Assembly (NCBI GenBank): GCA_027592785.1 | Contig: JAQCLD010000004.1 | Coordinates: 21,798 to 85,797 of the forward strand | DNA length: 64,000 bases | Direction: 5' to 3' | Origin: Acidobacteriota bacterium | GTDB lineage: Bacteria; Acidobacteriota; Terriglobia; Bryobacterales; UBA6623 | Program-made: the position numbers and the translations under genes | Notes under the pieces: generated by a model | What the model was told of the DNA's origin: nothing | The model's input: only the letters and a program-made list of their open reading frames with translations | Databases searched by the model: none | Shown: one piece after another, positions 1 through 64,000 of the stretch | How the letters are laid out: the number at the start of each line of letters is the position of its first letter | Numbering within the stretch: the stretch's first letter is position 1

Positions 1-2
1 TG

Positions 3-674
3 GCGCACGGAGTAAAGAAAGCGGTCTTCGTCTCCAGTTCAGGTACCTGCGCTGTCGGCGCCGATCCGGTTGACCGCGATGAGACGGCGCCGTTTTCGCA
101 GCAGGTCGTTTGGAACTGGCCCTATTACCTGAGCAAGATCTACGCCGAGAAGTTGTCGGAGTGGTACGTGCAGCATCGCGACTTGGACATTGTCCAGGTC
201 AACCCGACGCTGCTGTTGGGACCCGGTGACGAAAGAAGGTCCTCGACCGGCGATGTGGAGCTATTCCTCAAAGGCGGCATCATGGTACTGCCCTCGGGCG
301 GCCTCAACATCGTCGATGTTCGCGACGCCGCCATGGGTTTGATCTTGGCTATGCGCAAGGGCCGCAAGGGCGAACGGTATCTGCTGGGAGGAGCGAACAT
401 GACCTTCCACGAGTGGATTCAACGGACCGCCAAGATTGCCGGCATTTCCGCACCCAAACTCATGTTGCCCTTGCCGCTGCAACTCTGGGGCGCACGCATC
501 ATGCGCCGGCTGTTGCCGCTCGTAGGCAAACGCTGGGAACTCGACGACGCTTCAATCCAGATGTCCGCGGTGTATTGGTATTGCAGTTCCAAGAAGGCGC
601 GCGACGAGCTGGGCTTTGAAACTCGCGACCCGCAAGAAACGTTGACCGAGACAGTGGCCTACCTACGCACGTAA
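3..674 (+). CDS. NAD-dependent epimerase/dehydratase (extended SDR), 5' truncated by window edge
   Basis: Frame is open from base 3 (AHGVKKAVFVSSSGTCAVG...YYLSKIYAEKL...VQVNPTLLLGPGD); YxxxK catalytic motif and SDR epimerase pattern. Confidence 0.85.
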   Translation, partial: AHGVKKAVFVSSSGTCAVGADPVDRDETAPFSQQVVWNWPYYLSKIYAEKLSEWYVQHRDLDIVQVNPTLLLGPGDERRSSTGDVELFLKGGIMVLPSGGLNIVDVRDAAMGLILAMRKGRKGERYLLGGANMTFHEWIQRTAKIAGISAPKLMLPLPLQLWGARIMRRLLPLVGKRWELDDASIQMSAVYWYCSSKKARDELGFETRDPQETLTETVAYLRT

Positions 675-679
675 AGCTG

Positions 680-1630
680 ATGGCTGAAGCGGTCGCGATT
701 CTGAATCCCCAAGCAGCAGGCGGCAGCGTTCGGGGCCGCTGGCCCCAGTACGAGGCGGCGCTTCGACAACGTATCCCCCAACTGCAGGTTCTTTGGAGCG
801 AGCGGCCTTGGCATGCGGCGGAGTTGACCCAGCAGGCCTTGGAACGCGGCGCCGAACTGATCATTGCCGTTGGCGGCGACGGTACGCTGCATGAAGTGGT
901 CAATGGATTTCTCTCACACGACGCGCCGCTGAACCCACTAGCGCGTTTGGGGTACGTGCCGATGGGTACAGGGGGAGATTTCCAACGGACGCTTCAGGCC
1001 CCCGTCGAGCCCGAACTGGCGGCGGCGTATCTTGCCAACGGGCGAGTAACCGCGATCGATGTCGGCAAGGTGCGCTTTGTTGGGCCCGGGGACGAAACCG
1101 TCTTACAGCGGTACTTCATCAACCTGTTGAGTTTCGGCATGGGGGGAGATGTCTCGGTAGCGGCCAAGAAGAACATCTTCTCTAAAATCAATGGCAAAGC
1201 CGCATTCCTTTGGGCGACGCTTCAAGTCTTCTTCCGTTATCGAGGAAAGTCCGTGGATCTGCTGTTCGACGACGGGGAGACGCTGCACGATGTCGATATC
1301 ACCAACGTTGCTGTAGGCAATGGCCAGTACCACGGCGGCGGTATGCATCCCTGTCCTGAGGCTTCGCTGACCAGTGGCTTGCTCGACGTGACCATCATCG
1401 ACCATCTCTCATGGTTTGAACTCCTGCGGGATTTGCCGGTGCTCTACTCCGACGCCATCTACAAACATCCCAAGGTTCATCGGCGGCAGGTTCGTAAGTT
1501 GGTCGCCCGTTCAGCGGACCTTACCCGCGCGGAAGTCGACGGTGAGGCGGCAGGTGCGTTGCCGCTTGAGATTACTGTTCTGCCCGGTGTCCTGCCTATG
1601 CTCTGGCCCGCCGGTCGGGAACTGCGCTAG
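680..1630 (+). CDS. Diacylglycerol/lipid kinase (DAGK catalytic, YegS-like)
   Basis: NPQAAGG and IIAVGGDGTLHEVVNG motifs typical of the DAGK family. Confidence 0.85.
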   Translation: MAEAVAILNPQAAGGSVRGRWPQYEAALRQRIPQLQVLWSERPWHAAELTQQALERGAELIIAVGGDGTLHEVVNGFLSHDAPLNPLARLGYVPMGTGGDFQRTLQAPVEPELAAAYLANGRVTAIDVGKVRFVGPGDETVLQRYFINLLSFGMGGDVSVAAKKNIFSKINGKAAFLWATLQVFFRYRGKSVDLLFDDGETLHDVDITNVAVGNGQYHGGGMHPCPEASLTSGLLDVTIIDHLSWFELLRDLPVLYSDAIYKHPKVHRRQVRKLVARSADLTRAEVDGEAAGALPLEITVLPGVLPMLWPAGRELR

Positions 1631-1883
1631 CGGAACCGCTATCTGTTCCAGAACGGTACACGATACGCGCTTCTAGGCGCCGGCGAGCTGTTCCGTTTTG
1701 GAAATGCGTGCTCCGTAACGGGATTTGCTGTGCTGTAGCCAGGCCTAAGTGCTTGATAATCGTCTTTTGCGCTCCATCGCGCGACCATGTCGGCGTCCCT
1801 TTCACAGGGTCGTATCCTATTTATTCTGAAAGGGTTATGCCATCTGCTCGTTTGGACGATCAGGTGCATACATATGCTCATCC

Positions 1884-1908
1884 CGGTATCGGTAACAGAT
1901 CGATACCG
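1884..1908. promoter_or_regulatory. Perfect 8-bp inverted repeat with 9-nt spacer upstream of the sigma factor gene
   Basis: CGGTATCG-gtaacagat-CGATACCG in the 1631-1952 intergenic region. Confidence 0.3.
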
Positions 1909-1952
1909 TAAGCCCGTAACTCTACGGACCGGAAGTAAGGAGCGGGTCATCG

Positions 1953-2729
1953 ATGGCAGCCCAATCGGCAGCGGCAGTAGCGCACGTAGCACTGAGTGCG
2001 CAGGAGCGTGAGGATAGGATCATCCAACATCTCCCATTGGTTAGAGTGATCGCCCACCGCGTCAGGGAACGGCTGCCGGTACAAGTCGAGCTGGACGACC
2101 TGGTTCACGCCGGCGTCATTGGGCTCTTCGATGCGGTGGACCGCTTCCAACCTGACAAGAACGTCGTTTTTCACCTCTATGCGAAGCACCGCATACGCGG
2201 AGCGATTCTCGACAGTCTGCGCCAGCTGGACTGGGCCTCGCGAGACCAACGCAAACGGTTCAAGTCGATCGACAGCGCGGTCCACGAGCAGGGACAGAAG
2301 CTGGGGCTAGCTCCCGACGACGCGGAAGTCGCAAGTGGTCTGGGCATCACTGAGGCGGAGCTGATTCGCCAGAAGCGGGACCTGCAAGCCGCGGGACTCG
2401 TTGCCGTTCAGCCTCACAAGGTCGAGCAGTACGAGTATTCGATGACCTTGGACAACGCCCAGTCCAAAGATGAATTGCCGGATGGTCATATGGCTAGACA
2501 AGAGATGCGCGAGGCGTTGAATGCCGCGATCACCACCTTGCCGACCCGCTATCAAAAGGTCATCTCGATGTATTACCGCGAAGACTGGACGATGAAAGAA
2601 ATCGGGCGGGAGCTGGGAGTTAATGAGAGCCGGGTCTCCCAGATCCACAAAGCGGCATTGCACAAGCTGAGTGGAGCGCTGCGGTCCGCCGGCTATTCCG
2701 AGGAATCGGGAATGCTTGCTGACATTTAG
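1953..2729 (+). CDS. RNA polymerase sigma factor, FliA/WhiG (sigma-28) type
   Basis: HLPLVRVIAHRVRERLPVQVELDDLVHAGVIGLFDAVDRF region 2 and C-terminal MKEIGRELGVNESRVSQIHKAAL region 4. Confidence 0.88.
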   Translation: MAAQSAAAVAHVALSAQEREDRIIQHLPLVRVIAHRVRERLPVQVELDDLVHAGVIGLFDAVDRFQPDKNVVFHLYAKHRIRGAILDSLRQLDWASRDQRKRFKSIDSAVHEQGQKLGLAPDDAEVASGLGITEAELIRQKRDLQAAGLVAVQPHKVEQYEYSMTLDNAQSKDELPDGHMARQEMREALNAAITTLPTRYQKVISMYYREDWTMKEIGRELGVNESRVSQIHKAALHKLSGALRSAGYSEESGMLADI

Positions 2730-2803
2730 GGGCTCATTGAACCCCTTCTTTGTTGCGGATCTCGATCCTTGACGCCACGACCGGTTATCCTGGGAATGGC
2801 TTC

Positions 2804-4033
2804 ATGGCCCCACGCTATTTTTGTCTGATTTGCCGCCATGCGACGTCTGGCCCGGGGGAGCCTTGTCCTCATTGCCAGAGTCGTCAGGTGGCCATGGTCG
2901 GAGCCACTCCCCAGCTGCTGGTCATCGTGTTTGTGGCCATGTTCGCGCTGTTCGTCGGCACCGGTTATTACAACCGGGCTTTCAACCTTGAGCGCGAGGC
3001 CCGTGCAGAGGAGCACTACCGTTTAGGGCGGACCTTCGCTGACTACGGATACTTCGACGGAGCAATCGAGCATTTTGGCGACGCGCTGCTTTACGACCGC
3101 GGCAAGTTTGACTATCGCCTCGGACTGACCCTCGCACTCTATGAATCGGGCCGCTACCAAGAGGCCGAGCTTCAGCTGCGGCAACTCAGGACCGTGGACC
3201 CGACCCGGGCCGTCGTCAATCGACTGCTGGCGCGGCTTGCCAGCGGGAATGGCCGCGGCGAGGAAGCGATTCAGTATTACCGAACAGCAATTTACGGCCG
3301 TTGGGATCAGAATCCGGAACAGAATCGCTTAGATACGCGCCTGGAGTTCGTCGACTTTTTGGAAGCGCAAGGCGAATCACTGCAACTCGTGGGCGAACTC
3401 GTGAGTTTGCTGCGTGACGAGCCTGCCGATGATGTTCTCGCCAAGCGCGTGGGCCTGATGTTCTTGGATGCCGGTTCTCCCGCCGAGGCGCTGCGCACGC
3501 TGCGGCCTTTGGCGGCGGCCAGTCCGAGAGATGCCAGCCTTCGAGGCGCATTGGGTAAGGCCTATTTTCAGACCGGGGAGTACGGCTTAGCGGTCCTGGA
3601 GCTGCAGGCGGCGATCACGCTGAGTTCCGACGTCCAGGTGCAAGAGCTTTTAGCGGAGGCCAACGAAATTGTTTCCTTGGATCCGAACTATCTCAGAGTC
3701 AGCCGCAGAGAGCCGCTGTTGAGTCCGCGGCAGCGTTTTACTCGGAGCAGGGAAGTACTGCGTCGAACGACTGCGTATCTCGATTACTGCTACAACCCGC
3801 TTGGCGACGAACGCATCGGCCCGTTGCCGCCTCTCTCGCCCGAGGCTACGGCCGTTTTTGGGGCGGCGCGCGCCGCGCTAGCGGAAACCGGACGGCCCGC
3901 GGACTATGGCGAAGCCACCGAGCGCAACCTGAGCGTTGCGGCTGATCTGTGGGCGACACGTTCGACGATCTGCACCAACGTGTGGAATGAGGACGACGCC
4001 CTGGGGCGCGTCTTGCAGGGAGTGGCGCGTTGA
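2804..4033 (+). CDS. Zinc-ribbon/TM/tetratricopeptide repeat protein
   Basis: N-terminal CLIC...CPHC ribbon, TM LLVIVFVAMFALFVGTGYY, then TPR repeats; start chosen at MAPRYF within ORF 2750-4033. Confidence 0.65.
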   Translation: MAPRYFCLICRHATSGPGEPCPHCQSRQVAMVGATPQLLVIVFVAMFALFVGTGYYNRAFNLEREARAEEHYRLGRTFADYGYFDGAIEHFGDALLYDRGKFDYRLGLTLALYESGRYQEAELQLRQLRTVDPTRAVVNRLLARLASGNGRGEEAIQYYRTAIYGRWDQNPEQNRLDTRLEFVDFLEAQGESLQLVGELVSLLRDEPADDVLAKRVGLMFLDAGSPAEALRTLRPLAAASPRDASLRGALGKAYFQTGEYGLAVLELQAAITLSSDVQVQELLAEANEIVSLDPNYLRVSRREPLLSPRQRFTRSREVLRRTTAYLDYCYNPLGDERIGPLPPLSPEATAVFGAARAALAETGRPADYGEATERNLSVAADLWATRSTICTNVWNEDDALGRVLQGVAR

Positions 4034-5775
4034 ACTGGCAACCGCTCGCAGCCGTCGCGCGAAGGCAAGGTCAACGTCTGGTGCAGCTTGGCAACCGTGC
4101 GCCGGTGATGGGCGAGACCCAGCGCTTCTTGTTGCTCTCGATCATTATTGGAATCTTTGCCGGCCTCACGGTGGTCTGTTTCCACATCTCCATTGAATTC
4201 TTCAGCTGGGCCACGGTCGAAGGGCTTGGCAACCGAAGCTGGTGGGCCTTGGTGCTTTGGCCGGCCGTCGGCGGCGGAGTGGCTTACTTCTTGACGGACC
4301 GCTACTTTCCGGCGGCACGCGGCAGCGGAGTGAACTCCACCAAGGCTGCGCTCTATATCTCGGACGGCTACGTGCCGTTCAGCAGCGTCTTGGGCAAGTA
4401 TGTGTCGAGCACGATCTCGATCGGCACCGGTAATCCCATGGGCCCGGAAGACCCGGCATTGCTGATGGGCTCCGGAATCGCGAGCTTCTTGGGGCGCACC
4501 TTCCGCTTGACCAGAGACAACATGCGCATGATCGCGCCGATCGGCGCGGCGGCAGGGATCGGCGCTGCGTTTAATACTCCTATCACGGCCGTACTGTTCG
4601 TCATGGAAGAAGTCGTGGCGTCGTGGAATGCGGGAGTGCTCGGCTCCATCGTGCTGTCAGCCGTCTCGGCCGTTGTCGTTAGCCGCTGGTATTTGGGCGA
4701 CGATCCGCTCTATGCTGTACCGCAGTTTGCGCTGACGAACTATACGGAGCTGATTGTTTATGCCCTGATGGGTATCATCAGCGGCTACCTTTCGGCCTGG
4801 TTCACCCAGTTCGCGGCCTCCGTGCGCGAACTGGTCCGCACCACCAAGCGCATCCATGTCTACCTCTTGCCGGTGCTGGCCGGCCTGTTGGTGGGCGTTA
4901 TTGGAGTTCGCGTGCCGGAGGTCTTTGGCGCAGGCTACGGAGCCATCGACAGTGCTTTGCACGATCGTTACCTGTGGCAGTTCTTACTTTTGTTGGCGGC
5001 GCTGAAGATGGTGACCACCTCGCTCTGTTTCGCCGTTGGCACGCCCGGAGGCATGTTTGCACCAACGCTATTCATTGGCGCGATGATCGGCGGCGGCGTT
5101 GGCGGCCTGGCCCACGAGTACTGGCCGTTCCCCACAAGCACGGCCGGCGCCTACGTTTTGGTCGGCATCGGAACGTTCTTTGCCGGATTGTTTCGTGCTC
5201 CGATGACTTCGATCTTCATGGTGTTCGAGATCAGCCGCAGCTACGTCATCATCCTGCCGGTGATGGTCGCCAATGTCATCGCCTTATTGATTTCGCGAAC
5301 GCTTCAGCACGATTCGCTGCTGCAGATTGCAGCACGACAAGACGGGCTCGACCTGCCGTCGGTGGAGGAGCAAAGAGAATCGTCTCCGCTCAGCGTTGAG
5401 GATGCCATGCAGGTGGGCTCCGGCCGAGTCTTTCCGTCGAGCACCACTGTCGAGACGGCCTTCAACCGGATGAGCGAGCAGGAGTTGACTACGGCCTTGA
5501 TCGGCGTACACGGCAAGGGTTGGTCGTGGGTCGAGTTGGAAGATATATCGAAGGCGATCGAGAAAGGTCAGAGTGCGGATTCCGTCTGGAAGGCTCTGAG
5601 CGTGCGCGCTGTCGTGCGGCTTTATCCGGATCTATCTCTCGATTCCGCGATGCGCGTCCTCGCGACCTATCCGATCTTGCCCGTGTCGAGTCGCGCCAAT
5701 CCCAACCTATTGCTCGGTACGCTCACGCTAGAGGACGTACACAAAGCCTACGGGATCCCCGAGGACACTCTCTAG
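4030..5775 (+). CDS. ClC-family chloride channel/transporter with C-terminal CBS-like region
   Basis: GTGNPMGPEDP, GAAAGIGAAFNTPITAVLFVMEE, GTPGGMFAPTLFIGA motifs; TTG start overlapping the previous stop (TTGA). Confidence 0.9.
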   Translation: MNWQPLAAVARRQGQRLVQLGNRAPVMGETQRFLLLSIIIGIFAGLTVVCFHISIEFFSWATVEGLGNRSWWALVLWPAVGGGVAYFLTDRYFPAARGSGVNSTKAALYISDGYVPFSSVLGKYVSSTISIGTGNPMGPEDPALLMGSGIASFLGRTFRLTRDNMRMIAPIGAAAGIGAAFNTPITAVLFVMEEVVASWNAGVLGSIVLSAVSAVVVSRWYLGDDPLYAVPQFALTNYTELIVYALMGIISGYLSAWFTQFAASVRELVRTTKRIHVYLLPVLAGLLVGVIGVRVPEVFGAGYGAIDSALHDRYLWQFLLLLAALKMVTTSLCFAVGTPGGMFAPTLFIGAMIGGGVGGLAHEYWPFPTSTAGAYVLVGIGTFFAGLFRAPMTSIFMVFEISRSYVIILPVMVANVIALLISRTLQHDSLLQIAARQDGLDLPSVEEQRESSPLSVEDAMQVGSGRVFPSSTTVETAFNRMSEQELTTALIGVHGKGWSWVELEDISKAIEKGQSADSVWKALSVRAVVRLYPDLSLDSAMRVLATYPILPVSSRANPNLLLGTLTLEDVHKAYGIPEDTL

Positions 5776-8700
5776 GAGCATTTGGCGGCGTCAACGGCGC
5801 TGCTAATAGCTGTGAGCAGCGCTTCGTCTTGGAATGGTTTGATCAGATAATCATCCACGCCGATTTCTTGCGCGCGGTCGCGGTGCTTCTTGCCTGCTCG
5901 CGAGGTGAGCATCAGGATCGGAATCTGAGCGAATACGCCGGACTTCAAATTTGCGGCAAGCTCGTAGCCGTCCATGCGAGGCATCTCGACGTCGCATAGG
6001 ATGGCGTCGGGAGGCGTCGGCATTTCTTTAAGAGCCTCAAGCGCTTCGATGCCGTCCCTGGCAGCCACGGTGATCCAGTCGGCGGACTCCAACAGTCTGG
6101 TTACCACTCTGCGCACGCTGAGCGAGTCATCCACGATTAAGACCTTGAGCTGTTGGTCGTTGATCTCGTCCCGCGCCTCCATTTGGTCCCGTCGGAATTC
6201 GACCGGAGGAGTATCCACAAGCTGACCTGGATTGAGGATGAGCACGACCGAACCGTCTCCGGCGATGGTCGCGGCGCTGATGCCGTGAACCCGCCGCAGC
6301 AGGCCGCCCATGTTCTTCACCACAACCTCAGCAGCCTCTTGGATGCGGTCGGCGAGCAGCACGAACGATCTCTTGCCGGCATCGATGACCATTGCCGCCA
6401 CGCGATCCGGTTCGGGATCCGCTTCGCCCGGCAAGTTGAGTGCATCCGCCAGGCGCACCGCCTTGTAGCGCTTGCCTTCGAAGTCGACGTACTCGCCTTG
6501 AGGCGTGTTGCCGACATCCTTGGGATGCAGCTTGATGACCTGACGCACGGTGTGCATCGGAGCGGCAAACACCTGAGAGTTGGCCTGTACCATGAGCACC
6601 CGCGCTACCGCGAGACTCGTGGGCAAACCGATGGAGAAGCTGCTGCCGATCCCTCTCTCGGAATGAATACCGATCGAACCATTGAGCGATTCGATTGCCG
6701 AGCGGACGACGTCCATGCCCACGCCCCGTCCGGAAACTTCACTGACCTTGGCGGCCGTACTGAATCCGCTGTGGAAGATTAGTTCGAACGTTTCGTCTTG
6801 GGTCAGCAGTCCGGCTGCTCGTTGAGAGTGGATACCGCGTTCGACGGCCTTGCTGCGCAGAGCCTCCACGTCGAGCCCGCCGCCGTCGTCGCGGATTTCG
6901 ATAGCGGCCCGGGCGCCTTCAAGATAAGCGCGTAGCGTGACAACGCCCTCTTCGGGCTTGCCTGCAGCAGTGCGCTTCTCGGAAGATTCAATGCCATGGT
7001 CGACCGCATTGCGCAGCAAATGCTCCAACGGTCCGGTGATCTCTTCGAGGACGCTCTTGTCCAGTTCGACCTCGCTGCCGACCACTTCCAGGCGAACCTT
7101 CTTGTTGCAGGCCTGGGCGGCGACTCGCACGGTGCGGTGCAATCGATTTTCGAGAGACGAGATTGGCGCCATGCGCAGGCGCATTAGTCCGTCCTGCACC
7201 TCCCCGGTGAGCCGGCTGAGTCGAACCAGCGAGTTCTGAAACTCTCCGGCAACTCCATGCAACTGCGTGCCGGCGGCCGAGATGTCGGCGGCAGCCTCGT
7301 TGAGGTCGCGAGACAACAAGTGGAACTCGCTGTAGCGATCGAACTCCAGCGAGTCGAACGAGCCCGCGGAGGAGCCCCCGGCGTAGGTCAACGGAGATCC
7401 GACAGAATCTCCGCCTTCCGCCATCGCCTTGACTGCGTAGTCAGTTTCCAGTTTTCCGGTAAGTTGCGTAATCCGTTCGCCGCTCAGTTTCAGTTCGCCG
7501 CTTTCACGTGTGAAGCGGCGGCAATGTTGCTCGAAGTTAGAACGGCTGACAATGAGTTCGCTGACTAAGCGAACAAGCTCTTCCACACGTTCTAGCGGAA
7601 CGCGGGCGTACTGTCCGCTCGGCGACTTGCCGGCAGCGAATGACGCCGACGGCTGCGGCGACGCGGCTGGGGCAGGCACGGACGCTGCGGCCTCGACAGC
7701 AGCAGCGGGCTCCTCGTCGAAAATCGGCGCATCAAAGGTCGGCTCTTCGGGGACCAGATCGTCCGTCTGTAGAGCCTGTAGAAAACCGTCGTAACGAGCG
7801 GACAATTCCAGAGCGCGTTTGCGGCCCGCCGCGTCGGCGCCCTTAGCCTCGGTGACCGTTTGGATCAGATCGGCGCTTTCTTGGATCAGATCGAGGACCG
7901 CGCTCTCTAGCGGCGCTCCGCTCTCGTACAACACATCGAGCAAATCCTCGGAGCGATGCGCCACGCGTTGTGCCGAGCGCAATCCGACCATTCCGGCCGC
8001 GCCCTTGATCGTATGCATCGAACGCCGAACTTCCTGCAATACTTCAGGCGCGACCGGCGTATCCCGCAGCGCTCGTAGGTTCTTGGCGATGAGACCAAGA
8101 TGCTCGTCCGCCTCCTCCTGGAAGACTTCAAGCAGCTCGCCGTCGGTGGCCTGATCCTGCTCCAGATCGTCCGTCGCTTCCGCGGCAGTCTCATCGACGA
8201 GCGCCGGCTCCTCGTCTGCGAACAGATCCATCTCGCCAGGGTCGGGCAGCGCGACATCGACATGCAGCGCGCCGTTGAGCAGCGTCGCGTACTCGGCATC
8301 CAGAGTGAGTACTGCGGCTCGAGTCTCGTCGTTTGCGCGGCCCGCTTCCGAAATATCCTGAATGACGTCAGCCGTCCGCTGGATCAAGTGGAGAATGTCT
8401 GCCGTCGGATTTGTCTCGGACTCATACAACCGGTCCAGCAGATCCTCGGACCCGTGCGCCACACGTTGCGCCGAACGCAGCCCGACCATTCCGGCGGCGC
8501 CCTTGATCGTGTGCATCGAACGCCGAATTTCTTGTAGAACCTCGCGGTCGCCCGGCTCGGTCTGAAGCGTGCGGAGGTTCGCCGCCAGCATTCCTAGATG
8601 CTCGGCAGCCTCCTCTTGGAAGACTTCCAACAACTCGCCGTCAACCGGAGCGTCTTCCTCCAGGGTGGCGCTAGCCGCCGGTGCAGGGGTAGATTCGCTC

Positions 8701-9629
8701 GCCTCGCTATCCGGATACTCCTCCGGTTCTGCGGCGATCGTGCCGGCAGCCAGCAGGTCGTAATGTGCGCAAAGCTCAATAACGCATTCGCGCACCGTGT
8801 CATCCGCGCCTTGCGAACTCGTGATGTCCTGAATCATGTCCGCAGTCGCTTGCAACAGCGGGATTATCGCCGGATCGGGTTTGGTGTTGCTTTCCGATAG
8901 GCGATCGAGAAGATCTTCGGAGCGATGAGCAATTCGTTGAGCGGTTCGCAGGCCGACCATTCCGGCGGCGCCTTTGATCGTGTGCATCGAACGCCGCACA
9001 TTCTGCAGCGCCTCGGCGTCGTTTTGGTCCACACCGAGAGCACGCAGGCTCGTGGCGATCACGTCCAGGTGTTCTTCGGCCTCTTCCTGAAATACTTCCA
9101 TCAACTCGGCGTCGGCCGGTTCATCGAGCGGCAGGTCTTCCGCTGCAGCCGTATCGGCGGATAGGGCCTGCAGAGCTTCTGGCTCATCGATATCGAACAG
9201 CTCGAAGCGGCACTCGTCGTCTGCTTCGTCCATCATGTCGGGCGGCGGCGCATCGAGCGATAGCTCGCCTTCCATGTCTTCGAGTTCAAAGCGCGGAGGC
9301 TCCGGCCCTTCCGGCGCCGCCAGCTCCGCTTCGAGTAGTTCCAGCGTGGATTGCAGCTCTTGAGCCGCCTCGGCAGTCATCGATTGCGAGCCGGAGACCA
9401 CCTCGTCGAGGAAGTGCCCGACCGCTGAACCCGTTTCGCTCCAGTTGGCCAACCCCAACAGGGAGGCTGCGCCGGACAGACCTTGGACCAAGCGGTGCGC
9501 CTTCCGCAGCGCATCCCGACGCGTTGGATTCTCGGCCAGGCGCCCGAGGTGCTCCTTCAGTTCGGGCAAGGCTGCGCGCACTTCCTGGTGGAAGGTACGG
9601 AGCACTTGTTGATCAGTATTCTGGGGCAT
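5772..9629 (-). CDS. Hybrid CheA-like histidine kinase (ChpA-type): degenerate Hpt, three tandem Hpt, HATPase, CheW-like and receiver domains
   Basis: Three copies of RRSMHTIKGAAGMVGLR; HLLRNAVDHGIE, DDGGGLD, GRGVGMDVVRSAIE; C-terminal VLIVDDSLSVRRVV...LCDVEMPRMDG...LTSRAGKKH. Confidence 0.92.
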   Translation of the reverse strand: MPQNTDQQVLRTFHQEVRAALPELKEHLGRLAENPTRRDALRKAHRLVQGLSGAASLLGLANWSETGSAVGHFLDEVVSGSQSMTAEAAQELQSTLELLEAELAAPEGPEPPRFELEDMEGELSLDAPPPDMMDEADDECRFELFDIDEPEALQALSADTAAAEDLPLDEPADAELMEVFQEEAEEHLDVIATSLRALGVDQNDAEALQNVRRSMHTIKGAAGMVGLRTAQRIAHRSEDLLDRLSESNTKPDPAIIPLLQATADMIQDITSSQGADDTVRECVIELCAHYDLLAAGTIAAEPEEYPDSEASESTPAPAASATLEEDAPVDGELLEVFQEEAAEHLGMLAANLRTLQTEPGDREVLQEIRRSMHTIKGAAGMVGLRSAQRVAHGSEDLLDRLYESETNPTADILHLIQRTADVIQDISEAGRANDETRAAVLTLDAEYATLLNGALHVDVALPDPGEMDLFADEEPALVDETAAEATDDLEQDQATDGELLEVFQEEADEHLGLIAKNLRALRDTPVAPEVLQEVRRSMHTIKGAAGMVGLRSAQRVAHRSEDLLDVLYESGAPLESAVLDLIQESADLIQTVTEAKGADAAGRKRALELSARYDGFLQALQTDDLVPEEPTFDAPIFDEEPAAAVEAAASVPAPAASPQPSASFAAGKSPSGQYARVPLERVEELVRLVSELIVSRSNFEQHCRRFTRESGELKLSGERITQLTGKLETDYAVKAMAEGGDSVGSPLTYAGGSSAGSFDSLEFDRYSEFHLLSRDLNEAAADISAAGTQLHGVAGEFQNSLVRLSRLTGEVQDGLMRLRMAPISSLENRLHRTVRVAAQACNKKVRLEVVGSEVELDKSVLEEITGPLEHLLRNAVDHGIESSEKRTAAGKPEEGVVTLRAYLEGARAAIEIRDDGGGLDVEALRSKAVERGIHSQRAAGLLTQDETFELIFHSGFSTAAKVSEVSGRGVGMDVVRSAIESLNGSIGIHSERGIGSSFSIGLPTSLAVARVLMVQANSQVFAAPMHTVRQVIKLHPKDVGNTPQGEYVDFEGKRYKAVRLADALNLPGEADPEPDRVAAMVIDAGKRSFVLLADRIQEAAEVVVKNMGGLLRRVHGISAATIAGDGSVVLILNPGQLVDTPPVEFRRDQMEARDEINDQQLKVLIVDDSLSVRRVVTRLLESADWITVAARDGIEALEALKEMPTPPDAILCDVEMPRMDGYELAANLKSGVFAQIPILMLTSRAGKKHRDRAQEIGVDDYLIKPFQDEALLTAISSAVDAAKCS

Positions 9630-9657
9630 CGAACTGCGCCTGGAAGGTCATACCCAG

Positions 9658-11913
9658 CTAGTGCTGCTGGTGATGGTGCACCCTCGTCGGAATCTTGAAT
9701 CGCGAGACCGAATTACGCAGCTCATCCGCAAGGGTAGTGAGATTACGGATAGCCATGGCTCCCTCCCTGGCGCCTTGCGCGGTATCCCGTTGAACAGACG
9801 AAATGCCGCTCATGGCCTGGGCCACTGACTCCGAGCTGCGTGCTTGGCGCTCAGAAGCATCGGCAATCGATTCGATTAACTCGGATAGGTTTCGCGATAC
9901 AGACTCGATCTGCACCAAGCTCTTGCCGGCTTCGTTCGTCAGCGCAGATCCGTCCACTACTTCCTTGGTGGTGTCTTCCATAGACGCCACTGCCGCCGTT
10001 GTATCTTCTTGAATTGCCTGAATCAACGCGCTGATGCGGTTGGTCGCTTCGGTGGCTTGCTCCGCCAATCCCTCGACTTCGGTTGCGACAACTGCAAAAC
10101 CGCGTCCCGCTTCACCGGCCATCGACGCTTGGATCGAGGCGTTCATGGCTAACATGCTGGTGCGGTCCGCCAACTCGCCGATGACCTGTGAGATCTCGCC
10201 GATCTCGTGGGAACTCTCGCCAAGCCGTTTGATGCGCTTCGAAGTTTCTTGTACTTGATTGCGGATCGATTCCATGCCGGCGATACTCTTCGCGACAACC
10301 TCTGCTCCGCGTTGCGAGTTCTCAAGAGCCGCCGCGGATACGCGGGCGGCCTTCTCGGCGCTTTCTGATACTTGCTGGATGGCCGAGGCCATCGACTCGA
10401 CCGCCATGCTCGCCGAGATCACGTCGCTCGATTGCTTCTCGGAGCCTTCAGCCAAGGTGTCGGTTGTCTGTGAAATATGGTTCGCGGCGGCAGACACTTG
10501 CAACGTCGTGTTCTGTACTTGGGCGATAAGCGTGCGCAGTTCGCCAATCATGTAGTTGAATGAATCCGCGATCGCTCCGGTGATCTCCGCGGTCACTTCA
10601 GCTTCCAGCGTGAGGTCTCCTTCAGCCACGCCGGCAATCTCATCGAGCAGTTTGTGGATACTCTGCTGGATCCGGTCTCGTTCCTCTGAGGACTGCACCA
10701 GATTCAACGTGTTGTCGAGAACGCTATTGAGCGCCTCGGTCATCTGACCCAGTTCGTCTCCACTGCGCACGGTTGCCCGCGCAGTCAAGTCGCCCACGCC
10801 GATGCGTCCGAACAGAGCATTGATTTCGTCGATTTGCGAGGTGATGGTCCTATTTAGGAAGAGAATCAGTACGACCGTGAAGGCAAGGATGAAGATCGCT
10901 GCCGAGAGCTGCAAATACTTCTCCCCAGTCAGCCGCGTGATGCGCTGGTCCATGAGGATGTCCAACTCTTTCAGCGAGGCGTCGTACGACGTGATAAGCG
11001 CAGCGATAGCGGTCTCCGCCGATTCGTTGAGGTCCGTCGTTTGTTCACCGGCGCGTATCCGCTCACGCAGCAAGATCCTGGTGGCGGCTTGGACGTAGTC
11101 ACGCGCCGCGTCAATTGATTCCGTCAATCTCGGCGCCGCTTCATCCGCCATGTATGGATTCACTTCGACTGCGGCCTTCATCCCGCGTTCGATCTCGCTG
11201 ATGTCCGTCTCGATCTGTCCGATTAGCCGGTTGAGCGTCTGGCGGGCGTCCAAGTCGACGTTCACGGAAGTCTCTTCGTTATCGGTCGTCTGCATCGCGC
11301 GCGCCAAACTGGTGCGCCGGGCCAGCACGTCCTGTCCGACGATGCGCACCACGTCAACCGTATCGATTGCCTGGGGCAGGCGTGACAGCACGGTATCCAT
11401 CAAAAAGTGCGTGTCCAGTTCGGGGTCCAGTACCAGGCCGGCTTGGTCCCCAATCGTTCGAATCAAAGTCATGAGTTCGCCAATCAGGCGGCTGTGACGT
11501 TGGAAGCTTTCGATCGGTGTCAAGGCGTCGACAGTCGCCTCGAGATCGCGCCAGTCTCCTTTGAAACGCTCCCAGTGGGCGGATGTGCCGAACTCGTCGC
11601 CATAAGCCCGTTCAACTGACTCCACCCTAGGCATCACCGAGTCGATTTCAGGCTGCAACAGGAGCATCTCAGCCTGTGCTTCGGACTCGCCGGACAAATA
11701 GGCATTGGCGGCGGCACGGTGCTTCGGAAGTAGCTCTACGAGCGTGCGTAACGGTTTGAGGTATTCGATGCCCTGGATCTCACGTTGCGTCGCTTCAATT
11801 TGTACGTTGCGCGCATCGATGAAAAGCCAGACCAGGCAGGCCACGGGCAGGGCCATGACCAAGACGACCAGCGCTAGCTTCTGGCCAATCTTTAGGTCTC
11901 GCAGAAAACTCAT
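9658..11913 (-). CDS. Methyl-accepting chemotaxis protein (PilJ-like)
   Basis: N-terminal TM and periplasmic region, HAMP-like segments, C-terminal signalling hairpin ISQVIGELADRTSMLAMNASIQASMAGEAGRGFAVVATEVEGLA. Confidence 0.9.
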   Translation of the reverse strand: MSFLRDLKIGQKLALVVLVMALPVACLVWLFIDARNVQIEATQREIQGIEYLKPLRTLVELLPKHRAAANAYLSGESEAQAEMLLLQPEIDSVMPRVESVERAYGDEFGTSAHWERFKGDWRDLEATVDALTPIESFQRHSRLIGELMTLIRTIGDQAGLVLDPELDTHFLMDTVLSRLPQAIDTVDVVRIVGQDVLARRTSLARAMQTTDNEETSVNVDLDARQTLNRLIGQIETDISEIERGMKAAVEVNPYMADEAAPRLTESIDAARDYVQAATRILLRERIRAGEQTTDLNESAETAIAALITSYDASLKELDILMDQRITRLTGEKYLQLSAAIFILAFTVVLILFLNRTITSQIDEINALFGRIGVGDLTARATVRSGDELGQMTEALNSVLDNTLNLVQSSEERDRIQQSIHKLLDEIAGVAEGDLTLEAEVTAEITGAIADSFNYMIGELRTLIAQVQNTTLQVSAAANHISQTTDTLAEGSEKQSSDVISASMAVESMASAIQQVSESAEKAARVSAAALENSQRGAEVVAKSIAGMESIRNQVQETSKRIKRLGESSHEIGEISQVIGELADRTSMLAMNASIQASMAGEAGRGFAVVATEVEGLAEQATEATNRISALIQAIQEDTTAAVASMEDTTKEVVDGSALTNEAGKSLVQIESVSRNLSELIESIADASERQARSSESVAQAMSGISSVQRDTAQGAREGAMAIRNLTTLADELRNSVSRFKIPTRVHHHQQH

Positions 11914-11962
11914 TGATAGTGCTCCTGTGGGCCGATCATTCTCGGTCCCTCTCCACGACTGT

Positions 11963-12463
11963 TCATCTGCCGCTTAGCCTCTTGATCTCTGGACAGTCGA
12001 AAAAGCGATCCACATCGAATACCCGAACCTCGCCGTCTCTATCGTCGAACGCCTGCAGAGCCACGGAAGTGTCCACATCGCCCTGGTTCTGAATCGAACG
12101 CAGAGCTGCGGGCGTTACGGAACGCATCCCTTGCAGCGAATCAACAATCAAACCTGTTCTCATTTCTCCATCCGCACTGCGCACGGTAAGCAGTCGCACC
12201 GCTTCGGTTCGTACGACTCGCGGAATTCCCAATAGCGCCCTCAAGTCGACCACCGACAAAATGTCTCCGCGAACGTTAGTGACGCCCAACACGAAGTTCG
12301 GCGTGTTCGGTACGACGGCACATGCCGGCGGCTTGTCCAGCTCAACCACTTTGCCGACCGGTACTGCATAACGTTGCTCGCCTAACCGAAAGACGATGTG
12401 GTCGAGCGCCTCTGTAGAAGCCCTTTGCGGTGGCGTGGCTTTCGTCTTGGTTGAACCGCTCAC
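11963..12463 (-). CDS. CheW-like chemotaxis coupling protein
   Basis: FRLGEQRYAVPVGKVVELDK...VLGVTNVRGDILSVVDLRALLG. Confidence 0.88.
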   Translation of the reverse strand: MSGSTKTKATPPQRASTEALDHIVFRLGEQRYAVPVGKVVELDKPPACAVVPNTPNFVLGVTNVRGDILSVVDLRALLGIPRVVRTEAVRLLTVRSADGEMRTGLIVDSLQGMRSVTPAALRSIQNQGDVDTSVALQAFDDRDGEVRVFDVDRFFDCPEIKRLSGR

Positions 12464-12828
12464 AGTAGGTGCTCCTCAACAACACGAAGCAAATCTTGGG
12501 TGTCGAATGGCTTCGTCAGATAGGCGTCTGCGCCCTGCCGGATGCCCCAATAGCGGTCGGCGTCCTGCGTCTTCGACGTCACGAGAAATATCTTGATGTC
12601 CTTGGTAGCCGGCGAACTCTTCAGTAGACGGCAAACTTGAAAGCCGTTTCGCTTGGGTAGCACGACATCTAGCAGAACCAGATCTGGCGACGTTTCGAGG
12701 GCCTTCAACAAGGCCTCCTCACCGTCCGCGGCGGTGATCACCTTGTAGCCGACTCCGGTCAAAGCGTTCGTCATCGATAGCAGCGCCGTTGGGCTGTCGT
12801 CGACGCAAAGAATGGTTTTGTCCGCCAT
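12460..12828 (-). CDS. CheY-like response regulator (PilH/PilG type)
   Basis: ILCVDDSPTALLSM...DLVLLDVVLPKRNGFQVCRLLK...FLVTSKTQ...YLTKPFDTQDLL; start at MADKTIL; overlaps the CheW gene by 4 nt. Confidence 0.9.
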   Translation of the reverse strand: MADKTILCVDDSPTALLSMTNALTGVGYKVITAADGEEALLKALETSPDLVLLDVVLPKRNGFQVCRLLKSSPATKDIKIFLVTSKTQDADRYWGIRQGADAYLTKPFDTQDLLRVVEEHLL

Positions 12829-12841
12829 ACAAAGGCTCGCA

Positions 12842-12859
12842 GCCCGCCGCAAGGCGGGC
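12842..12859. other. Perfect 7-bp GC stem-loop in the leader of the chemosensory operon
   Basis: GCCCGCC-gcaa-GGCGGGC just upstream of the minus-strand start at 12828. Confidence 0.4.
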
Positions 12860-13196
12860 CTTTCGCAAGCGCGTATACAATTTGTACGGCGAGCGGTCTA
12901 TGACCGGCTATATCCCATTGATCTAAGGCAGCTCGGGAATTCTTCGTAGACAGGTCTAAGTAATAGCCGGGGAGGGCAGGTAGAAAGACCGCAGCCTTGA
13001 GTCGGGGGCCGGGCGGGACAGACGTCAGCCACGGGAAACGTCGCTGCTAACCAGCCGATGGAAGGCGCGCTGGCCGGGAATTATACCGGGAATCTAGTGT
13101 CCAGGCGGGTGAGGGCGAATTCCAGCCTGTCGGCACTGGTAGACTGGGCGTTTGATTCTGGGGCCGGTGTTCGACAAAAGTGGGGATAGCTAGAGC

Positions 13197-14675
13197 ATGC
13201 ACGCACCGCGCGTGATCATCATGGGCGCAGGTCCGGCTGGCCTCACTGCGGCCTATCTGCTTTCCAAGGCCCAGATAGCAACCGAGGTGTTGGAGCGCGA
13301 TGACGTGGTCGGCGGCATCTCGCGAACGGCTACCCACGGCGGCTATCGATTCGACATCGGCGGTCATCGGTTCTTCACCAAGGTTTCGATCGTAGAAGAT
13401 CTGTGGAACGAGATCCTCGGTGACGACCTGATCCTGCGCCGAAGGTTGTCTCGAATCTACTATCGCGGCAAGTTCTTCTCCTACCCGCTCAAACCGTTCA
13501 ATGCTCTCTCCGGGCTGGGCCTGTGGGAAACGTCACGGTGTGTGGGCAGCTACGTCCAAGCGCGCCTTAGGCCCATCACCCCGGAGGATAATTTCGAAGC
13601 CTGGATCTGCAATCGATTCGGCCGCCGTCTGTTTGAAATTTTCTTTCGCACCTACACCGAGAAAGTCTGGGGCATGCCTTGTTCTGAGATCGAAGCGGAA
13701 TGGGCCGCACAACGCATCAAGGGGCTCTCATTGGGGTCAGCAATCAAGAACGCGTTGTTCGGCGAAACGGCCTCGAGCAAACAGGGGGTCGTCAAAACCC
13801 TGATCGATCAGTTTCAATATCCGCGGCTGGGGCCCGGCATGATGTGGGAGCGGGCTCGCGAATTGTCGGAAGCGCGGGGCGCCAAAGTCCATTTGCATAC
13901 CCCCGTGCGCCGGATTCACTGGGACGCGGACGGAGTCACTTCGATCGAATCCGACTCGGCGGTCTTTCAGGGCACGCACTCAATCAGCAGCATCGCGATG
14001 GACGAACTTGTCGAGGCGCTCACTCCGGCCCCACCGGCCGAGGTGCTCGCCGCCGCTAAGCGTTTGCGCTATCGCGATTTTCTGACCGTGGCGCTGGTCA
14101 TCGACAGGCCCGATCTGTTTCCCGACAACTGGGTGTACGTCCACGATCCGACCGTGAAGCTGGGACGAATTCAGAACTTCGGCAACTGGAGCCCCGAGAT
14201 GGTCCCCGACGCGACCAAGAGTTGCCTCGGCCTGGAATACTTCTGCCACGAAGGCGATGACCTGTGGTCCATGCCCGACGAAGACCTACTCGCCCTCGGC
14301 GCCAAGGAGATCGTCTCTCTGGGCCTCCTCGGCGGCGCCAAGGTCGTGGACGGCGCCGTCGTGCGCATGCCCAAGGCATATCCGGTGTACGATTCTGGTT
14401 ACTCGACAGCGGTCGATACCATTCGCGAGTTCATCACCCGGCGGCTGCCCAACCTACAGCTGGTAGGCCGCAATGGTATGCATCGATACAACAATCAAGA
14501 TCACTCGATGCTCACGGCTATGCTAGCGGTGAAGAATATCACCGGGAGCCGCTACGATCTATGGCGAGTCAATGTCGACGAGGAGTATCAGGAAGAGGGT
14601 CCCAACATCACGGAAGAGGATCTGTTGCACCTGGAACTAGGACAGCCGCTGGTTCCCCGGGGCAAAGGAAAATAG
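13197..14675 (+). CDS. FAD-dependent NAD(P)-binding oxidoreductase (protoporphyrinogen oxidase / UDP-galactopyranose mutase-like)
   Basis: N-terminal VIIMGAGPAGLTAAYLLSKAQIATEVLERDDVVGGISRT dinucleotide-binding motif. Confidence 0.8.
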   Translation: MHAPRVIIMGAGPAGLTAAYLLSKAQIATEVLERDDVVGGISRTATHGGYRFDIGGHRFFTKVSIVEDLWNEILGDDLILRRRLSRIYYRGKFFSYPLKPFNALSGLGLWETSRCVGSYVQARLRPITPEDNFEAWICNRFGRRLFEIFFRTYTEKVWGMPCSEIEAEWAAQRIKGLSLGSAIKNALFGETASSKQGVVKTLIDQFQYPRLGPGMMWERARELSEARGAKVHLHTPVRRIHWDADGVTSIESDSAVFQGTHSISSIAMDELVEALTPAPPAEVLAAAKRLRYRDFLTVALVIDRPDLFPDNWVYVHDPTVKLGRIQNFGNWSPEMVPDATKSCLGLEYFCHEGDDLWSMPDEDLLALGAKEIVSLGLLGGAKVVDGAVVRMPKAYPVYDSGYSTAVDTIREFITRRLPNLQLVGRNGMHRYNNQDHSMLTAMLAVKNITGSRYDLWRVNVDEEYQEEGPNITEEDLLHLELGQPLVPRGKGK

Positions 14676-14687
14676 AGCGCATCAGCC

Positions 14688-15176
14688 ATGAACCTGGAGT
14701 TTCGACCAATCGAGAGCGCCGACTGGAACAAAGTTAGGCGAATCTACCTGGAGGGCCTGATCACCGGTCAAGCCTCATTTGAAAGCGAAGCGTCGACCTG
14801 GAGTCGCTGGGACGCGGCGCATAACGCCGACTGCCGTATCGCCGCCGTCGACCATGGCGTGATCGTGGCCTGGGGCGCTTTGTCGCCATTCTCCAGCAGG
14901 GCTGTCTACAAGGGTGTTGCCGAGGCCTCCGTTTACGTGATGGCCAAGTGGCGCGGCTGCGGCGTTGGTTCAGCCGCGCTGCAAGAACTTATCCGCCAAA
15001 GCGAAGTGGCCGGCTATTGGACTCTGCTAGCCAAAATCTTTCCTGAAAACAAACCAAGCCTGGCCCTGGCGGCGAAGAACGGTTTCCGCGAAGTAGGCGT
15101 CTTGCGCAACATCGGTCGCCACGGAGACCGTTGGCGCGATGTCGTCTTATTGGAGCGCCGCGCGGCCCTGCTCTAG
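14688..15176 (+). CDS. GNAT N-acetyltransferase (phosphinothricin acetyltransferase-like)
   Basis: EGLITGQASFE, VAWGALSPFSSRAVYKGVAEASVYV, GCGVGSAAL motifs. Confidence 0.8.
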   Translation: MNLEFRPIESADWNKVRRIYLEGLITGQASFESEASTWSRWDAAHNADCRIAAVDHGVIVAWGALSPFSSRAVYKGVAEASVYVMAKWRGCGVGSAALQELIRQSEVAGYWTLLAKIFPENKPSLALAAKNGFREVGVLRNIGRHGDRWRDVVLLERRAALL

Positions 15177-16157
15177 CGGACGTTTCTGATAGTCCGTGGA
15201 CAGCGAAGCAAGATAGCGATTCGGAGCTGGGGCGGCCACCCAGGGCAGTCCCTGTTGCTGCTGCCAACCTCGTATCCAAGTGCCGGATGCTGACGGCATC
15301 TGCTGATAGACGGGGTCCAGCAGAGCGGCCTCCAAAGAGATGAACTCGAAGTCCTGCCGGCGGAAGCGTTCGATCACTTCCTTGATGTGGTCATAGTTCA
15401 GCGCATTTGCGTGCAACAGAGCCACGTGCGGCGTTTGGCGGCCTGTAACCACCGCCGACAACAACGCGTAGTGCTTGATACTCGCTTCCAGATACTCCAA
15501 GTACCCCTTTACGACCGCTTCCTTGCCGACCTGATCGTTATTCGCGTCCGCCCAGATGTAAATCTCCGCGAATACCCAATCCTGCAAATCGATCGTGACT
15601 GGCGCAATCCTGTACGAATGTTCGTTGAGATACTGCTCCAACTGCTCGCGCGTCGACTGGCTCGCCCCACGATGCAGATACGGCGCACGAAAGTATTTCT
15701 GGCCCACAGGCGGTTTCCCCAACGCCGACTCCAAGAACTGCTGCCCGCTTAGGATGTCCGCGAAGTAAGCCGCCGGCGTCATCTCGTGGTAATCGCGATG
15801 CGAGGTCGTGTGATTGCCCAACGCCGCGCCGGCCTTGTCCCAGACCTCTAGCAAGGCGTGGACATCCTGCATATCCCACGAACTCGGTTTGAACGAACTG
15901 CTCACGAAGCCAGCCACCGGGACCTTCATCCGGCGCAGTTCGCGGAGCACCTTCTCGTTCTGCCGGATGAATACTTTGGGGTCGTTGAGCAAGTCCCTAC
16001 GAAACGAGCTATTCGCTGCTGGAAGGTCGTCGAACGTGATTGCCACACTACGTTTCGCCCGCGCCGCGGATAGCTTGAACGGTTCCGCCGCGGAGCCTGT
16101 CCAAGCTAACACGCTTCCCACGGCAAGCAATACACCCAAGCGTGCAACACCGCCCAT
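15147..16157 (-). CDS. NodB-type polysaccharide deacetylase (PgaB-like role, single domain)
   Basis: SVAITFDDLPAANS and GNHTTSHRDYHE motifs; start at MGGVARLG, overlapping the upstream stop as TAATG. Confidence 0.8.
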   Translation of the reverse strand: MGGVARLGVLLAVGSVLAWTGSAAEPFKLSAARAKRSVAITFDDLPAANSSFRRDLLNDPKVFIRQNEKVLRELRRMKVPVAGFVSSSFKPSSWDMQDVHALLEVWDKAGAALGNHTTSHRDYHEMTPAAYFADILSGQQFLESALGKPPVGQKYFRAPYLHRGASQSTREQLEQYLNEHSYRIAPVTIDLQDWVFAEIYIWADANNDQVGKEAVVKGYLEYLEASIKHYALLSAVVTGRQTPHVALLHANALNYDHIKEVIERFRRQDFEFISLEAALLDPVYQQMPSASGTWIRGWQQQQGLPWVAAPAPNRYLASLSTDYQKRPLEQGRAALQ

Positions 16158-18652
16158 TAGTACTCCCGTTTCAGGCGGTAGTCCAACTGAATGCTGGCGT
16201 ACGACATGCGGTAAGCCGACAGGCCCACATTCGTCCGATCCAGCGCCGAGTTGGAATGTCCGCCCTGTAAGCGCAGCCAGATGTTTTGGCGTAGCTTTTT
16301 CGCGAATTCGACCGTGGAACTGAAAGGAATCGTCCTTGGTCCGCCCGCTTCCCTCTGCACGCCTGCTCCAAATTCCGCGACATAGTCGATAGAGCCCGGG
16401 AAGCGTCCCTCTAGGTGCAATGCTCCTAGATGCGTGCGTACAAAGGAGGGGCTGTAGACATCGTCGCTCGGCCGATCGTGCGCGACCCAACCGTTGCGCA
16501 TCCCCAACCGGACACGTATCGGACGCGTGTCCACAATTCGCCGAAACGCTGAAAAATCGACGCTCTGTCTCGTCGTCGACGAGCCAAACGCGATCGTCGA
16601 ATACCTCATGCCTAGCTGCGTTTTGAGCGTGGGGCGAAGATCCGTTTCGGCGTATGCATATTGCGTTTGAACCTGCCGCTCGATCGCCCGAAACGCCGTC
16701 GTCGGCTCGCGTCCCAGCCCACCGCGTAGACGCACCCGGTCCGAGACCAGGTAGCTCGCCGAAGCGTCCAGATTCAGACGGCTTTCCTTGACGCCATTCC
16801 CATAGAGCACCTGACCGGCCCGCGCGTGGGCCGTCAGCCTGCGCGCCACTTGCCCAGTCCAGCCCACTCCGTAGGTCGTCCAGCTTGCGCTCTCGCTGCG
16901 CTGCGTAAACAGTTGACGGTTTACCCCAAACTCCAGCCGATGGTTGACTGATAGAGGCGCTTCGAACTGCTGCCTGATACCTTGCGAGACGAAGTCGTCC
17001 GTATCTGCGAAATAGTCGGCCCTGGTCTGAAACGCATAGCCGTATTCATACTGTAGTTCGTCCCGCAGCCTGTACGACTCACGGTCTCCCGGGTAGCGTT
17101 GCGCAAACGTGCGCGCGTAGTCCGTGGCGGCCCGTGCGTTGTTGGACCAGCGCGCCGCCAGGGCTCTATGGTGCAGGGCATCACCTTGCTGCGCGCGCTC
17201 CTCTGGCAACGCCGCCAAGGTTTTCTCGGCTTGCAGATGCCGTCCCGCCCAATTGAGTACCTGCGCGCGCGATTTGACCAAATCCCAGTGGTTCGGCAGC
17301 CGCGTTAGGCTCTCGTTCGCTGCCTTGATCGCCGAACCCAAGCGATTCTGATCCGCCAAGGAGTGGATCAAACCGTCCGGGCCTGCGCTGGACTCTGGAT
17401 AGAGCGCCGCAATCTGCTTGTACAGCCGCTCGGCCTCTTTCGGCTGTCCGCTCCAACGCAACGCCAAACCCTTGCGTAGCAGGTTGCGCTCGTCCACATA
17501 GCCTTCGGCCAACAGTTCGTTAAGCATCACCAGCGCCGCCTGCGGCTGGTCGCCGAACAGTTCCGCCTGGACGCGATCCGATCGCGCCCAAACCGGTTGC
17601 TTGGGCTCATGTTCGAACACGTAGTCGAACTCCCGTTGTGCTTCCACATAACGTTCGTTCCAGGTCAGAACAACCGCGTAGTCCCGCCGAACCGCGAGAT
17701 GCAGCGGCGCCACAGCGACCGCGCGCCGCAAGTATGCGATTCCCAACTCGACCGAACCCTCGCGGGCCAGCGCGACGCCTTCCGCAGCTAACGCGACGGA
17801 TTGAACTGTCAGCGAGCGCCCGGTTTCCGCCCCGGGCAACGATGTCCGCAGCGTGTTAGGCTCCGGTGCAAGGGCCATGACGGGGACTTCGCTAATGAAT
17901 AGCGGCTCCTTGCGCAAGCGCTCCGCCAGCGAGCGCCCAACCATGCCGGCCTGGCTTGCGAACTCCGCCTCCGGAATCATGGCCACTAGTTCACCGGCTT
18001 CATCGAATCGGCCCAGCCGCGCAAGCAGCCACCCGCGCCAAGCCAATATTTGCGATGTGCGCTTCTCTCCCTGGGACCAAGTCGCCAAGAACGCATGCGC
18101 CTCACCGAGCTGCCTCCTGTCCAGGAAGCACTCCACAATCCCAATCGCCGCCGTCTCCGAGTCCGGATAGTAGCCAAGAGTCTCGCGGTAGCCTCGTTCG
18201 GCCTCTTCGCGGAGTCCCGACCGCCTCAGCGCCAGAGCGCGGCGCGTCAAAATCGCCTCTCGCTTGTCGCCTTCGTCAATAAGACTTCGGTAGAGGTCAT
18301 CTGCGTTATGTGCTTCTCCTCCAAAGAGTTCTGCATTAGCCATTTCATGGCGAGCCCAGGCCGGCTGATCCGGATGAGCCAGTCGTATACGGCGCAGCAC
18401 CTCAGCTGCCCGACGCCAATCGCCGGACCATCCCAAGGCGACGCCGTAGTCTCTTTCAATCGTCCACTCTTCGGGCGCCAGTCTCAGCGCCTCCTCATAC
18501 AGCGCCAACGAGTCTTGTGGCTGCGGCGAACGCGCCAACTCGCGCGCGCGGTCTGTTAGGCTCCACGCTTGCTGCAACGACGCTGGCTGCGCAGCCAGCA
18601 GTGCAGGCACGGTCAGAATCAACAGCCACAGCGTGATCCTCCTAATCCGCAC
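16157..18652 (-). CDS. PgaA-like TPR plus outer-membrane beta-barrel export protein
   Basis: Signal peptide, two TPR blocks, beta-barrel-like C-terminus ending in aromatic Y; overlaps the PgaC-like gene. Confidence 0.72.
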   Translation of the reverse strand: MRIRRITLWLLILTVPALLAAQPASLQQAWSLTDRARELARSPQPQDSLALYEEALRLAPEEWTIERDYGVALGWSGDWRRAAEVLRRIRLAHPDQPAWARHEMANAELFGGEAHNADDLYRSLIDEGDKREAILTRRALALRRSGLREEAERGYRETLGYYPDSETAAIGIVECFLDRRQLGEAHAFLATWSQGEKRTSQILAWRGWLLARLGRFDEAGELVAMIPEAEFASQAGMVGRSLAERLRKEPLFISEVPVMALAPEPNTLRTSLPGAETGRSLTVQSVALAAEGVALAREGSVELGIAYLRRAVAVAPLHLAVRRDYAVVLTWNERYVEAQREFDYVFEHEPKQPVWARSDRVQAELFGDQPQAALVMLNELLAEGYVDERNLLRKGLALRWSGQPKEAERLYKQIAALYPESSAGPDGLIHSLADQNRLGSAIKAANESLTRLPNHWDLVKSRAQVLNWAGRHLQAEKTLAALPEERAQQGDALHHRALAARWSNNARAATDYARTFAQRYPGDRESYRLRDELQYEYGYAFQTRADYFADTDDFVSQGIRQQFEAPLSVNHRLEFGVNRQLFTQRSESASWTTYGVGWTGQVARRLTAHARAGQVLYGNGVKESRLNLDASASYLVSDRVRLRGGLGREPTTAFRAIERQVQTQYAYAETDLRPTLKTQLGMRYSTIAFGSSTTRQSVDFSAFRRIVDTRPIRVRLGMRNGWVAHDRPSDDVYSPSFVRTHLGALHLEGRFPGSIDYVAEFGAGVQREAGGPRTIPFSSTVEFAKKLRQNIWLRLQGGHSNSALDRTNVGLSAYRMSYASIQLDYRLKREY

Positions 18653-19898
18653 CTTGACGCTCCAATCTCCAAGTCACCGGAGCCGACAGATTCAGCCGCT
18701 TCACAAAGCCCTTGCTCGAGTGGATGGCGCTCGACAACGACATCATCATCCAGTAGAAACAGGGGTAGAAAATGGCAAACGGGAACTCGTAAATGATGTC
18801 CCGTTCGTACTTTGCGTCGATCAGCACGCCAACCAACAGTTGCGCCAGGCAGCAGCCGAAGATGATCACGCCCCAATAGTTAGGCAGTGGCGAGCCGCCG
18901 TAGGGACTGTGTCCGAACAGCATTCCGATCGCCCAGAAGCTGGTGATAGCCACAAACACCCAGGCCCACAAAACCGATAGGAAGCTCTCGACATACACCG
19001 GGTACAGGCGGTAGTGTTTCGGCGTCCAGAGGATCGACACATGGCGTTTTAGCGCCTGGCCGAGGCCCACCGCCCAACGGCAACGCTGTTTCCACAGCAC
19101 CTTGATGTCCTCGGGAACTTCCATCCACACCAGCGCCCGCGGCTCGTAGCGGATCTCGAAGTTGTTCATCTGCAGCTTGAACGTCAGATCGATGTCTTCG
19201 GTCGACATCCCCGGTGAATACAGGCCCGCTTGACGCAACGCGTCTTTGCGGAACATGCCGCATACCCCAGAAACGCACATCACTCGGCCCCAAACGCGTT
19301 GCGCTCTGCGCAGCAAGCCGATCACCGAGCTGAACTCCACGGCCTGCAACTGCGAAAGCCAATTGTTGCGGTTGCGAACCCGTGCATTGCCGGCCACCGC
19401 GCCCACATTCGGGCTGCGAAAATGCTGCACCATCACCTTCAGGACTTGTGGTTCGGGAATTGTATCCGCGTCCATTACCAGGATCAGATCGCCCTTGGCG
19501 CAAGGGATGGCGTCGTTCAGCGCCATCGCTTTGCCCTCGTTAAACTTTTTATCCAGTAGTCGTACGCGAGGATCTGAAAGGAAAGGCGTTATGCGCTCGA
19601 CAGTTCGGTCCTTCGAGCCGTCGTTAATGACGATAACCTCGTAGTTGGGATAGTCGATATTCGTCAGGCCGCGCAGCGCCGAGGCGATGCTGGCCTCCTC
19701 GTAGTAGGCCGGAGTGAGGATGCTGACGAATGGCGTGAATGAATCATCGTCACGCTGTTCTCCCAGGTCGTGCCGGAAGAAAAACGTCAGCGCCGTCGTG
19801 ATCCAGATCAGACTGGTGACGATGGGGTAAGTGCCGTAAAACTGTACCGCCAGCCAGTAAAGGTGGCTTTCCTCGATTGCCTGAATCAGCCAGAGCAT
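18642..19898 (-). CDS. pgaC: PgaC/IcaA-like GT2 poly-N-acetylglucosamine synthase
   Basis: VINDGSKDRT, VMDADTIPEP, STEDIDLT, QRCRWAVGLGQ, multiple TM segments. Confidence 0.82.
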   Translation of the reverse strand: MLWLIQAIEESHLYWLAVQFYGTYPIVTSLIWITTALTFFFRHDLGEQRDDDSFTPFVSILTPAYYEEASIASALRGLTNIDYPNYEVIVINDGSKDRTVERITPFLSDPRVRLLDKKFNEGKAMALNDAIPCAKGDLILVMDADTIPEPQVLKVMVQHFRSPNVGAVAGNARVRNRNNWLSQLQAVEFSSVIGLLRRAQRVWGRVMCVSGVCGMFRKDALRQAGLYSPGMSTEDIDLTFKLQMNNFEIRYEPRALVWMEVPEDIKVLWKQRCRWAVGLGQALKRHVSILWTPKHYRLYPVYVESFLSVLWAWVFVAITSFWAIGMLFGHSPYGGSPLPNYWGVIIFGCCLAQLLVGVLIDAKYERDIIYEFPFAIFYPCFYWMMMSLSSAIHSSKGFVKRLNLSAPVTWRLERQGAD

Positions 19899-19901
19899 TT
19901 G

Positions 19902-20423
19902 CTACGCACCCACAGCTTCTTTCCGCTCTTCGGTGACGTTGTCGGCTTCCGAACCGACAAGAATCGGACGTCCTTGCGGCGGTTCCGGCACCGGCGCCAG
20001 CGGCTCCTCGTGCCCGTAAACCTTCGCGCCATCCTTCATCTGCACGATGAGATGGCTATCTCGCAATGTTGCCTCCGGCGCCAGCTTGATGCGTCGCCCG
20101 AAGTAGTCTTGCGAAAAGACCGTCGTCGCCTGGGCGTTCGGCCTCGCCGGGCCGCGCCACTGGTAAAGAGCGATATTGAAACCGACCCAAAGCGCCAGCG
20201 CCGCGAGATAAAGCCACGTCGCCTGGGCAAGCCAGATCAGCGAGTCAACCACCTCATCTATCGGGCTGTCGCGAAATATTCTCGCGCCAAACCAGAAGAA
20301 GCCGAGCCACAGTGCAGCCATCAACAGCTGTGTAAACAGCCAATTGACGCGCTCCGTAACGCTCCAGGAAGGGTGCGGTTCAACTCTCGATGCTGTTGCT
20401 GTCATCGTGAGGTCGCACTTCAC
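19902..20423 (-). CDS. pgaD: PgaD-like small two-TM protein
   Basis: Two TM helices, position directly upstream of the pgaC-like gene; sequence similarity modest. Confidence 0.55.
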   Translation of the reverse strand: MKCDLTMTATASRVEPHPSWSVTERVNWLFTQLLMAALWLGFFWFGARIFRDSPIDEVVDSLIWLAQATWLYLAALALWVGFNIALYQWRGPARPNAQATTVFSQDYFGRRIKLAPEATLRDSHLIVQMKDGAKVYGHEEPLAPVPEPPQGRPILVGSEADNVTEERKEAVGA

Positions 20424-20597
20424 TTCCCAGGCAAAGCCCGGAAGGCGTCTCCTCTCTTGACAGATCTTCCGTCAGCCGTCCAATCTGGACAACTAACGGA
20501 TTGCGGCGATTTCGGCCTGGGGATGTACCTAGCCTTATCAGATATGACCTTAACTACAGGGGGACTATAGTCCTCCGCCTCATGAGAGAATCTATCC

Positions 20598-21236
20598 TTG
20601 CCGACAACGCTCGCTGTATTTGCAAAGCGGCCGATCCCCGGCCAGGTCAAGACTCGGCTCACGCCGGCCCTGTCGCCTGAGGCGGCCGCCAGTCTGTATT
20701 GGGCCATGGTCGAAGACACCTGGGCCAGCGCATCAAAACTGCCGAATGTCGATCTCCGTCTGTTCGTCGATCAGCCCTGGGAAGGCTTCAACACGCTCGC
20801 CGGTGGGCGTCCGGTTCAGCTCCAAACCGAAAGCAATTTGGGATCTCGTATGTTGTCTTGTTTACAGATACTTACGTCAACTAACTTCAATCGCTCTGTA
20901 ATCATTGGAACCGACAGTCCGACGCTTCCTCCCGGTCATATACAGGCCGCTTTCGCTCTGCTGCAAAACGACAACGACGCCGTCCTCGGGCCTGCCGAAG
21001 ACGGCGGCTATTACCTGGTTGGCTGCCGCCGCCCGCATCCTGATATGTTTCGAGGGGTCGCTTGGTCCAGCGACGAAACACTCGCCCAGACGCGATCCGC
21101 CTTCGACGCCCAGGGCTACCAAACCCATCTGACGCCGCTGTGGCACGACGTGGACGTCATCGAAGACGTCTGGCGACTCGCCAAAGGGCCCGTCGGACCG
21201 TCCGTCAAGGCCTGGCTCCGCCAACATCGGCTCTAA
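20598..21236 (+). CDS. TIGR04282/DUF2064-type glycosyltransferase
   Basis: LAVFAKRPIPGQVKTRLTPALSPEAAA; IGTDSPTLPPGHIQAAFALL; LGPAEDGGYYLVG; TTG start. Confidence 0.85.
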   Translation: MPTTLAVFAKRPIPGQVKTRLTPALSPEAAASLYWAMVEDTWASASKLPNVDLRLFVDQPWEGFNTLAGGRPVQLQTESNLGSRMLSCLQILTSTNFNRSVIIGTDSPTLPPGHIQAAFALLQNDNDAVLGPAEDGGYYLVGCRRPHPDMFRGVAWSSDETLAQTRSAFDAQGYQTHLTPLWHDVDVIEDVWRLAKGPVGPSVKAWLRQHRL

Positions 21237-21266
21237 ATTCCGGGCAGGGAAGTGCCCCGCCTCCAA

Positions 21267-21286
21267 AGTGCTTGATAATATGGTCT
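21267..21286 (+). promoter_or_regulatory. Putative promoter motif AGTGCTTGATAAT immediately upstream of a TTG start
   Basis: The 13-mer at 21267-21279 is also present at 1748-1760, upstream of the sigma factor gene. Confidence 0.3.
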
Positions 21287-21928
21287 TTGCGCAAGTTACC
21301 CCAGGCCATCCTTTTCGATTTCGACGGCACCCTCGTCGATAGCGAGCCATTGCATTACGAAGCCTGGCTGCACGCCGTCAAGCCCTACGGCGCCCATACC
21401 GACTGGGACGATTACGTTCTGCGTTTCGTCGGTCAAACCGGTCGATGGGCCGCAGAGACGTTCTTCGAAGAGGCTGGGGTCGACTACACCCCAGAGCTCG
21501 TTATTCAAGCGACTCGGGCCAAAGAGGCCTACTTCCGGCTCTATGCCGACGAGCGCCTGGTGATCACCGCGGAGACTATCGCTGCTGTCAAGCAACTTCC
21601 ATTGCATCTGCCAATTGGAGTCATTACTTCAAGCGTCATCACAGAGGTAGAACCGGCCCTTATCGTCGCCGGTCTACGCGATCGGCTTAGCGTCCTGGTC
21701 TGTGCCGCGGACGTCTCCCAGCACAAGCCGCATCCGGAGCCATACCTGACTGGCTTCGAACGCCTGCGCGTCGATCACGGCCACTCTGAACTCGTACCCG
21801 CGTCCGTCACCGTCTACGAAGACTCCCGCAGCGGCATCGCGTCGGCCACAGCCGCCGGCATGACCGTCCGGCCCGTCCCGGACCCCCGCGAGCTGCCAAC
21901 ACTGCTCTCACTCGATGGCTGGCTCTAG
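21287..21928 (+). CDS. HAD-superfamily hydrolase (beta-phosphoglucomutase-like)
   Basis: AILFDFDGTLVDSEPLHYEAW ... VITSS ... HKPHPEPYL ... VYEDSRSGIASATAAGM; likely TTG start. Confidence 0.88.
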   Translation: MRKLPQAILFDFDGTLVDSEPLHYEAWLHAVKPYGAHTDWDDYVLRFVGQTGRWAAETFFEEAGVDYTPELVIQATRAKEAYFRLYADERLVITAETIAAVKQLPLHLPIGVITSSVITEVEPALIVAGLRDRLSVLVCAADVSQHKPHPEPYLTGFERLRVDHGHSELVPASVTVYEDSRSGIASATAAGMTVRPVPDPRELPTLLSLDGWL

Positions 21929-22058
21929 TTGTCTGATAAGATATATTATGTCAACTCACATGCCAACGATTGATTGACGCATCGGCCTGGATAGCCTTGG
22001 GAATGCCCTCCCTCGATCAGGAACTAGACGAGTTCCAGTCGCGGCCTGTTCCGGGATG

Positions 22059-23924
22059 TTATTCCAGCGTTAGCCCATTCACCGTCTTTTCGAATGTGGG
22101 GTACAGCGCGTCGTACTCGCTCTCCGGTGCGATCATCACCGTGTAGAACAAGCCCCCATCCAGCTTCGCGGTCACCAGCCAAACGTACTCGGTCTGGTTG
22201 GCCAACTTCGACGGTCCTTCCAGAAAGAGGCTCTCTCCGGGCCTCTCGTCGACGCTGATCGGCCTGCGTTGCCCGCGCACCAAGTTCAACCCTGGGTTGC
22301 TCGACTGGAACCCGCTCAGTAAGCTCGTCGTTGCGGCATCCAACGACTCGGCAGTCTCGAAAGAGCCGGCGATCAGGCCACGTACGATCGACTCCGTGCC
22401 GTCGCTTTGACGCACGATGCCGTTATCCGGAGTGATCCGCACGCCGACTCCTTGTTCAGCCGTTACAGCCGTCCAATCCGGGGGATAAGGCATCACAAAC
22501 CCCTGCCCTGTATAGACGCCCGCGGCAGGCGGCTGGACGACCGGGACGGCGGTCATCGTTTCTGTAGAAAACCGAACCGAGTCGATGGCTGCTTGAAACC
22601 CGGGATAAAGAGAGCCGTACTCGTCTTTAGGCGAGATCATCGCCAGATAAAAGAGGCCTTGCGGCCGTTGAGTTGTGACCAGCCACACATTCTCGCGAAG
22701 GCCTCGAATCGTCGTCGAGGGGCCTTCGAGAAAGTTGCTCTGACTCGGCTCTCCGCCCATATGAAAGGACTTCTGATCGCCTGGTATGGCTCGTAGACCG
22801 GAGTTGGTGTTCCTCAAGTCGTCGATGAAAGCCTGTGTCGCAGCGGAGAGCGATGTGCTTCCTCTGGCGTCGAAATAGCCTGTGAGCATGCCCCGAACGA
22901 TCTCGGTTTGTCCTCGAACTGTGCGGTTCACGCCGTTCTGCGGCACGATCGTTGCGCTGCCGTCCGCGGTGTCGCTAAATGTCTGCCAGCCGGCGGGAAC
23001 TAGAAACTCAAACCAGGGGCCACTCATTCTCCCTGCAACTACCGCCGCAGTCTGGGCGGCCGTGCCCTGTGCGGCGACGTTCGTGCTCGTCGGGACCTCA
23101 GCCTTCTTTTCAGTGGGTTTGATTCCCGCGGCAAGAGACTTCATGCCTGGGAAGGCCCTCGAGTTGGTCGTGTAGTGGCCGTTCTGATAGGACTGAATCT
23201 CTTCGGTGACGTACTGCACGCGGTTCCCTGGGTTGGGGTGGTCGGAAAGGAACTGCGGGCCGCTTCCCCCTCCCGATTCCCCCAGCTTTTGGAAGAACCT
23301 GGCCATCTCGACCGGGCTATAGCCCGCCGCCGCCATCATCCGTGCACCGACGATATCCGCGTCGTGTTCGGCGCTCCGCGAGTACTTCATGAAAACCGAG
23401 TTCAGGCCGAATCCGAGGCCGATGTTACTCAGGGATCCTAGCAGGCCGCCGCTGTCTCCCAGTGCTCCAGCCGCCAAAGCTGCCGGCAACTGAAAGATCG
23501 AGCGCTTTGACGCCTGATTCGTCGAGTGGCGCAGGACGACATGTCCAACCTCGTGCGCGATGACGCCCGCCACTTGCGCTTCGTTGTCCGCCACGGCGAT
23601 CAGTCCCGAATTGACGTAAATCGGTCCTCCCGGCAAGGCAAACGCATTGATGCTTGGGTCAGCGACTACCTTGAAAGTAAACGGTTAGGATGGATCCTGC
23701 GAGACCTTGGCAAGCCGTTGCCCAATGCTGTCGACATAGTCGGTCAAGCGGCGGTCGTTCACCACCTGGACTTCCTTCTCGATTTCCCCCGCCGCTTCCT
23801 TGCCCAGCTGGACGTCCTGATCTTTGGAGAACAAGTTCCAACCCGGTTTGATGGGTTTTGGCTGGGCCCAAAGGCCCTGAGTTGACAGCAGTAAAATTAT
23901 CGACAGGGTGAGCGTTCTGAGCAT
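22059..23924 (-). pseudogene. M48-family metalloprotease with signal peptide and duplicated C-terminal domains, interrupted by an in-frame TAA at 23685-23687
   Basis: N-terminal half (ORF 23685-24047) ends VSQDPS*; the same frame resumes PFTFKVVADPSINAFALPGGPIYVNSGL...HEVGHVVLRHS (ORF 22059-23636). Confidence 0.85.
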
Positions 23925-24069
23925 GAGTTTTTCAGTTCCTGGCCTCATGCTACACGACCTGCCCTGCTGATTGAAGTTCAGCCGTCCTTGCCGAAAGTAC
24001 ATCTTCAAGTCGAACTGTTCCTGAGTCCATGACATAATCGAAAGCAAGCCTCCTGGCGGTTAACAAGGG

Positions 24070-24990
24070 ATGATTACACCCACAGAAAAAATTTGGCGCA
24101 ACGGTGAACTGATAAACTGGAACGACGCAAACGTCCATGTTCTGACGCACGCGCTGCACTACGGTTCCAGCGTTTTCGAAGGCATCCGCTGTTATGAGAC
24201 TGCTACGGGTCCCGCAGTGTTTCGCCTCAATGAACATATGCGTCGTATGTTCGATTCGGCGAAGATCTACCGCATGGACATTCCACGGTTCACGCAGGCC
24301 GAATTGGCCGACGCCTGCCGCGAGATTGTGCGCGTCAACGGGCTCAAGAGTTGCTACATCCGTCCCGTGGTCTTTCGCGGCTACGGCGAGATGGGCGTCT
24401 TCCCGCTGCAGAACCCGATTGAGATCTATATCTGCTGCTGGGAATGGGGCAAGTATCTCGGAGCCGAGGCGATCGACAAAGGCGTGGACGTTTGCGTTTC
24501 GTCGTGGACGCGCATCGCTCCCAATACCCTGCCCGCGATGGCCAAGGTCGCCGCGAACTACATGAACTCGCAGCTGATCAAAATGGAAGCGGTGCTGAAC
24601 GGCTACTCCGAAGGTATTGCACTGGACGCCTCTGGCTACGCCTCGGAAGGCAGCGGCGAGAACATCTTCTTGATCCGCGACGGCGTCATCTACACGCCGA
24701 CGTTGGGGACCTCTGCGCTGCCCGGCATCACCCGCGACACGGTGATGACCTTGGCGCGTGAGGCCGGCATAGAAGTGAAGGAACAGGCGATTCCGCGCGA
24801 ATGGTTGTACATCGCCGATGAGCTGTTTTTCACCGGTACCGCCGCTGAAGTCACCCCGATCCGTTCGGTCGACAAGATCGCCATCGGTTCGGGCACAAGA
24901 GGCCCGATCACCGCGAAGCTGCAGACAGCTTTCATGGATATCCTCACAGGCAAAGCGGCAGACCGCTTCGGCTGGCTGACCCACGTCTAG
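24070..24990 (+). CDS. ilvE: Branched-chain amino acid aminotransferase
   Basis: [56 protein letters not shown]. Confidence 0.95.
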
Positions 24991-24993
24991 GCT

Positions 24994-25320
24994 TTATTTG
25001 GCTGCGGGCGGCGGAGCCATGATGGCCATTACGATCAGGCGCTCCGAGCCCGGATTGCGCAGAGCATGAGGTTCGTCGGCTTTGGCCAGGACGAGGTCTC
25101 CGGGGCCGATCGATGTTTCGACATCGCCAACACGAACAATTCCCTGCCCTTGGACCACGTAGTACAGCTTGTCTTGGCCGGAGTGGGTGTGGAGCGCGTG
25201 CTCTTGCCCAGGTTCAAAGCAATTCAAGCCCGTGAAGATGCGCTCGGTCCGCAGTAGATCTGCCTTGCCCATCTTGTCTGGGCGAAACGCGGCCTGCGAC
25301 GCGACGTTCTTGACGATCAT
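24994..25320 (-). CDS. Cupin-domain protein
   Basis: FEPGQEHALHTHSGQDKLYYVVQGQGIVRVGD...ADEPHALRNPG. Confidence 0.85.
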   Translation of the reverse strand: MIVKNVASQAAFRPDKMGKADLLRTERIFTGLNCFEPGQEHALHTHSGQDKLYYVVQGQGIVRVGDVETSIGPGDLVLAKADEPHALRNPGSERLIVMAIMAPPPAAK

Positions 25321-25337
25321 GAGGGGTTAGGAACGCG

Positions 25338-25697
25338 CTAGTTCGTAGCCGCGCGGCTGAAGAGCGTTTCAAAGTCCGTGCGCTGCTCCGGCTCAAGAAC
25401 TTCGAGAATGCGGCCTCGCCCGGTCTGCTGGATCTGCTTGACGCGCATCAGCAGCTCGGCCTCTTCCATGATGCACTCGTCCAAGATGGTCTGGACGCGC
25501 TCGCGCTGCGAGTCATTTAACCGAAGCTGCTTAGCCATCTCGTCCAGCGCCGCATGCGAATCCTCTTGGTAGTCGATGCTGATCACCGGCGGAGTATGCA
25601 TCTTCAGTTCATAGACGTGCATTCCCATCGCGCCCGAGGCCACGCCGATTGCGAAGACCGCGGCGATGAATCCAAATGCTCGTCCGTGGGTATTCAT
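25338..25697 (-). CDS. Spy/CpxP-like membrane-anchored protein
   Basis: N-terminal TM, LRLNDSQRERVQTILDECIMEEAELL ... EQRTDFETLF. Confidence 0.6.
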   Translation of the reverse strand: MNTHGRAFGFIAAVFAIGVASGAMGMHVYELKMHTPPVISIDYQEDSHAALDEMAKQLRLNDSQRERVQTILDECIMEEAELLMRVKQIQQTGRGRILEVLEPEQRTDFETLFSRAATN

Positions 25698-25712
25698 TCA
25701 ATAAATACCTCT

Positions 25713-26201
25713 TTACTGTGCGGAAGCCAACAGCGTCAGCATCGAATCACGATTGGCTTCAAGGTTGTAGCCCATGCGGACGTCATACTGCTGAGGCGGC
25801 TGCTGTTTCAAAATGCTGTCGGCTAGTTCCACGCTCTGCGCCGTCGTATCGTCGTGGAAGACCGCTACCGAGCCCAACATCACCATCCACATCATGGCGG
25901 CGAAGGCGAAGCGGCGAACCATGACCGGCTGCAGCAGGAACGCCCAAAACGATTCGCCTCGCTCGGCGTCAATCCGCTGTTTGACACGGTAATAGAAACC
26001 TGGCGCCGGCTCAACATCCTCGCTGGGGTCAACGCGGAACGTGTTGAACAAGTCCGACGTCTCTTGCAGCAGAGCCAGTTGGGCCACAGCTTCTGAATCC
26101 GCGGCCAAGCGCCTCTCGAACTCGACAAGGTCTTGCTCGTTGAGGCGGCCGTCCAAGTAGTCTTCTAGGTGCTCTCGTAGAAATGAATCCATGGTGATCA
26201 C
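25713..26201 (-). CDS. Putative anti-sigma factor
   Basis: LEDYLDGRLNEQDLVEFERRLAADSEAVAQLALLQET plus a single TM; overlaps the ECF sigma gene by 4 nt. Confidence 0.7.
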   Translation of the reverse strand: MITMDSFLREHLEDYLDGRLNEQDLVEFERRLAADSEAVAQLALLQETSDLFNTFRVDPSEDVEPAPGFYYRVKQRIDAERGESFWAFLLQPVMVRRFAFAAMMWMVMLGSVAVFHDDTTAQSVELADSILKQQPPQQYDVRMGYNLEANRDSMLTLLASAQ

Positions 26202-26848
26202 GCCGGCGCTCGGTCTAGCTTCTGCGCAGCCAGTACCAGTTTCTGGCGGGCCCGAAATAATTTTACCTTGATCGTATTGGCATTGATGCCGGTCAATTCA
26301 GAAAGCTCTTCTACGGTCAATCCTTCGACCTCTTTCTGGATCAACAACATCCGTTCTTCTTCACTGACGCGCTCCAACAGCTTCATCAAGTACTGCCGCT
26401 TCTCGGTGGCCGTGTCGATGGCCATGCCGCGATCGGTAGACAGGTGAGTATTCTCGATCGACCGTTGGTCATCTTCACCGAGGTCCGCCTCGTAGACCAG
26501 CTTGCGAAACTTCTTCTTGCGCAAGTAATCGTAGCATTCGTTCACCGTAATCTTGTAGACCCAGGTGAGCAAAGAGGATCGAAAATCGAAGCCCTTCAAC
26601 GAGGTGAAGATCTTGGCGAAAACTTGTTGCGAAATGTCTTCGGCGTCGTTGCGTCGACGAAGGATGCCGAAGATGATCGAAAATACCTTGGATTGGTAGC
26701 GCTCGACGAGCTGCTGGAAAGCAAACTCGTCGCCTTTTTGCGCACGGCGAATAATCGCCGCCTCAGCGCTGTCCTGGTAAGCCACCTTCCCTCTCGTTGG
26801 AGTGCCGGTCGCGGCCGAAGCCGGCATGATTGCGGTCATTGTTGCCAT
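26198..26848 (-). CDS. ECF RNA polymerase sigma factor
   Basis: FQQLVERYQSKVFSIIFGILRRRNDAEDISQQVFAKIF; VEGLTVEELSELTGINANTIKVKLFRARQKL. Confidence 0.92.
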   Translation of the reverse strand: MATMTAIMPASAATGTPTRGKVAYQDSAEAAIIRRAQKGDEFAFQQLVERYQSKVFSIIFGILRRRNDAEDISQQVFAKIFTSLKGFDFRSSLLTWVYKITVNECYDYLRKKKFRKLVYEADLGEDDQRSIENTHLSTDRGMAIDTATEKRQYLMKLLERVSEEERMLLIQKEVEGLTVEELSELTGINANTIKVKLFRARQKLVLAAQKLDRAPA

Positions 26849-27102
26849 CGCAATCAGTGAGACGGACGCCAGCGTCCCGTGGTTCCAAAATTCTCATCTC
26901 ACTTAACTTATTGAAACCGAACGCTTTCCGTCGATCCAACCGTGGAGGCCGCGATACGCCATCCGCCGCTTCGGAACGTGATTACAGCAACGCTCTAGTT
27001 TACACGCTAGCCGGCTTGGGGACCGCAAACGACCGTACCTGTCCGTGCGCTAAAGATTTGCGGCCCAACTCCGCCGTGGGGTAGCATGCGACGTACGTCT
27101 AC

Positions 27103-28467
27103 ATGGCCGAACCAACCTACCTCGATCCTTATAAGCGAACTCACGAGCACATTGAAGAACCTCCGATAGCGTTCGGCGAGATCCTAAAGCGCATCGGGCC
27201 GGGCATGATCCTGGCGGCGTCGATCGTCGGCTCGGGCGAACTTATTGCCACCACAGTATTGGGCGCCGAAGTCGGCTACACGCTGCTCTGGTTGATCATC
27301 GTCAGCTGCCTGATCAAGATCGTCGTCCAAAACGAACTAGGCCGTTATTCGATCGCCACCGGCGAGACCACGCTCGAAGCGTTCGACCGGCTGCCCGGCC
27401 CACGCTGGAAAGTTTCGTGGATGGTCTGGTGTTGGTTTGTGATGGTCGTGGCAACGTTGATGCAGATCGGGGCCATGATGGGCGGCATTGGCGAAGTCCT
27501 CAACCGGCAATTCGCCGAGATCCCGATCAATGCCTGGGTATGGATCCTCAACTTCTTAACGGTGGGGCTGCTCATCGGCGGAAGGTATGCGGTGGTCGAG
27601 CGCGTCGCTACGGTTCTTGTGGTGTTTTTCACTGTGATGACGGTGGGCTGCACAGCGATCTTGTTCATGCTGCCTGAGTACTTCGCCATCGCCGACGTAG
27701 TCGGTGGATTATCGTTCCATCTTCCGGACAGCGGCATTGCCACGGCGGTCGCCGCGTTCGGCATTACCGGCGTGGGCGGCACCGAGTTGGTGATGTATCC
27801 CTATTGGTGCATCGAGAAGGGCTACGCCCGTTATACGGGGCCCCGTGACGAATCGCCGGAATGGAAACGGCGCGCTCACGGCTGGGTGCGGGTGATGGGC
27901 GTCGACGTGATCTCGTCGATGATCGTCTACACCTTCGCGACGATCGCCTTCTACTTGCTCGGCGCTGGCGTGTTGAATGGCATGGGACTGGTGCCGGCCG
28001 GTTCACAGATGGTCGATACGTTGTCGAACCTCTACACACAGACGCTGGGAATGTGGTCGCTGCCGATCTTCTTGGTCGGAGCTGTTGCCGTTTTATACTC
28101 CACCGTCTTTTCATCAACGGCGGCACACTGCCGCGTGTTCGCGGACTTCGTGGGTATGGTGGGCATCTACGACCGGCGCAACTATGCGCTGCGGCTGAAG
28201 ATGATTCGGATCTTCGTTGTTATTTTGCTATTCGTGCCTTCGGTCTATTTCATGGTCGTGGGCGATCCCGTGCGTATGGTGAGGATCGGCGGCATCGCGC
28301 AGGCCTTCATGCTGCCTGTCATCGGCTTTGCCGCAGTGTACTTGCGTTACAAACACATGCCCTCATCGATCCTGCCGAAGGGCTGGGTGACGCTAGCACT
28401 GTGGATCAGCGCCAGCGTGATGGCCGTGATGCTGGGCTATTCGATCATCCAGCGGCTGTTCGGCTAA
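27103..28467 (+). CDS. Nramp-family divalent metal transporter
   Basis: RIGPGMILAASIVGSGELIATT; Nramp-like TM pattern. Confidence 0.85.
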   Translation: MAEPTYLDPYKRTHEHIEEPPIAFGEILKRIGPGMILAASIVGSGELIATTVLGAEVGYTLLWLIIVSCLIKIVVQNELGRYSIATGETTLEAFDRLPGPRWKVSWMVWCWFVMVVATLMQIGAMMGGIGEVLNRQFAEIPINAWVWILNFLTVGLLIGGRYAVVERVATVLVVFFTVMTVGCTAILFMLPEYFAIADVVGGLSFHLPDSGIATAVAAFGITGVGGTELVMYPYWCIEKGYARYTGPRDESPEWKRRAHGWVRVMGVDVISSMIVYTFATIAFYLLGAGVLNGMGLVPAGSQMVDTLSNLYTQTLGMWSLPIFLVGAVAVLYSTVFSSTAAHCRVFADFVGMVGIYDRRNYALRLKMIRIFVVILLFVPSVYFMVVGDPVRMVRIGGIAQAFMLPVIGFAAVYLRYKHMPSSILPKGWVTLALWISASVMAVMLGYSIIQRLFG

Positions 28468-29858
28468 GCAACGAGCCGCCAGACGGCGGCAACGACAAAG
28501 CAGACCACGAAGGCTATGGCGAGCGGCAGCAATGCCCCGATCGTCGTCCAACGGGCGCTGCGCGTCTCTTTCCAAATCGTCAGGATCGTTGTCGCGCAAG
28601 GGTTGTGCAGCAACGAGAACAGCATGAGCGACACGGCGGTCAGCAACGTCCAGCCATGCTCATCGACGAGGATCCTGCGAATGTCGTCGTAGGAGGTCGG
28701 CTCGGTCATCATACCCACGCCGAGGTAGGCCATCATCATCGTGGGTACGACAATTTCATTCGCTGGAATGGCAATGATGTAGGCCAGGATGATGACACCG
28801 TCGAGGCCCAAGGCCCAGCCAAAGGGCTCCAAGAAGTCCACCGAGTGCTGAGCCAAACTGGCGTCGCCCCAAGTGACGTTTGCCAAGATCCAAATTACCG
28901 CGCCGGCAGGAGCCGCCGTTAGGATGGCCCGCCACAACACGAAAAGGGTGCGGTCTATCAACGACGTGTACAGAATGCGCAGGATGCTCGGTCGCCGGTA
29001 GGGCGGCAGTTCCAAGGTGAACGCGGAAGCCTCGCCCTGTAGCACGGTCTTGGAGAGCACCCAGGAGACGATCAAGGTCATGATCACACCCAAGAGCACC
29101 ACGCCGACAACGGCGCCCGCTGCCGCCACCGCGGCGAAGGCCGGAGGGAAGGCGGCCCCAACGAAAATGACGGCCAGCATGATCAGTGTTGGATAGCGCC
29201 CATTGCAGGGGACAAAGTTATTGGTGAGAATGGCAATCAACCGTTCGCGCGGAGAGTCGATCACTCGTGTGGCGATGACTCCGGCGGCGTTGCAGCCAAA
29301 ACCCATGGCCATGGTCAGAGCCTGCTTGCCGTGGGCCCCGGCCTTGCGGAACAGCCAGTCCATGTTGAAGGCGACGCGCGGCAGATAGCCGAGGTCTTCG
29401 AGGATGGTGAAAACCGGGAAGAAGATCGCCATGGGCGGCAGCATGACGCTGATGACCCAGGCGAGCCCGCGATAAACGCCGTGCCAGATAAAGCCCGTCA
29501 GCCACCAGGGCGCGCCCAGTGCGTCAAACCAGCCGGCTGCGAGGTCCTCAAAGGAGAACAGCAAGCTGGCCAACATCGCCGAGGGCACGTTCGCGCCAAG
29601 GATCGTCAGATAGAAAATGCAGGACAGAATCAGCAGCATGATCGGCAGACCGAAGATCTGCGACGTCACTACCCTGTCGATTCGTTGGTCCAGGTCCCAG
29701 TTCTGCGAGCCGCGGCCTTTGACGGCGCGGTCAACGATAATGCTGGACTGTTCGTAAAGCGCCGCGACCATGTCGTCGCGAACGGTTGCGCCGAGCTGTC
29801 GCCGCAAACCGTCGGCACGATCGAGAACGGATTGCGGCGTGGTCGCAGAGGCGCTCAC
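28464..29858 (-). CDS. feoB: FeoB membrane (permease) domain as a separate protein
   Basis: GTG start overlapping the G-domain stop; LPPMAIFFPVFTILEDLGYLPRVAFNMDWLFRKAGAHGKQALTMAMGFGCNAAGVIATRVIDSPRERLIAILTNNFVPCNGR. Confidence 0.9.
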   Translation of the reverse strand: MSASATTPQSVLDRADGLRRQLGATVRDDMVAALYEQSSIIVDRAVKGRGSQNWDLDQRIDRVVTSQIFGLPIMLLILSCIFYLTILGANVPSAMLASLLFSFEDLAAGWFDALGAPWWLTGFIWHGVYRGLAWVISVMLPPMAIFFPVFTILEDLGYLPRVAFNMDWLFRKAGAHGKQALTMAMGFGCNAAGVIATRVIDSPRERLIAILTNNFVPCNGRYPTLIMLAVIFVGAAFPPAFAAVAAAGAVVGVVLLGVIMTLIVSWVLSKTVLQGEASAFTLELPPYRRPSILRILYTSLIDRTLFVLWRAILTAAPAGAVIWILANVTWGDASLAQHSVDFLEPFGWALGLDGVIILAYIIAIPANEIVVPTMMMAYLGVGMMTEPTSYDDIRRILVDEHGWTLLTAVSLMLFSLLHNPCATTILTIWKETRSARWTTIGALLPLAIAFVVCFVVAAVWRLVA

Positions 29859-30679
29859 TGCGAACCCTGCAAAGCCACCAAGCGGCTGTGCCCCTCTGCC
29901 GATGCGGACTGGGAAGCTTGCATCCCGTTGAGTTCGCCCGCAATGAGCGCTTGGCGGACCCGATGATCGCCGTCCAACAGACGCATTGCGACCCAACGGG
30001 CGTTGGGCAGGCCGGGCGCGAGTTCCTCGATCATCGGGACTAACTCTTCGACGGCGACACGCACCTTGTCGGGAGGAGCGGGGCGAAACGGCTGGGTGAC
30101 GATCGCGCCGCTGACGACGTCGGCAACGGTTTGTACAAGATGAGGTAAGCCTTCTTTGGTGCGGGCTACGGTGGGAACCGCCGGCACGCCGAGGTCGCGC
30201 GAGAGACTGCGCACGTCGACAGTTAAGCCCTTACGCTTGGCTTCGTCCATGAGGTTGACGCAGATGACGACCTTGTCGGTGATCTCTAGTACCTGCATGG
30301 CTAAGTTGAGATTGCGCTCCAAGGCGGTTGCGTCGACGACGACGATGGTGCAGTCAGGCTGCCCGAACAGCAGAAAGTTGCGGGCGACCTCTTCGTCCTG
30401 CGACGCCGACAGCAGTGAGTACGTCCCGGGCAGGTCGACGAGCTTGTAGCGCTTGCCGCCGAAACCGTAGGCTCCCTCGGCGCGGGTAACCGTCTTGCCG
30501 GTCCAGTTGCCGACGTGTTGGTTGAGGCCGGTGAGCGCGTTGAAGACCGAGGATTTGCCGGTGTTCGGATTGCCGGCAAGAGCAATTAGGTAATCGGTAT
30601 TGGCAAGCGAAACGCCCATCTGCGCTAGTTGCGCGTGTGCTGGGCAGGCCTCGCAATCGTGTCCTGTGGGGTTACTCAC
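29855..30679 (-). CDS. feoB: FeoB N-terminal GTPase domain as a separate protein, with N-terminal CxxC
   Basis: GTG start overlapping the upstream stop; HDCEACPAHAQL; LAGNPNTGKSSVFNALTG, LVDLPGTYSL, NLMDEAKRKG. Confidence 0.9.
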   Translation of the reverse strand: MSNPTGHDCEACPAHAQLAQMGVSLANTDYLIALAGNPNTGKSSVFNALTGLNQHVGNWTGKTVTRAEGAYGFGGKRYKLVDLPGTYSLLSASQDEEVARNFLLFGQPDCTIVVVDATALERNLNLAMQVLEITDKVVICVNLMDEAKRKGLTVDVRSLSRDLGVPAVPTVARTKEGLPHLVQTVADVVSGAIVTQPFRPAPPDKVRVAVEELVPMIEELAPGLPNARWVAMRLLDGDHRVRQALIAGELNGMQASQSASAEGHSRLVALQGSQ

Positions 30680-31728
30680 GCTGCCACTCCTTCTCGGTCG
30701 GCGGCGGGGGCCAACGGTCTTACCCAGATCAAACGCGCCTGCTCGGCGCGCAACGCAATTGTCGTGTCGCGGATGCGAAAGGCTCGCGGATCGCCGAACG
30801 TATTGTCGAGTACCACAGACACTTTGGCGCCAGGTGTGAGTCCGAGGTCCATGAGTCGTCTGCGGCTGAAGCCGCGACAGGCGTCGTCGATCTCCACGAC
30901 TTCGGCGACAACGCCCTTGTTGAGGTCGGCCAAGGACGTCGCTACGCGTGGAAGACTCTGCCCGACTTCGGTCGGATGAACGTGAATATTCGCGGCCACG
31001 GCTGGAGCGAGGCGATGTTCGTTGACGCCGTCGCTGATCACCAAGCGTTCCTCGTCCTGATCGAGGATGCGGACGATCATGCCGGGCCGCAGTCCGGCGG
31101 CTAGAATTTGCTGAAACACCACGGTGGGTTCGTCTTCCATGTGGACGATGCGAGCCGACTTGTCCGAAGGCCACTCGGCGAGCGACACGGCGTGCAACTG
31201 TTCGAGATGCCCATCCCGGGTGGGGATGGGATCGCCGTGCGGATCGCTCTGCGGATGTCCCAGATGGGCATCGAGCTCGTCCAAGTAGTCAGCTGACAGA
31301 CCATGCTCGGCCTTCTCGGCAGCCTGGTGCAGTTTGTCGAGCGGCAAGCCGGCATCGTCGGCGAGATAGCGTTCCCAAAGGCGATGGGCGCGAACGACGT
31401 GCAGGGCGAGCTGTTCTCCTTTGGCGGTAAGCCCAAAGCCGCCCGGAGCCACATGCAGGAGTCCACGCTTTTGCATGTCGGTGCACAGTTGCAACACGGT
31501 CGTCGGTGAGGCGTGCATGGCGCCGGAAAGAGATTCCAACGTGGCCGCTTTGCCGCGCTGCTCCCAGGAGAGGACGTGTTTGAGGGCGTCCTCGACAAGC
31601 TCGCGCCGCAAGCGGTCGCGGCGTGACGACAAAAGCGCTGCAAGGCCGACTCGCGGCCAATAAACCAGAGCCACCACGGTCGCCAGGACGAGCCAAGGCA
31701 TGGGTGAATCAATCATCAGCGCTGCCAT
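30676..31728 (-). CDS. Membrane-anchored DtxR-like regulator fused to FeoA/SH3-like domain(s)
   Basis: N-terminal TM WLVLATVVALVYWPRVGLAALL, winged-helix and dimerisation region (HRLWERYLADDAGLPLDKLHQAAEKAEHGLSADYLDELDAHLGHPQSDPHGDPIP), C-terminal GFSRRRLMDLGLTPGAKVSV. Confidence 0.8.
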   Translation of the reverse strand: MAALMIDSPMPWLVLATVVALVYWPRVGLAALLSSRRDRLRRELVEDALKHVLSWEQRGKAATLESLSGAMHASPTTVLQLCTDMQKRGLLHVAPGGFGLTAKGEQLALHVVRAHRLWERYLADDAGLPLDKLHQAAEKAEHGLSADYLDELDAHLGHPQSDPHGDPIPTRDGHLEQLHAVSLAEWPSDKSARIVHMEDEPTVVFQQILAAGLRPGMIVRILDQDEERLVISDGVNEHRLAPAVAANIHVHPTEVGQSLPRVATSLADLNKGVVAEVVEIDDACRGFSRRRLMDLGLTPGAKVSVVLDNTFGDPRAFRIRDTTIALRAEQARLIWVRPLAPAADREGVAA

Positions 31729-32395
31729 CCTTGGTGGACATCGTCACTTGAATCTCGGCGCATACTTTGACGCCCAACGCGTGCACCTTCTCATCGCTGC
31801 CGACTTGCAGCATGAGCGGACCGTCAAATGGACCTTTCTCCACCAGGCGCAAGCCCACGCCGGGGCGGATGCCTAAGGACGACAGGTAGCGAAGGATCTC
31901 GGGATCACGGTCGGAGACGCACAGTACCAGCGCGGAGTAGCCGACAGGCAGCTCGAGCAACCCTTGTTGGGAGCGCTCGGGTATCGTGCCGTCCTTTCGC
32001 GGAATGAGGTGTCCGTGAGGATCTTCAATGGGATCGCCCAGTTGCTCGGCAATACGGTCTTCAAAGCGTTCGGAGATGGCGTGCTCGAGCTTCTCGGCCT
32101 CGTCGTGGACTTCGTCCCAGCGGTATCCCAGCGAGTCGTGGAGAAATTTCTCAAGGAGACGATGGTGTCGAATGATCTCGAGCGCGCGCTTGCGGCCGCG
32201 GCCGGTTAGCTTGGCGCCTTGATGCTTTTCGTAGGCGATCCACGGCTGGTCTTTCTCTGAAAGCTTCTTGAGCATCCCCGTGACCGAGGCGGGGGCGATC
32301 TCGAGATGTTTGGCGATGGAGGCCGTACTGGCGCGGCCACCGTCTTCTTCCAACTCGTAGATTGTTTTGAGATAGTCGTCGATTGCCTCAGTCAC
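31709..32395 (-). CDS. DtxR/MntR-family metal-dependent transcriptional regulator
   Basis: EAIDDYLKTIYELEEDGG, HHRLLEKFLHDSLGYRWDEVHDEAEKLEHAISERFEDRIAEQLGDPIEDPHGHLIP. Confidence 0.92.
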   Translation of the reverse strand: MTEAIDDYLKTIYELEEDGGRASTASIAKHLEIAPASVTGMLKKLSEKDQPWIAYEKHQGAKLTGRGRKRALEIIRHHRLLEKFLHDSLGYRWDEVHDEAEKLEHAISERFEDRIAEQLGDPIEDPHGHLIPRKDGTIPERSQQGLLELPVGYSALVLCVSDRDPEILRYLSSLGIRPGVGLRLVEKGPFDGPLMLQVGSDEKVHALGVKVCAEIQVTMSTKDGSADD

Positions 32396-32417
32396 GACCG
32401 GGTCCCCCGCTGCTGAT

Positions 32418-32436
32418 AATTAGGCATACCTAAATT
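32418..32436. promoter_or_regulatory. DtxR-family-like operator palindrome
   Basis: AATTAGGCATACCTAAATT, perfect TTAGG-N4-CCTAA core, 23 bp upstream of the DtxR-like gene start. Confidence 0.6.
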
Positions 32437-32482
32437 ACAGTCTAGGACGTGCTGGAGGGCCGGTCAAGAGAATTCAACGACT

Positions 32483-35113
32483 CTACCGGATCTCGATCGT
32501 CACCGAATTGGTGCGAATTCCGTCCACGACGAGATAGACCTCGACGACGCCGGCGCCGGAGAGAGAGTCGGGGATCTGGACGTTCACTTGGTCGAGACCG
32601 ACGAACTGGGATTGGGCTGCAAAGCCGACGACCGAGGCCGGCAGGCCGTTGATGAATGCTTGAACCGATGAGGAGCCGCGGATTCCCGAGCCAAACAGCA
32701 GGACGACGACAGGGTCCTGGCCATTGCCGACCGATACAGGGACCGTGCGGTGTTGACCGTCGCTGAATGCCGTCACGGTGACCGGTGTTTGGGTTGAGTT
32801 GGGAGCGACGCGCACGGCCACTGCGGCTGCTGGGCCTTCGCCGGCGCCTGCACTGGCGAACAGGCCGGGATTGACTGCGACGATTTGTATCTCCACGGTA
32901 GCTTCGGAGCCGTCGCTGAAGTGAACGATGAGCGTAGCGGCGCCAGGCGAGGAAGCGCCCGGCACCTCGAAGTTGATTTGACCGGGGCTGACGAAGAAAA
33001 GCGCGGCGGTCCGTTCGACTCCGAGGCCGTCTTTGACGCGGATAGATGCGCCCGCCAAGTCTAACGGGAGCGGAATCGCTTGGGCTACCTCAACACTTTC
33101 AGCAAAGGCGCTGCCGAAGACGGAAGTGATCTGTCCAGGGGCGAGTCCCCCGCCCCGGAAGTTGGCGCCATGAACGATCGCCGTGGGGTCCAACTTAAGG
33201 CGCGAACTGGGGCTCCAGGTGAGGCCATGGTCGGTGCTCTTGTAGAGTCCAGCACCCCGTGTCGCGGCGTAAGCGACGCCGTTGGCGGCAAAGACTTGGC
33301 GCACGCTTTGTGCGGGGAATCCTTGGGTTGAAGCCTGCCAGTTATCGCCGTAATCGCTGCTGCGGTAGACGCCGAATTCGGTAGCGACCAGCAGGTTCGC
33401 GGGAGCGTCAGGGGCGATCGCCAGGGAGCCGACGGTCACAGCGCCGTCGTTGGGTAAGCCGGAGTTGGCGGTTAAGAACAGGAACGCATCGGGTGTCGTT
33501 CGCAACAAGCCGAGCCCCTGAGTTCCGATATAGATTCGTTGCGAGTCGGTAGGGTCGACTTCAATCCAGCGCAGCGGGAACTCGTAGAAGTCGAATAGGT
33601 CAAAGTTTACGCCGCCATCGAGGCTAACCCAAAGGGACCAAGTTCCATTCAGGAATCCGATGGCCCAAACCGCGTTCGGCTGAGACCGATCCCAGGTGAA
33701 GTCCAAGATACTTCGTTGTGAGATTGGCGCGAACTGTTCGCCCCCAAACGTCTGCGCACCATCGACGGACCACAGATAACTCACGCGGTTCTGGAATGGC
33801 CCGGTGCTCCCGCCGATCAGCAGGCTCTGGCCGTTCGATGGGTCGATGGCTATAGTCCTCACGTCGCGGCTCATTGGCGAAACGGTCCAGTTGGCGCCGC
33901 CATCGATGGATCGCGAAAACAAACCAAACAGCGTATCTGACGGTTCCACCGATCCGGCATAAAGTTTGCTGGCGTCCTGCGGATCGACGGCCAGCACGGT
34001 GTCGCTGGCGTGGAAGTAGCCGGCGCCTGAGTCGTTCCAGGTTAGGCCTCCGTCTGACGACTTGAACAGACCACCGCTGCCCAACGCGGCCCACACGGTC
34101 TGGCTATCGCTGGGGCTGATGGCTAGAGCGCGAACCGTCGATGCGTTGAGCCCCGTCGAACTGAGCGCCCAGGTCGCGCCTTGATCGGAGGTGGCGAACA
34201 CGCCCGTGCCGTCGAATCCAGCAAGGAAACGGCCGGGCTCGGAGGGAATGGCGGCGAGTGTAGAACCAGGACCGACAGGCAGGCCCTGCTCTCCTGACCA
34301 AGACTGACCGCGATTCTCGCTCCGAAGTAAACCAAAATCTTGAGTAAACGCCAGCAAATGATTGGAATCACTCGGGTCTACACCGATTGCCGCAATGGAT
34401 GCTTCAGCAAGGCCTGTGACCAAGGTGATGGTGGAGCCCTGGGGGCTCAGAAATAGGAGGCCTCGATTCGACGCGAAGTAAATGCGCTCGGCGTCGCTTG
34501 GGTCAAATGCAATTCGCGAGAAAAAGACGTTGGCGGCCGCGTTGGTCGTCCAGGACGCTCCGCCGTCGGAACTCCGCAGAACCACTTCTACACCCGCTGC
34601 AGCAACGAACTGCGGATCGGCAGGTGAAAACTCAATCGCTACAACAAAGGAGCTCGGAAGTGGCCCCCCTGGCGACGCCCAGGTCGTACCGCCATCGGTC
34701 GAGCGGTAGATGCCGGCGCTCGTTGAGGCCAGAACCGTCAGCGGATCATCAGGCTTAACCGCCACGGACAGGACCGTGGCGCCTTCGAAGACATCGGTCG
34801 TTTGGCTCCAAACTCCGCCATTCACTGAGAGCCAGACGCCCTGAGCGCCCACTGCCGCGTAGAGTCTCCAACTCGGTCCATCCACTGAATTCACCGAGGT
34901 CGCCGGTAACCCGGCGCTGCGGTTGGCCCAAGTCCGGCCGCCGTCGGTGCTGCGGTAAACGCCGCCTACCGTGGCCGCGAAGACGACATTCGGCTGGGTG
35001 CGAACAACCAGCAGATCGTTCACCTGGGCGCCGGGAGGGCCGCTCTGGGCTTGGAGCAAAAGGCTAAAGAGTAATAACGCGCAGATCGGCGCGGGGAGAC
35101 GACGGATTGACAT
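32483..35113 (-). CDS. Secreted BNR/sortilin-type repeat beta-propeller protein with C-terminal TIGR03437-like domain
   Basis: Repeated YRSTDGGRTW/LRSSDGGASW motifs; C-terminus GGLAPGQITSVFGSAFA...FFVSPGQINFEVP...NPGLFA. Confidence 0.85.
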   Translation of the reverse strand: MSIRRLPAPICALLLFSLLLQAQSGPPGAQVNDLLVVRTQPNVVFAATVGGVYRSTDGGRTWANRSAGLPATSVNSVDGPSWRLYAAVGAQGVWLSVNGGVWSQTTDVFEGATVLSVAVKPDDPLTVLASTSAGIYRSTDGGTTWASPGGPLPSSFVVAIEFSPADPQFVAAAGVEVVLRSSDGGASWTTNAAANVFFSRIAFDPSDAERIYFASNRGLLFLSPQGSTITLVTGLAEASIAAIGVDPSDSNHLLAFTQDFGLLRSENRGQSWSGEQGLPVGPGSTLAAIPSEPGRFLAGFDGTGVFATSDQGATWALSSTGLNASTVRALAISPSDSQTVWAALGSGGLFKSSDGGLTWNDSGAGYFHASDTVLAVDPQDASKLYAGSVEPSDTLFGLFSRSIDGGANWTVSPMSRDVRTIAIDPSNGQSLLIGGSTGPFQNRVSYLWSVDGAQTFGGEQFAPISQRSILDFTWDRSQPNAVWAIGFLNGTWSLWVSLDGGVNFDLFDFYEFPLRWIEVDPTDSQRIYIGTQGLGLLRTTPDAFLFLTANSGLPNDGAVTVGSLAIAPDAPANLLVATEFGVYRSSDYGDNWQASTQGFPAQSVRQVFAANGVAYAATRGAGLYKSTDHGLTWSPSSRLKLDPTAIVHGANFRGGGLAPGQITSVFGSAFAESVEVAQAIPLPLDLAGASIRVKDGLGVERTAALFFVSPGQINFEVPGASSPGAATLIVHFSDGSEATVEIQIVAVNPGLFASAGAGEGPAAAVAVRVAPNSTQTPVTVTAFSDGQHRTVPVSVGNGQDPVVVLLFGSGIRGSSSVQAFINGLPASVVGFAAQSQFVGLDQVNVQIPDSLSGAGVVEVYLVVDGIRTNSVTIEIR

Positions 35114-35295
35114 GTTGATTGAACGGCTAATCGAAGCTTGGCGGCCAAGTGTTAGACGGCGCGGGACGTGAAAGAATTACACGGTTGTGCGGCTCATGAG
35201 TAAAATCTTCCACACCGTATCGTGGCTCACAATGCCGTAAGTCACAGAAAACAAATATTATTGGAAACGGAGAAAGGATTGCTTACGCGTAAAGC

Positions 35296-35493
35296 ATGAA
35301 ACTGTTCGGGTTGACCAACCACGGCCTAGCAGCCATCGGTCTTCTCACCCTAGCTCTCTGGGGAGTCTTGTGGGCGGAGCATTCGCTCAATCAACGCACC
35401 CAAGAGAACTACCAAGATCTAATGCGCGAGTGGCCTTCTTCGCCGGCTCATAACTCTACACCGGACGCTCTTGACGCCGGCTCAGTCGGCTAA
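35296..35493 (+). CDS. Small single-TM hypothetical protein
   Basis: 65 aa, TM GLAAIGLLTLALWGVLWAEH. Confidence 0.4.
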   Translation: MKLFGLTNHGLAAIGLLTLALWGVLWAEHSLNQRTQENYQDLMREWPSSPAHNSTPDALDAGSVG

Positions 35494-36444
35494 GACCAAC
35501 TTCCCGAAATCCGTCGCAGAGAGGTTGCCGCCACTCAGGACCAATACGAGTGATCCGTCGCCGGTAGCCTGACCTTCTAAAGACGCAGCAACGCCCACAG
35601 AACCGCCCGGTTCGCCAACCAGTTTCTCGACTCCCCATAAATAGTTCACAGCCCGGGCAATCGACTCTTCTGACACCAGCAGGACGCCCTCCACGGTCGC
35701 TTTGATTAGACGAAAAGTTAGAGCGCCGGGCTTGGCCACCGTTAAGGCGTCCGCGAGCGAGGGGCCAGGGACGATCTCCGTCGGCTCGCCCGCCTGCAAG
35801 GAGCGCTGCATCGAAGGATTCTTTTCGGGTTGCACGCCGTAGACGCGGCAGTTTGGTCTTTCGGTCTTGACCACCGAAGCGATCCCCGAAATCAAACCGC
35901 CTCCGCTGACAGGGCACAGGATTGTGAAGTCGCCTGGCAACTGCTCGAGCAGTTCCAAACCGATTGTGCCGTCTCCGGCGATCGTGTTCACAGCATCATA
36001 GGGATGCAGCAGGAGTCGTCCCGTTTCACGCTCGATGCGCTGGGTCGTCTCCCAGCGAGAAGCGTAGGAGTCGTCGCAAAGGACGACTTCCGCTCCCAAC
36101 TCCTCGGTGCGCTGCCGCTTATATGCCGACGCGGAGCGCATCATCACAATTTGCGCGCTCAGGCCGTATTCCCGCGCCGCCCAAGCCACTGCCTGAGCGA
36201 AGTTGCCTGACGACGATGTGACGATGCCTTTTGCCTTGGCCTGCGCGAAGTCGGCCAGCACGGCATTGAGCGCCGGACGAACCTTGAAAGACCCAGTCGG
36301 ATTACGCGACTCCAGCTTGATGTAGACTGGACGCCGCAACCGCTCACTCAGCTCATGGCTGTGCAGCAGCGGCGTCGGCTGCAGCTTCGGCGCTATGCGT
36401 TCGCGGGCTGTACGGGCCTCAACAAGTATCTCCGGCGGCGTCAG
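35482..36444 (-). CDS. PLP-dependent threonine/serine dehydratase-like protein (start uncertain)
   Basis: ESRNPTGSFKVRPALNAVL, SSGNFAQAVAWAA, GGGLISG; homologous N-terminus LTPPEILVEARTARERIAPKLQPTPLLHSHELSERL lies upstream of the first canonical start. Confidence 0.8.
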   Translation of the reverse strand: MTPPEILVEARTARERIAPKLQPTPLLHSHELSERLRRPVYIKLESRNPTGSFKVRPALNAVLADFAQAKAKGIVTSSSGNFAQAVAWAAREYGLSAQIVMMRSASAYKRQRTEELGAEVVLCDDSYASRWETTQRIERETGRLLLHPYDAVNTIAGDGTIGLELLEQLPGDFTILCPVSGGGLISGIASVVKTERPNCRVYGVQPEKNPSMQRSLQAGEPTEIVPGPSLADALTVAKPGALTFRLIKATVEGVLLVSEESIARAVNYLWGVEKLVGEPGGSVGVAASLEGQATGDGSLVLVLSGGNLSATDFGKLVLAD

Positions 36445-36445
36445 G

Positions 36446-37381
36446 CTAGAACTCCCTACCGCTATACATCGATCGCACGAACTCTTCGTAGCCGTTGTAC
36501 ATCAACGTCGGACGCAGCTCGCCGTTGGGGATGATGCGGTCTTGCGCCTGTGACCAACGGGGATGAGGCCGCTTGGGATTCACGTTGGAATACCAGCCGT
36601 ATTCGGCGCCGCCGATGTCGTTCCACAGCGTTCGCGGACGTTTGGATGTGAACTCGATTTCGACGATCGACTTGATGCTCTTGAGGCCGTACTTCCAAGG
36701 CGTGATCAGACGAATCGGAGCGCCGTTTTGCGGCGGTAGGGGTTTGCCGTAAATGCCGGTTACGAAGAGGGCCATCTCGTTCATGGCCTCTTTGATTTCC
36801 AATGCCTCGAAGTAGGGCCAAGGGTAGTGAGGCTGGCTCTCGATGCCGGGCATCTCAGCGGGACGATTGACCGTCACCATACGCATGAATTTCGCTTCTG
36901 GTTTGGGGTCGACTTCCTTGATCAAATGCGAAATCGGGAAGCCCGTCCAAGGCACGGCCATCGCCCAGGTCTCGACGCAACGGAAACGATATAGACGTTC
37001 TTCGAGCGGAAATTTGCGGACTAAGTCGTCGATGTCGTAGGTCTTGGGATTGTTGACCAAGCCTTTGACTTGCACCTTCCAAGGCTCGGAGTTGAAGCCG
37101 CGGGCCACGTCTTTGACGCGAGCTTTGTCTAGGGTGAACTCGTAATAGTTGTTGTAGCCGGTAGCGTCCGCCTCGGGCGTGAGCGGTCTATCGAGCGTGT
37201 ATTTGGGGTTGCGCTCGGCCGGATAGAGATCGGGAGCCACGGCCGCAAGAGCCTGACTCGCCAGAGCCTCCATGCCGAGGAAGCCCAGGCCTTGGATGAT
37301 CTGCCGGCGCCGGAGATAAACGGACTCGTCGGTCGCCTCACGTTCGGGAATCTCCCAACCTTGCGGCTTCTTGATCAACAT
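36446..37381 (-). CDS. msrP: Molybdopterin-dependent protein-methionine-sulfoxide reductase catalytic subunit (YedY)
   Basis: YNNYYEFTLDKARVKDVARGFNSEPWKVQVKGLV...RFRCVETWAMAVPWTGFPISHLI...PQNGAPIRLITPWKYGLKSIKSI. Confidence 0.92.
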   Translation of the reverse strand: MLIKKPQGWEIPEREATDESVYLRRRQIIQGLGFLGMEALASQALAAVAPDLYPAERNPKYTLDRPLTPEADATGYNNYYEFTLDKARVKDVARGFNSEPWKVQVKGLVNNPKTYDIDDLVRKFPLEERLYRFRCVETWAMAVPWTGFPISHLIKEVDPKPEAKFMRMVTVNRPAEMPGIESQPHYPWPYFEALEIKEAMNEMALFVTGIYGKPLPPQNGAPIRLITPWKYGLKSIKSIVEIEFTSKRPRTLWNDIGGAEYGWYSNVNPKRPHPRWSQAQDRIIPNGELRPTLMYNGYEEFVRSMYSGREF

Positions 37382-37447
37382 CGGCTAATCTCCTACAGTC
37401 CAGATTATAAGACACCTCCCGCAGGCTACCGAGGTACAACAGAAGTC

Positions 37448-37675
37448 GTGAAGTTCTCCGAATTGCTGAAAGAGGCCATCCTGAGCGCCGAGGCGGTGCT
37501 CACTGATAAACAGGCGGCAGCCGTGCAAGACTCCATTCTGGAGTTTTTGGATGCCTGGATCGCCATCCACGAGCCTGATCAGCCCGACGACGGCAAAGTC
37601 GATCCGCAACGGGCACTGGTGTTGATGCTCATGGAAGAACTCGCCGACCGGGTGGAGATCCCCATCGTTAGCTAG
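37448..37675 (+). CDS. Small hypothetical protein
   Basis: GTG start, MKFSELLKEAILSAEAVLTDKQAAAVQDSILEFLDAWIAIHEPD; upstream of the dehydrogenase. Confidence 0.5.
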   Translation: MKFSELLKEAILSAEAVLTDKQAAAVQDSILEFLDAWIAIHEPDQPDDGKVDPQRALVLMLMEELADRVEIPIVS

Positions 37676-37677
37676 CT

Positions 37678-39090
37678 ATGCCTGTATCGTTCGACACTCT
37701 CGAATACACCGCTTCCGGCGCGCTCGAACCCGTGCAACTTGGCTATGACGGCGACGAAAATCGCGGCTGGACGATCACCCGCAACGGATCTCGCTGGCTA
37801 GAGCTCGGTGCCGGTTACCGGCTCATGCGAAGCGCTGCCTGCGGCGTGTGTTCGACGGATTTGGCCAGACGTTTCCTGCCCTTCCCGCTGCCGCAGGTCA
37901 CTGGACACGAGGTCATCGCGCTCGACGACAACGGGGATCGCTTCGCCATCGACATCAACGCCTCGCACCGCGCTCGTCAGATCGAGACAGACTGCCCATT
38001 CTGCCGCAGCGGACTAGCGAACCACTGCCCGGACCGGCTCGTCCTAGGCATCCACGATCTTCCCGGCGGCTTCGCGCCGTGGTTCTTGTCCCCGGTTGGC
38101 GCGCTACGGCGGATTCCATCCTCTGTTCCAACCGACAATGCCGTGCTGATCGAGCCGTTGGCGGCGGCGTTGAACGCGGTGCAGTCGATTGAGATCCGCG
38201 AAGGGGACCGCGTTGCCGTGCTGGGCCCGCGCAAACTTGGAATGTTGGTTGTGGCCACACTGGCCGAGCACCGGCGCCGCACGAACCTAGATTTCTCGAT
38301 TGCCGCGCTGGCTCGCCGTCCCGACTTGCTGCAACTGGCACGGAGCCTAGGCGCGGACACGTCGCTGGACGTTAGCGGCGAGCAGCCCGAATCACAATTT
38401 GAAGTGGTTATTGATTGCAGCGGCTCTCCTGCCGGCCTCGAGACTGCCCTGGCCGCGGCTACACGCGAAGTGCATCTGAAGTCTACGAATGGTCAGCCAG
38501 CGGCGGGTGTCGAGCAGCTCACCGAATTCGTCGTGGACGAGCTGGCCTTGGAGATGCTCTCGGTGAATGCGGTCGAGCAACTTAGCCCTGCAGCCGGCAG
38601 GGTTGCCGGCGTGGTGGCTTGGACGGCGCGGTCTGAGCCCCCTTCTTGGGTATCCGAATCCGCCGCCGTGATTCGAACTCGCAGTGTTGCCGAACTTGCC
38701 GAATCGCTTCGAAATCAACCTCCCAACGGCTTGCCCAAAGCCGATGCCGTGGTGGTCGATTCGCGGGAGGAGTTGGTACAGGCCATACGGCCAAGCGGCT
38801 TTGGGGCGTATTCTCCAGTGCGCCCGACCGGCACCATTTTCTATGCGGGGCGAGCGCCGGAAGGCGTGAGTCTACTGCAACATTTGCAGCAGAAGAAGCT
38901 ACGGCTGAGCAGTTCGCGTTGCGGCGACTTCGATGCCGCGATTGATTTGCTGACGTCGGACGACGCTTTGCGCGATCTCGGCGCACAGATGATTACCCAC
39001 TGCTTCCCAGCGGAGCGGTTGGCGGACGCCTTCGAAGCGGCGGCTGCCAAGGATTGCGTGAAGGCAGTCGTGACTCACGAGACTCCCTAG
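37678..39090 (+). CDS. Zinc-type medium-chain dehydrogenase-like protein
   Basis: ACGVCSTDLARRFLPFPLPQVTGHEVIA, cysteine cluster DCPFCRSGLANHCPDR, Rossmann-like DRVAVLGPRKLGMLV. Confidence 0.75.
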   Translation: MPVSFDTLEYTASGALEPVQLGYDGDENRGWTITRNGSRWLELGAGYRLMRSAACGVCSTDLARRFLPFPLPQVTGHEVIALDDNGDRFAIDINASHRARQIETDCPFCRSGLANHCPDRLVLGIHDLPGGFAPWFLSPVGALRRIPSSVPTDNAVLIEPLAAALNAVQSIEIREGDRVAVLGPRKLGMLVVATLAEHRRRTNLDFSIAALARRPDLLQLARSLGADTSLDVSGEQPESQFEVVIDCSGSPAGLETALAAATREVHLKSTNGQPAAGVEQLTEFVVDELALEMLSVNAVEQLSPAAGRVAGVVAWTARSEPPSWVSESAAVIRTRSVAELAESLRNQPPNGLPKADAVVVDSREELVQAIRPSGFGAYSPVRPTGTIFYAGRAPEGVSLLQHLQQKKLRLSSSRCGDFDAAIDLLTSDDALRDLGAQMITHCFPAERLADAFEAAAAKDCVKAVVTHETP

Positions 39091-39098
39091 AATAAGAT

Positions 39099-39692
39099 TT
39101 GCGGCCCGCTGTCTTCATCGCTTCGCTTTTGTTGTGTCTGAACGCCTGTCAGCGTCGCGAGCCGCTGCCCAATTTCGCTTCAGTGCCGCCGTTTGCACTC
39201 ACTGCGCAAGATGGCCGATACGTGACAGACGAAGACTACCAGGGCCGGGTGTGGATTGCCGATTTCGTGTTCACCAATTGCCCTGGTCCCTGCCCGATGC
39301 TGACCTCGCACATGCGCGACGTCCAAGACTTGCTTGTTGAACGATCGTTGGATGTTCCGCTGGTGTCTTTCAGCGTGGATCCGGAAACGGATACGCCGGA
39401 AGTGTTGACCGAGTACGGCAAGACGTTCGGTGCTGACTTCACGCGCTGGGCTTTCTTAACCGGCGAGAAGCAGAAGATCTACGATTTGATCCTGCACGGG
39501 TTCCTGCTGGCTGTCAGCGACGGCGCCGTCTCATCGGAATATTCCGCCGGACCGGGCATTATCACCCACAGCACGCGCTTCGCACTGGTCGACCAGAACG
39601 GCGAAGTGCGTGGTTATTATCACGGCGAAGAGCCTACGGTCGCGGCTGAGATTGTGGCCGACGCAGAACGCTTATTGGCCAAGAGCCGTTAG
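39099..39692 (+). CDS. SCO1/SenC-family copper chaperone-like protein
   Basis: VWIADFVFTNCPGPCPMLTSHMRDVQ (CxxxC), SFSVDPETDTPEVL; TTG start. Confidence 0.85.
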   Translation: MRPAVFIASLLLCLNACQRREPLPNFASVPPFALTAQDGRYVTDEDYQGRVWIADFVFTNCPGPCPMLTSHMRDVQDLLVERSLDVPLVSFSVDPETDTPEVLTEYGKTFGADFTRWAFLTGEKQKIYDLILHGFLLAVSDGAVSSEYSAGPGIITHSTRFALVDQNGEVRGYYHGEEPTVAAEIVADAERLLAKSR

Positions 39693-39695
39693 CCA

Positions 39696-40457
39696 TTAAA
39701 TCACCGCCTCGTTGAAACTCTCGGGACGTTCTAGGTTTGCCAGGTGACCGGATCCCGGAATCTCAACGTACTGGGCGCCGGCAATCTTCGAAGACCACTA
39801 GCGAGCTTCAGCCGCTGTAGTGATGGCGTCTTCTTCTCCGCAAATCACTAGCGTAGGGACCTTGATCATCGAAAGCAGGTCGGTGCTGTCCCGACGGCTG
39901 CCGAGTGCGCTCAGCAGGTCGGCGACCACTTTCGGCGGGGCGGCTTCAATCATTTGGCGCACGTTGCCGGCGATTCTTTCGTCCGCCAGCTCCGCCGCAC
40001 CTACAAACTTCGGCAGTAGTTGTTTGGCTAACTCCGCTGAGCCGTTTTGCAACACGAAGTCGGCCGACTTTTGCCGCCCCGCTCTTGCATCGGCCGTATC
40101 CGCGGCAGGACGCGTATCGGCCAATAGCAACCCCAACAGGCGTTCAGGGAAGATCCGGGCGAAGGAGAAAGCGGCATAGCCGCCCATGGAGACGCCGCCC
40201 ACGATTGCCTTGTCGATCTTCAGCACGTCAAGCAAGCCCGCCGCGATGCGAGCCTGATCGTCTATACCGACCGGTCCTGGAGCCGATTGCCCCAAACCTG
40301 GAACGTCAAACAGGATTACCTTTGCGATCCGCGAGAAATCGCGCAACTGTACCTCAAACATCGTTTGGTTCAGGGGGAACGCGTGCATCAACAGCACGGG
40401 GGTTCCCTGGCCCTCGACGAAGTAACTAACTGCGCGGCCGCCGATTGTCGCTTGCAT
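39696..40457 (-). pseudogene. Alpha/beta hydrolase interrupted by an in-frame TAG at 39798-39800 that removes the His segment
   Basis: GGVSMGGYAAF nucleophile elbow and CGEEDAIT before the stop; the same frame continues WSSKIAGAQYVEIPGSGHLANLERPESFNEAVI* after it. Confidence 0.82.
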
Positions 40458-41620
40458 TGCTAAGTCAGTCTCCCGAAACTGGAGACTTGGAATCTAGCAC
40501 GACCTACACTGGACTGTCCCCCGAGAGCGGTACGCCGATAGCGGTGACCGTCGCCGATGGCCTCATACGGAAGATAGAGCCGCAACCCGGGGCCTCGGTC
40601 GCCACTTGGATTTCGCCCGGCTGGATCGACCTGCAAGTCAACGGTTTCGCTGGCGTGGACTACAATTCCACGACAACGACGACGGAACAGATTGGCCGCT
40701 CGATTCAGGTGCAGCGCAAGACTGGCGTCACGCGCCTTCTACCCACTGTCATTACCGGCGACCTCGGCGAGATGGCGGCGTGCCTGGCGAACCTGGTGCG
40801 CGCCAAGGGTGAACTTGCTGAAGGCGCCTCGATCGCCGGCTTCCACGTGGAAGGCCCCTGGATCTCAGCGGAGGACGGGCCGCGCGGCGCTCACCCGCTG
40901 GAGCATGTGCGTCCCGCATCGGTCGAGGAATTCAAGAGGCTGCAAGACGCGGGGGCAGGCTTGGTACGGCTGTTGACCCTGGCGCCGGAGTCTACGGGAG
41001 CGCTGGCCTTGATCGAGTACGCGGCGGAATCGGGCGTGATTGTTTCGATCGGACATACCGGAGCGACAAACGAGCAGATTGACGACGCGGTGAGCGCGGG
41101 CGCCACGATGACGACGCATTTGGGCAACGGCGCCCATACGGTGTTGCCCAAGGGGAGCAACTACATCTTGCGGCAGATGGCCGACGATCGACTCTTCGCG
41201 GGGCTGATTGTCGACGGCATCCACCTGTCGCCCGAGTTCGTCAAGATCGCCGTACGAGCGAAAGGCCCCCAGCGGGCTTTCCTGGTGACTGACGCCGTCG
41301 CCCCTGCCGGATGCGAGCCGGGCTTGCATCAACTCGGTTCCCAACAGGTGCGCCTGTCGGCAGACGGCAGCGTACGGCTGCCCGATGGGCGCTTGTCGGG
41401 CTCGTCGTTGCGCATGGACGAAGCAGTCGAGAACGTCATGCGATTCGCCGGTATTGGCGTTGAACAAGCTGTGCGCATGGCCTCGGTGAACGCTGCCCAG
41501 GCGATTGCGCTGGAGGAGCGAAACGGCTTCCTCAATGTTGGAGATCCGGCGGAACTGGTCCTGTTTACACTCTCTGCTGAGGGCCGACTCGCCGTGACCG
41601 ATGTGGTCAGCCAAGAGTAA
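40457..41620 (+). CDS. nagA: N-acetylglucosamine-6-phosphate deacetylase (start uncertain)
   Basis: SPGWIDLQVNGFAGVDYNS, GFHVEGPWIS, HLGNGAHTV, DGIHLSPEF, LVTDAVAPAG; only TTG starts available. Confidence 0.9.
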   Translation: MLSQSPETGDLESSTTYTGLSPESGTPIAVTVADGLIRKIEPQPGASVATWISPGWIDLQVNGFAGVDYNSTTTTTEQIGRSIQVQRKTGVTRLLPTVITGDLGEMAACLANLVRAKGELAEGASIAGFHVEGPWISAEDGPRGAHPLEHVRPASVEEFKRLQDAGAGLVRLLTLAPESTGALALIEYAAESGVIVSIGHTGATNEQIDDAVSAGATMTTHLGNGAHTVLPKGSNYILRQMADDRLFAGLIVDGIHLSPEFVKIAVRAKGPQRAFLVTDAVAPAGCEPGLHQLGSQQVRLSADGSVRLPDGRLSGSSLRMDEAVENVMRFAGIGVEQAVRMASVNAAQAIALEERNGFLNVGDPAELVLFTLSAEGRLAVTDVVSQE

Positions 41621-41636
41621 TCCGCTCCGAATCTCA

Positions 41637-41653
41637 GCTATGATGGCCGTTCG
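41637..41653 (+). promoter_or_regulatory. Putative promoter element GCTATGATGGCCGTTCG, copy 1
   Basis: Near-identical element at 43080-43096 upstream of the second GntP gene. Confidence 0.35.
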
Positions 41654-41676
41654 CTGCTCAAAGCGACAGCCCCGCG

Positions 41677-43035
41677 ATGCACCCCTTACTTGTTCTACTA
41701 CTAGCCACGATCGCGGTGTTCGTGCTGATCATCCGCCTCAAGATCAATGCCTTTGTCGCGCTGATCTTGTCCGCCATATTGATCGGTATCCTGTCGCCTC
41801 AGATCGCCTTGGCCGATGTGATACCGGAAGTCACTTCGCGATTTGGCAGAGTCGTCGGCAACATTGGCGTGGCCATCGCCATGGCGGCAGTGATCGGCCA
41901 CTGCCTGATGGAAAGCGGCGCGGCGGACAAGATCACCAGGCAATTCATACGCTGGCTGGGAGAGAAATACTCTTCGGCATCGATGCTGGTCAGCGGCTTC
42001 GTGCTGAGCATCCCGGTCTTCTCCGACACGGTCTTCTACCTTCTTATTCCGCTGGCGCGCGCCATGACCATCCGCAACGGCGGACGGCGGTATGTGCTCA
42101 ACGTTCTATCGATCGGGGCCGGCGCGCTGGCGACACACATCTTCGTCCCGCCGACTCCGGGGCCCCTGGCCATGGCCGCGACGTTGAATATCGATATCGG
42201 AATCGTGATGATCGTGGGCCTAATAATCGGCGTACCTTCCGCGTTCGCCGCTTGGCTCTACGCGATATGGATTGACCGTCGGCTCAATATCGCTGTCCGC
42301 GAAGCTCCGGGAGCGAGCATCGCGGAACTGGAAGATATTGCCAAGCGCCCAGAAGCCGACTTGCCGAGTTTCTCCTCCTCGCTGTTGCCTATCGTGCTGC
42401 CGGTCGTCTTAATCACCGGGAACACCGTGAGCAACAACCTATATCCTGGTTCCGCCTTTGCCCAGCAAATGGCCTTTTGGGGCAACGCGAACCTCGCCCT
42501 CATCCTCTCCGCCGCGTGCGCCCTTTGGGGCCTAGCGCGACAGAAAGGCCTGGGACTCCGCGGTCTAGCGGGGCCCGCAGAGAAAGCTATCAAGGACGCT
42601 GGCTTGATCATTTTGATTACCGCCGGTGGGGGAGCCTTCGGCGGGATGCTCGTAGCGGCGGGAGTCGGCGATGTGTTGAGCGAGGGCGCGACGAACGCTG
42701 GAGTTTCCTATTTAATTCTTGGCTTCGGAACCGCCATGCTTTTGCGAATCGCTCAAGGGTCAGCCACAGTCGCCATGATCACAGTCGCCCAAATCCTAGC
42801 CCCTATCGCTGCCGGCGCTCCGCTGGCTTACCACCCGGTCTATTTACTCATCGCCACCGGCGGCGGATCGATCACGGCCGGTTGGATGAACGACAGCGGT
42901 TTCTGGGTCTACAGAACAATGACCGGCCTAACCGAGATGGAGGCGCTCCAGACCAAAAGCGCCTGCCTTTCCGTCATGGGTGTGACGGCGTTGCTTTGCG
43001 CCTGGCTAGGAACTGTGCTCTTCCCGATGGTTTGA
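41677..43035 (+). CDS. GntP-family gluconate:H+ symporter, paralogue 1
   Basis: 452 aa multi-TM protein; ATHIFVPPTPGPLAMAA, AQGSATVAMITVAQ, GGGSITAGWMNDSGFWV. Confidence 0.92.
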   Translation: MHPLLVLLLATIAVFVLIIRLKINAFVALILSAILIGILSPQIALADVIPEVTSRFGRVVGNIGVAIAMAAVIGHCLMESGAADKITRQFIRWLGEKYSSASMLVSGFVLSIPVFSDTVFYLLIPLARAMTIRNGGRRYVLNVLSIGAGALATHIFVPPTPGPLAMAATLNIDIGIVMIVGLIIGVPSAFAAWLYAIWIDRRLNIAVREAPGASIAELEDIAKRPEADLPSFSSSLLPIVLPVVLITGNTVSNNLYPGSAFAQQMAFWGNANLALILSAACALWGLARQKGLGLRGLAGPAEKAIKDAGLIILITAGGGAFGGMLVAAGVGDVLSEGATNAGVSYLILGFGTAMLLRIAQGSATVAMITVAQILAPIAAGAPLAYHPVYLLIATGGGSITAGWMNDSGFWVYRTMTGLTEMEALQTKSACLSVMGVTALLCAWLGTVLFPMV

Positions 43036-43079
43036 TCGCGGTATTCCGATAGCCAGGGTTCGATTTCGGCGGCTAGTCC

Positions 43080-43096
43080 GCTATCATGTCCGTTCG
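43080..43096 (+). promoter_or_regulatory. Putative promoter element GCTATCATGTCCGTTCG, copy 2
   Basis: 15/17 match to 41637-41653. Confidence 0.35.
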
Positions 43097-43108
43097 AGTT
43101 CGGCCACG

Positions 43109-44467
43109 ATGCACCCGTTAATCGTCCTCCTCATCGCCACAATCGCAGTTTTTCTGCTGATCATTCGCTTTAAGATCAACGCTTTCGTCGCGTTGATTCT
43201 TTCCGCCATTTTGATCGGCATCCTCTCGCGGAACATACCACTCGCTAGCGTGATCCCTGAAGTGACGTCGCGCTTCGGCGATGTCGTCGGACGCATCGGC
43301 GTGGCCATCGCCATGGCTGCCCTGATCGGCCATTCGCTGATGGAGAGCGGCGCCGCGGACCGGATCACACGGCAGTTTATCCGTTGGTTGGGCGAAAAGT
43401 ACTCTTCGCTGTCGATGTTGGTCAGCGGCTACGTGCTGAGCATCCCTGTATTCCACGACACGGTCTTTTATCTATTGATTCCTTTGGCCAGGGCGATGAC
43501 CATTCGCAACGGCGGCAAGCGTTATGTTCTGAATGCTTTGTCCATCGGCGCCGGCGGCGTAGCCACGCACCTATTCGTGCCGCCGACTCCGGGGCCGCTG
43601 GCCATGGCCGCGACAATGAACCTCGATATCGGACTGGTGATGATCGTTGGCCTGACGATCGGCATTCCGTCATCTCTGGCCGCCTGGTTATACGCCGTCT
43701 GGATCGATCGCAAGTTAAACATCCCGATGCGCGAGGCCCCCGGTGCGTCGCTGGCCGAGTTAGAAGAAATCGCCAACCGGCCTGAGAGCGAACTGCCCGG
43801 CTTCTTCGTTTCGATGTTGCCGATTGCGTTGCCAGTCTTGCTCATCACCGGTAACACCGTAGCCAACACGTTCTTTTCGGGCACCGCGTTCGCCCAGCAG
43901 ATGGTTTTTTGGGGCAACGCCAACGTGGCGCTGATTCTTTCCGCAGCTTGCGGCTTGTGGGTTTTGGCGCGGCACAAGAATATGGGTCTGCGCGATCTAG
44001 CCAAACCCGCTGAGAAGGCCATCAAGGACGCCGGTCTGATCATTATGATTACGGCCGGAGGCGGCGCTTTCGGCGGCATGCTGGTCGCCGCCGGAGTTGC
44101 GGACTCGCTGAGCCAGGGCGCGTCCGACATGGGCATCTCCTATCTCTTCCTCGCCTTCGGAGTCGCCATGATGCTGCGCGTCGCGCAGGGTTCGGCGACC
44201 GTCGCAATGATCACTGTGTCCCAAATGCTGGCCCCGCTCATCACGCAGTCTCCGCTTCCCTACCACCCCGTCTATCTACTCATCGCGACTGGCGGCGGGG
44301 CTATCATGGCCGGCTGGATGAATGACAGCGGCTTCTGGGTTTACAAGACGATGACCGGTCTCACCGAAATGGAAGCGCTGAAGACCAAGAGCGTGTCGCT
44401 CTCAGTCATGGGACTGACGGCGTTTCTGTTCGCCTGGCTCGGTTCGATCTTCTTCCCGATGGTCTGA
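43109..44467 (+). CDS. GntP-family gluconate:H+ symporter, paralogue 2
   Basis: 452 aa, colinear with the preceding GntP throughout. Confidence 0.92.
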   Translation: MHPLIVLLIATIAVFLLIIRFKINAFVALILSAILIGILSRNIPLASVIPEVTSRFGDVVGRIGVAIAMAALIGHSLMESGAADRITRQFIRWLGEKYSSLSMLVSGYVLSIPVFHDTVFYLLIPLARAMTIRNGGKRYVLNALSIGAGGVATHLFVPPTPGPLAMAATMNLDIGLVMIVGLTIGIPSSLAAWLYAVWIDRKLNIPMREAPGASLAELEEIANRPESELPGFFVSMLPIALPVLLITGNTVANTFFSGTAFAQQMVFWGNANVALILSAACGLWVLARHKNMGLRDLAKPAEKAIKDAGLIIMITAGGGAFGGMLVAAGVADSLSQGASDMGISYLFLAFGVAMMLRVAQGSATVAMITVSQMLAPLITQSPLPYHPVYLLIATGGGAIMAGWMNDSGFWVYKTMTGLTEMEALKTKSVSLSVMGLTAFLFAWLGSIFFPMV

Positions 44468-44485
44468 TTACGAGAAGATGGTGAG

Positions 44486-45154
44486 ATGAAGCGCGCGAAG
44501 GAGAAAGCGAGCGGCCCCGATGAGGCTCGCCGCGTGAGTCTGATCTTAAGACGGCTCAATCAGGACTACTCCGATGTCGTCTGCGCTTTGACGCATTCGA
44601 ATGCCTGGGAGTTGTTGGCCGCGACCATCCTCTCGGCGCAATGCACCGACGTGCGCGTCAACATCGTCACTCCGGCGCTATTCGCCGCATATCCGTCTGT
44701 CCAAACCTTGGCGGTCGCGGCGCAACCGGACGTTGAGCAACTGGTGCGCACCACCGGTTTCTTCCGCAATAAGGCAAAGAATCTCATCGGCGCGGCCAAG
44801 GGCATCGTCGAACGATACAATGGCCAAGTACCAACTACCATGGAGGAGTTGTTGACCCTCCCGGGCGTCGCGCGCAAAACCGCTAACGTTGTTCTTGGAT
44901 CGTGGTTCGGCATCGCCAGCGGCGTCGTCGTCGATACTCACGTCTCGCGCATCTCAAACCGACTCGGACTGACCAAGGCTGCTGACCCGAAGAAGATTGA
45001 ACAAGACTTAATGAAGGTCAGCCCCAAGAAGCGTTGGGTGCTCTTCTCTCACCAGATCATCCACCACGGACGGGCAGTATGCGTGGCGCGCAAACCAAAA
45101 TGCGACATTTGCCGCCTATACGACCTCTGTTCGTCGAAAGAGAAGACCAGCTAA
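44486..45154 (+). CDS. nth: Endonuclease III
   Basis: [65 protein letters not shown] Fe-S motif. Confidence 0.95.
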
Positions 45155-45158
45155 CGGC

Positions 45159-45758
45159 ATGAAAGAATTTGGGAATTGGCTCGTCGGGAGCATTGCAACT
45201 CTCGGGCCCTGGGGCCTTCTACTAGTCTCGTTTGGCGACTCTGCTTTCGTCCCTATCCCGCAGGGCGTCGATGCGCTGCTGATCACGCAAGTTATCGCGG
45301 CTCCGTCGACGGCTTGGCTGGCTGCGAGCATCGCCGTGTTCGGCTCTGTTGTCGGCTCGCTGATTCTCTACGTCATAGCTCGCCGCGGTGGCCGCGCCAT
45401 GCTGCTCAAGCGGGTCTCGCCGGCGGGCATGGATCGTCTTGAATCGCTGACCCAGCAATACGGCGCAGCGGCGGTGATCCCGCCCATGATGATCCCCTTG
45501 CCGCTGCCGACGAAGCTGTTCGTGCTCGCCGCCGGAGTATTCCAGATGCCGATCCCTTCCTTCATCTTGGCCGCTACGGTGGGCCGCGGAATTCGCTACT
45601 TTGGCGAAGCTGCTTTGGCCCTTAAGTACGGCGCGGGAACGCCTCAGCTGCTCAAGGACAACGTGTGGGCGGCCGCCGGATTAGGTCTCGCACTAGTACT
45701 GGTTTTCTTCGCCATCAACCGTTGGTCATCCAGAAAGGTCGTAGAAGGCGAGATCTAG
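45159..45758 (+). CDS. YqaA/DedA (VTT domain) membrane protein
   Basis: SFGDSAFVPIPQGVDALLITQV; VIPPMMIPLPLPTKLFVLAAGVFQMP. Confidence 0.82.
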   Translation: MKEFGNWLVGSIATLGPWGLLLVSFGDSAFVPIPQGVDALLITQVIAAPSTAWLAASIAVFGSVVGSLILYVIARRGGRAMLLKRVSPAGMDRLESLTQQYGAAAVIPPMMIPLPLPTKLFVLAAGVFQMPIPSFILAATVGRGIRYFGEAALALKYGAGTPQLLKDNVWAAAGLGLALVLVFFAINRWSSRKVVEGEI

Positions 45759-46643
45759 AATTCGAATCGGCCATTGGTAATCGCGCCGGCATCGTCGACC
45801 TGAAAGCGGTAAGCGAAGCCCAATCGCCCGTCGCGGACAAAGCGTACGTCCCCTATCGTGATCTCGCCCGGCGCCGCCACGACCACAGGGAAACGCGCGA
45901 ACTGTAGGTAGGCCCTGCCGAGAGTCGTCGTGTGCAGTTCGTCCAGCACATTTGCGTCCGCCGACGCCAGCTCCGTGAACTGTTGGGTCGCCGGGTTGAG
46001 GGAGTATTGCCCGGACTCGGTGCGCACATACGCCGCCCAATCCAAAGCAGTCCAAGGCGCGGGGAACATCCGCAACTCGATCGGAGCCTGCCCGGCAATA
46101 ACCATCCGAGCGACCTGCGCCTCGACCCCATTGCGAATCCATAGCGACACCAGCCCATAGGCAACCAGCGCCGCCAAGCCCACGCGCGCCGCCGCTATGC
46201 GCACGGGCCAGCGTAGGGCAACCAGTATCGCCGCCGCCAGCAACGCCCAGATCAACGGGTCGATGATGAAAAACAGGTCCCAGCTTGACCACTCCTCCGA
46301 GAACGGCAGCCAAAGCCGCACTCCGTATGAATTCATCATGTCCAACGCGACATGCGATCCCACCGCGGCCAGAGCCAGAGCCCACTGCCGCCAAAGCACG
46401 GCTCTCACGGATCGATGGCCCCACGCGTTCACCAACAAGACCGCCAGCGCCGCCATGAATGGGATCGCCACAACCGCGTGCGTGATGTGCCGGTGATAAA
46501 CCAGATACGTGGCCGGGTCGAACGCCGAAACAATATCCAGGTCCGGGATGTTGGCCGCGATTACGCACAGGGCAGCTGCGCGCGGGACCGAAGGGCCTGG
46601 AGCGCCCCGCGCGATCAGCAGGCCTACCAGCGAATGCGTCAGA

Positions 46644-46651
<8 letters not shown>
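45755..46651 (-). CDS. YdjM-like membrane-bound metal-dependent hydrolase
   Basis: MDNLTHSLVGLLIAR, PDLDIV, HRHITHAVV motifs and multiple TM. Confidence 0.85.
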
Positions 46652-49641
<2,990 letters not shown>

Positions 49642-49699
49642 CGCCGCGACGCGGACGATTACCTACTACCATCGGCTAAACCCGCCGATACGTAGTGAT

Positions 49700-51454
49700 G
49701 TGACCGCGCGCCCGCACGCCGTATACGTCCTAACTTCCTCGCTGGCCGCGCGCCGCATGTTCGCGGGCCACGGACGATTATGGCGGGCCGCTAACATCCG
49801 GGTCACCGTAATCAGTTCGCCCGGCCCCGATTTGGAGCGCTTCGGGATCGACGAAGGCGTCGAGACAGTGGGCCTGCCGATGGAACGCGGACTGAGCCCA
49901 TTGCGCGATATCGTTTCGCTCTACCGGCTGTGGAGCGAGTTCCAGCGCCTGCGGCCCGAACTGGTGGAGTGTGGTACGCCCAAGGCCGGCTTGCTTGGCG
50001 GCATCGCGGCTAGATTGGCGGGAGTCCCTGCTTCGCTCTATACACTGCATGGGCTTCGCTTAGAAACGCTTCGCGGCTGGCGCCGCGGGCTCTCGCGCCT
50101 TGCAGAGAGGCTCACCGTGAGACTTGCGGACGAAACCATCTGCGTCAGCCCCAGTCTGTTGAGGCAGGCGCGAACCTTGGGTGTCATCCCTGCTCATCGC
50201 GGGTTAGTGGCTGGCCCCGGAAGCGCCGCCGGAATCGACGCCGCCAGATTCGCTGCAATCGCTCGCCAGAGTCCTCGGAGTCAGACTGTCGGATTCGTCG
50301 GGCGGCTTACGCGGGACAAGGGCATCGTCGAACTCGTCAAAGCTTTCGACATCGTGAAGAGGCAACGACCGGACGCGCGACTACTGCTGGTGGGCGACTT
50401 CGAAGCCGGAGATCCCGTACCGCCGCAGATCCGCGAAAAGATCCTCCAGGACCCCGCAATTCGAGTCACGGGCTTTGTGGCGGACGCGACTCCGCACTAC
50501 GCCGATATTGACGTCGTCGCGCTGCCCTCTTACCGCGAAGGCTTTCCGCTCGTCGCCCTCGAAGCTGCCGCAGCAGCCCGTCCAATCGTTGCCGCCAACT
50601 GTACCGGAATGTGCGACGCCGTCGTCGACACGAGGACCGGTCTGATCGTCCCCATTGCCGACGCTCCGGCCCTTGCCGATGGAATACTGCAACTACTCGA
50701 GTCGCCGGAGACTGCCACAAAAATGGGCCAAGCAGCCCGAGGCCGCGTCCTCCGCCAGTTTCAACCCGATCTGATCTGGGTCGATAAATTCGAGCTCTAC
50801 GGGCGTCTCATCGAAAGCAATCCGATCGGGCGCCCAGCGTTGCAAGCGGCGGTCAAGCGTACCTTCGACGTGTTGGCCGCTCTGGCGCTGATGATCCTAT
50901 TCAGCCCGGTCATCGCCTTGATCGCTCTTGCTCTGTTGGCATCGCGGGCCGGTCCCATTCTCTTCGGCCAGGTGCGGCCCGGCCATCGGAAACGTCTCTT
51001 CGTGGTCCACAAATTTAGGACGATGTCCAATGCGCGATCGGCCTCTGGCGAGCTGCTTCCCGACAACGAGCGCCTCAGCAGGGCAGGACGATTCCTGCGC
51101 CGTTGGAGTCTCGACGAACTTTCCCAGTTGTGGAGCGTTCTGCGCGGCGAAATGAGCCTCGTCGGTCCCCGTCCGTTGCTGTCCGCGTACCTCTCCCGTT
51201 ACTCTCCCCGGCAGGCTTGGCGTTTTCTCGCTCCGCCGGGACTGACCGGCTGGGCTCAAGTTAACGGCAGAAATCAGTCCGAGTGGGAACATCGACTTGA
51301 GTTGGACGTCTGGTACGTCGAGAACTGGAGCCTGAGGCTAGACCTACGAATACTCGTCAAAACGCTTTCGATCGTTCTCAGCGGTCAGGGCGTGGAAGCC
51401 CGTGAGTCGGCGACTCCGTCTCCGTTTCTCGTAGTTCTACACCGGCGGCCCTAA
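49700..51454 (+). CDS. Fusion of GT4 glycosyltransferase with WcaJ/WecA-unrelated bacterial sugar transferase (phosphoglycosyltransferase)
   Basis: GT4 half (VGFVGRLTRDKGIVELVKAF, LPSYREGFPLVALEAAAAARPIVA) followed by KRTFDVLAALALMILFSPVIALIAL...VHKFRTM...RRWSLDELSQLWSVLRGEMSLVGPRPLL. Confidence 0.92.
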   Translation: MTARPHAVYVLTSSLAARRMFAGHGRLWRAANIRVTVISSPGPDLERFGIDEGVETVGLPMERGLSPLRDIVSLYRLWSEFQRLRPELVECGTPKAGLLGGIAARLAGVPASLYTLHGLRLETLRGWRRGLSRLAERLTVRLADETICVSPSLLRQARTLGVIPAHRGLVAGPGSAAGIDAARFAAIARQSPRSQTVGFVGRLTRDKGIVELVKAFDIVKRQRPDARLLLVGDFEAGDPVPPQIREKILQDPAIRVTGFVADATPHYADIDVVALPSYREGFPLVALEAAAAARPIVAANCTGMCDAVVDTRTGLIVPIADAPALADGILQLLESPETATKMGQAARGRVLRQFQPDLIWVDKFELYGRLIESNPIGRPALQAAVKRTFDVLAALALMILFSPVIALIALALLASRAGPILFGQVRPGHRKRLFVVHKFRTMSNARSASGELLPDNERLSRAGRFLRRWSLDELSQLWSVLRGEMSLVGPRPLLSAYLSRYSPRQAWRFLAPPGLTGWAQVNGRNQSEWEHRLELDVWYVENWSLRLDLRILVKTLSIVLSGQGVEARESATPSPFLVVLHRRP

Positions 51455-51463
51455 TCAGCCGAT

Positions 51464-52153
51464 GTGCTCCGTATGCGCCGCTCCGCTCTGCATCGCTGGT
51501 ACGTGAGCAAGATCTTGGCGCGACATAATACTTCCCGGCCAATCCAACAGGCCCTACACCAGGCGTTGCGAGAACTCGATGCCTCGTCCGCTCCGGGCCT
51601 CAACGTGGGCTGCGGGGCTACTAACCTGCATCCTAGGATACTGCGCGTGGACCTCGACCCGTTAGCGCTCCCAGACTACCTCTCCTCCGCGGACAAGCTT
51701 CCTTTCGCCGACAACACCTTTTCCGTCGCCGTCTCCCAGGAGGTTCTGGAGCATTTGCGCGAGCCGCAACTAGCGCTAGCGGAACTGGCCAGAGTCGTTC
51801 GCCCAGGCGGATTGCTCTACCTGCAAACCCCTTTCATAATTGGCTACCACGCCGCGCCGGCTGACTATTGGCGCTTCACCCACGAGGGGCTGGCGGCCAT
51901 GTTGCAACGCGCCGGATTGGCTGTCGAAGCCTTGGAACCAGCAGTCGGACCAGGCACCGCGCTCTATCGAATCGTCGTCGAGTTCGTGTCCGTCATAGCG
52001 GCGCGAGTTTACCCTTCCGCATATTTACCGGCGAAAGCCCTCGCCGCGGCTTTGCTGGCGCCGCTGCGCTGGTTCGACTCTTGGTTAATCGTGGGCGAAC
52101 AGCGTTGGCGCATTCCTGGAGGCTGTCTTGCGCTAGCGAGGAAGCCGATATGA
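51464..52153 (+). CDS. SAM-dependent methyltransferase (Methyltransf_11 type)
   Basis: LNVGCGATNLHPRILRVDLDP...AVSQEVLEHLREPQLALAELARVVRPGGLLYLQTPF. Confidence 0.82.
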   Translation: MLRMRRSALHRWYVSKILARHNTSRPIQQALHQALRELDASSAPGLNVGCGATNLHPRILRVDLDPLALPDYLSSADKLPFADNTFSVAVSQEVLEHLREPQLALAELARVVRPGGLLYLQTPFIIGYHAAPADYWRFTHEGLAAMLQRAGLAVEALEPAVGPGTALYRIVVEFVSVIAARVYPSAYLPAKALAAALLAPLRWFDSWLIVGEQRWRIPGGCLALARKPI

Positions 52154-53169
52154 ACGTGCTGATCTCCTCTGCGGGCCGCCGCGTTGGGTTGCTCGAATGT
52201 TTCCGCTCCGCTCTAGGTGCGCTCGACGCTAACGGCAAGATCATCGCTGCGGCCGCCTCCGACACAGCCCCCGCGTTGCACTTCGCCGACGAGACTTGCA
52301 CCGTACCGCGATGCGATAACCCTCAATTCATTCCGGCGTTGGTTGAGGCCTGCGCCGCGCATCACGTCGACGCCATCGTGCCGACCATCGACACGGAGCT
52401 GGCCGTCTTGGCGGCGCATCGAGATGAACTCCAGAGCACAGGCGCGGCGCTTTGGCTGTCTAGTTGCGAGACGATTGAGATCAGCGCTGACAAGCGCGAA
52501 ACAAACCGCTGGTTGCACAACAACGGATTCCCAGCCGTTTCGCAGTTCACGCCTTTTGAGGCCTTGGAGCAAGTGTCCGCCCTGCCCTTCCCGCTGATCG
52601 CCAAGCCTGCTCGGGGCAGTGCTTCGGTGGGCGTCAAACGCATTCACAACCGGGCAGAGTTAGAAGCGTGCCTCAACCGAGACCTGGTCATCGAGACCCT
52701 GGCGCCGGGAGTCGAATACACCGTGCATGTCTGGGCCGGGGCCAAGGGTAGAGCGCTCTGCGCCGTCCCCTGCCGTCGTTTAGAGGTTCGCGCCGGAGAA
52801 GTCTCCAAAGGACGCACAGAGAAGCACGACGGACTGATGCAGCTTGCGTCCGAGGTCGTAGACGCGCTGCCAGGATGCCGCGGTCCCCTCAACGTGCAGA
52901 TTTTTCTCGATCCCACGGCCGGCATGCGCGTCATTGAAATCAACCCCCGCTTCGGCGGCGGATACCCCCTCGCCGACCGTGCCGGGGCGCGATTCACGAA
53001 GTGGATGATTGACCCGTCGGCAAGCCCCATTCATTACTACGACGGCTGGGTCGACGGACTCACCATGCTGCGCTACGACTCGGCGGTCTACACCTTGCCC
53101 GATGCGCCGTCCAACCCAGACACCAAGGCGGTCCATGCTTCAAGCGACCTGCTTCGTACTCGATCTTGA
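52150..53169 (+). CDS. ATP-grasp (CarB-like) ligase
   Basis: MNVLISSAGRRVGLLECFRSAL...PLIAKPARGSASVGVKRI...RVIEINPRFGGGYPLADRAGA; ATGA overlap with the previous gene. Confidence 0.85.
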   Translation: MNVLISSAGRRVGLLECFRSALGALDANGKIIAAAASDTAPALHFADETCTVPRCDNPQFIPALVEACAAHHVDAIVPTIDTELAVLAAHRDELQSTGAALWLSSCETIEISADKRETNRWLHNNGFPAVSQFTPFEALEQVSALPFPLIAKPARGSASVGVKRIHNRAELEACLNRDLVIETLAPGVEYTVHVWAGAKGRALCAVPCRRLEVRAGEVSKGRTEKHDGLMQLASEVVDALPGCRGPLNVQIFLDPTAGMRVIEINPRFGGGYPLADRAGARFTKWMIDPSASPIHYYDGWVDGLTMLRYDSAVYTLPDAPSNPDTKAVHASSDLLRTRS

Positions 53170-53812
53170 CGACACGCTGTACCCCGAACGCGATTACGTC
53201 CGCAGCGGGTTCGCCATAGTCGACTCCCTGGCCGCGGAGCGCATCGGGCTTCAGTCTTTCGGGGACGCCTGTTGGGAGCGTTTTCTCAACGGCGAGCGCG
53301 GACGCATCTTCGACACGGTACTGCAATCGCGGTGCGGGCGCGTCGACACGGAACTGGTTGGGGATATGGTCCGCGCCTACCGTTTGCACAGACCGGTGAT
53401 CGACCTACACCCAGACGCGCGCCGCCTGCTGGACCGGGCCCGCAATCTCAAGCTGCCGCTAGCCCTGGTCACAGACGGCCCTCGGGAATCCCAGCGCGCC
53501 AAGATCGACGCCCTGGCGCTCGAACACAGGTTTGCGTCCATCGTCGTGACGGCGGAACTCGGCGTCGGCAAATCAAAACCGCACCCCGCCGCGTTTGAAC
53601 TCGTACAAACCGTGTTCGGGTCTGACCAGCGCTTCGTCTACATCGCCGACAATCCCCACAAGGACTTCTTGGCGCCCAACCAACTCGGCTGGACGTCCAT
53701 CAGTATCCAAAGAACAAGCGGCATCTACAGCCAGGCAACGGCCCCGACGCCGGCGCATGCGCCGCAGCACACGGTCACCTCGCTGGACGACGTTTGGGCG
53801 ACCGCCAAATAG
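53135..53812 (+). CDS. HAD-superfamily hydrolase
   Basis: FVLDLDDTLYPERDYVRSGF...LVTDGPRESQRAK...VGKSKPHPAAFE...YIADNPHKDF; start at ATG 53135. Confidence 0.85.
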   Translation: MLQATCFVLDLDDTLYPERDYVRSGFAIVDSLAAERIGLQSFGDACWERFLNGERGRIFDTVLQSRCGRVDTELVGDMVRAYRLHRPVIDLHPDARRLLDRARNLKLPLALVTDGPRESQRAKIDALALEHRFASIVVTAELGVGKSKPHPAAFELVQTVFGSDQRFVYIADNPHKDFLAPNQLGWTSISIQRTSGIYSQATAPTPAHAPQHTVTSLDDVWATAK

Positions 53813-53841
53813 CAAAACCCCGCCGTGAGGCAGGGCTTTGC
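53812..53841. terminator. Candidate bidirectional terminator between convergent genes
   Basis: GCAAAACCCCGCC-gtga-GGCAGGGCTTTGC imperfect inverted repeat. Confidence 0.55.
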
Positions 53842-53868
53842 GTTCAATTGAGTTGCTTGAGGCGCCTA

Positions 53869-54543
53869 CTACGGGCTGACCGACTCATCGCGCAAGTCGT
53901 CGCCGCTTGATACGACGCCCGCCGTCGCTGCCGCCGCACCGGCCGTCGCAATCAAAGCCAACTTCGTGGCCGATAGCTTGCCGACACTCCATTTACCCTT
54001 CGTCGCGGCGCTCTCCGCCCCACGACTTGTGGTGCCCTTTGTGGTTGAGTCTTTGGGCGGCTGCGTACCTTGAGGGGCCGCCGCGGCCATCGCAAACGAA
54101 CCCGCTGGCACCATTGTTCTGCGCCCGTCGCGGTCGCGAATCAAGGCGTCTCCACGATACGCGGCGACCAGCACTTGGCCGTCCGTCTCGGAAACGACAA
54201 ACCACGCCTCGTTGTTTGCGCCCCCCGCCGAAACCGCCGTATCACCTAACACGATGTCGTGGCCGGATGAACCCACCACGCCGCGATGCAGGTCCAGAGA
54301 GTCTCCGCGGAGGGTAACCGAGCTGTCAGGCCGTATCTCCAAACGATGAGTCCCAATACCCAATACCGCCACGCCGCTGGCATCGGTTTGGATGCGGTCT
54401 CCGGCGTAAACGCTGGACCCGCTGGGCAAGGCAACCTGGTTGGTCCAAACCTTGCCCGAGACCGTCAGGCCTCCGAGGGAATCGGCGAGTAACGGGCTGC
54501 CCGTTAGGGCGATGACTAGCAACAGACAGAATCGTGTTCGCAT
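53869..54543 (-). CDS. FecR-like exported protein with hydrophobic C-terminal segment
   Basis: Signal peptide, VYAGDRIQTDASGVAVLGIGTHRLEIRPDSSVTLRG, C-terminal LALIATAGAAAATAGVV. Confidence 0.65.
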   Translation of the reverse strand: MRTRFCLLLVIALTGSPLLADSLGGLTVSGKVWTNQVALPSGSSVYAGDRIQTDASGVAVLGIGTHRLEIRPDSSVTLRGDSLDLHRGVVGSSGHDIVLGDTAVSAGGANNEAWFVVSETDGQVLVAAYRGDALIRDRDGRRTMVPAGSFAMAAAAPQGTQPPKDSTTKGTTSRGAESAATKGKWSVGKLSATKLALIATAGAAAATAGVVSSGDDLRDESVSP

Positions 54544-54642
54544 GGGTTTTCTTCCTTTTACTCATTCGACGCCGCATTCGGAGCCGTTCACTGTGCACAT
54601 CGGCCGCTCTGCGGAAAACCTTAAGAATGCCGTGGGCAGTCT

Positions 54643-55803
54643 CTAGCGAGAAACCGCTACAACACCTTGCGACACGGCTGCCGCAATCCCCGCGATGACC
54701 TTTGCATCGGCCTCTGAAACGCCGCGGTGTATCGGCAGGCAAACGACCTCGCGGCTTGCCCGCATCGTCTCCGTCAACGGCTCTCGATCCGGATCGTGGA
54801 ACTCGCGATAGAGCCTCTGTTCATGAAGCGGCGGGTCGAAGTATCTGCGCGTTTCCACCCCCGCCGAGTCCAGCGCCGCCTCGATGGCCTCGCGTCTAAA
54901 TCCCTGGTCGGTTCGTACAAACAGGGCGAAATCCTTGCGCCCGCTCGTGGTGTTGCCCGGAATCGTTTGTAGACGAATCCCCTCAACCGGCGACAGTTCC
55001 TGTTCATATATCGCAGCGATCCTGCGGCGGCGCTCAATCGAGGCCGGCAACGAGGACAAGCCTTCGCGGCACAACGCGGCTTGAAACTCCGTCATGCGCG
55101 CATTCAGGCCCAACACTTCGCAATCATAGGCGACGCCTTTGCCGTAGTTGCGGGCCTGGCGCAGAGCTGTTGCCAACGCCGCGTGACGAGTTGCGATCAG
55201 CCCGCCCTCGCCTGCCGTGAGCTGCTTCGTGGGCGACAAGCTATATACCGTCGCATCGCCCCATGCTGCAACCGTCCTGCCGTCCACCGTCGCGCCCAAC
55301 GCGTGTGCTCCGTCGAAGATCAACGGGACGCCCCGACTCCTGGCCAAGTCGTCTAACTCCACAACCGGCGCCGGACAGCCAAACAAATGCACGCCCAGTA
55401 TCGCGCCCGTCTCGGGCCCTATCGCGCGGGCAACACTCCGCGGATCGATCTGCGCGGTCTGCGCGTCGATGTCAGCAAATCGCGGCCTCAAACCGTTCCA
55501 CAACAATCCATGCGCGGTAGCAAAGAACGTGAAACTCGGCGTAATCACTTCCCCGCAAAGATTCAGACATCTCTCCACCAACATCAGTCCTGACGTGCAA
55601 CTGGAGACGGCCACACAATGCGCGACACCAAGCGCCTCCGCTACTTCGTGCTCCAACCGCTCGACTTCCACGCCGTTCGTGAAGGAGCCGCTCTCCAGCA
55701 CGGTGCGCAAGCGGCCGAGCGTGGCATCGATATCCGGCGTCTCCGGCTGGGCAATCGCAATTCGCCTTCCTAGGCGCGACGGTGTTGTCATCGACTTCCT
55801 CAC
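54643..55803 (-). CDS. DegT/DnrJ/EryC1/StrS aminotransferase
   Basis: VAVSSCTSGLMLVERCL, EVITPSFTFFATAHG, SLSPTKQLTAGEGGLIATRHA. Confidence 0.9.
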   Translation of the reverse strand: MRKSMTTPSRLGRRIAIAQPETPDIDATLGRLRTVLESGSFTNGVEVERLEHEVAEALGVAHCVAVSSCTSGLMLVERCLNLCGEVITPSFTFFATAHGLLWNGLRPRFADIDAQTAQIDPRSVARAIGPETGAILGVHLFGCPAPVVELDDLARSRGVPLIFDGAHALGATVDGRTVAAWGDATVYSLSPTKQLTAGEGGLIATRHAALATALRQARNYGKGVAYDCEVLGLNARMTEFQAALCREGLSSLPASIERRRRIAAIYEQELSPVEGIRLQTIPGNTTSGRKDFALFVRTDQGFRREAIEAALDSAGVETRRYFDPPLHEQRLYREFHDPDREPLTETMRASREVVCLPIHRGVSEADAKVIAGIAAAVSQGVVAVSR

Positions 55804-57239
55804 AAGTTAGTAGAAGGCCGCAATCGCGGCGAAACCCGAACTCTCTGCACTCTCCGGGAACGCGCTCGGGCCAGGCTGTCTCCCACAAGACGCGCCGCGA
55901 GCGTCAGCGCCAGACCCCAAATCGCGGGCCTCACAAAAACGCCCGAACCATTTCGCGTCGCCCACAACAGCGGTCCCAACACCATGCCCAAACAAGCAAG
56001 TTGCGTCGGACGCCGCAGATCCATCCGGTCGACCCGCACCAGTCCGTAACCGAGCAGCCAGAAGGCCAGCGCCACGCCCCATGGGCCGAAGTTCATGTAC
56101 GGCTCGGCCACCGCCGAGCAACCTAGGCCGCCAAAGTTTCGGTAGTTACACGGGGCCGCCAGTCGAGAGACCCAGTGGCTAGGCGGCAGGTCCTCCACCG
56201 GCAGATAGACGTCTCCCCCCCAGCGCAACGACAGATTCGGAACAATCTGCTTTACCGCCTGTGAATACGTACGGCCCCAGCGGTACTGCTCGTTTTCCAT
56301 CAGGTCGATCGTATGGATGAGCGGCCGCAAACTTCCGCCCATTTCCTGAATCGCCTCCAGCGGCGCCAGCGAAAGGTCACTCGCCGCCATCGTGCGCTCC
56401 GACAATTTCGTATCCCGAAGCTGGCGCGACATGGGGATCGCGATCAGCACCGCAGCCAATCCGCCTGCCCAGGCCCAGCGAGGCAATCGCACGCCACGTT
56501 TCGTCAGAATCACCAAACACGCCGCTACTGGCGTCAGCGCGAAACCTCGATACCCCAGCACGAATATCAGGCCTGCCCAGGCCGCGCCCGCCCAGGCCAA
56601 CGCGGATAGGCGCTCTCGCGGCGCCGCGGCCAGAGCCAAATAGAAACCCATCGGCGTCAGCTGCAAACTGGTCACGAAGAAACGCGGATCGTAGGTTCGT
56701 GCCAATCGATAAGTCTCGAAATGTGTCGCTGCCATGAAGCTTCCAAAACCCATCTCCCGTATGCCCCACAACAACGACGCGCCTCCGGCCGCAATCGCCG
56801 CTAGGCCGCAGTAGAACAGTGCCCCGTTGTGCCACTCGCCTTTCGGCGCATCGGTATGCACCCGTGTTCCACGAGCCGCGGCCGACGTTGCGCCCCAGGC
56901 GAAGCAACCAAGCGCCAAAACCAACAACAGCAACGCCGCATGCAGCGATCCGCTCCGTACCCAAGCAGGAATCGGTCCTACCGCTATTCCTGCTGCAATC
57001 GGCAGTACGAGTCCCAAGTGAAAGACCGCCAGAATGTTTAAGTAGACCGAAGCTGGCGACAACGCACTCAGCCGCAGGGGTCCCAGCAAAACCCAGTTGC
57101 AGAACAGCAGGCAGAGCCCGGCAGACAGGCTCGTCCAGCGGTCGTCTCCCAGCCAATACGCCGTCGCGGCCAGCATGCCTGGTACGAGCACGACGCTCGC
57201 CAGCACGAAACCCGATCCAGTCCGCCGTCGCTCCATCAA
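55800..57239 (-). CDS. Polytopic Wzy-like oligosaccharide repeat-unit polymerase candidate
   Basis: Multiple TM segments; position between DegT aminotransferase and glycosyltransferase. Confidence 0.6.
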   Translation of the reverse strand: MMERRRTGSGFVLASVVLVPGMLAATAYWLGDDRWTSLSAGLCLLFCNWVLLGPLRLSALSPASVYLNILAVFHLGLVLPIAAGIAVGPIPAWVRSGSLHAALLLLVLALGCFAWGATSAAARGTRVHTDAPKGEWHNGALFYCGLAAIAAGGASLLWGIREMGFGSFMAATHFETYRLARTYDPRFFVTSLQLTPMGFYLALAAAPRERLSALAWAGAAWAGLIFVLGYRGFALTPVAACLVILTKRGVRLPRWAWAGGLAAVLIAIPMSRQLRDTKLSERTMAASDLSLAPLEAIQEMGGSLRPLIHTIDLMENEQYRWGRTYSQAVKQIVPNLSLRWGGDVYLPVEDLPPSHWVSRLAAPCNYRNFGGLGCSAVAEPYMNFGPWGVALAFWLLGYGLVRVDRMDLRRPTQLACLGMVLGPLLWATRNGSGVFVRPAIWGLALTLAARLVGDSLARARSRRVQRVRVSPRLRPSTNL

Positions 57240-57260
57240 CTTGCGAATCGACGGAACGGA

Positions 57261-58394
57261 CTACGAACTGAAGGGCGCCTCGACGAGAGGCTCGCGCCCG
57301 TCGGCCAGCGCACGTATCGCTCTCTCGTAGAACCCAACCAGCCGTTCGGCGCTCATGCGGCTGTCGAACCCTGCCAAGGTCATCCGCCTCACCGCATCGC
57401 GCCGTGGCAACCTGCCGCGCCGCACCGCCCTCACCATCCGCTCGGCCCAGCCCCCGGCTCCCGTTTCCAACGAGAGAGTCTCGATCATCTCCGGCAGCAC
57501 AAACAGCTGACCGCCGATTCGGTCCGACGTCAAACAAGGCAAGCCCGCGGCCTGCGCCTCTAACAACGCGACTGGCAGCCCTTCATGCAGCGAAGGCATC
57601 ACAAAGGCATCGAAAAGTCCTGTAAGCAGCGCCGGGATATCCCCACGGCGTCCCAGAAAATGTATCCGCTCCGCGCAATCCAGAGCCCGCGCCTGTTCTG
57701 CCAATTGGCAGTCGAGCGGACCCTCACCCGCGATCGCCAGGTGCAGCCTCGGTTCCGCAGCGGCTGCCTTTGCGAACGCCTCAAGCAGGAAAGCCTGGTT
57801 CTTCTGGCGCGTCATACGCCCAACATGTCCTATGACCAAGGCGTCAGCCGGAATACCGAAATCCGCACGCCGCAGCAGCTTGCAGGGTTCCAGAAACGGC
57901 CGCAGGTCCACGCCGTAAGGCAACCACTCCGCCGGCCTCTCCAAGAACTGTTGCGCATCCGTCGAACAAGCCAAAGCGTGCGTCGCGCAAGGCCTGAGGC
58001 CCCAACGCATCAACATCCGATACGCTTGCCGCGGCAAACCCTGCCCGCGCCCGTCCTGTGAGTTGTGCGCGTGTGCGATGCGCACCGGCACGCCTGCCGC
58101 CTGTGCAATGGCCGCGATCACTCCGCTAAACAGCAGCACATGCGAATGGACGACCGAGTAATTTCCCTCGCGAATGAGCCGTTTTAGTCGCCCCGGTCGC
58201 CGCGAGCAGTGCTGCACCACGATCCCCGACCGCCGGAACTCTTCAGCCAGCAGCCCCTCGCGGTCATCCAGCAGACAGAACTGCGGCGTCCAGCCACGCT
58301 CGATCATCGTCGGCGCCACCGCCGCCAACCAAGTCTCCGCCCCGCCCGTATGCAGCCCGCCAACCACGTGCAGCACCCGCCGTGTCGTCTTCAT
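57261..58394 (-). CDS. GT4-family glycosyltransferase
   Basis: VVGGLHTGGAETWL...VIGHVGRMTRQKNQAFLLEAFAKAA...VMPSLHEGLPVALLEAQAAGLPCLTSD. Confidence 0.92.
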   Translation of the reverse strand: MKTTRRVLHVVGGLHTGGAETWLAAVAPTMIERGWTPQFCLLDDREGLLAEEFRRSGIVVQHCSRRPGRLKRLIREGNYSVVHSHVLLFSGVIAAIAQAAGVPVRIAHAHNSQDGRGQGLPRQAYRMLMRWGLRPCATHALACSTDAQQFLERPAEWLPYGVDLRPFLEPCKLLRRADFGIPADALVIGHVGRMTRQKNQAFLLEAFAKAAAAEPRLHLAIAGEGPLDCQLAEQARALDCAERIHFLGRRGDIPALLTGLFDAFVMPSLHEGLPVALLEAQAAGLPCLTSDRIGGQLFVLPEMIETLSLETGAGGWAERMVRAVRRGRLPRRDAVRRMTLAGFDSRMSAERLVGFYERAIRALADGREPLVEAPFSS

Positions 58395-58582
58395 GCAGAA
58401 GCACTATCGCCCCACAACGGGCCGAACTTGAGTCCAACGCCGTCGGCCCAGCCGATCCGCCCCGTGTAGTCCCAATGGGCGAAGTCCCGCTTCAGCGTCT
58501 TTTGTCTTCCTTCGATGACACCGCGGCACAGATAGGAGCGGGACCAAGACTCGGAAAGTATGTGCTGCTTGAACTCGAATAT

Positions 58583-60073
58583 CTACTTCAAATACAACTC
58601 ATCGAACAGTCCAATATCCGCATACTCCTCGAACCAATCCGCCAGCTTCTCGTAGTGCTCTTCCCGTGTCGCCGAACTCTCTACCGTCTTCGCCGGCCGC
58701 GATCTTCGTTGTAACACCTCATCCAGCAACTCAGCCACAACCGTCGCGCTCTTCAAACTCCCCCCGAAAATCGTTCCCACAATCCCGCGCTGCCGGAAAC
58801 CCTCCGGTTGCCCGCCAATCGTCGCGAATGGCGACGGACCAGCAGCCAGGCTTTCAATCGGCGCCCGCGGCACGTCGACTTGGAACTCGATCTCCTTGTC
58901 CGCCAGCGTCGCCGTCATCTCTTCCCTACCCCGGTCCGGCAAGATGTCGGCCTGCATCGGCAACAACCCCAACCCAGGAACCCGTGTTCTATCCGGCGTA
59001 CTCGAACTGGGGTCCGACACGAATCGCCCCAGCATGTGGCAACCCCCACCGAATCCCCAGATCGCCGTTCCCTCTTTCCGGCGATCCAAAACCCAGCGGT
59101 CCAGGCCGGTCCGTTTCAGCCACAGAAGGTCGCCCAAGGTTGATAGCGTTGGCGGAATGATCACCACGTCCGGATCGTAGCGGGTCGGCTCCGTGACGTA
59201 CTCCGCCTCGCCCAGCAGGTCGAACTCACCGTCGCTCGAGCGCCCTGGTAGGTCCAGGATCACCACCCGCAACTCGTCCCGCGAGATCGTCGCCGGAGCA
59301 CTTTCCGATCCGCTGCCCAAGCGAATAGTCCGCGAGCGCGGCAGCAGGCCCAGGCAGGGACGCCCAACCCGCTCTTCGACGATTTCTATCCCTGATTCAA
59401 AGCTTCCATTTGGGCTACGAAACTCATTGATAACCCAAGCCAGTATGAGTTTTTGCTGTTCCTCAGTCGTCATGAGCATCGTGCCCACCAATGACGCGTA
59501 AACGCCGCCCCGTTCGCCGTTGCACGTCAACAGAACGCGACTGTCCAGCCGTTCTGCCAAAGCTAGATTAGCCAGGGCGGAGACAGGCTGGTCCAGCTCA
59601 AGCGCCCCGCCCAGCCCATCAATGACGACGCAGTCCGCAGCAGCCGACAGCCTCTCGTAAGCCGCCGCAATACGTTCGTTCAGCACCTCGAGCAACGGCG
59701 AAAAGTCGAGTGTGTCCAGCCTCCGCCAGGGCTTGCCGTCGGCCAACAAATCGTAACCGCCACCGGGAGCTGGTACGCAGCGCAACGGATTCATGTCGGT
59801 CGTCGGCGCGACGCCGCACGCCTCGGCTTGTCGCGCCTGTTCCAAGGCGATTGAGCCGCCTGCGCCGCAACGTGCCGCCTCCGTGGAGAAGCTCAATGCT
59901 TGAAAAGGAACGACCCGCACGCCTCGCCGATGCAGATGGCGGCAGATAGCCGTGCTAATCCATGTCTTACCGCTACGCGCGCTGGTTCCCGCAACCAGCA
60001 ACGATGGCGGTCGGCGACCGAGACTCCGGCGCGCCGTGCGCCAAAGCGAGCCAAACAAAGTCTGTTGTTTCAT
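58583..60073 (-). CDS. CobQ-like (cobyric acid synthase family) P-loop protein with degenerate glutaminase domain
   Basis: GTSARSGKTWISTAICRHLHRRGVRVVPFQAL; QARQAEACGVAPTTDMNPL; CNGERGGVYASLVGTM; GLLPRSR; but WGFGGGCHMLG and GIVGTIFGGSLK replace the GATase Cys and His motifs. Confidence 0.82.
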   Translation of the reverse strand: MKQQTLFGSLWRTARRSLGRRPPSLLVAGTSARSGKTWISTAICRHLHRRGVRVVPFQALSFSTEAARCGAGGSIALEQARQAEACGVAPTTDMNPLRCVPAPGGGYDLLADGKPWRRLDTLDFSPLLEVLNERIAAAYERLSAAADCVVIDGLGGALELDQPVSALANLALAERLDSRVLLTCNGERGGVYASLVGTMLMTTEEQQKLILAWVINEFRSPNGSFESGIEIVEERVGRPCLGLLPRSRTIRLGSGSESAPATISRDELRVVILDLPGRSSDGEFDLLGEAEYVTEPTRYDPDVVIIPPTLSTLGDLLWLKRTGLDRWVLDRRKEGTAIWGFGGGCHMLGRFVSDPSSSTPDRTRVPGLGLLPMQADILPDRGREEMTATLADKEIEFQVDVPRAPIESLAAGPSPFATIGGQPEGFRQRGIVGTIFGGSLKSATVVAELLDEVLQRRSRPAKTVESSATREEHYEKLADWFEEYADIGLFDELYLK

Positions 60074-60134
60074 CGATTAACGGTCGAAGGGGGACAATGG
60101 GCGAAGGTATCAAGTTAAGCGGAACAGGGTCAAG

Positions 60135-60164
60135 GGCGTCTGACTAACATGGCGTCTGACTAAC
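60135..60164. repeat. Two-copy tandem repeat, 16-bp period
   Basis: GGCGTCTGACTAACat GGCGTCTGACTAAC between divergent genes. Confidence 0.6.
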
Positions 60165-60259
60165 GCTCGCCTGGACGGGCTACCGTGAAGCCCGCACGTC
60201 CTACAATCCAGCCACATCGGCGCTAAACAGGTGCGCGCCTCCTGTCGATTCATTCGCCT

Positions 60260-61204
60260 ATGTTCGGAAGCGTCTCCCCCGAGTCTCCCTCGACTGAAGT
60301 TAACGTCAACATGGCCGGTCTCTGCTGTCCAGTCTGCCGTGGCGCGCTGGTGCGCGAGGCGGCCGCTTTGCGCTGTATGGCTTGCGACCGAATCTATCCC
60401 GAAGTCGGCGGCGTGCCTTGCTTAATCGATCCCGTAGTGAGCGTCTTTGGACACAATCCGCCGCCGGCGCCCGCGGCGAGTTTGGCGGCGCGCCTCCTTC
60501 CGGCATTGAGCGGCAATCCCGTATCCGCGGATAATTACCGGCGGTTCGTCCAACTCGCTGTCGCCGAGAACGACCGTCCACGCATCCTCATCCTTGGCGG
60601 AGCAGCGGTCGGCAAGGGACTTGGGGCTGCTCTTGGAGATTCGGGCGTCGATTGGATTGAAACCGACGTTTTCCCTTCCCCTCGAACTCTGTTGCTCTGC
60701 GATGCCCACCAAGTTCCTTTTGAGGACTCCAGCTTCGACGCGGTGATCGCTCAAGCCGTGCTTGAACATACGCTGGACCCGCAACTCGTCGTGTCTGAGA
60801 TCCATCGTGTTCTAAAACCCCATGGGATGGTTTACGCTGAGACGCCGTTCATGCAGCAGGTCCATGCGGGCGCTCACGACTTCACGCGGTACACCCATTT
60901 GGGGCACCGCCGCCTGTTCCGCTTCTTTGAAGAGATCGAATCCGGTCCGGCTTGCGGACCCGGCATGGCGTTGGCTTGGAGCTGGCAAGCCTTCTTGACC
61001 AGCTTTGCAGGGGGACATCGCGGACGCCGCATCGCCGCGTTGATCGCGCGTCTAACAGCCTTCTGGCTCAAGTATCTCGACCCGTTCCTGGTCCGCCGGG
61101 CCGCCGCCTATGACGGCGCGTCGTCTTTCTATTTCTGGGGGCGGCCAGCGCCGGAGCCGCTAGACGATCGAGATTTGATCGCCTCCTACCGCGGGATCCA
61201 ATGA
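60260..61204 (+). CDS. Class I SAM methyltransferase with N-terminal Trm112-like zinc ribbon
   Basis: CCPVCRGALVREAAALRCMACDRIYPEVGGVPCLID; FDAVIAQAVLEHTLDPQLVVSEIHRVLKPHGMVYAETPF. Confidence 0.85.
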   Translation: MFGSVSPESPSTEVNVNMAGLCCPVCRGALVREAAALRCMACDRIYPEVGGVPCLIDPVVSVFGHNPPPAPAASLAARLLPALSGNPVSADNYRRFVQLAVAENDRPRILILGGAAVGKGLGAALGDSGVDWIETDVFPSPRTLLLCDAHQVPFEDSSFDAVIAQAVLEHTLDPQLVVSEIHRVLKPHGMVYAETPFMQQVHAGAHDFTRYTHLGHRRLFRFFEEIESGPACGPGMALAWSWQAFLTSFAGGHRGRRIAALIARLTAFWLKYLDPFLVRRAAAYDGASSFYFWGRPAPEPLDDRDLIASYRGIQ

Positions 61205-61411
61205 GAGGCGCGACGCCGTTGGAGAGACGCTCCGCGCTGTCTCAAGTACTAGGGTAAAGAGCTAAGGAGCATTAAGTCGAACCCCTGGTGGAGGGTGATT
61301 CCAAACGGGTGGACTCTAGTGGCGTTATGGAAGCACCCACTCTAGTTCTGATGTCTAGTCTGCCGGCGGCCGCAATCTGCAAGGCGCTCCTCGCCCCGCT
61401 GCTGGCGCGGT

Positions 61412-61816
61412 TCACGAAGCCAGGTCCAGCACAGCGTTGAATTCGTCCTCTGTCACCGGCGAAACCGACAACCTGCCCTGGCGGACGAGCTTCATGTTCT
61501 TGAGACGTTCGTCAGCTTTCATCTGGGCCAGTGTCACGGGTTTCTTCAACGCCTTTGCAGGCTTGAGGTCAACAACCGACCAGCGATCGTCGTCCGTGGT
61601 GGGATCTTGATAGGCAGTCTTAGCGACCTTGGCGATGCCCACAATTTCCAATCCCTCGTTCGAATGATAGAAAAGCACCGTATCCCCTTTGGCCATCGCT
61701 CGCAAGTTGTTACGCGCCTGGTAGTTGCGCACGCCGTCCCAGAACGTCCCCTTGTCTTTGACGAACTGCTCCCAGGAATATTTAAAGGGTTCCGATTTTA
61801 CGAGCCAGTACTGCAT
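61412..61816 (-). CDS. EVE-domain protein
   Basis: MQYWLVKSEPFKYSWEQF...WDGVRNYQARNNLRAMAKGDTVLFYHSNEGLEIVGIAKV. Confidence 0.93.
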   Translation of the reverse strand: MQYWLVKSEPFKYSWEQFVKDKGTFWDGVRNYQARNNLRAMAKGDTVLFYHSNEGLEIVGIAKVAKTAYQDPTTDDDRWSVVDLKPAKALKKPVTLAQMKADERLKNMKLVRQGRLSVSPVTEDEFNAVLDLAS

Positions 61817-61879
61817 ACGTTCGATCAGTTTAGCCGCTTCGATGTTATCCTTCGCACGGGAGATTAAAACATAATCGCC

Positions 61880-62926
61880 ATGACACGTCGTCAATTTGCC
61901 GCACTCGCCGCAGCCGCCCCGGCCGCGATCTCTTCGCTCTCCGGCGCTCCGCGGACCTCGGTGGGGGTCGGAAGCGCCTCGTATTTCTACCGCTCAAGCG
62001 TCGAACGCCAGCGCGGCGACACGCCCATTACCGACCCGCTACGATTCGCCGCCTACTGCGCCGAATTGGGCGCCGGGGGCATCCAAGCGGCGTTGCCGAA
62101 CGACAACGGCGGCTATGCCCGCAAGTTGCATAACCTCCTCGACAAGCACGGCATGTACTTCGAGGCTTCGGCTCAACTACCCCGTAGCGAATCCGATCTC
62201 GAGGCCTTCCGCGACACCGTGCGCGCCGCAGAGCAAGCCGGAGCAAGCGTGATTCGTACCGTGCTGTTCTCGGGCAGGCGTTATGAGTCCTACACCGACA
62301 TGCAGCAATTCCAAGAGGCCAGGCAGGCCGCCTGGAAGTCGGTCACTCTAGCGGAACCGATCTTGCGCAAACGCAAGATGAAGATCGCTATCGAGAACCA
62401 CAAAGATTTGCGCAGCGAAGATTTGCTGCAACTGATTGACCGCATCCAGAGCGAGTTCATCGGCGTCTGCGTCGATCTCGGCAACAATTACGCGCTGATG
62501 GAAGACCCCGTAGACATTGCCCGGGCCTTCTCCAAGTTCGCCTACTCGTGCCACATCAAAGACCACAGCCTGAAGTCTTACAACCAGGGATTCCTGCTCT
62601 TTGACGCCAAACTCGGAAGCGGCGTCATCAATCTGCGTCAAGCCGTCTCGACATTGCGTCAAGCGCAGCCGAACCTCAGGTTCACGCTCGAGACGATGAC
62701 CCGCGACGCATTAAAGGTCCCCTATCTAGAGGACAGTTATTGGGCAACGATGGGGACCGATATCCCCGGGCAAGACGTCGTGCGCACCATGAAGCTCATT
62801 CGCGAGACCGAACCGAAGGAAGAGCTGCCGCGTATTAGCGCTCTGTCGCCTGAAGAACACATCAAGCTCGAAGACGATAACATTCGCGCCGGCCTGGCCT
62901 ACGCTGCCGACTCGCTCGGCCTCTAG
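61880..62926 (+). CDS. Sugar phosphate isomerase/epimerase-like TIM barrel protein with possible Tat signal
   Basis: MTRRQFAALAAAAPAAISSLSG; KMKIAIENHKDLRSEDLLQLIDRIQSEFIGVCVDLGNNYAL. Confidence 0.85.
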   Translation: MTRRQFAALAAAAPAAISSLSGAPRTSVGVGSASYFYRSSVERQRGDTPITDPLRFAAYCAELGAGGIQAALPNDNGGYARKLHNLLDKHGMYFEASAQLPRSESDLEAFRDTVRAAEQAGASVIRTVLFSGRRYESYTDMQQFQEARQAAWKSVTLAEPILRKRKMKIAIENHKDLRSEDLLQLIDRIQSEFIGVCVDLGNNYALMEDPVDIARAFSKFAYSCHIKDHSLKSYNQGFLLFDAKLGSGVINLRQAVSTLRQAQPNLRFTLETMTRDALKVPYLEDSYWATMGTDIPGQDVVRTMKLIRETEPKEELPRISALSPEEHIKLEDDNIRAGLAYAADSLGL

Positions 62927-62927
62927 A

Positions 62928-63404
62928 CTATTCGGCGTCGGCTTCGTCGCCGCGCAGAATACGCCCGAACTGATTACCGCCGGTTTCGCCGTGCCACCAC
63001 ATGCCCGAGTAGTGGTCACGGAAGAAGACGACTCGCGCGGTGAACGCACCCAAGCCAGGAATATCGGCATCCGTCAAGGTCACCACAGGCGTATCTCCTG
63101 CCCACATCAACTTCACCGGGACCGGTACGGTCACATCGTGGTCGCCGTATTGAATGCGCGTCGTGAAGGTCCAGATATCTCCGGCGACATGATTGACGCT
63201 TTTGACTTCATAGCGCTCCGGACGCAGCTGCGCATCGTCACCCCTTCCCGTGACGGTGAAGTTTCCCACAAGAACGACATCGGTCATCGACTCTTGAAAT
63301 TCCTTCTCAAGCCTGGCTTGCTCAACGGCTGTCAGCGGCTCGCTGCCGCAGGAGAGTAGTCCCGCGGCGAGGATGCATGCGGCCCATAAAGTCGGTCGGG
63401 TCAT
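62928..63404 (-). CDS. Conserved lipoprotein-like hypothetical protein
   Basis: MTRPTLWAACILAAGLLSCGSE lipobox-like N-terminus; start chosen within ORF 62928-63716. Confidence 0.65.
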   Translation of the reverse strand: MTRPTLWAACILAAGLLSCGSEPLTAVEQARLEKEFQESMTDVVLVGNFTVTGRGDDAQLRPERYEVKSVNHVAGDIWTFTTRIQYGDHDVTVPVPVKLMWAGDTPVVTLTDADIPGLGAFTARVVFFRDHYSGMWWHGETGGNQFGRILRGDEADAE

Positions 63405-63443
63405 GGCCAACATGCTAGCTGACTCCTGCGACACAATGGGGCC

Positions 63444-63887
63444 ATGCAAGTGCTGTTCGTCATACTCGCCGCTCTCGCAGGGACAATGGTTCCCCTGCAA
63501 GCCGGCATCAACGCTTCGCTGCGCGGCTTCTTCCCGCACCCGATCTACGCGGCAATCACTAACTTCCTGGTCGGCTTCACGATCCTGGGGATCGCCGCGC
63601 TGACGATGCAGGCGTCGCCGCCGTCGTTGCAAGCGATCAGCAAAGTTCCTTGGTGGTGCTGGATTGGCGGCTCGATGGGCGCTTGCTTGGTACTCTCCGG
63701 GATCTTCCTGGCGCATCGACTGGGAGCGGGAACGTTCCTCGCTTGTGTCATCTTGGGGCAGCTAACAGCCTCGGTGATTTGCGACCACTACGGACTGGTC
63801 GGATTCCCGGTGCACCACGTCAGCCTACAGCGCGTCTTGGGGCTCGGGCTGCTGGCCGGCGGCGTTGTGCTCATCAGAACTTCTTAA
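63444..63887 (+). CDS. YdcZ/DUF606-type DMT transporter
   Basis: Four hydrophobic segments, VPLQAGINASLRGFFPHPIYAAITNFLVG. Confidence 0.82.
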   Translation: MQVLFVILAALAGTMVPLQAGINASLRGFFPHPIYAAITNFLVGFTILGIAALTMQASPPSLQAISKVPWWCWIGGSMGACLVLSGIFLAHRLGAGTFLACVILGQLTASVICDHYGLVGFPVHHVSLQRVLGLGLLAGGVVLIRTS

Positions 63888-64000
63888 ATTTTCAGAAGAC
63901 GTTTGAGTGTGGCGACCAATTCGCTGCGCGGCACCTCTTGTTGCCCGAAGCGCGCTTCTTTCCACTCCTCGTGGTCGGCAACGGCTTCGGCTTGCTCGCG
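63884..64000 (-). CDS. C-terminal fragment of a protein continuing past the window edge
   Basis: Reverse frame REQAEAVADHEEWKEARFGQQEVPRSELVATLKRLLKI*; product not identifiable with confidence. Confidence 0.5.
   Translation of the reverse strand, partial: REQAEAVADHEEWKEARFGQQEVPRSELVATLKRLLKI

Follow-up and report, generated by a model that had tools for sequence, protein, structure and literature searches.

P0001, a protein encoded in the window (the whole 64,000-nucleotide stretch of DNA that was analysed), is shown by profile comparison to be a CobQ/CbiP (cobyric acid synthase) paralogue, homologous over both domains. The reading that we prefer, and hold with about even confidence, is that of a pseudoenzyme which derives from CobQ, has had its fold under selection and has been kept for binding. 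Judged by the residues that it has lost, P0001 is very probably not a cobyric acid synthase, and both of its halves are probably catalytically dead. Such a protein would still fold like CobQ and could bind nucleotide, i.e., its P-loop would hold ATP or another nucleotide; it would also bind a partner or a ligand, and would neither hydrolyse glutamine nor form acyl phosphates. If functional, P0001 would be a CobQ pseudoenzyme in which only the fold and the grip on ATP are kept, and it would show how amidotransferases can come to be recruited into the biology of surface polysaccharides. Automated annotation would call the gene "cobyric acid synthase", because it passes the cut-off of the NCBIfam model PRK00784 by 1.6 bits, and would assign to the locus a B12 step that P0001 almost certainly cannot carry out. 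Coordinates are collected in Table 1.

Table 1. Features discussed in the text, by position in the window or, for the riboswitches, in the locus named.
Feature	Position	Strand	Remarks
GT4 fused to WcaJ-type sugar-1-phosphate transferase	49700..51454	+	
SAM methyltransferase	51464..52153	+	
PylC-like ATP-grasp protein	52150..53169	+	
FecR-like secreted protein	53869..54543	-	without Pfam match
DegT/DnrJ aminotransferase	54643..55803	-	4-nt overlap with Wzy
Wzy-type O-antigen/EPS polymerase	55800..57239	-	PF14296
GT4 glycosyltransferase	57261..58394	-	downstream of P0001 after 188-nt gap
P0001, CobQ-derived protein, 496 aa	58583..60073	-	intact ORF and full-length CobQ homology
Codon 437, catalytic His (YLHG) to Gly	58763..58765	-	CobQ alignments and GatD mapping
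Codon 342, glutaminase nucleophile Cys to Gly	59048..59050	-	CobQ alignments and GatD mapping
Codons 149-157, VVIDGLGGA, EGAGG/S Glu to Asp152	59603..59629	-	CobQ alignments; Asp152 aligns with BioD Glu115
Codons 58-78 region, K38>Q58 and E54>S74 lost	59840..59902	-	CobQ alignments
Codons 29-37, P-loop GTSARSGKT, Walker A intact	59963..59989	-	near-invariant G29, G35, K36 kept
Divergent SAM methyltransferase	60260..61204	+	
Cobalamin riboswitch	L029:16855-17058		before canonical cobQ or btuB-cobQ
Cobalamin riboswitch	L030:12969-13178		before canonical cobQ or btuB-cobQ
Cobalamin riboswitch	L028:10807-11011		before canonical cobQ or btuB-cobQ

Descent from CobQ and residues lost from both halves

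The first-pass annotation had the ORF, its strand and its length right and had taken its product for a relative of CobQ, which is correct: the ORF is on the minus strand, encodes 496 aa and has an ATG start and zero internal stops, and PRK00784 (cobyric acid synthase) matches residues 24-489 far beyond chance (274.6 bits, E 1.4e-81; cut-off 273). TIGR00313 gives 209.8 bits against a cut-off of 309.9, and the CobQ of genome G007 reaches 562.8 and 458.5 bits with the same two models. The Pfam matches, all above their cut-offs, are CbiA/AAA_26 for the N-terminal half and GATase_3 for the C-terminal half. The CobB/CbiA models stay at 27 and 26.6 bits (cut-offs 261 and 254, not reached); since the homology to CobQ is full-length and that to CobB/CbiA amounts to about 27 bits, P0001 is CobQ-derived, not CobB- or GatD-derived. 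Its identity is 40-41% to the G007 CobQ and 37% to the second CobQ of its own genome. Please note that single-sequence AlphaFold prediction of P0001 (pLDDT 35.7) gave no usable structure model.

P0001 resembles CobQ/CbiP in both domains, their order, the length, the P-loop and most of the near-invariant glycines and prolines, but it differs in the dyad and in the amidoligase/substrate residues, which are lost, in the lack of adjacent B12 genes or a riboswitch, and in the presence of a normal second CobQ in the same genome. Briefly, 102 columns were taken as near-invariant, with an identity of 95% or more across 48 other CobQs; P0001 keeps 54 of them, i.e., 35/65 in the synthetase half and 19/37 in the glutaminase half, whereas the worst of the other CobQs keeps 87% and the median is 99%.

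In the glutaminase half, both residues of the catalytic dyad are replaced by glycine, C327>G342 and H422>G437 (CobQ residues are numbered throughout as in L028:9267-10709). Aligned with the G007 CobQ and with the second CobQ of its own genome, P0001 has GFGGGCH for GICGGYQ, VDVPRAP for YEIHMG, so that the conserved His of this motif is also lost (R403), and IFGG for YLHG. The nucleophile Cys is retained in 77/77 other CobQs examined. When the CobQ profile is aligned to the solved structure of GatD (5n9m), the experimentally supported catalytic dyad of GatD, C94/H189 (PMC5871853), falls on the columns of G342 and G437. The two substitutions that had been proposed from the letters are confirmed by these alignments, and the apparently dead glutaminase is supported. 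The Cys within GFGGGCH, Cys345, occupies the Tyr/Phe/Met column of CobQ and not the nucleophile position, and no His partner for it is present at positions 437 or 403. The C-terminal half of P0001 is the same kind of GATase as GatD of the lipid II amidotransferase MurT-GatD; however, GatD works with MurT as a subunit of its own, with the two catalytic residues in place, while the P-loop half of P0001 is fused, and no MurT-like (Mur-ligase-like) partner was found among nine neighbours scanned.

The ATPase half had been said to keep three CobQ segments, which holds for the P-loop and not for the other two; by the counts given above, the share of near-invariant residues lost from this half is as large as that lost from the glutaminase half. 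Compared with the CobQ consensus GTxSxxGK[ST], the Walker A motif is intact and Ser12 has become Ala32. VVIDGLGG and CNGERGG, which had been listed as kept motifs, are in fact altered relative to EGAGG/S and DIDRGG (E to D and D to N, respectively). The substitutions at near-invariant residues are K38>Q58, Q40-N41-M42>L60-S61-F62, N45>E65, E54>S74, R57>L77, K80>V100, E132>D152, D146>A166, and D165>N185; a published D146N mutant of CbiP is reportedly disturbed in the order of amidation. The canonical FKAQNMSxNS reads FQALSFSTEA (57-66) and GEIGRAQ reads GSIALEQ (73-79), and both substrate motifs of CobQ are gone, i.e., FKxQNMSxNS and NPxLLKP, the latter being replaced by NPLRCVP. In the alignment with E. 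coli BioD, CobQ K38, E132, and N196 correspond to Lys37, Glu115, and Asn175, which we take to be catalytic or adenine-binding residues. P0001 belongs to the same P-loop amidoligase superfamily as BioD and CobB/CbiA and keeps Walker A and the adenine-side Asn (N216), but it carries Gln and Asp at the Lys37 and Glu115 columns, and scores 274.6 bits as CobQ versus 27 as CobB. The likeliest interpretation of this pattern is that nucleotide binding survives in P0001 and that amide-bond chemistry does not. In long phosphate acetyltransferases an N-terminal BioD-like P-loop domain is kept for regulation, not catalysis; P0001 matches the model of that domain weakly (E 2.7e-5, residues 129-218), but it is without the acetyltransferase domain and has the GATase half of CobQ.

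These losses bear on the function that the first-pass annotation had suggested, i.e., a working P-loop ligase in which a carboxylate such as that of a uronic acid is activated by ATP and joined to free ammonia or another amine. The synthetase part of CPS I is intact. Tetrapod CPS I demonstrates that loss of the glutaminase Cys alone can leave an ammonia-using enzyme (PMC7657897), and a ligase would be consistent with the intact P-loop and Asn216 of P0001 and with the acidic or amino sugars that its DegT and ATP-grasp genes make plausible for the cluster. The model is weakened, however, because the synthetase residues that it needs are eroded too: Q58 and D152 stand at the BioD Lys37 and Glu115 equivalents, S74, A166, and N185 likewise replace near-invariant residues, and the substrate motifs are lost. 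Moreover, no co-occurring homologue was found in other glycan clusters of the genomes searched, and we consider a ligase improbable.

Selection on the fold versus decay

The near-invariant residues were not lost evenly. P0001 retains 27/31 of the Gly/Pro positions and 14/45 of the polar ones (Fisher p 1.5e-6). As Gly and Pro are encoded by fourfold-degenerate codons, the comparison with neutrality was made at codon level, i.e., neutral substitution was simulated on the G007 cobQ codons to an equal total loss under two transition biases. The simulated sequences kept about 17 Gly/Pro positions on average (sd 2.2-2.4, maximum 25) versus the 27 observed, and 22-23 polar positions (minimum 16) versus the 14 observed; the split of 27 Gly/Pro and 14 polar was reached in 0/400 runs under either bias. 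A neutral walk to 200 amino acid changes introduced about 14 stops on average and at least three in all 300 runs, and P0001 has none. The excess of Gly/Pro together with the stop-free ORF indicates that selection preserved fold-type residues during much of the divergence. A loss of catalytic residues combined with more retention of fold residues than neutrality allows is the pattern of a pseudoenzyme, here in one sequence; only one such sequence being known, the selection on P0001 was judged from simulation and not from dN/dS between relatives. That the fold was selected for a new binding role seems to us about as probable as its opposite.

The main rival to a pseudoenzyme is a recently released, dying gene, namely a duplicate or displaced cobQ whose job has been taken over by another cobQ and which is drifting, with no stop yet, next to polysaccharide genes unrelated to it. 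Several observations fit it: P0001 is a singleton at the end of an extreme branch (3.9-5.0 changes/site in our trees, versus a median of 0.27-0.41), the active sites of both halves are eroded, a normal-looking CobQ exists elsewhere in the genome, and the gene may sit at a former place of cobQ, as will be seen from the neighbourhood in another genome. On the other side, about 280 residues differ and yet neither a stop nor a frameshift has accumulated, with about 14 stops per 200 changes expected under neutrality, and the combination of Gly/Pro retention with polar loss lies outside the 400 neutral runs. We regard decay as rather unlikely, although the simulations are compatible with selection that may have ended recently. 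In the free tree, P0001 and the G007 CobQ form a pair (93/70), and a constraint that groups it with the CobQs of its own genome and of G002 is not rejected and scores slightly higher (p-AU 0.67). The GC content by codon position (0.64/0.51/0.70) is nearer to the neighbours of P0001 than to the related CobQ genes and is not decisive.

Canonical CobQ, cobalamin loci and the search for relatives

The host genome (93.7% complete) encodes its second CobQ, with the dyad intact, on contig C40. That gene adjoins a BtuB-like receptor, BtuF/C/D, PduO, CbiZ, CbiB, and a cobalamin riboswitch (113 bits), i.e., the locus is a riboswitch-headed B12 uptake/salvage locus. Cobalamin gene context and a riboswitch are likewise present at the canonical cobQ of G002 and G007; over the three genomes of this family, the riboswitches that precede canonical cobQ or btuB-cobQ score 99-113 bits. 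In the window, a search for 12 cobalamin proteins returned none besides P0001, in agreement with the earlier remark on the absence of other cobalamin genes, and no cobalamin riboswitch was found there or just upstream of P0001. The remnant of a B12 riboswitch ahead of the gene was considered and rejected, nothing having been found at that place. The absence of the riboswitch from the window and the loss of CobQ residues from both halves support the earlier view that P0001 is not a cobalamin enzyme. An accessory role linked to B12, either as a sensor that binds corrinoid or as a partner that regulates the true CobQ, would agree with the CobQ descent and the remaining full-length fold match; nevertheless, the near-invariant substrate motifs QNMSxNS and NPxLLKP are lost and the locus is without B12 genes and without a riboswitch, and we think such a role quite improbable.

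No close relative of P0001 was found in 18 genomes of the family, 257 of the order, 399 of the class, and 396 of the phylum, the best match in these searches being the G007 CobQ at 41%; nor was a second member of its type found in the same samples, beside polysaccharide clusters or elsewhere. By its sequence, P0001 lies outside functional CobQ and is a singleton so far. We found no description of a CobQ like this in the literature searched. Two phylum genomes, G564 and G646 (L105, L112), have two CobQ matches each, and the inspected copies keep the Cys.

The polysaccharide neighbourhood and a possible binding role

The GT4, Wzy, and DegT genes that had been noted on the strand of P0001 are all there. 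GT4 and Wzy are separated by 21 nt and Wzy and DegT overlap, and the gap between P0001 and GT4 is wider (188 nt); a scan for promoters and terminators gave nothing above shuffles. The ATP-grasp gene, which had been noted further upstream, is on the opposite strand, about 5.4 kb from P0001. The FecR-like gene may belong to the polysaccharide locus; a homologue (39%) also lies beside DegT in G007. The GT4-WcaJ fusion is one polypeptide of 584 aa, and G002 encodes a protein 53% identical to it.

In such surroundings, P0001 might have been kept as a nucleotide-dependent switch or scaffold on the adjacent Wzy-type polysaccharide machinery; alternatively, it might act on a ligand that occupies the cleft of the former active site. 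We consider a binding role in the adjacent glycan pathway, which is linked to P0001 at this one locus, possible but tentative. The more specific proposal, i.e., a cobyric acid synthase turned into a protein that binds nucleotide without catalysis and controls or assembles a Wzy-dependent surface polysaccharide, we consider doubtful; if true, a B12 enzyme fold would have been recruited into glycan export.

Comparison with other genomes urges restraint. Homologues of Wzy (45%) were found in G002, G018, and two contig-end pieces of G007, and none of these three other genomes has a P0001-like gene. The strongest caution against a glycan role of P0001 comes from G002, in which a GT-WcaJ/methyltransferase/ATP-grasp module homologous to 49700-53169 of the window and a BtuB-CobQ pair under riboswitch control are 2.8-5.2 kb apart (C14:158931-169045; L030, L083). 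The ATP-grasp gene of this module was found in only 2/13 genomes searched. That a CobQ gene is linked to the module in two genomes points to a neighbourhood of long standing, so the address of P0001 may be inherited from an old arrangement of cobQ and glycan module rather than reflect recruitment.

Genome G018 has Wza-Wzc-GT4-Wzy in line, with Wzc just upstream of GT4-Wzy, i.e., in the slot that P0001 occupies here, and the P-loop kinase domain of Wzc (BY-kinase) also matches Pfam CbiA. P0001, in contrast, is a full-length CobQ, and the Wza-Wzc of the host genome is on contig C106; that P0001 might be a degenerate Wzc was rejected, since its homology to CobQ reaches the C-terminus and a separate Wzc is encoded in the genome. 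Elsewhere in the window (41677-44467), two GntP-family permeases are 80% identical over 452 aa ungapped, i.e., a tandem duplication.
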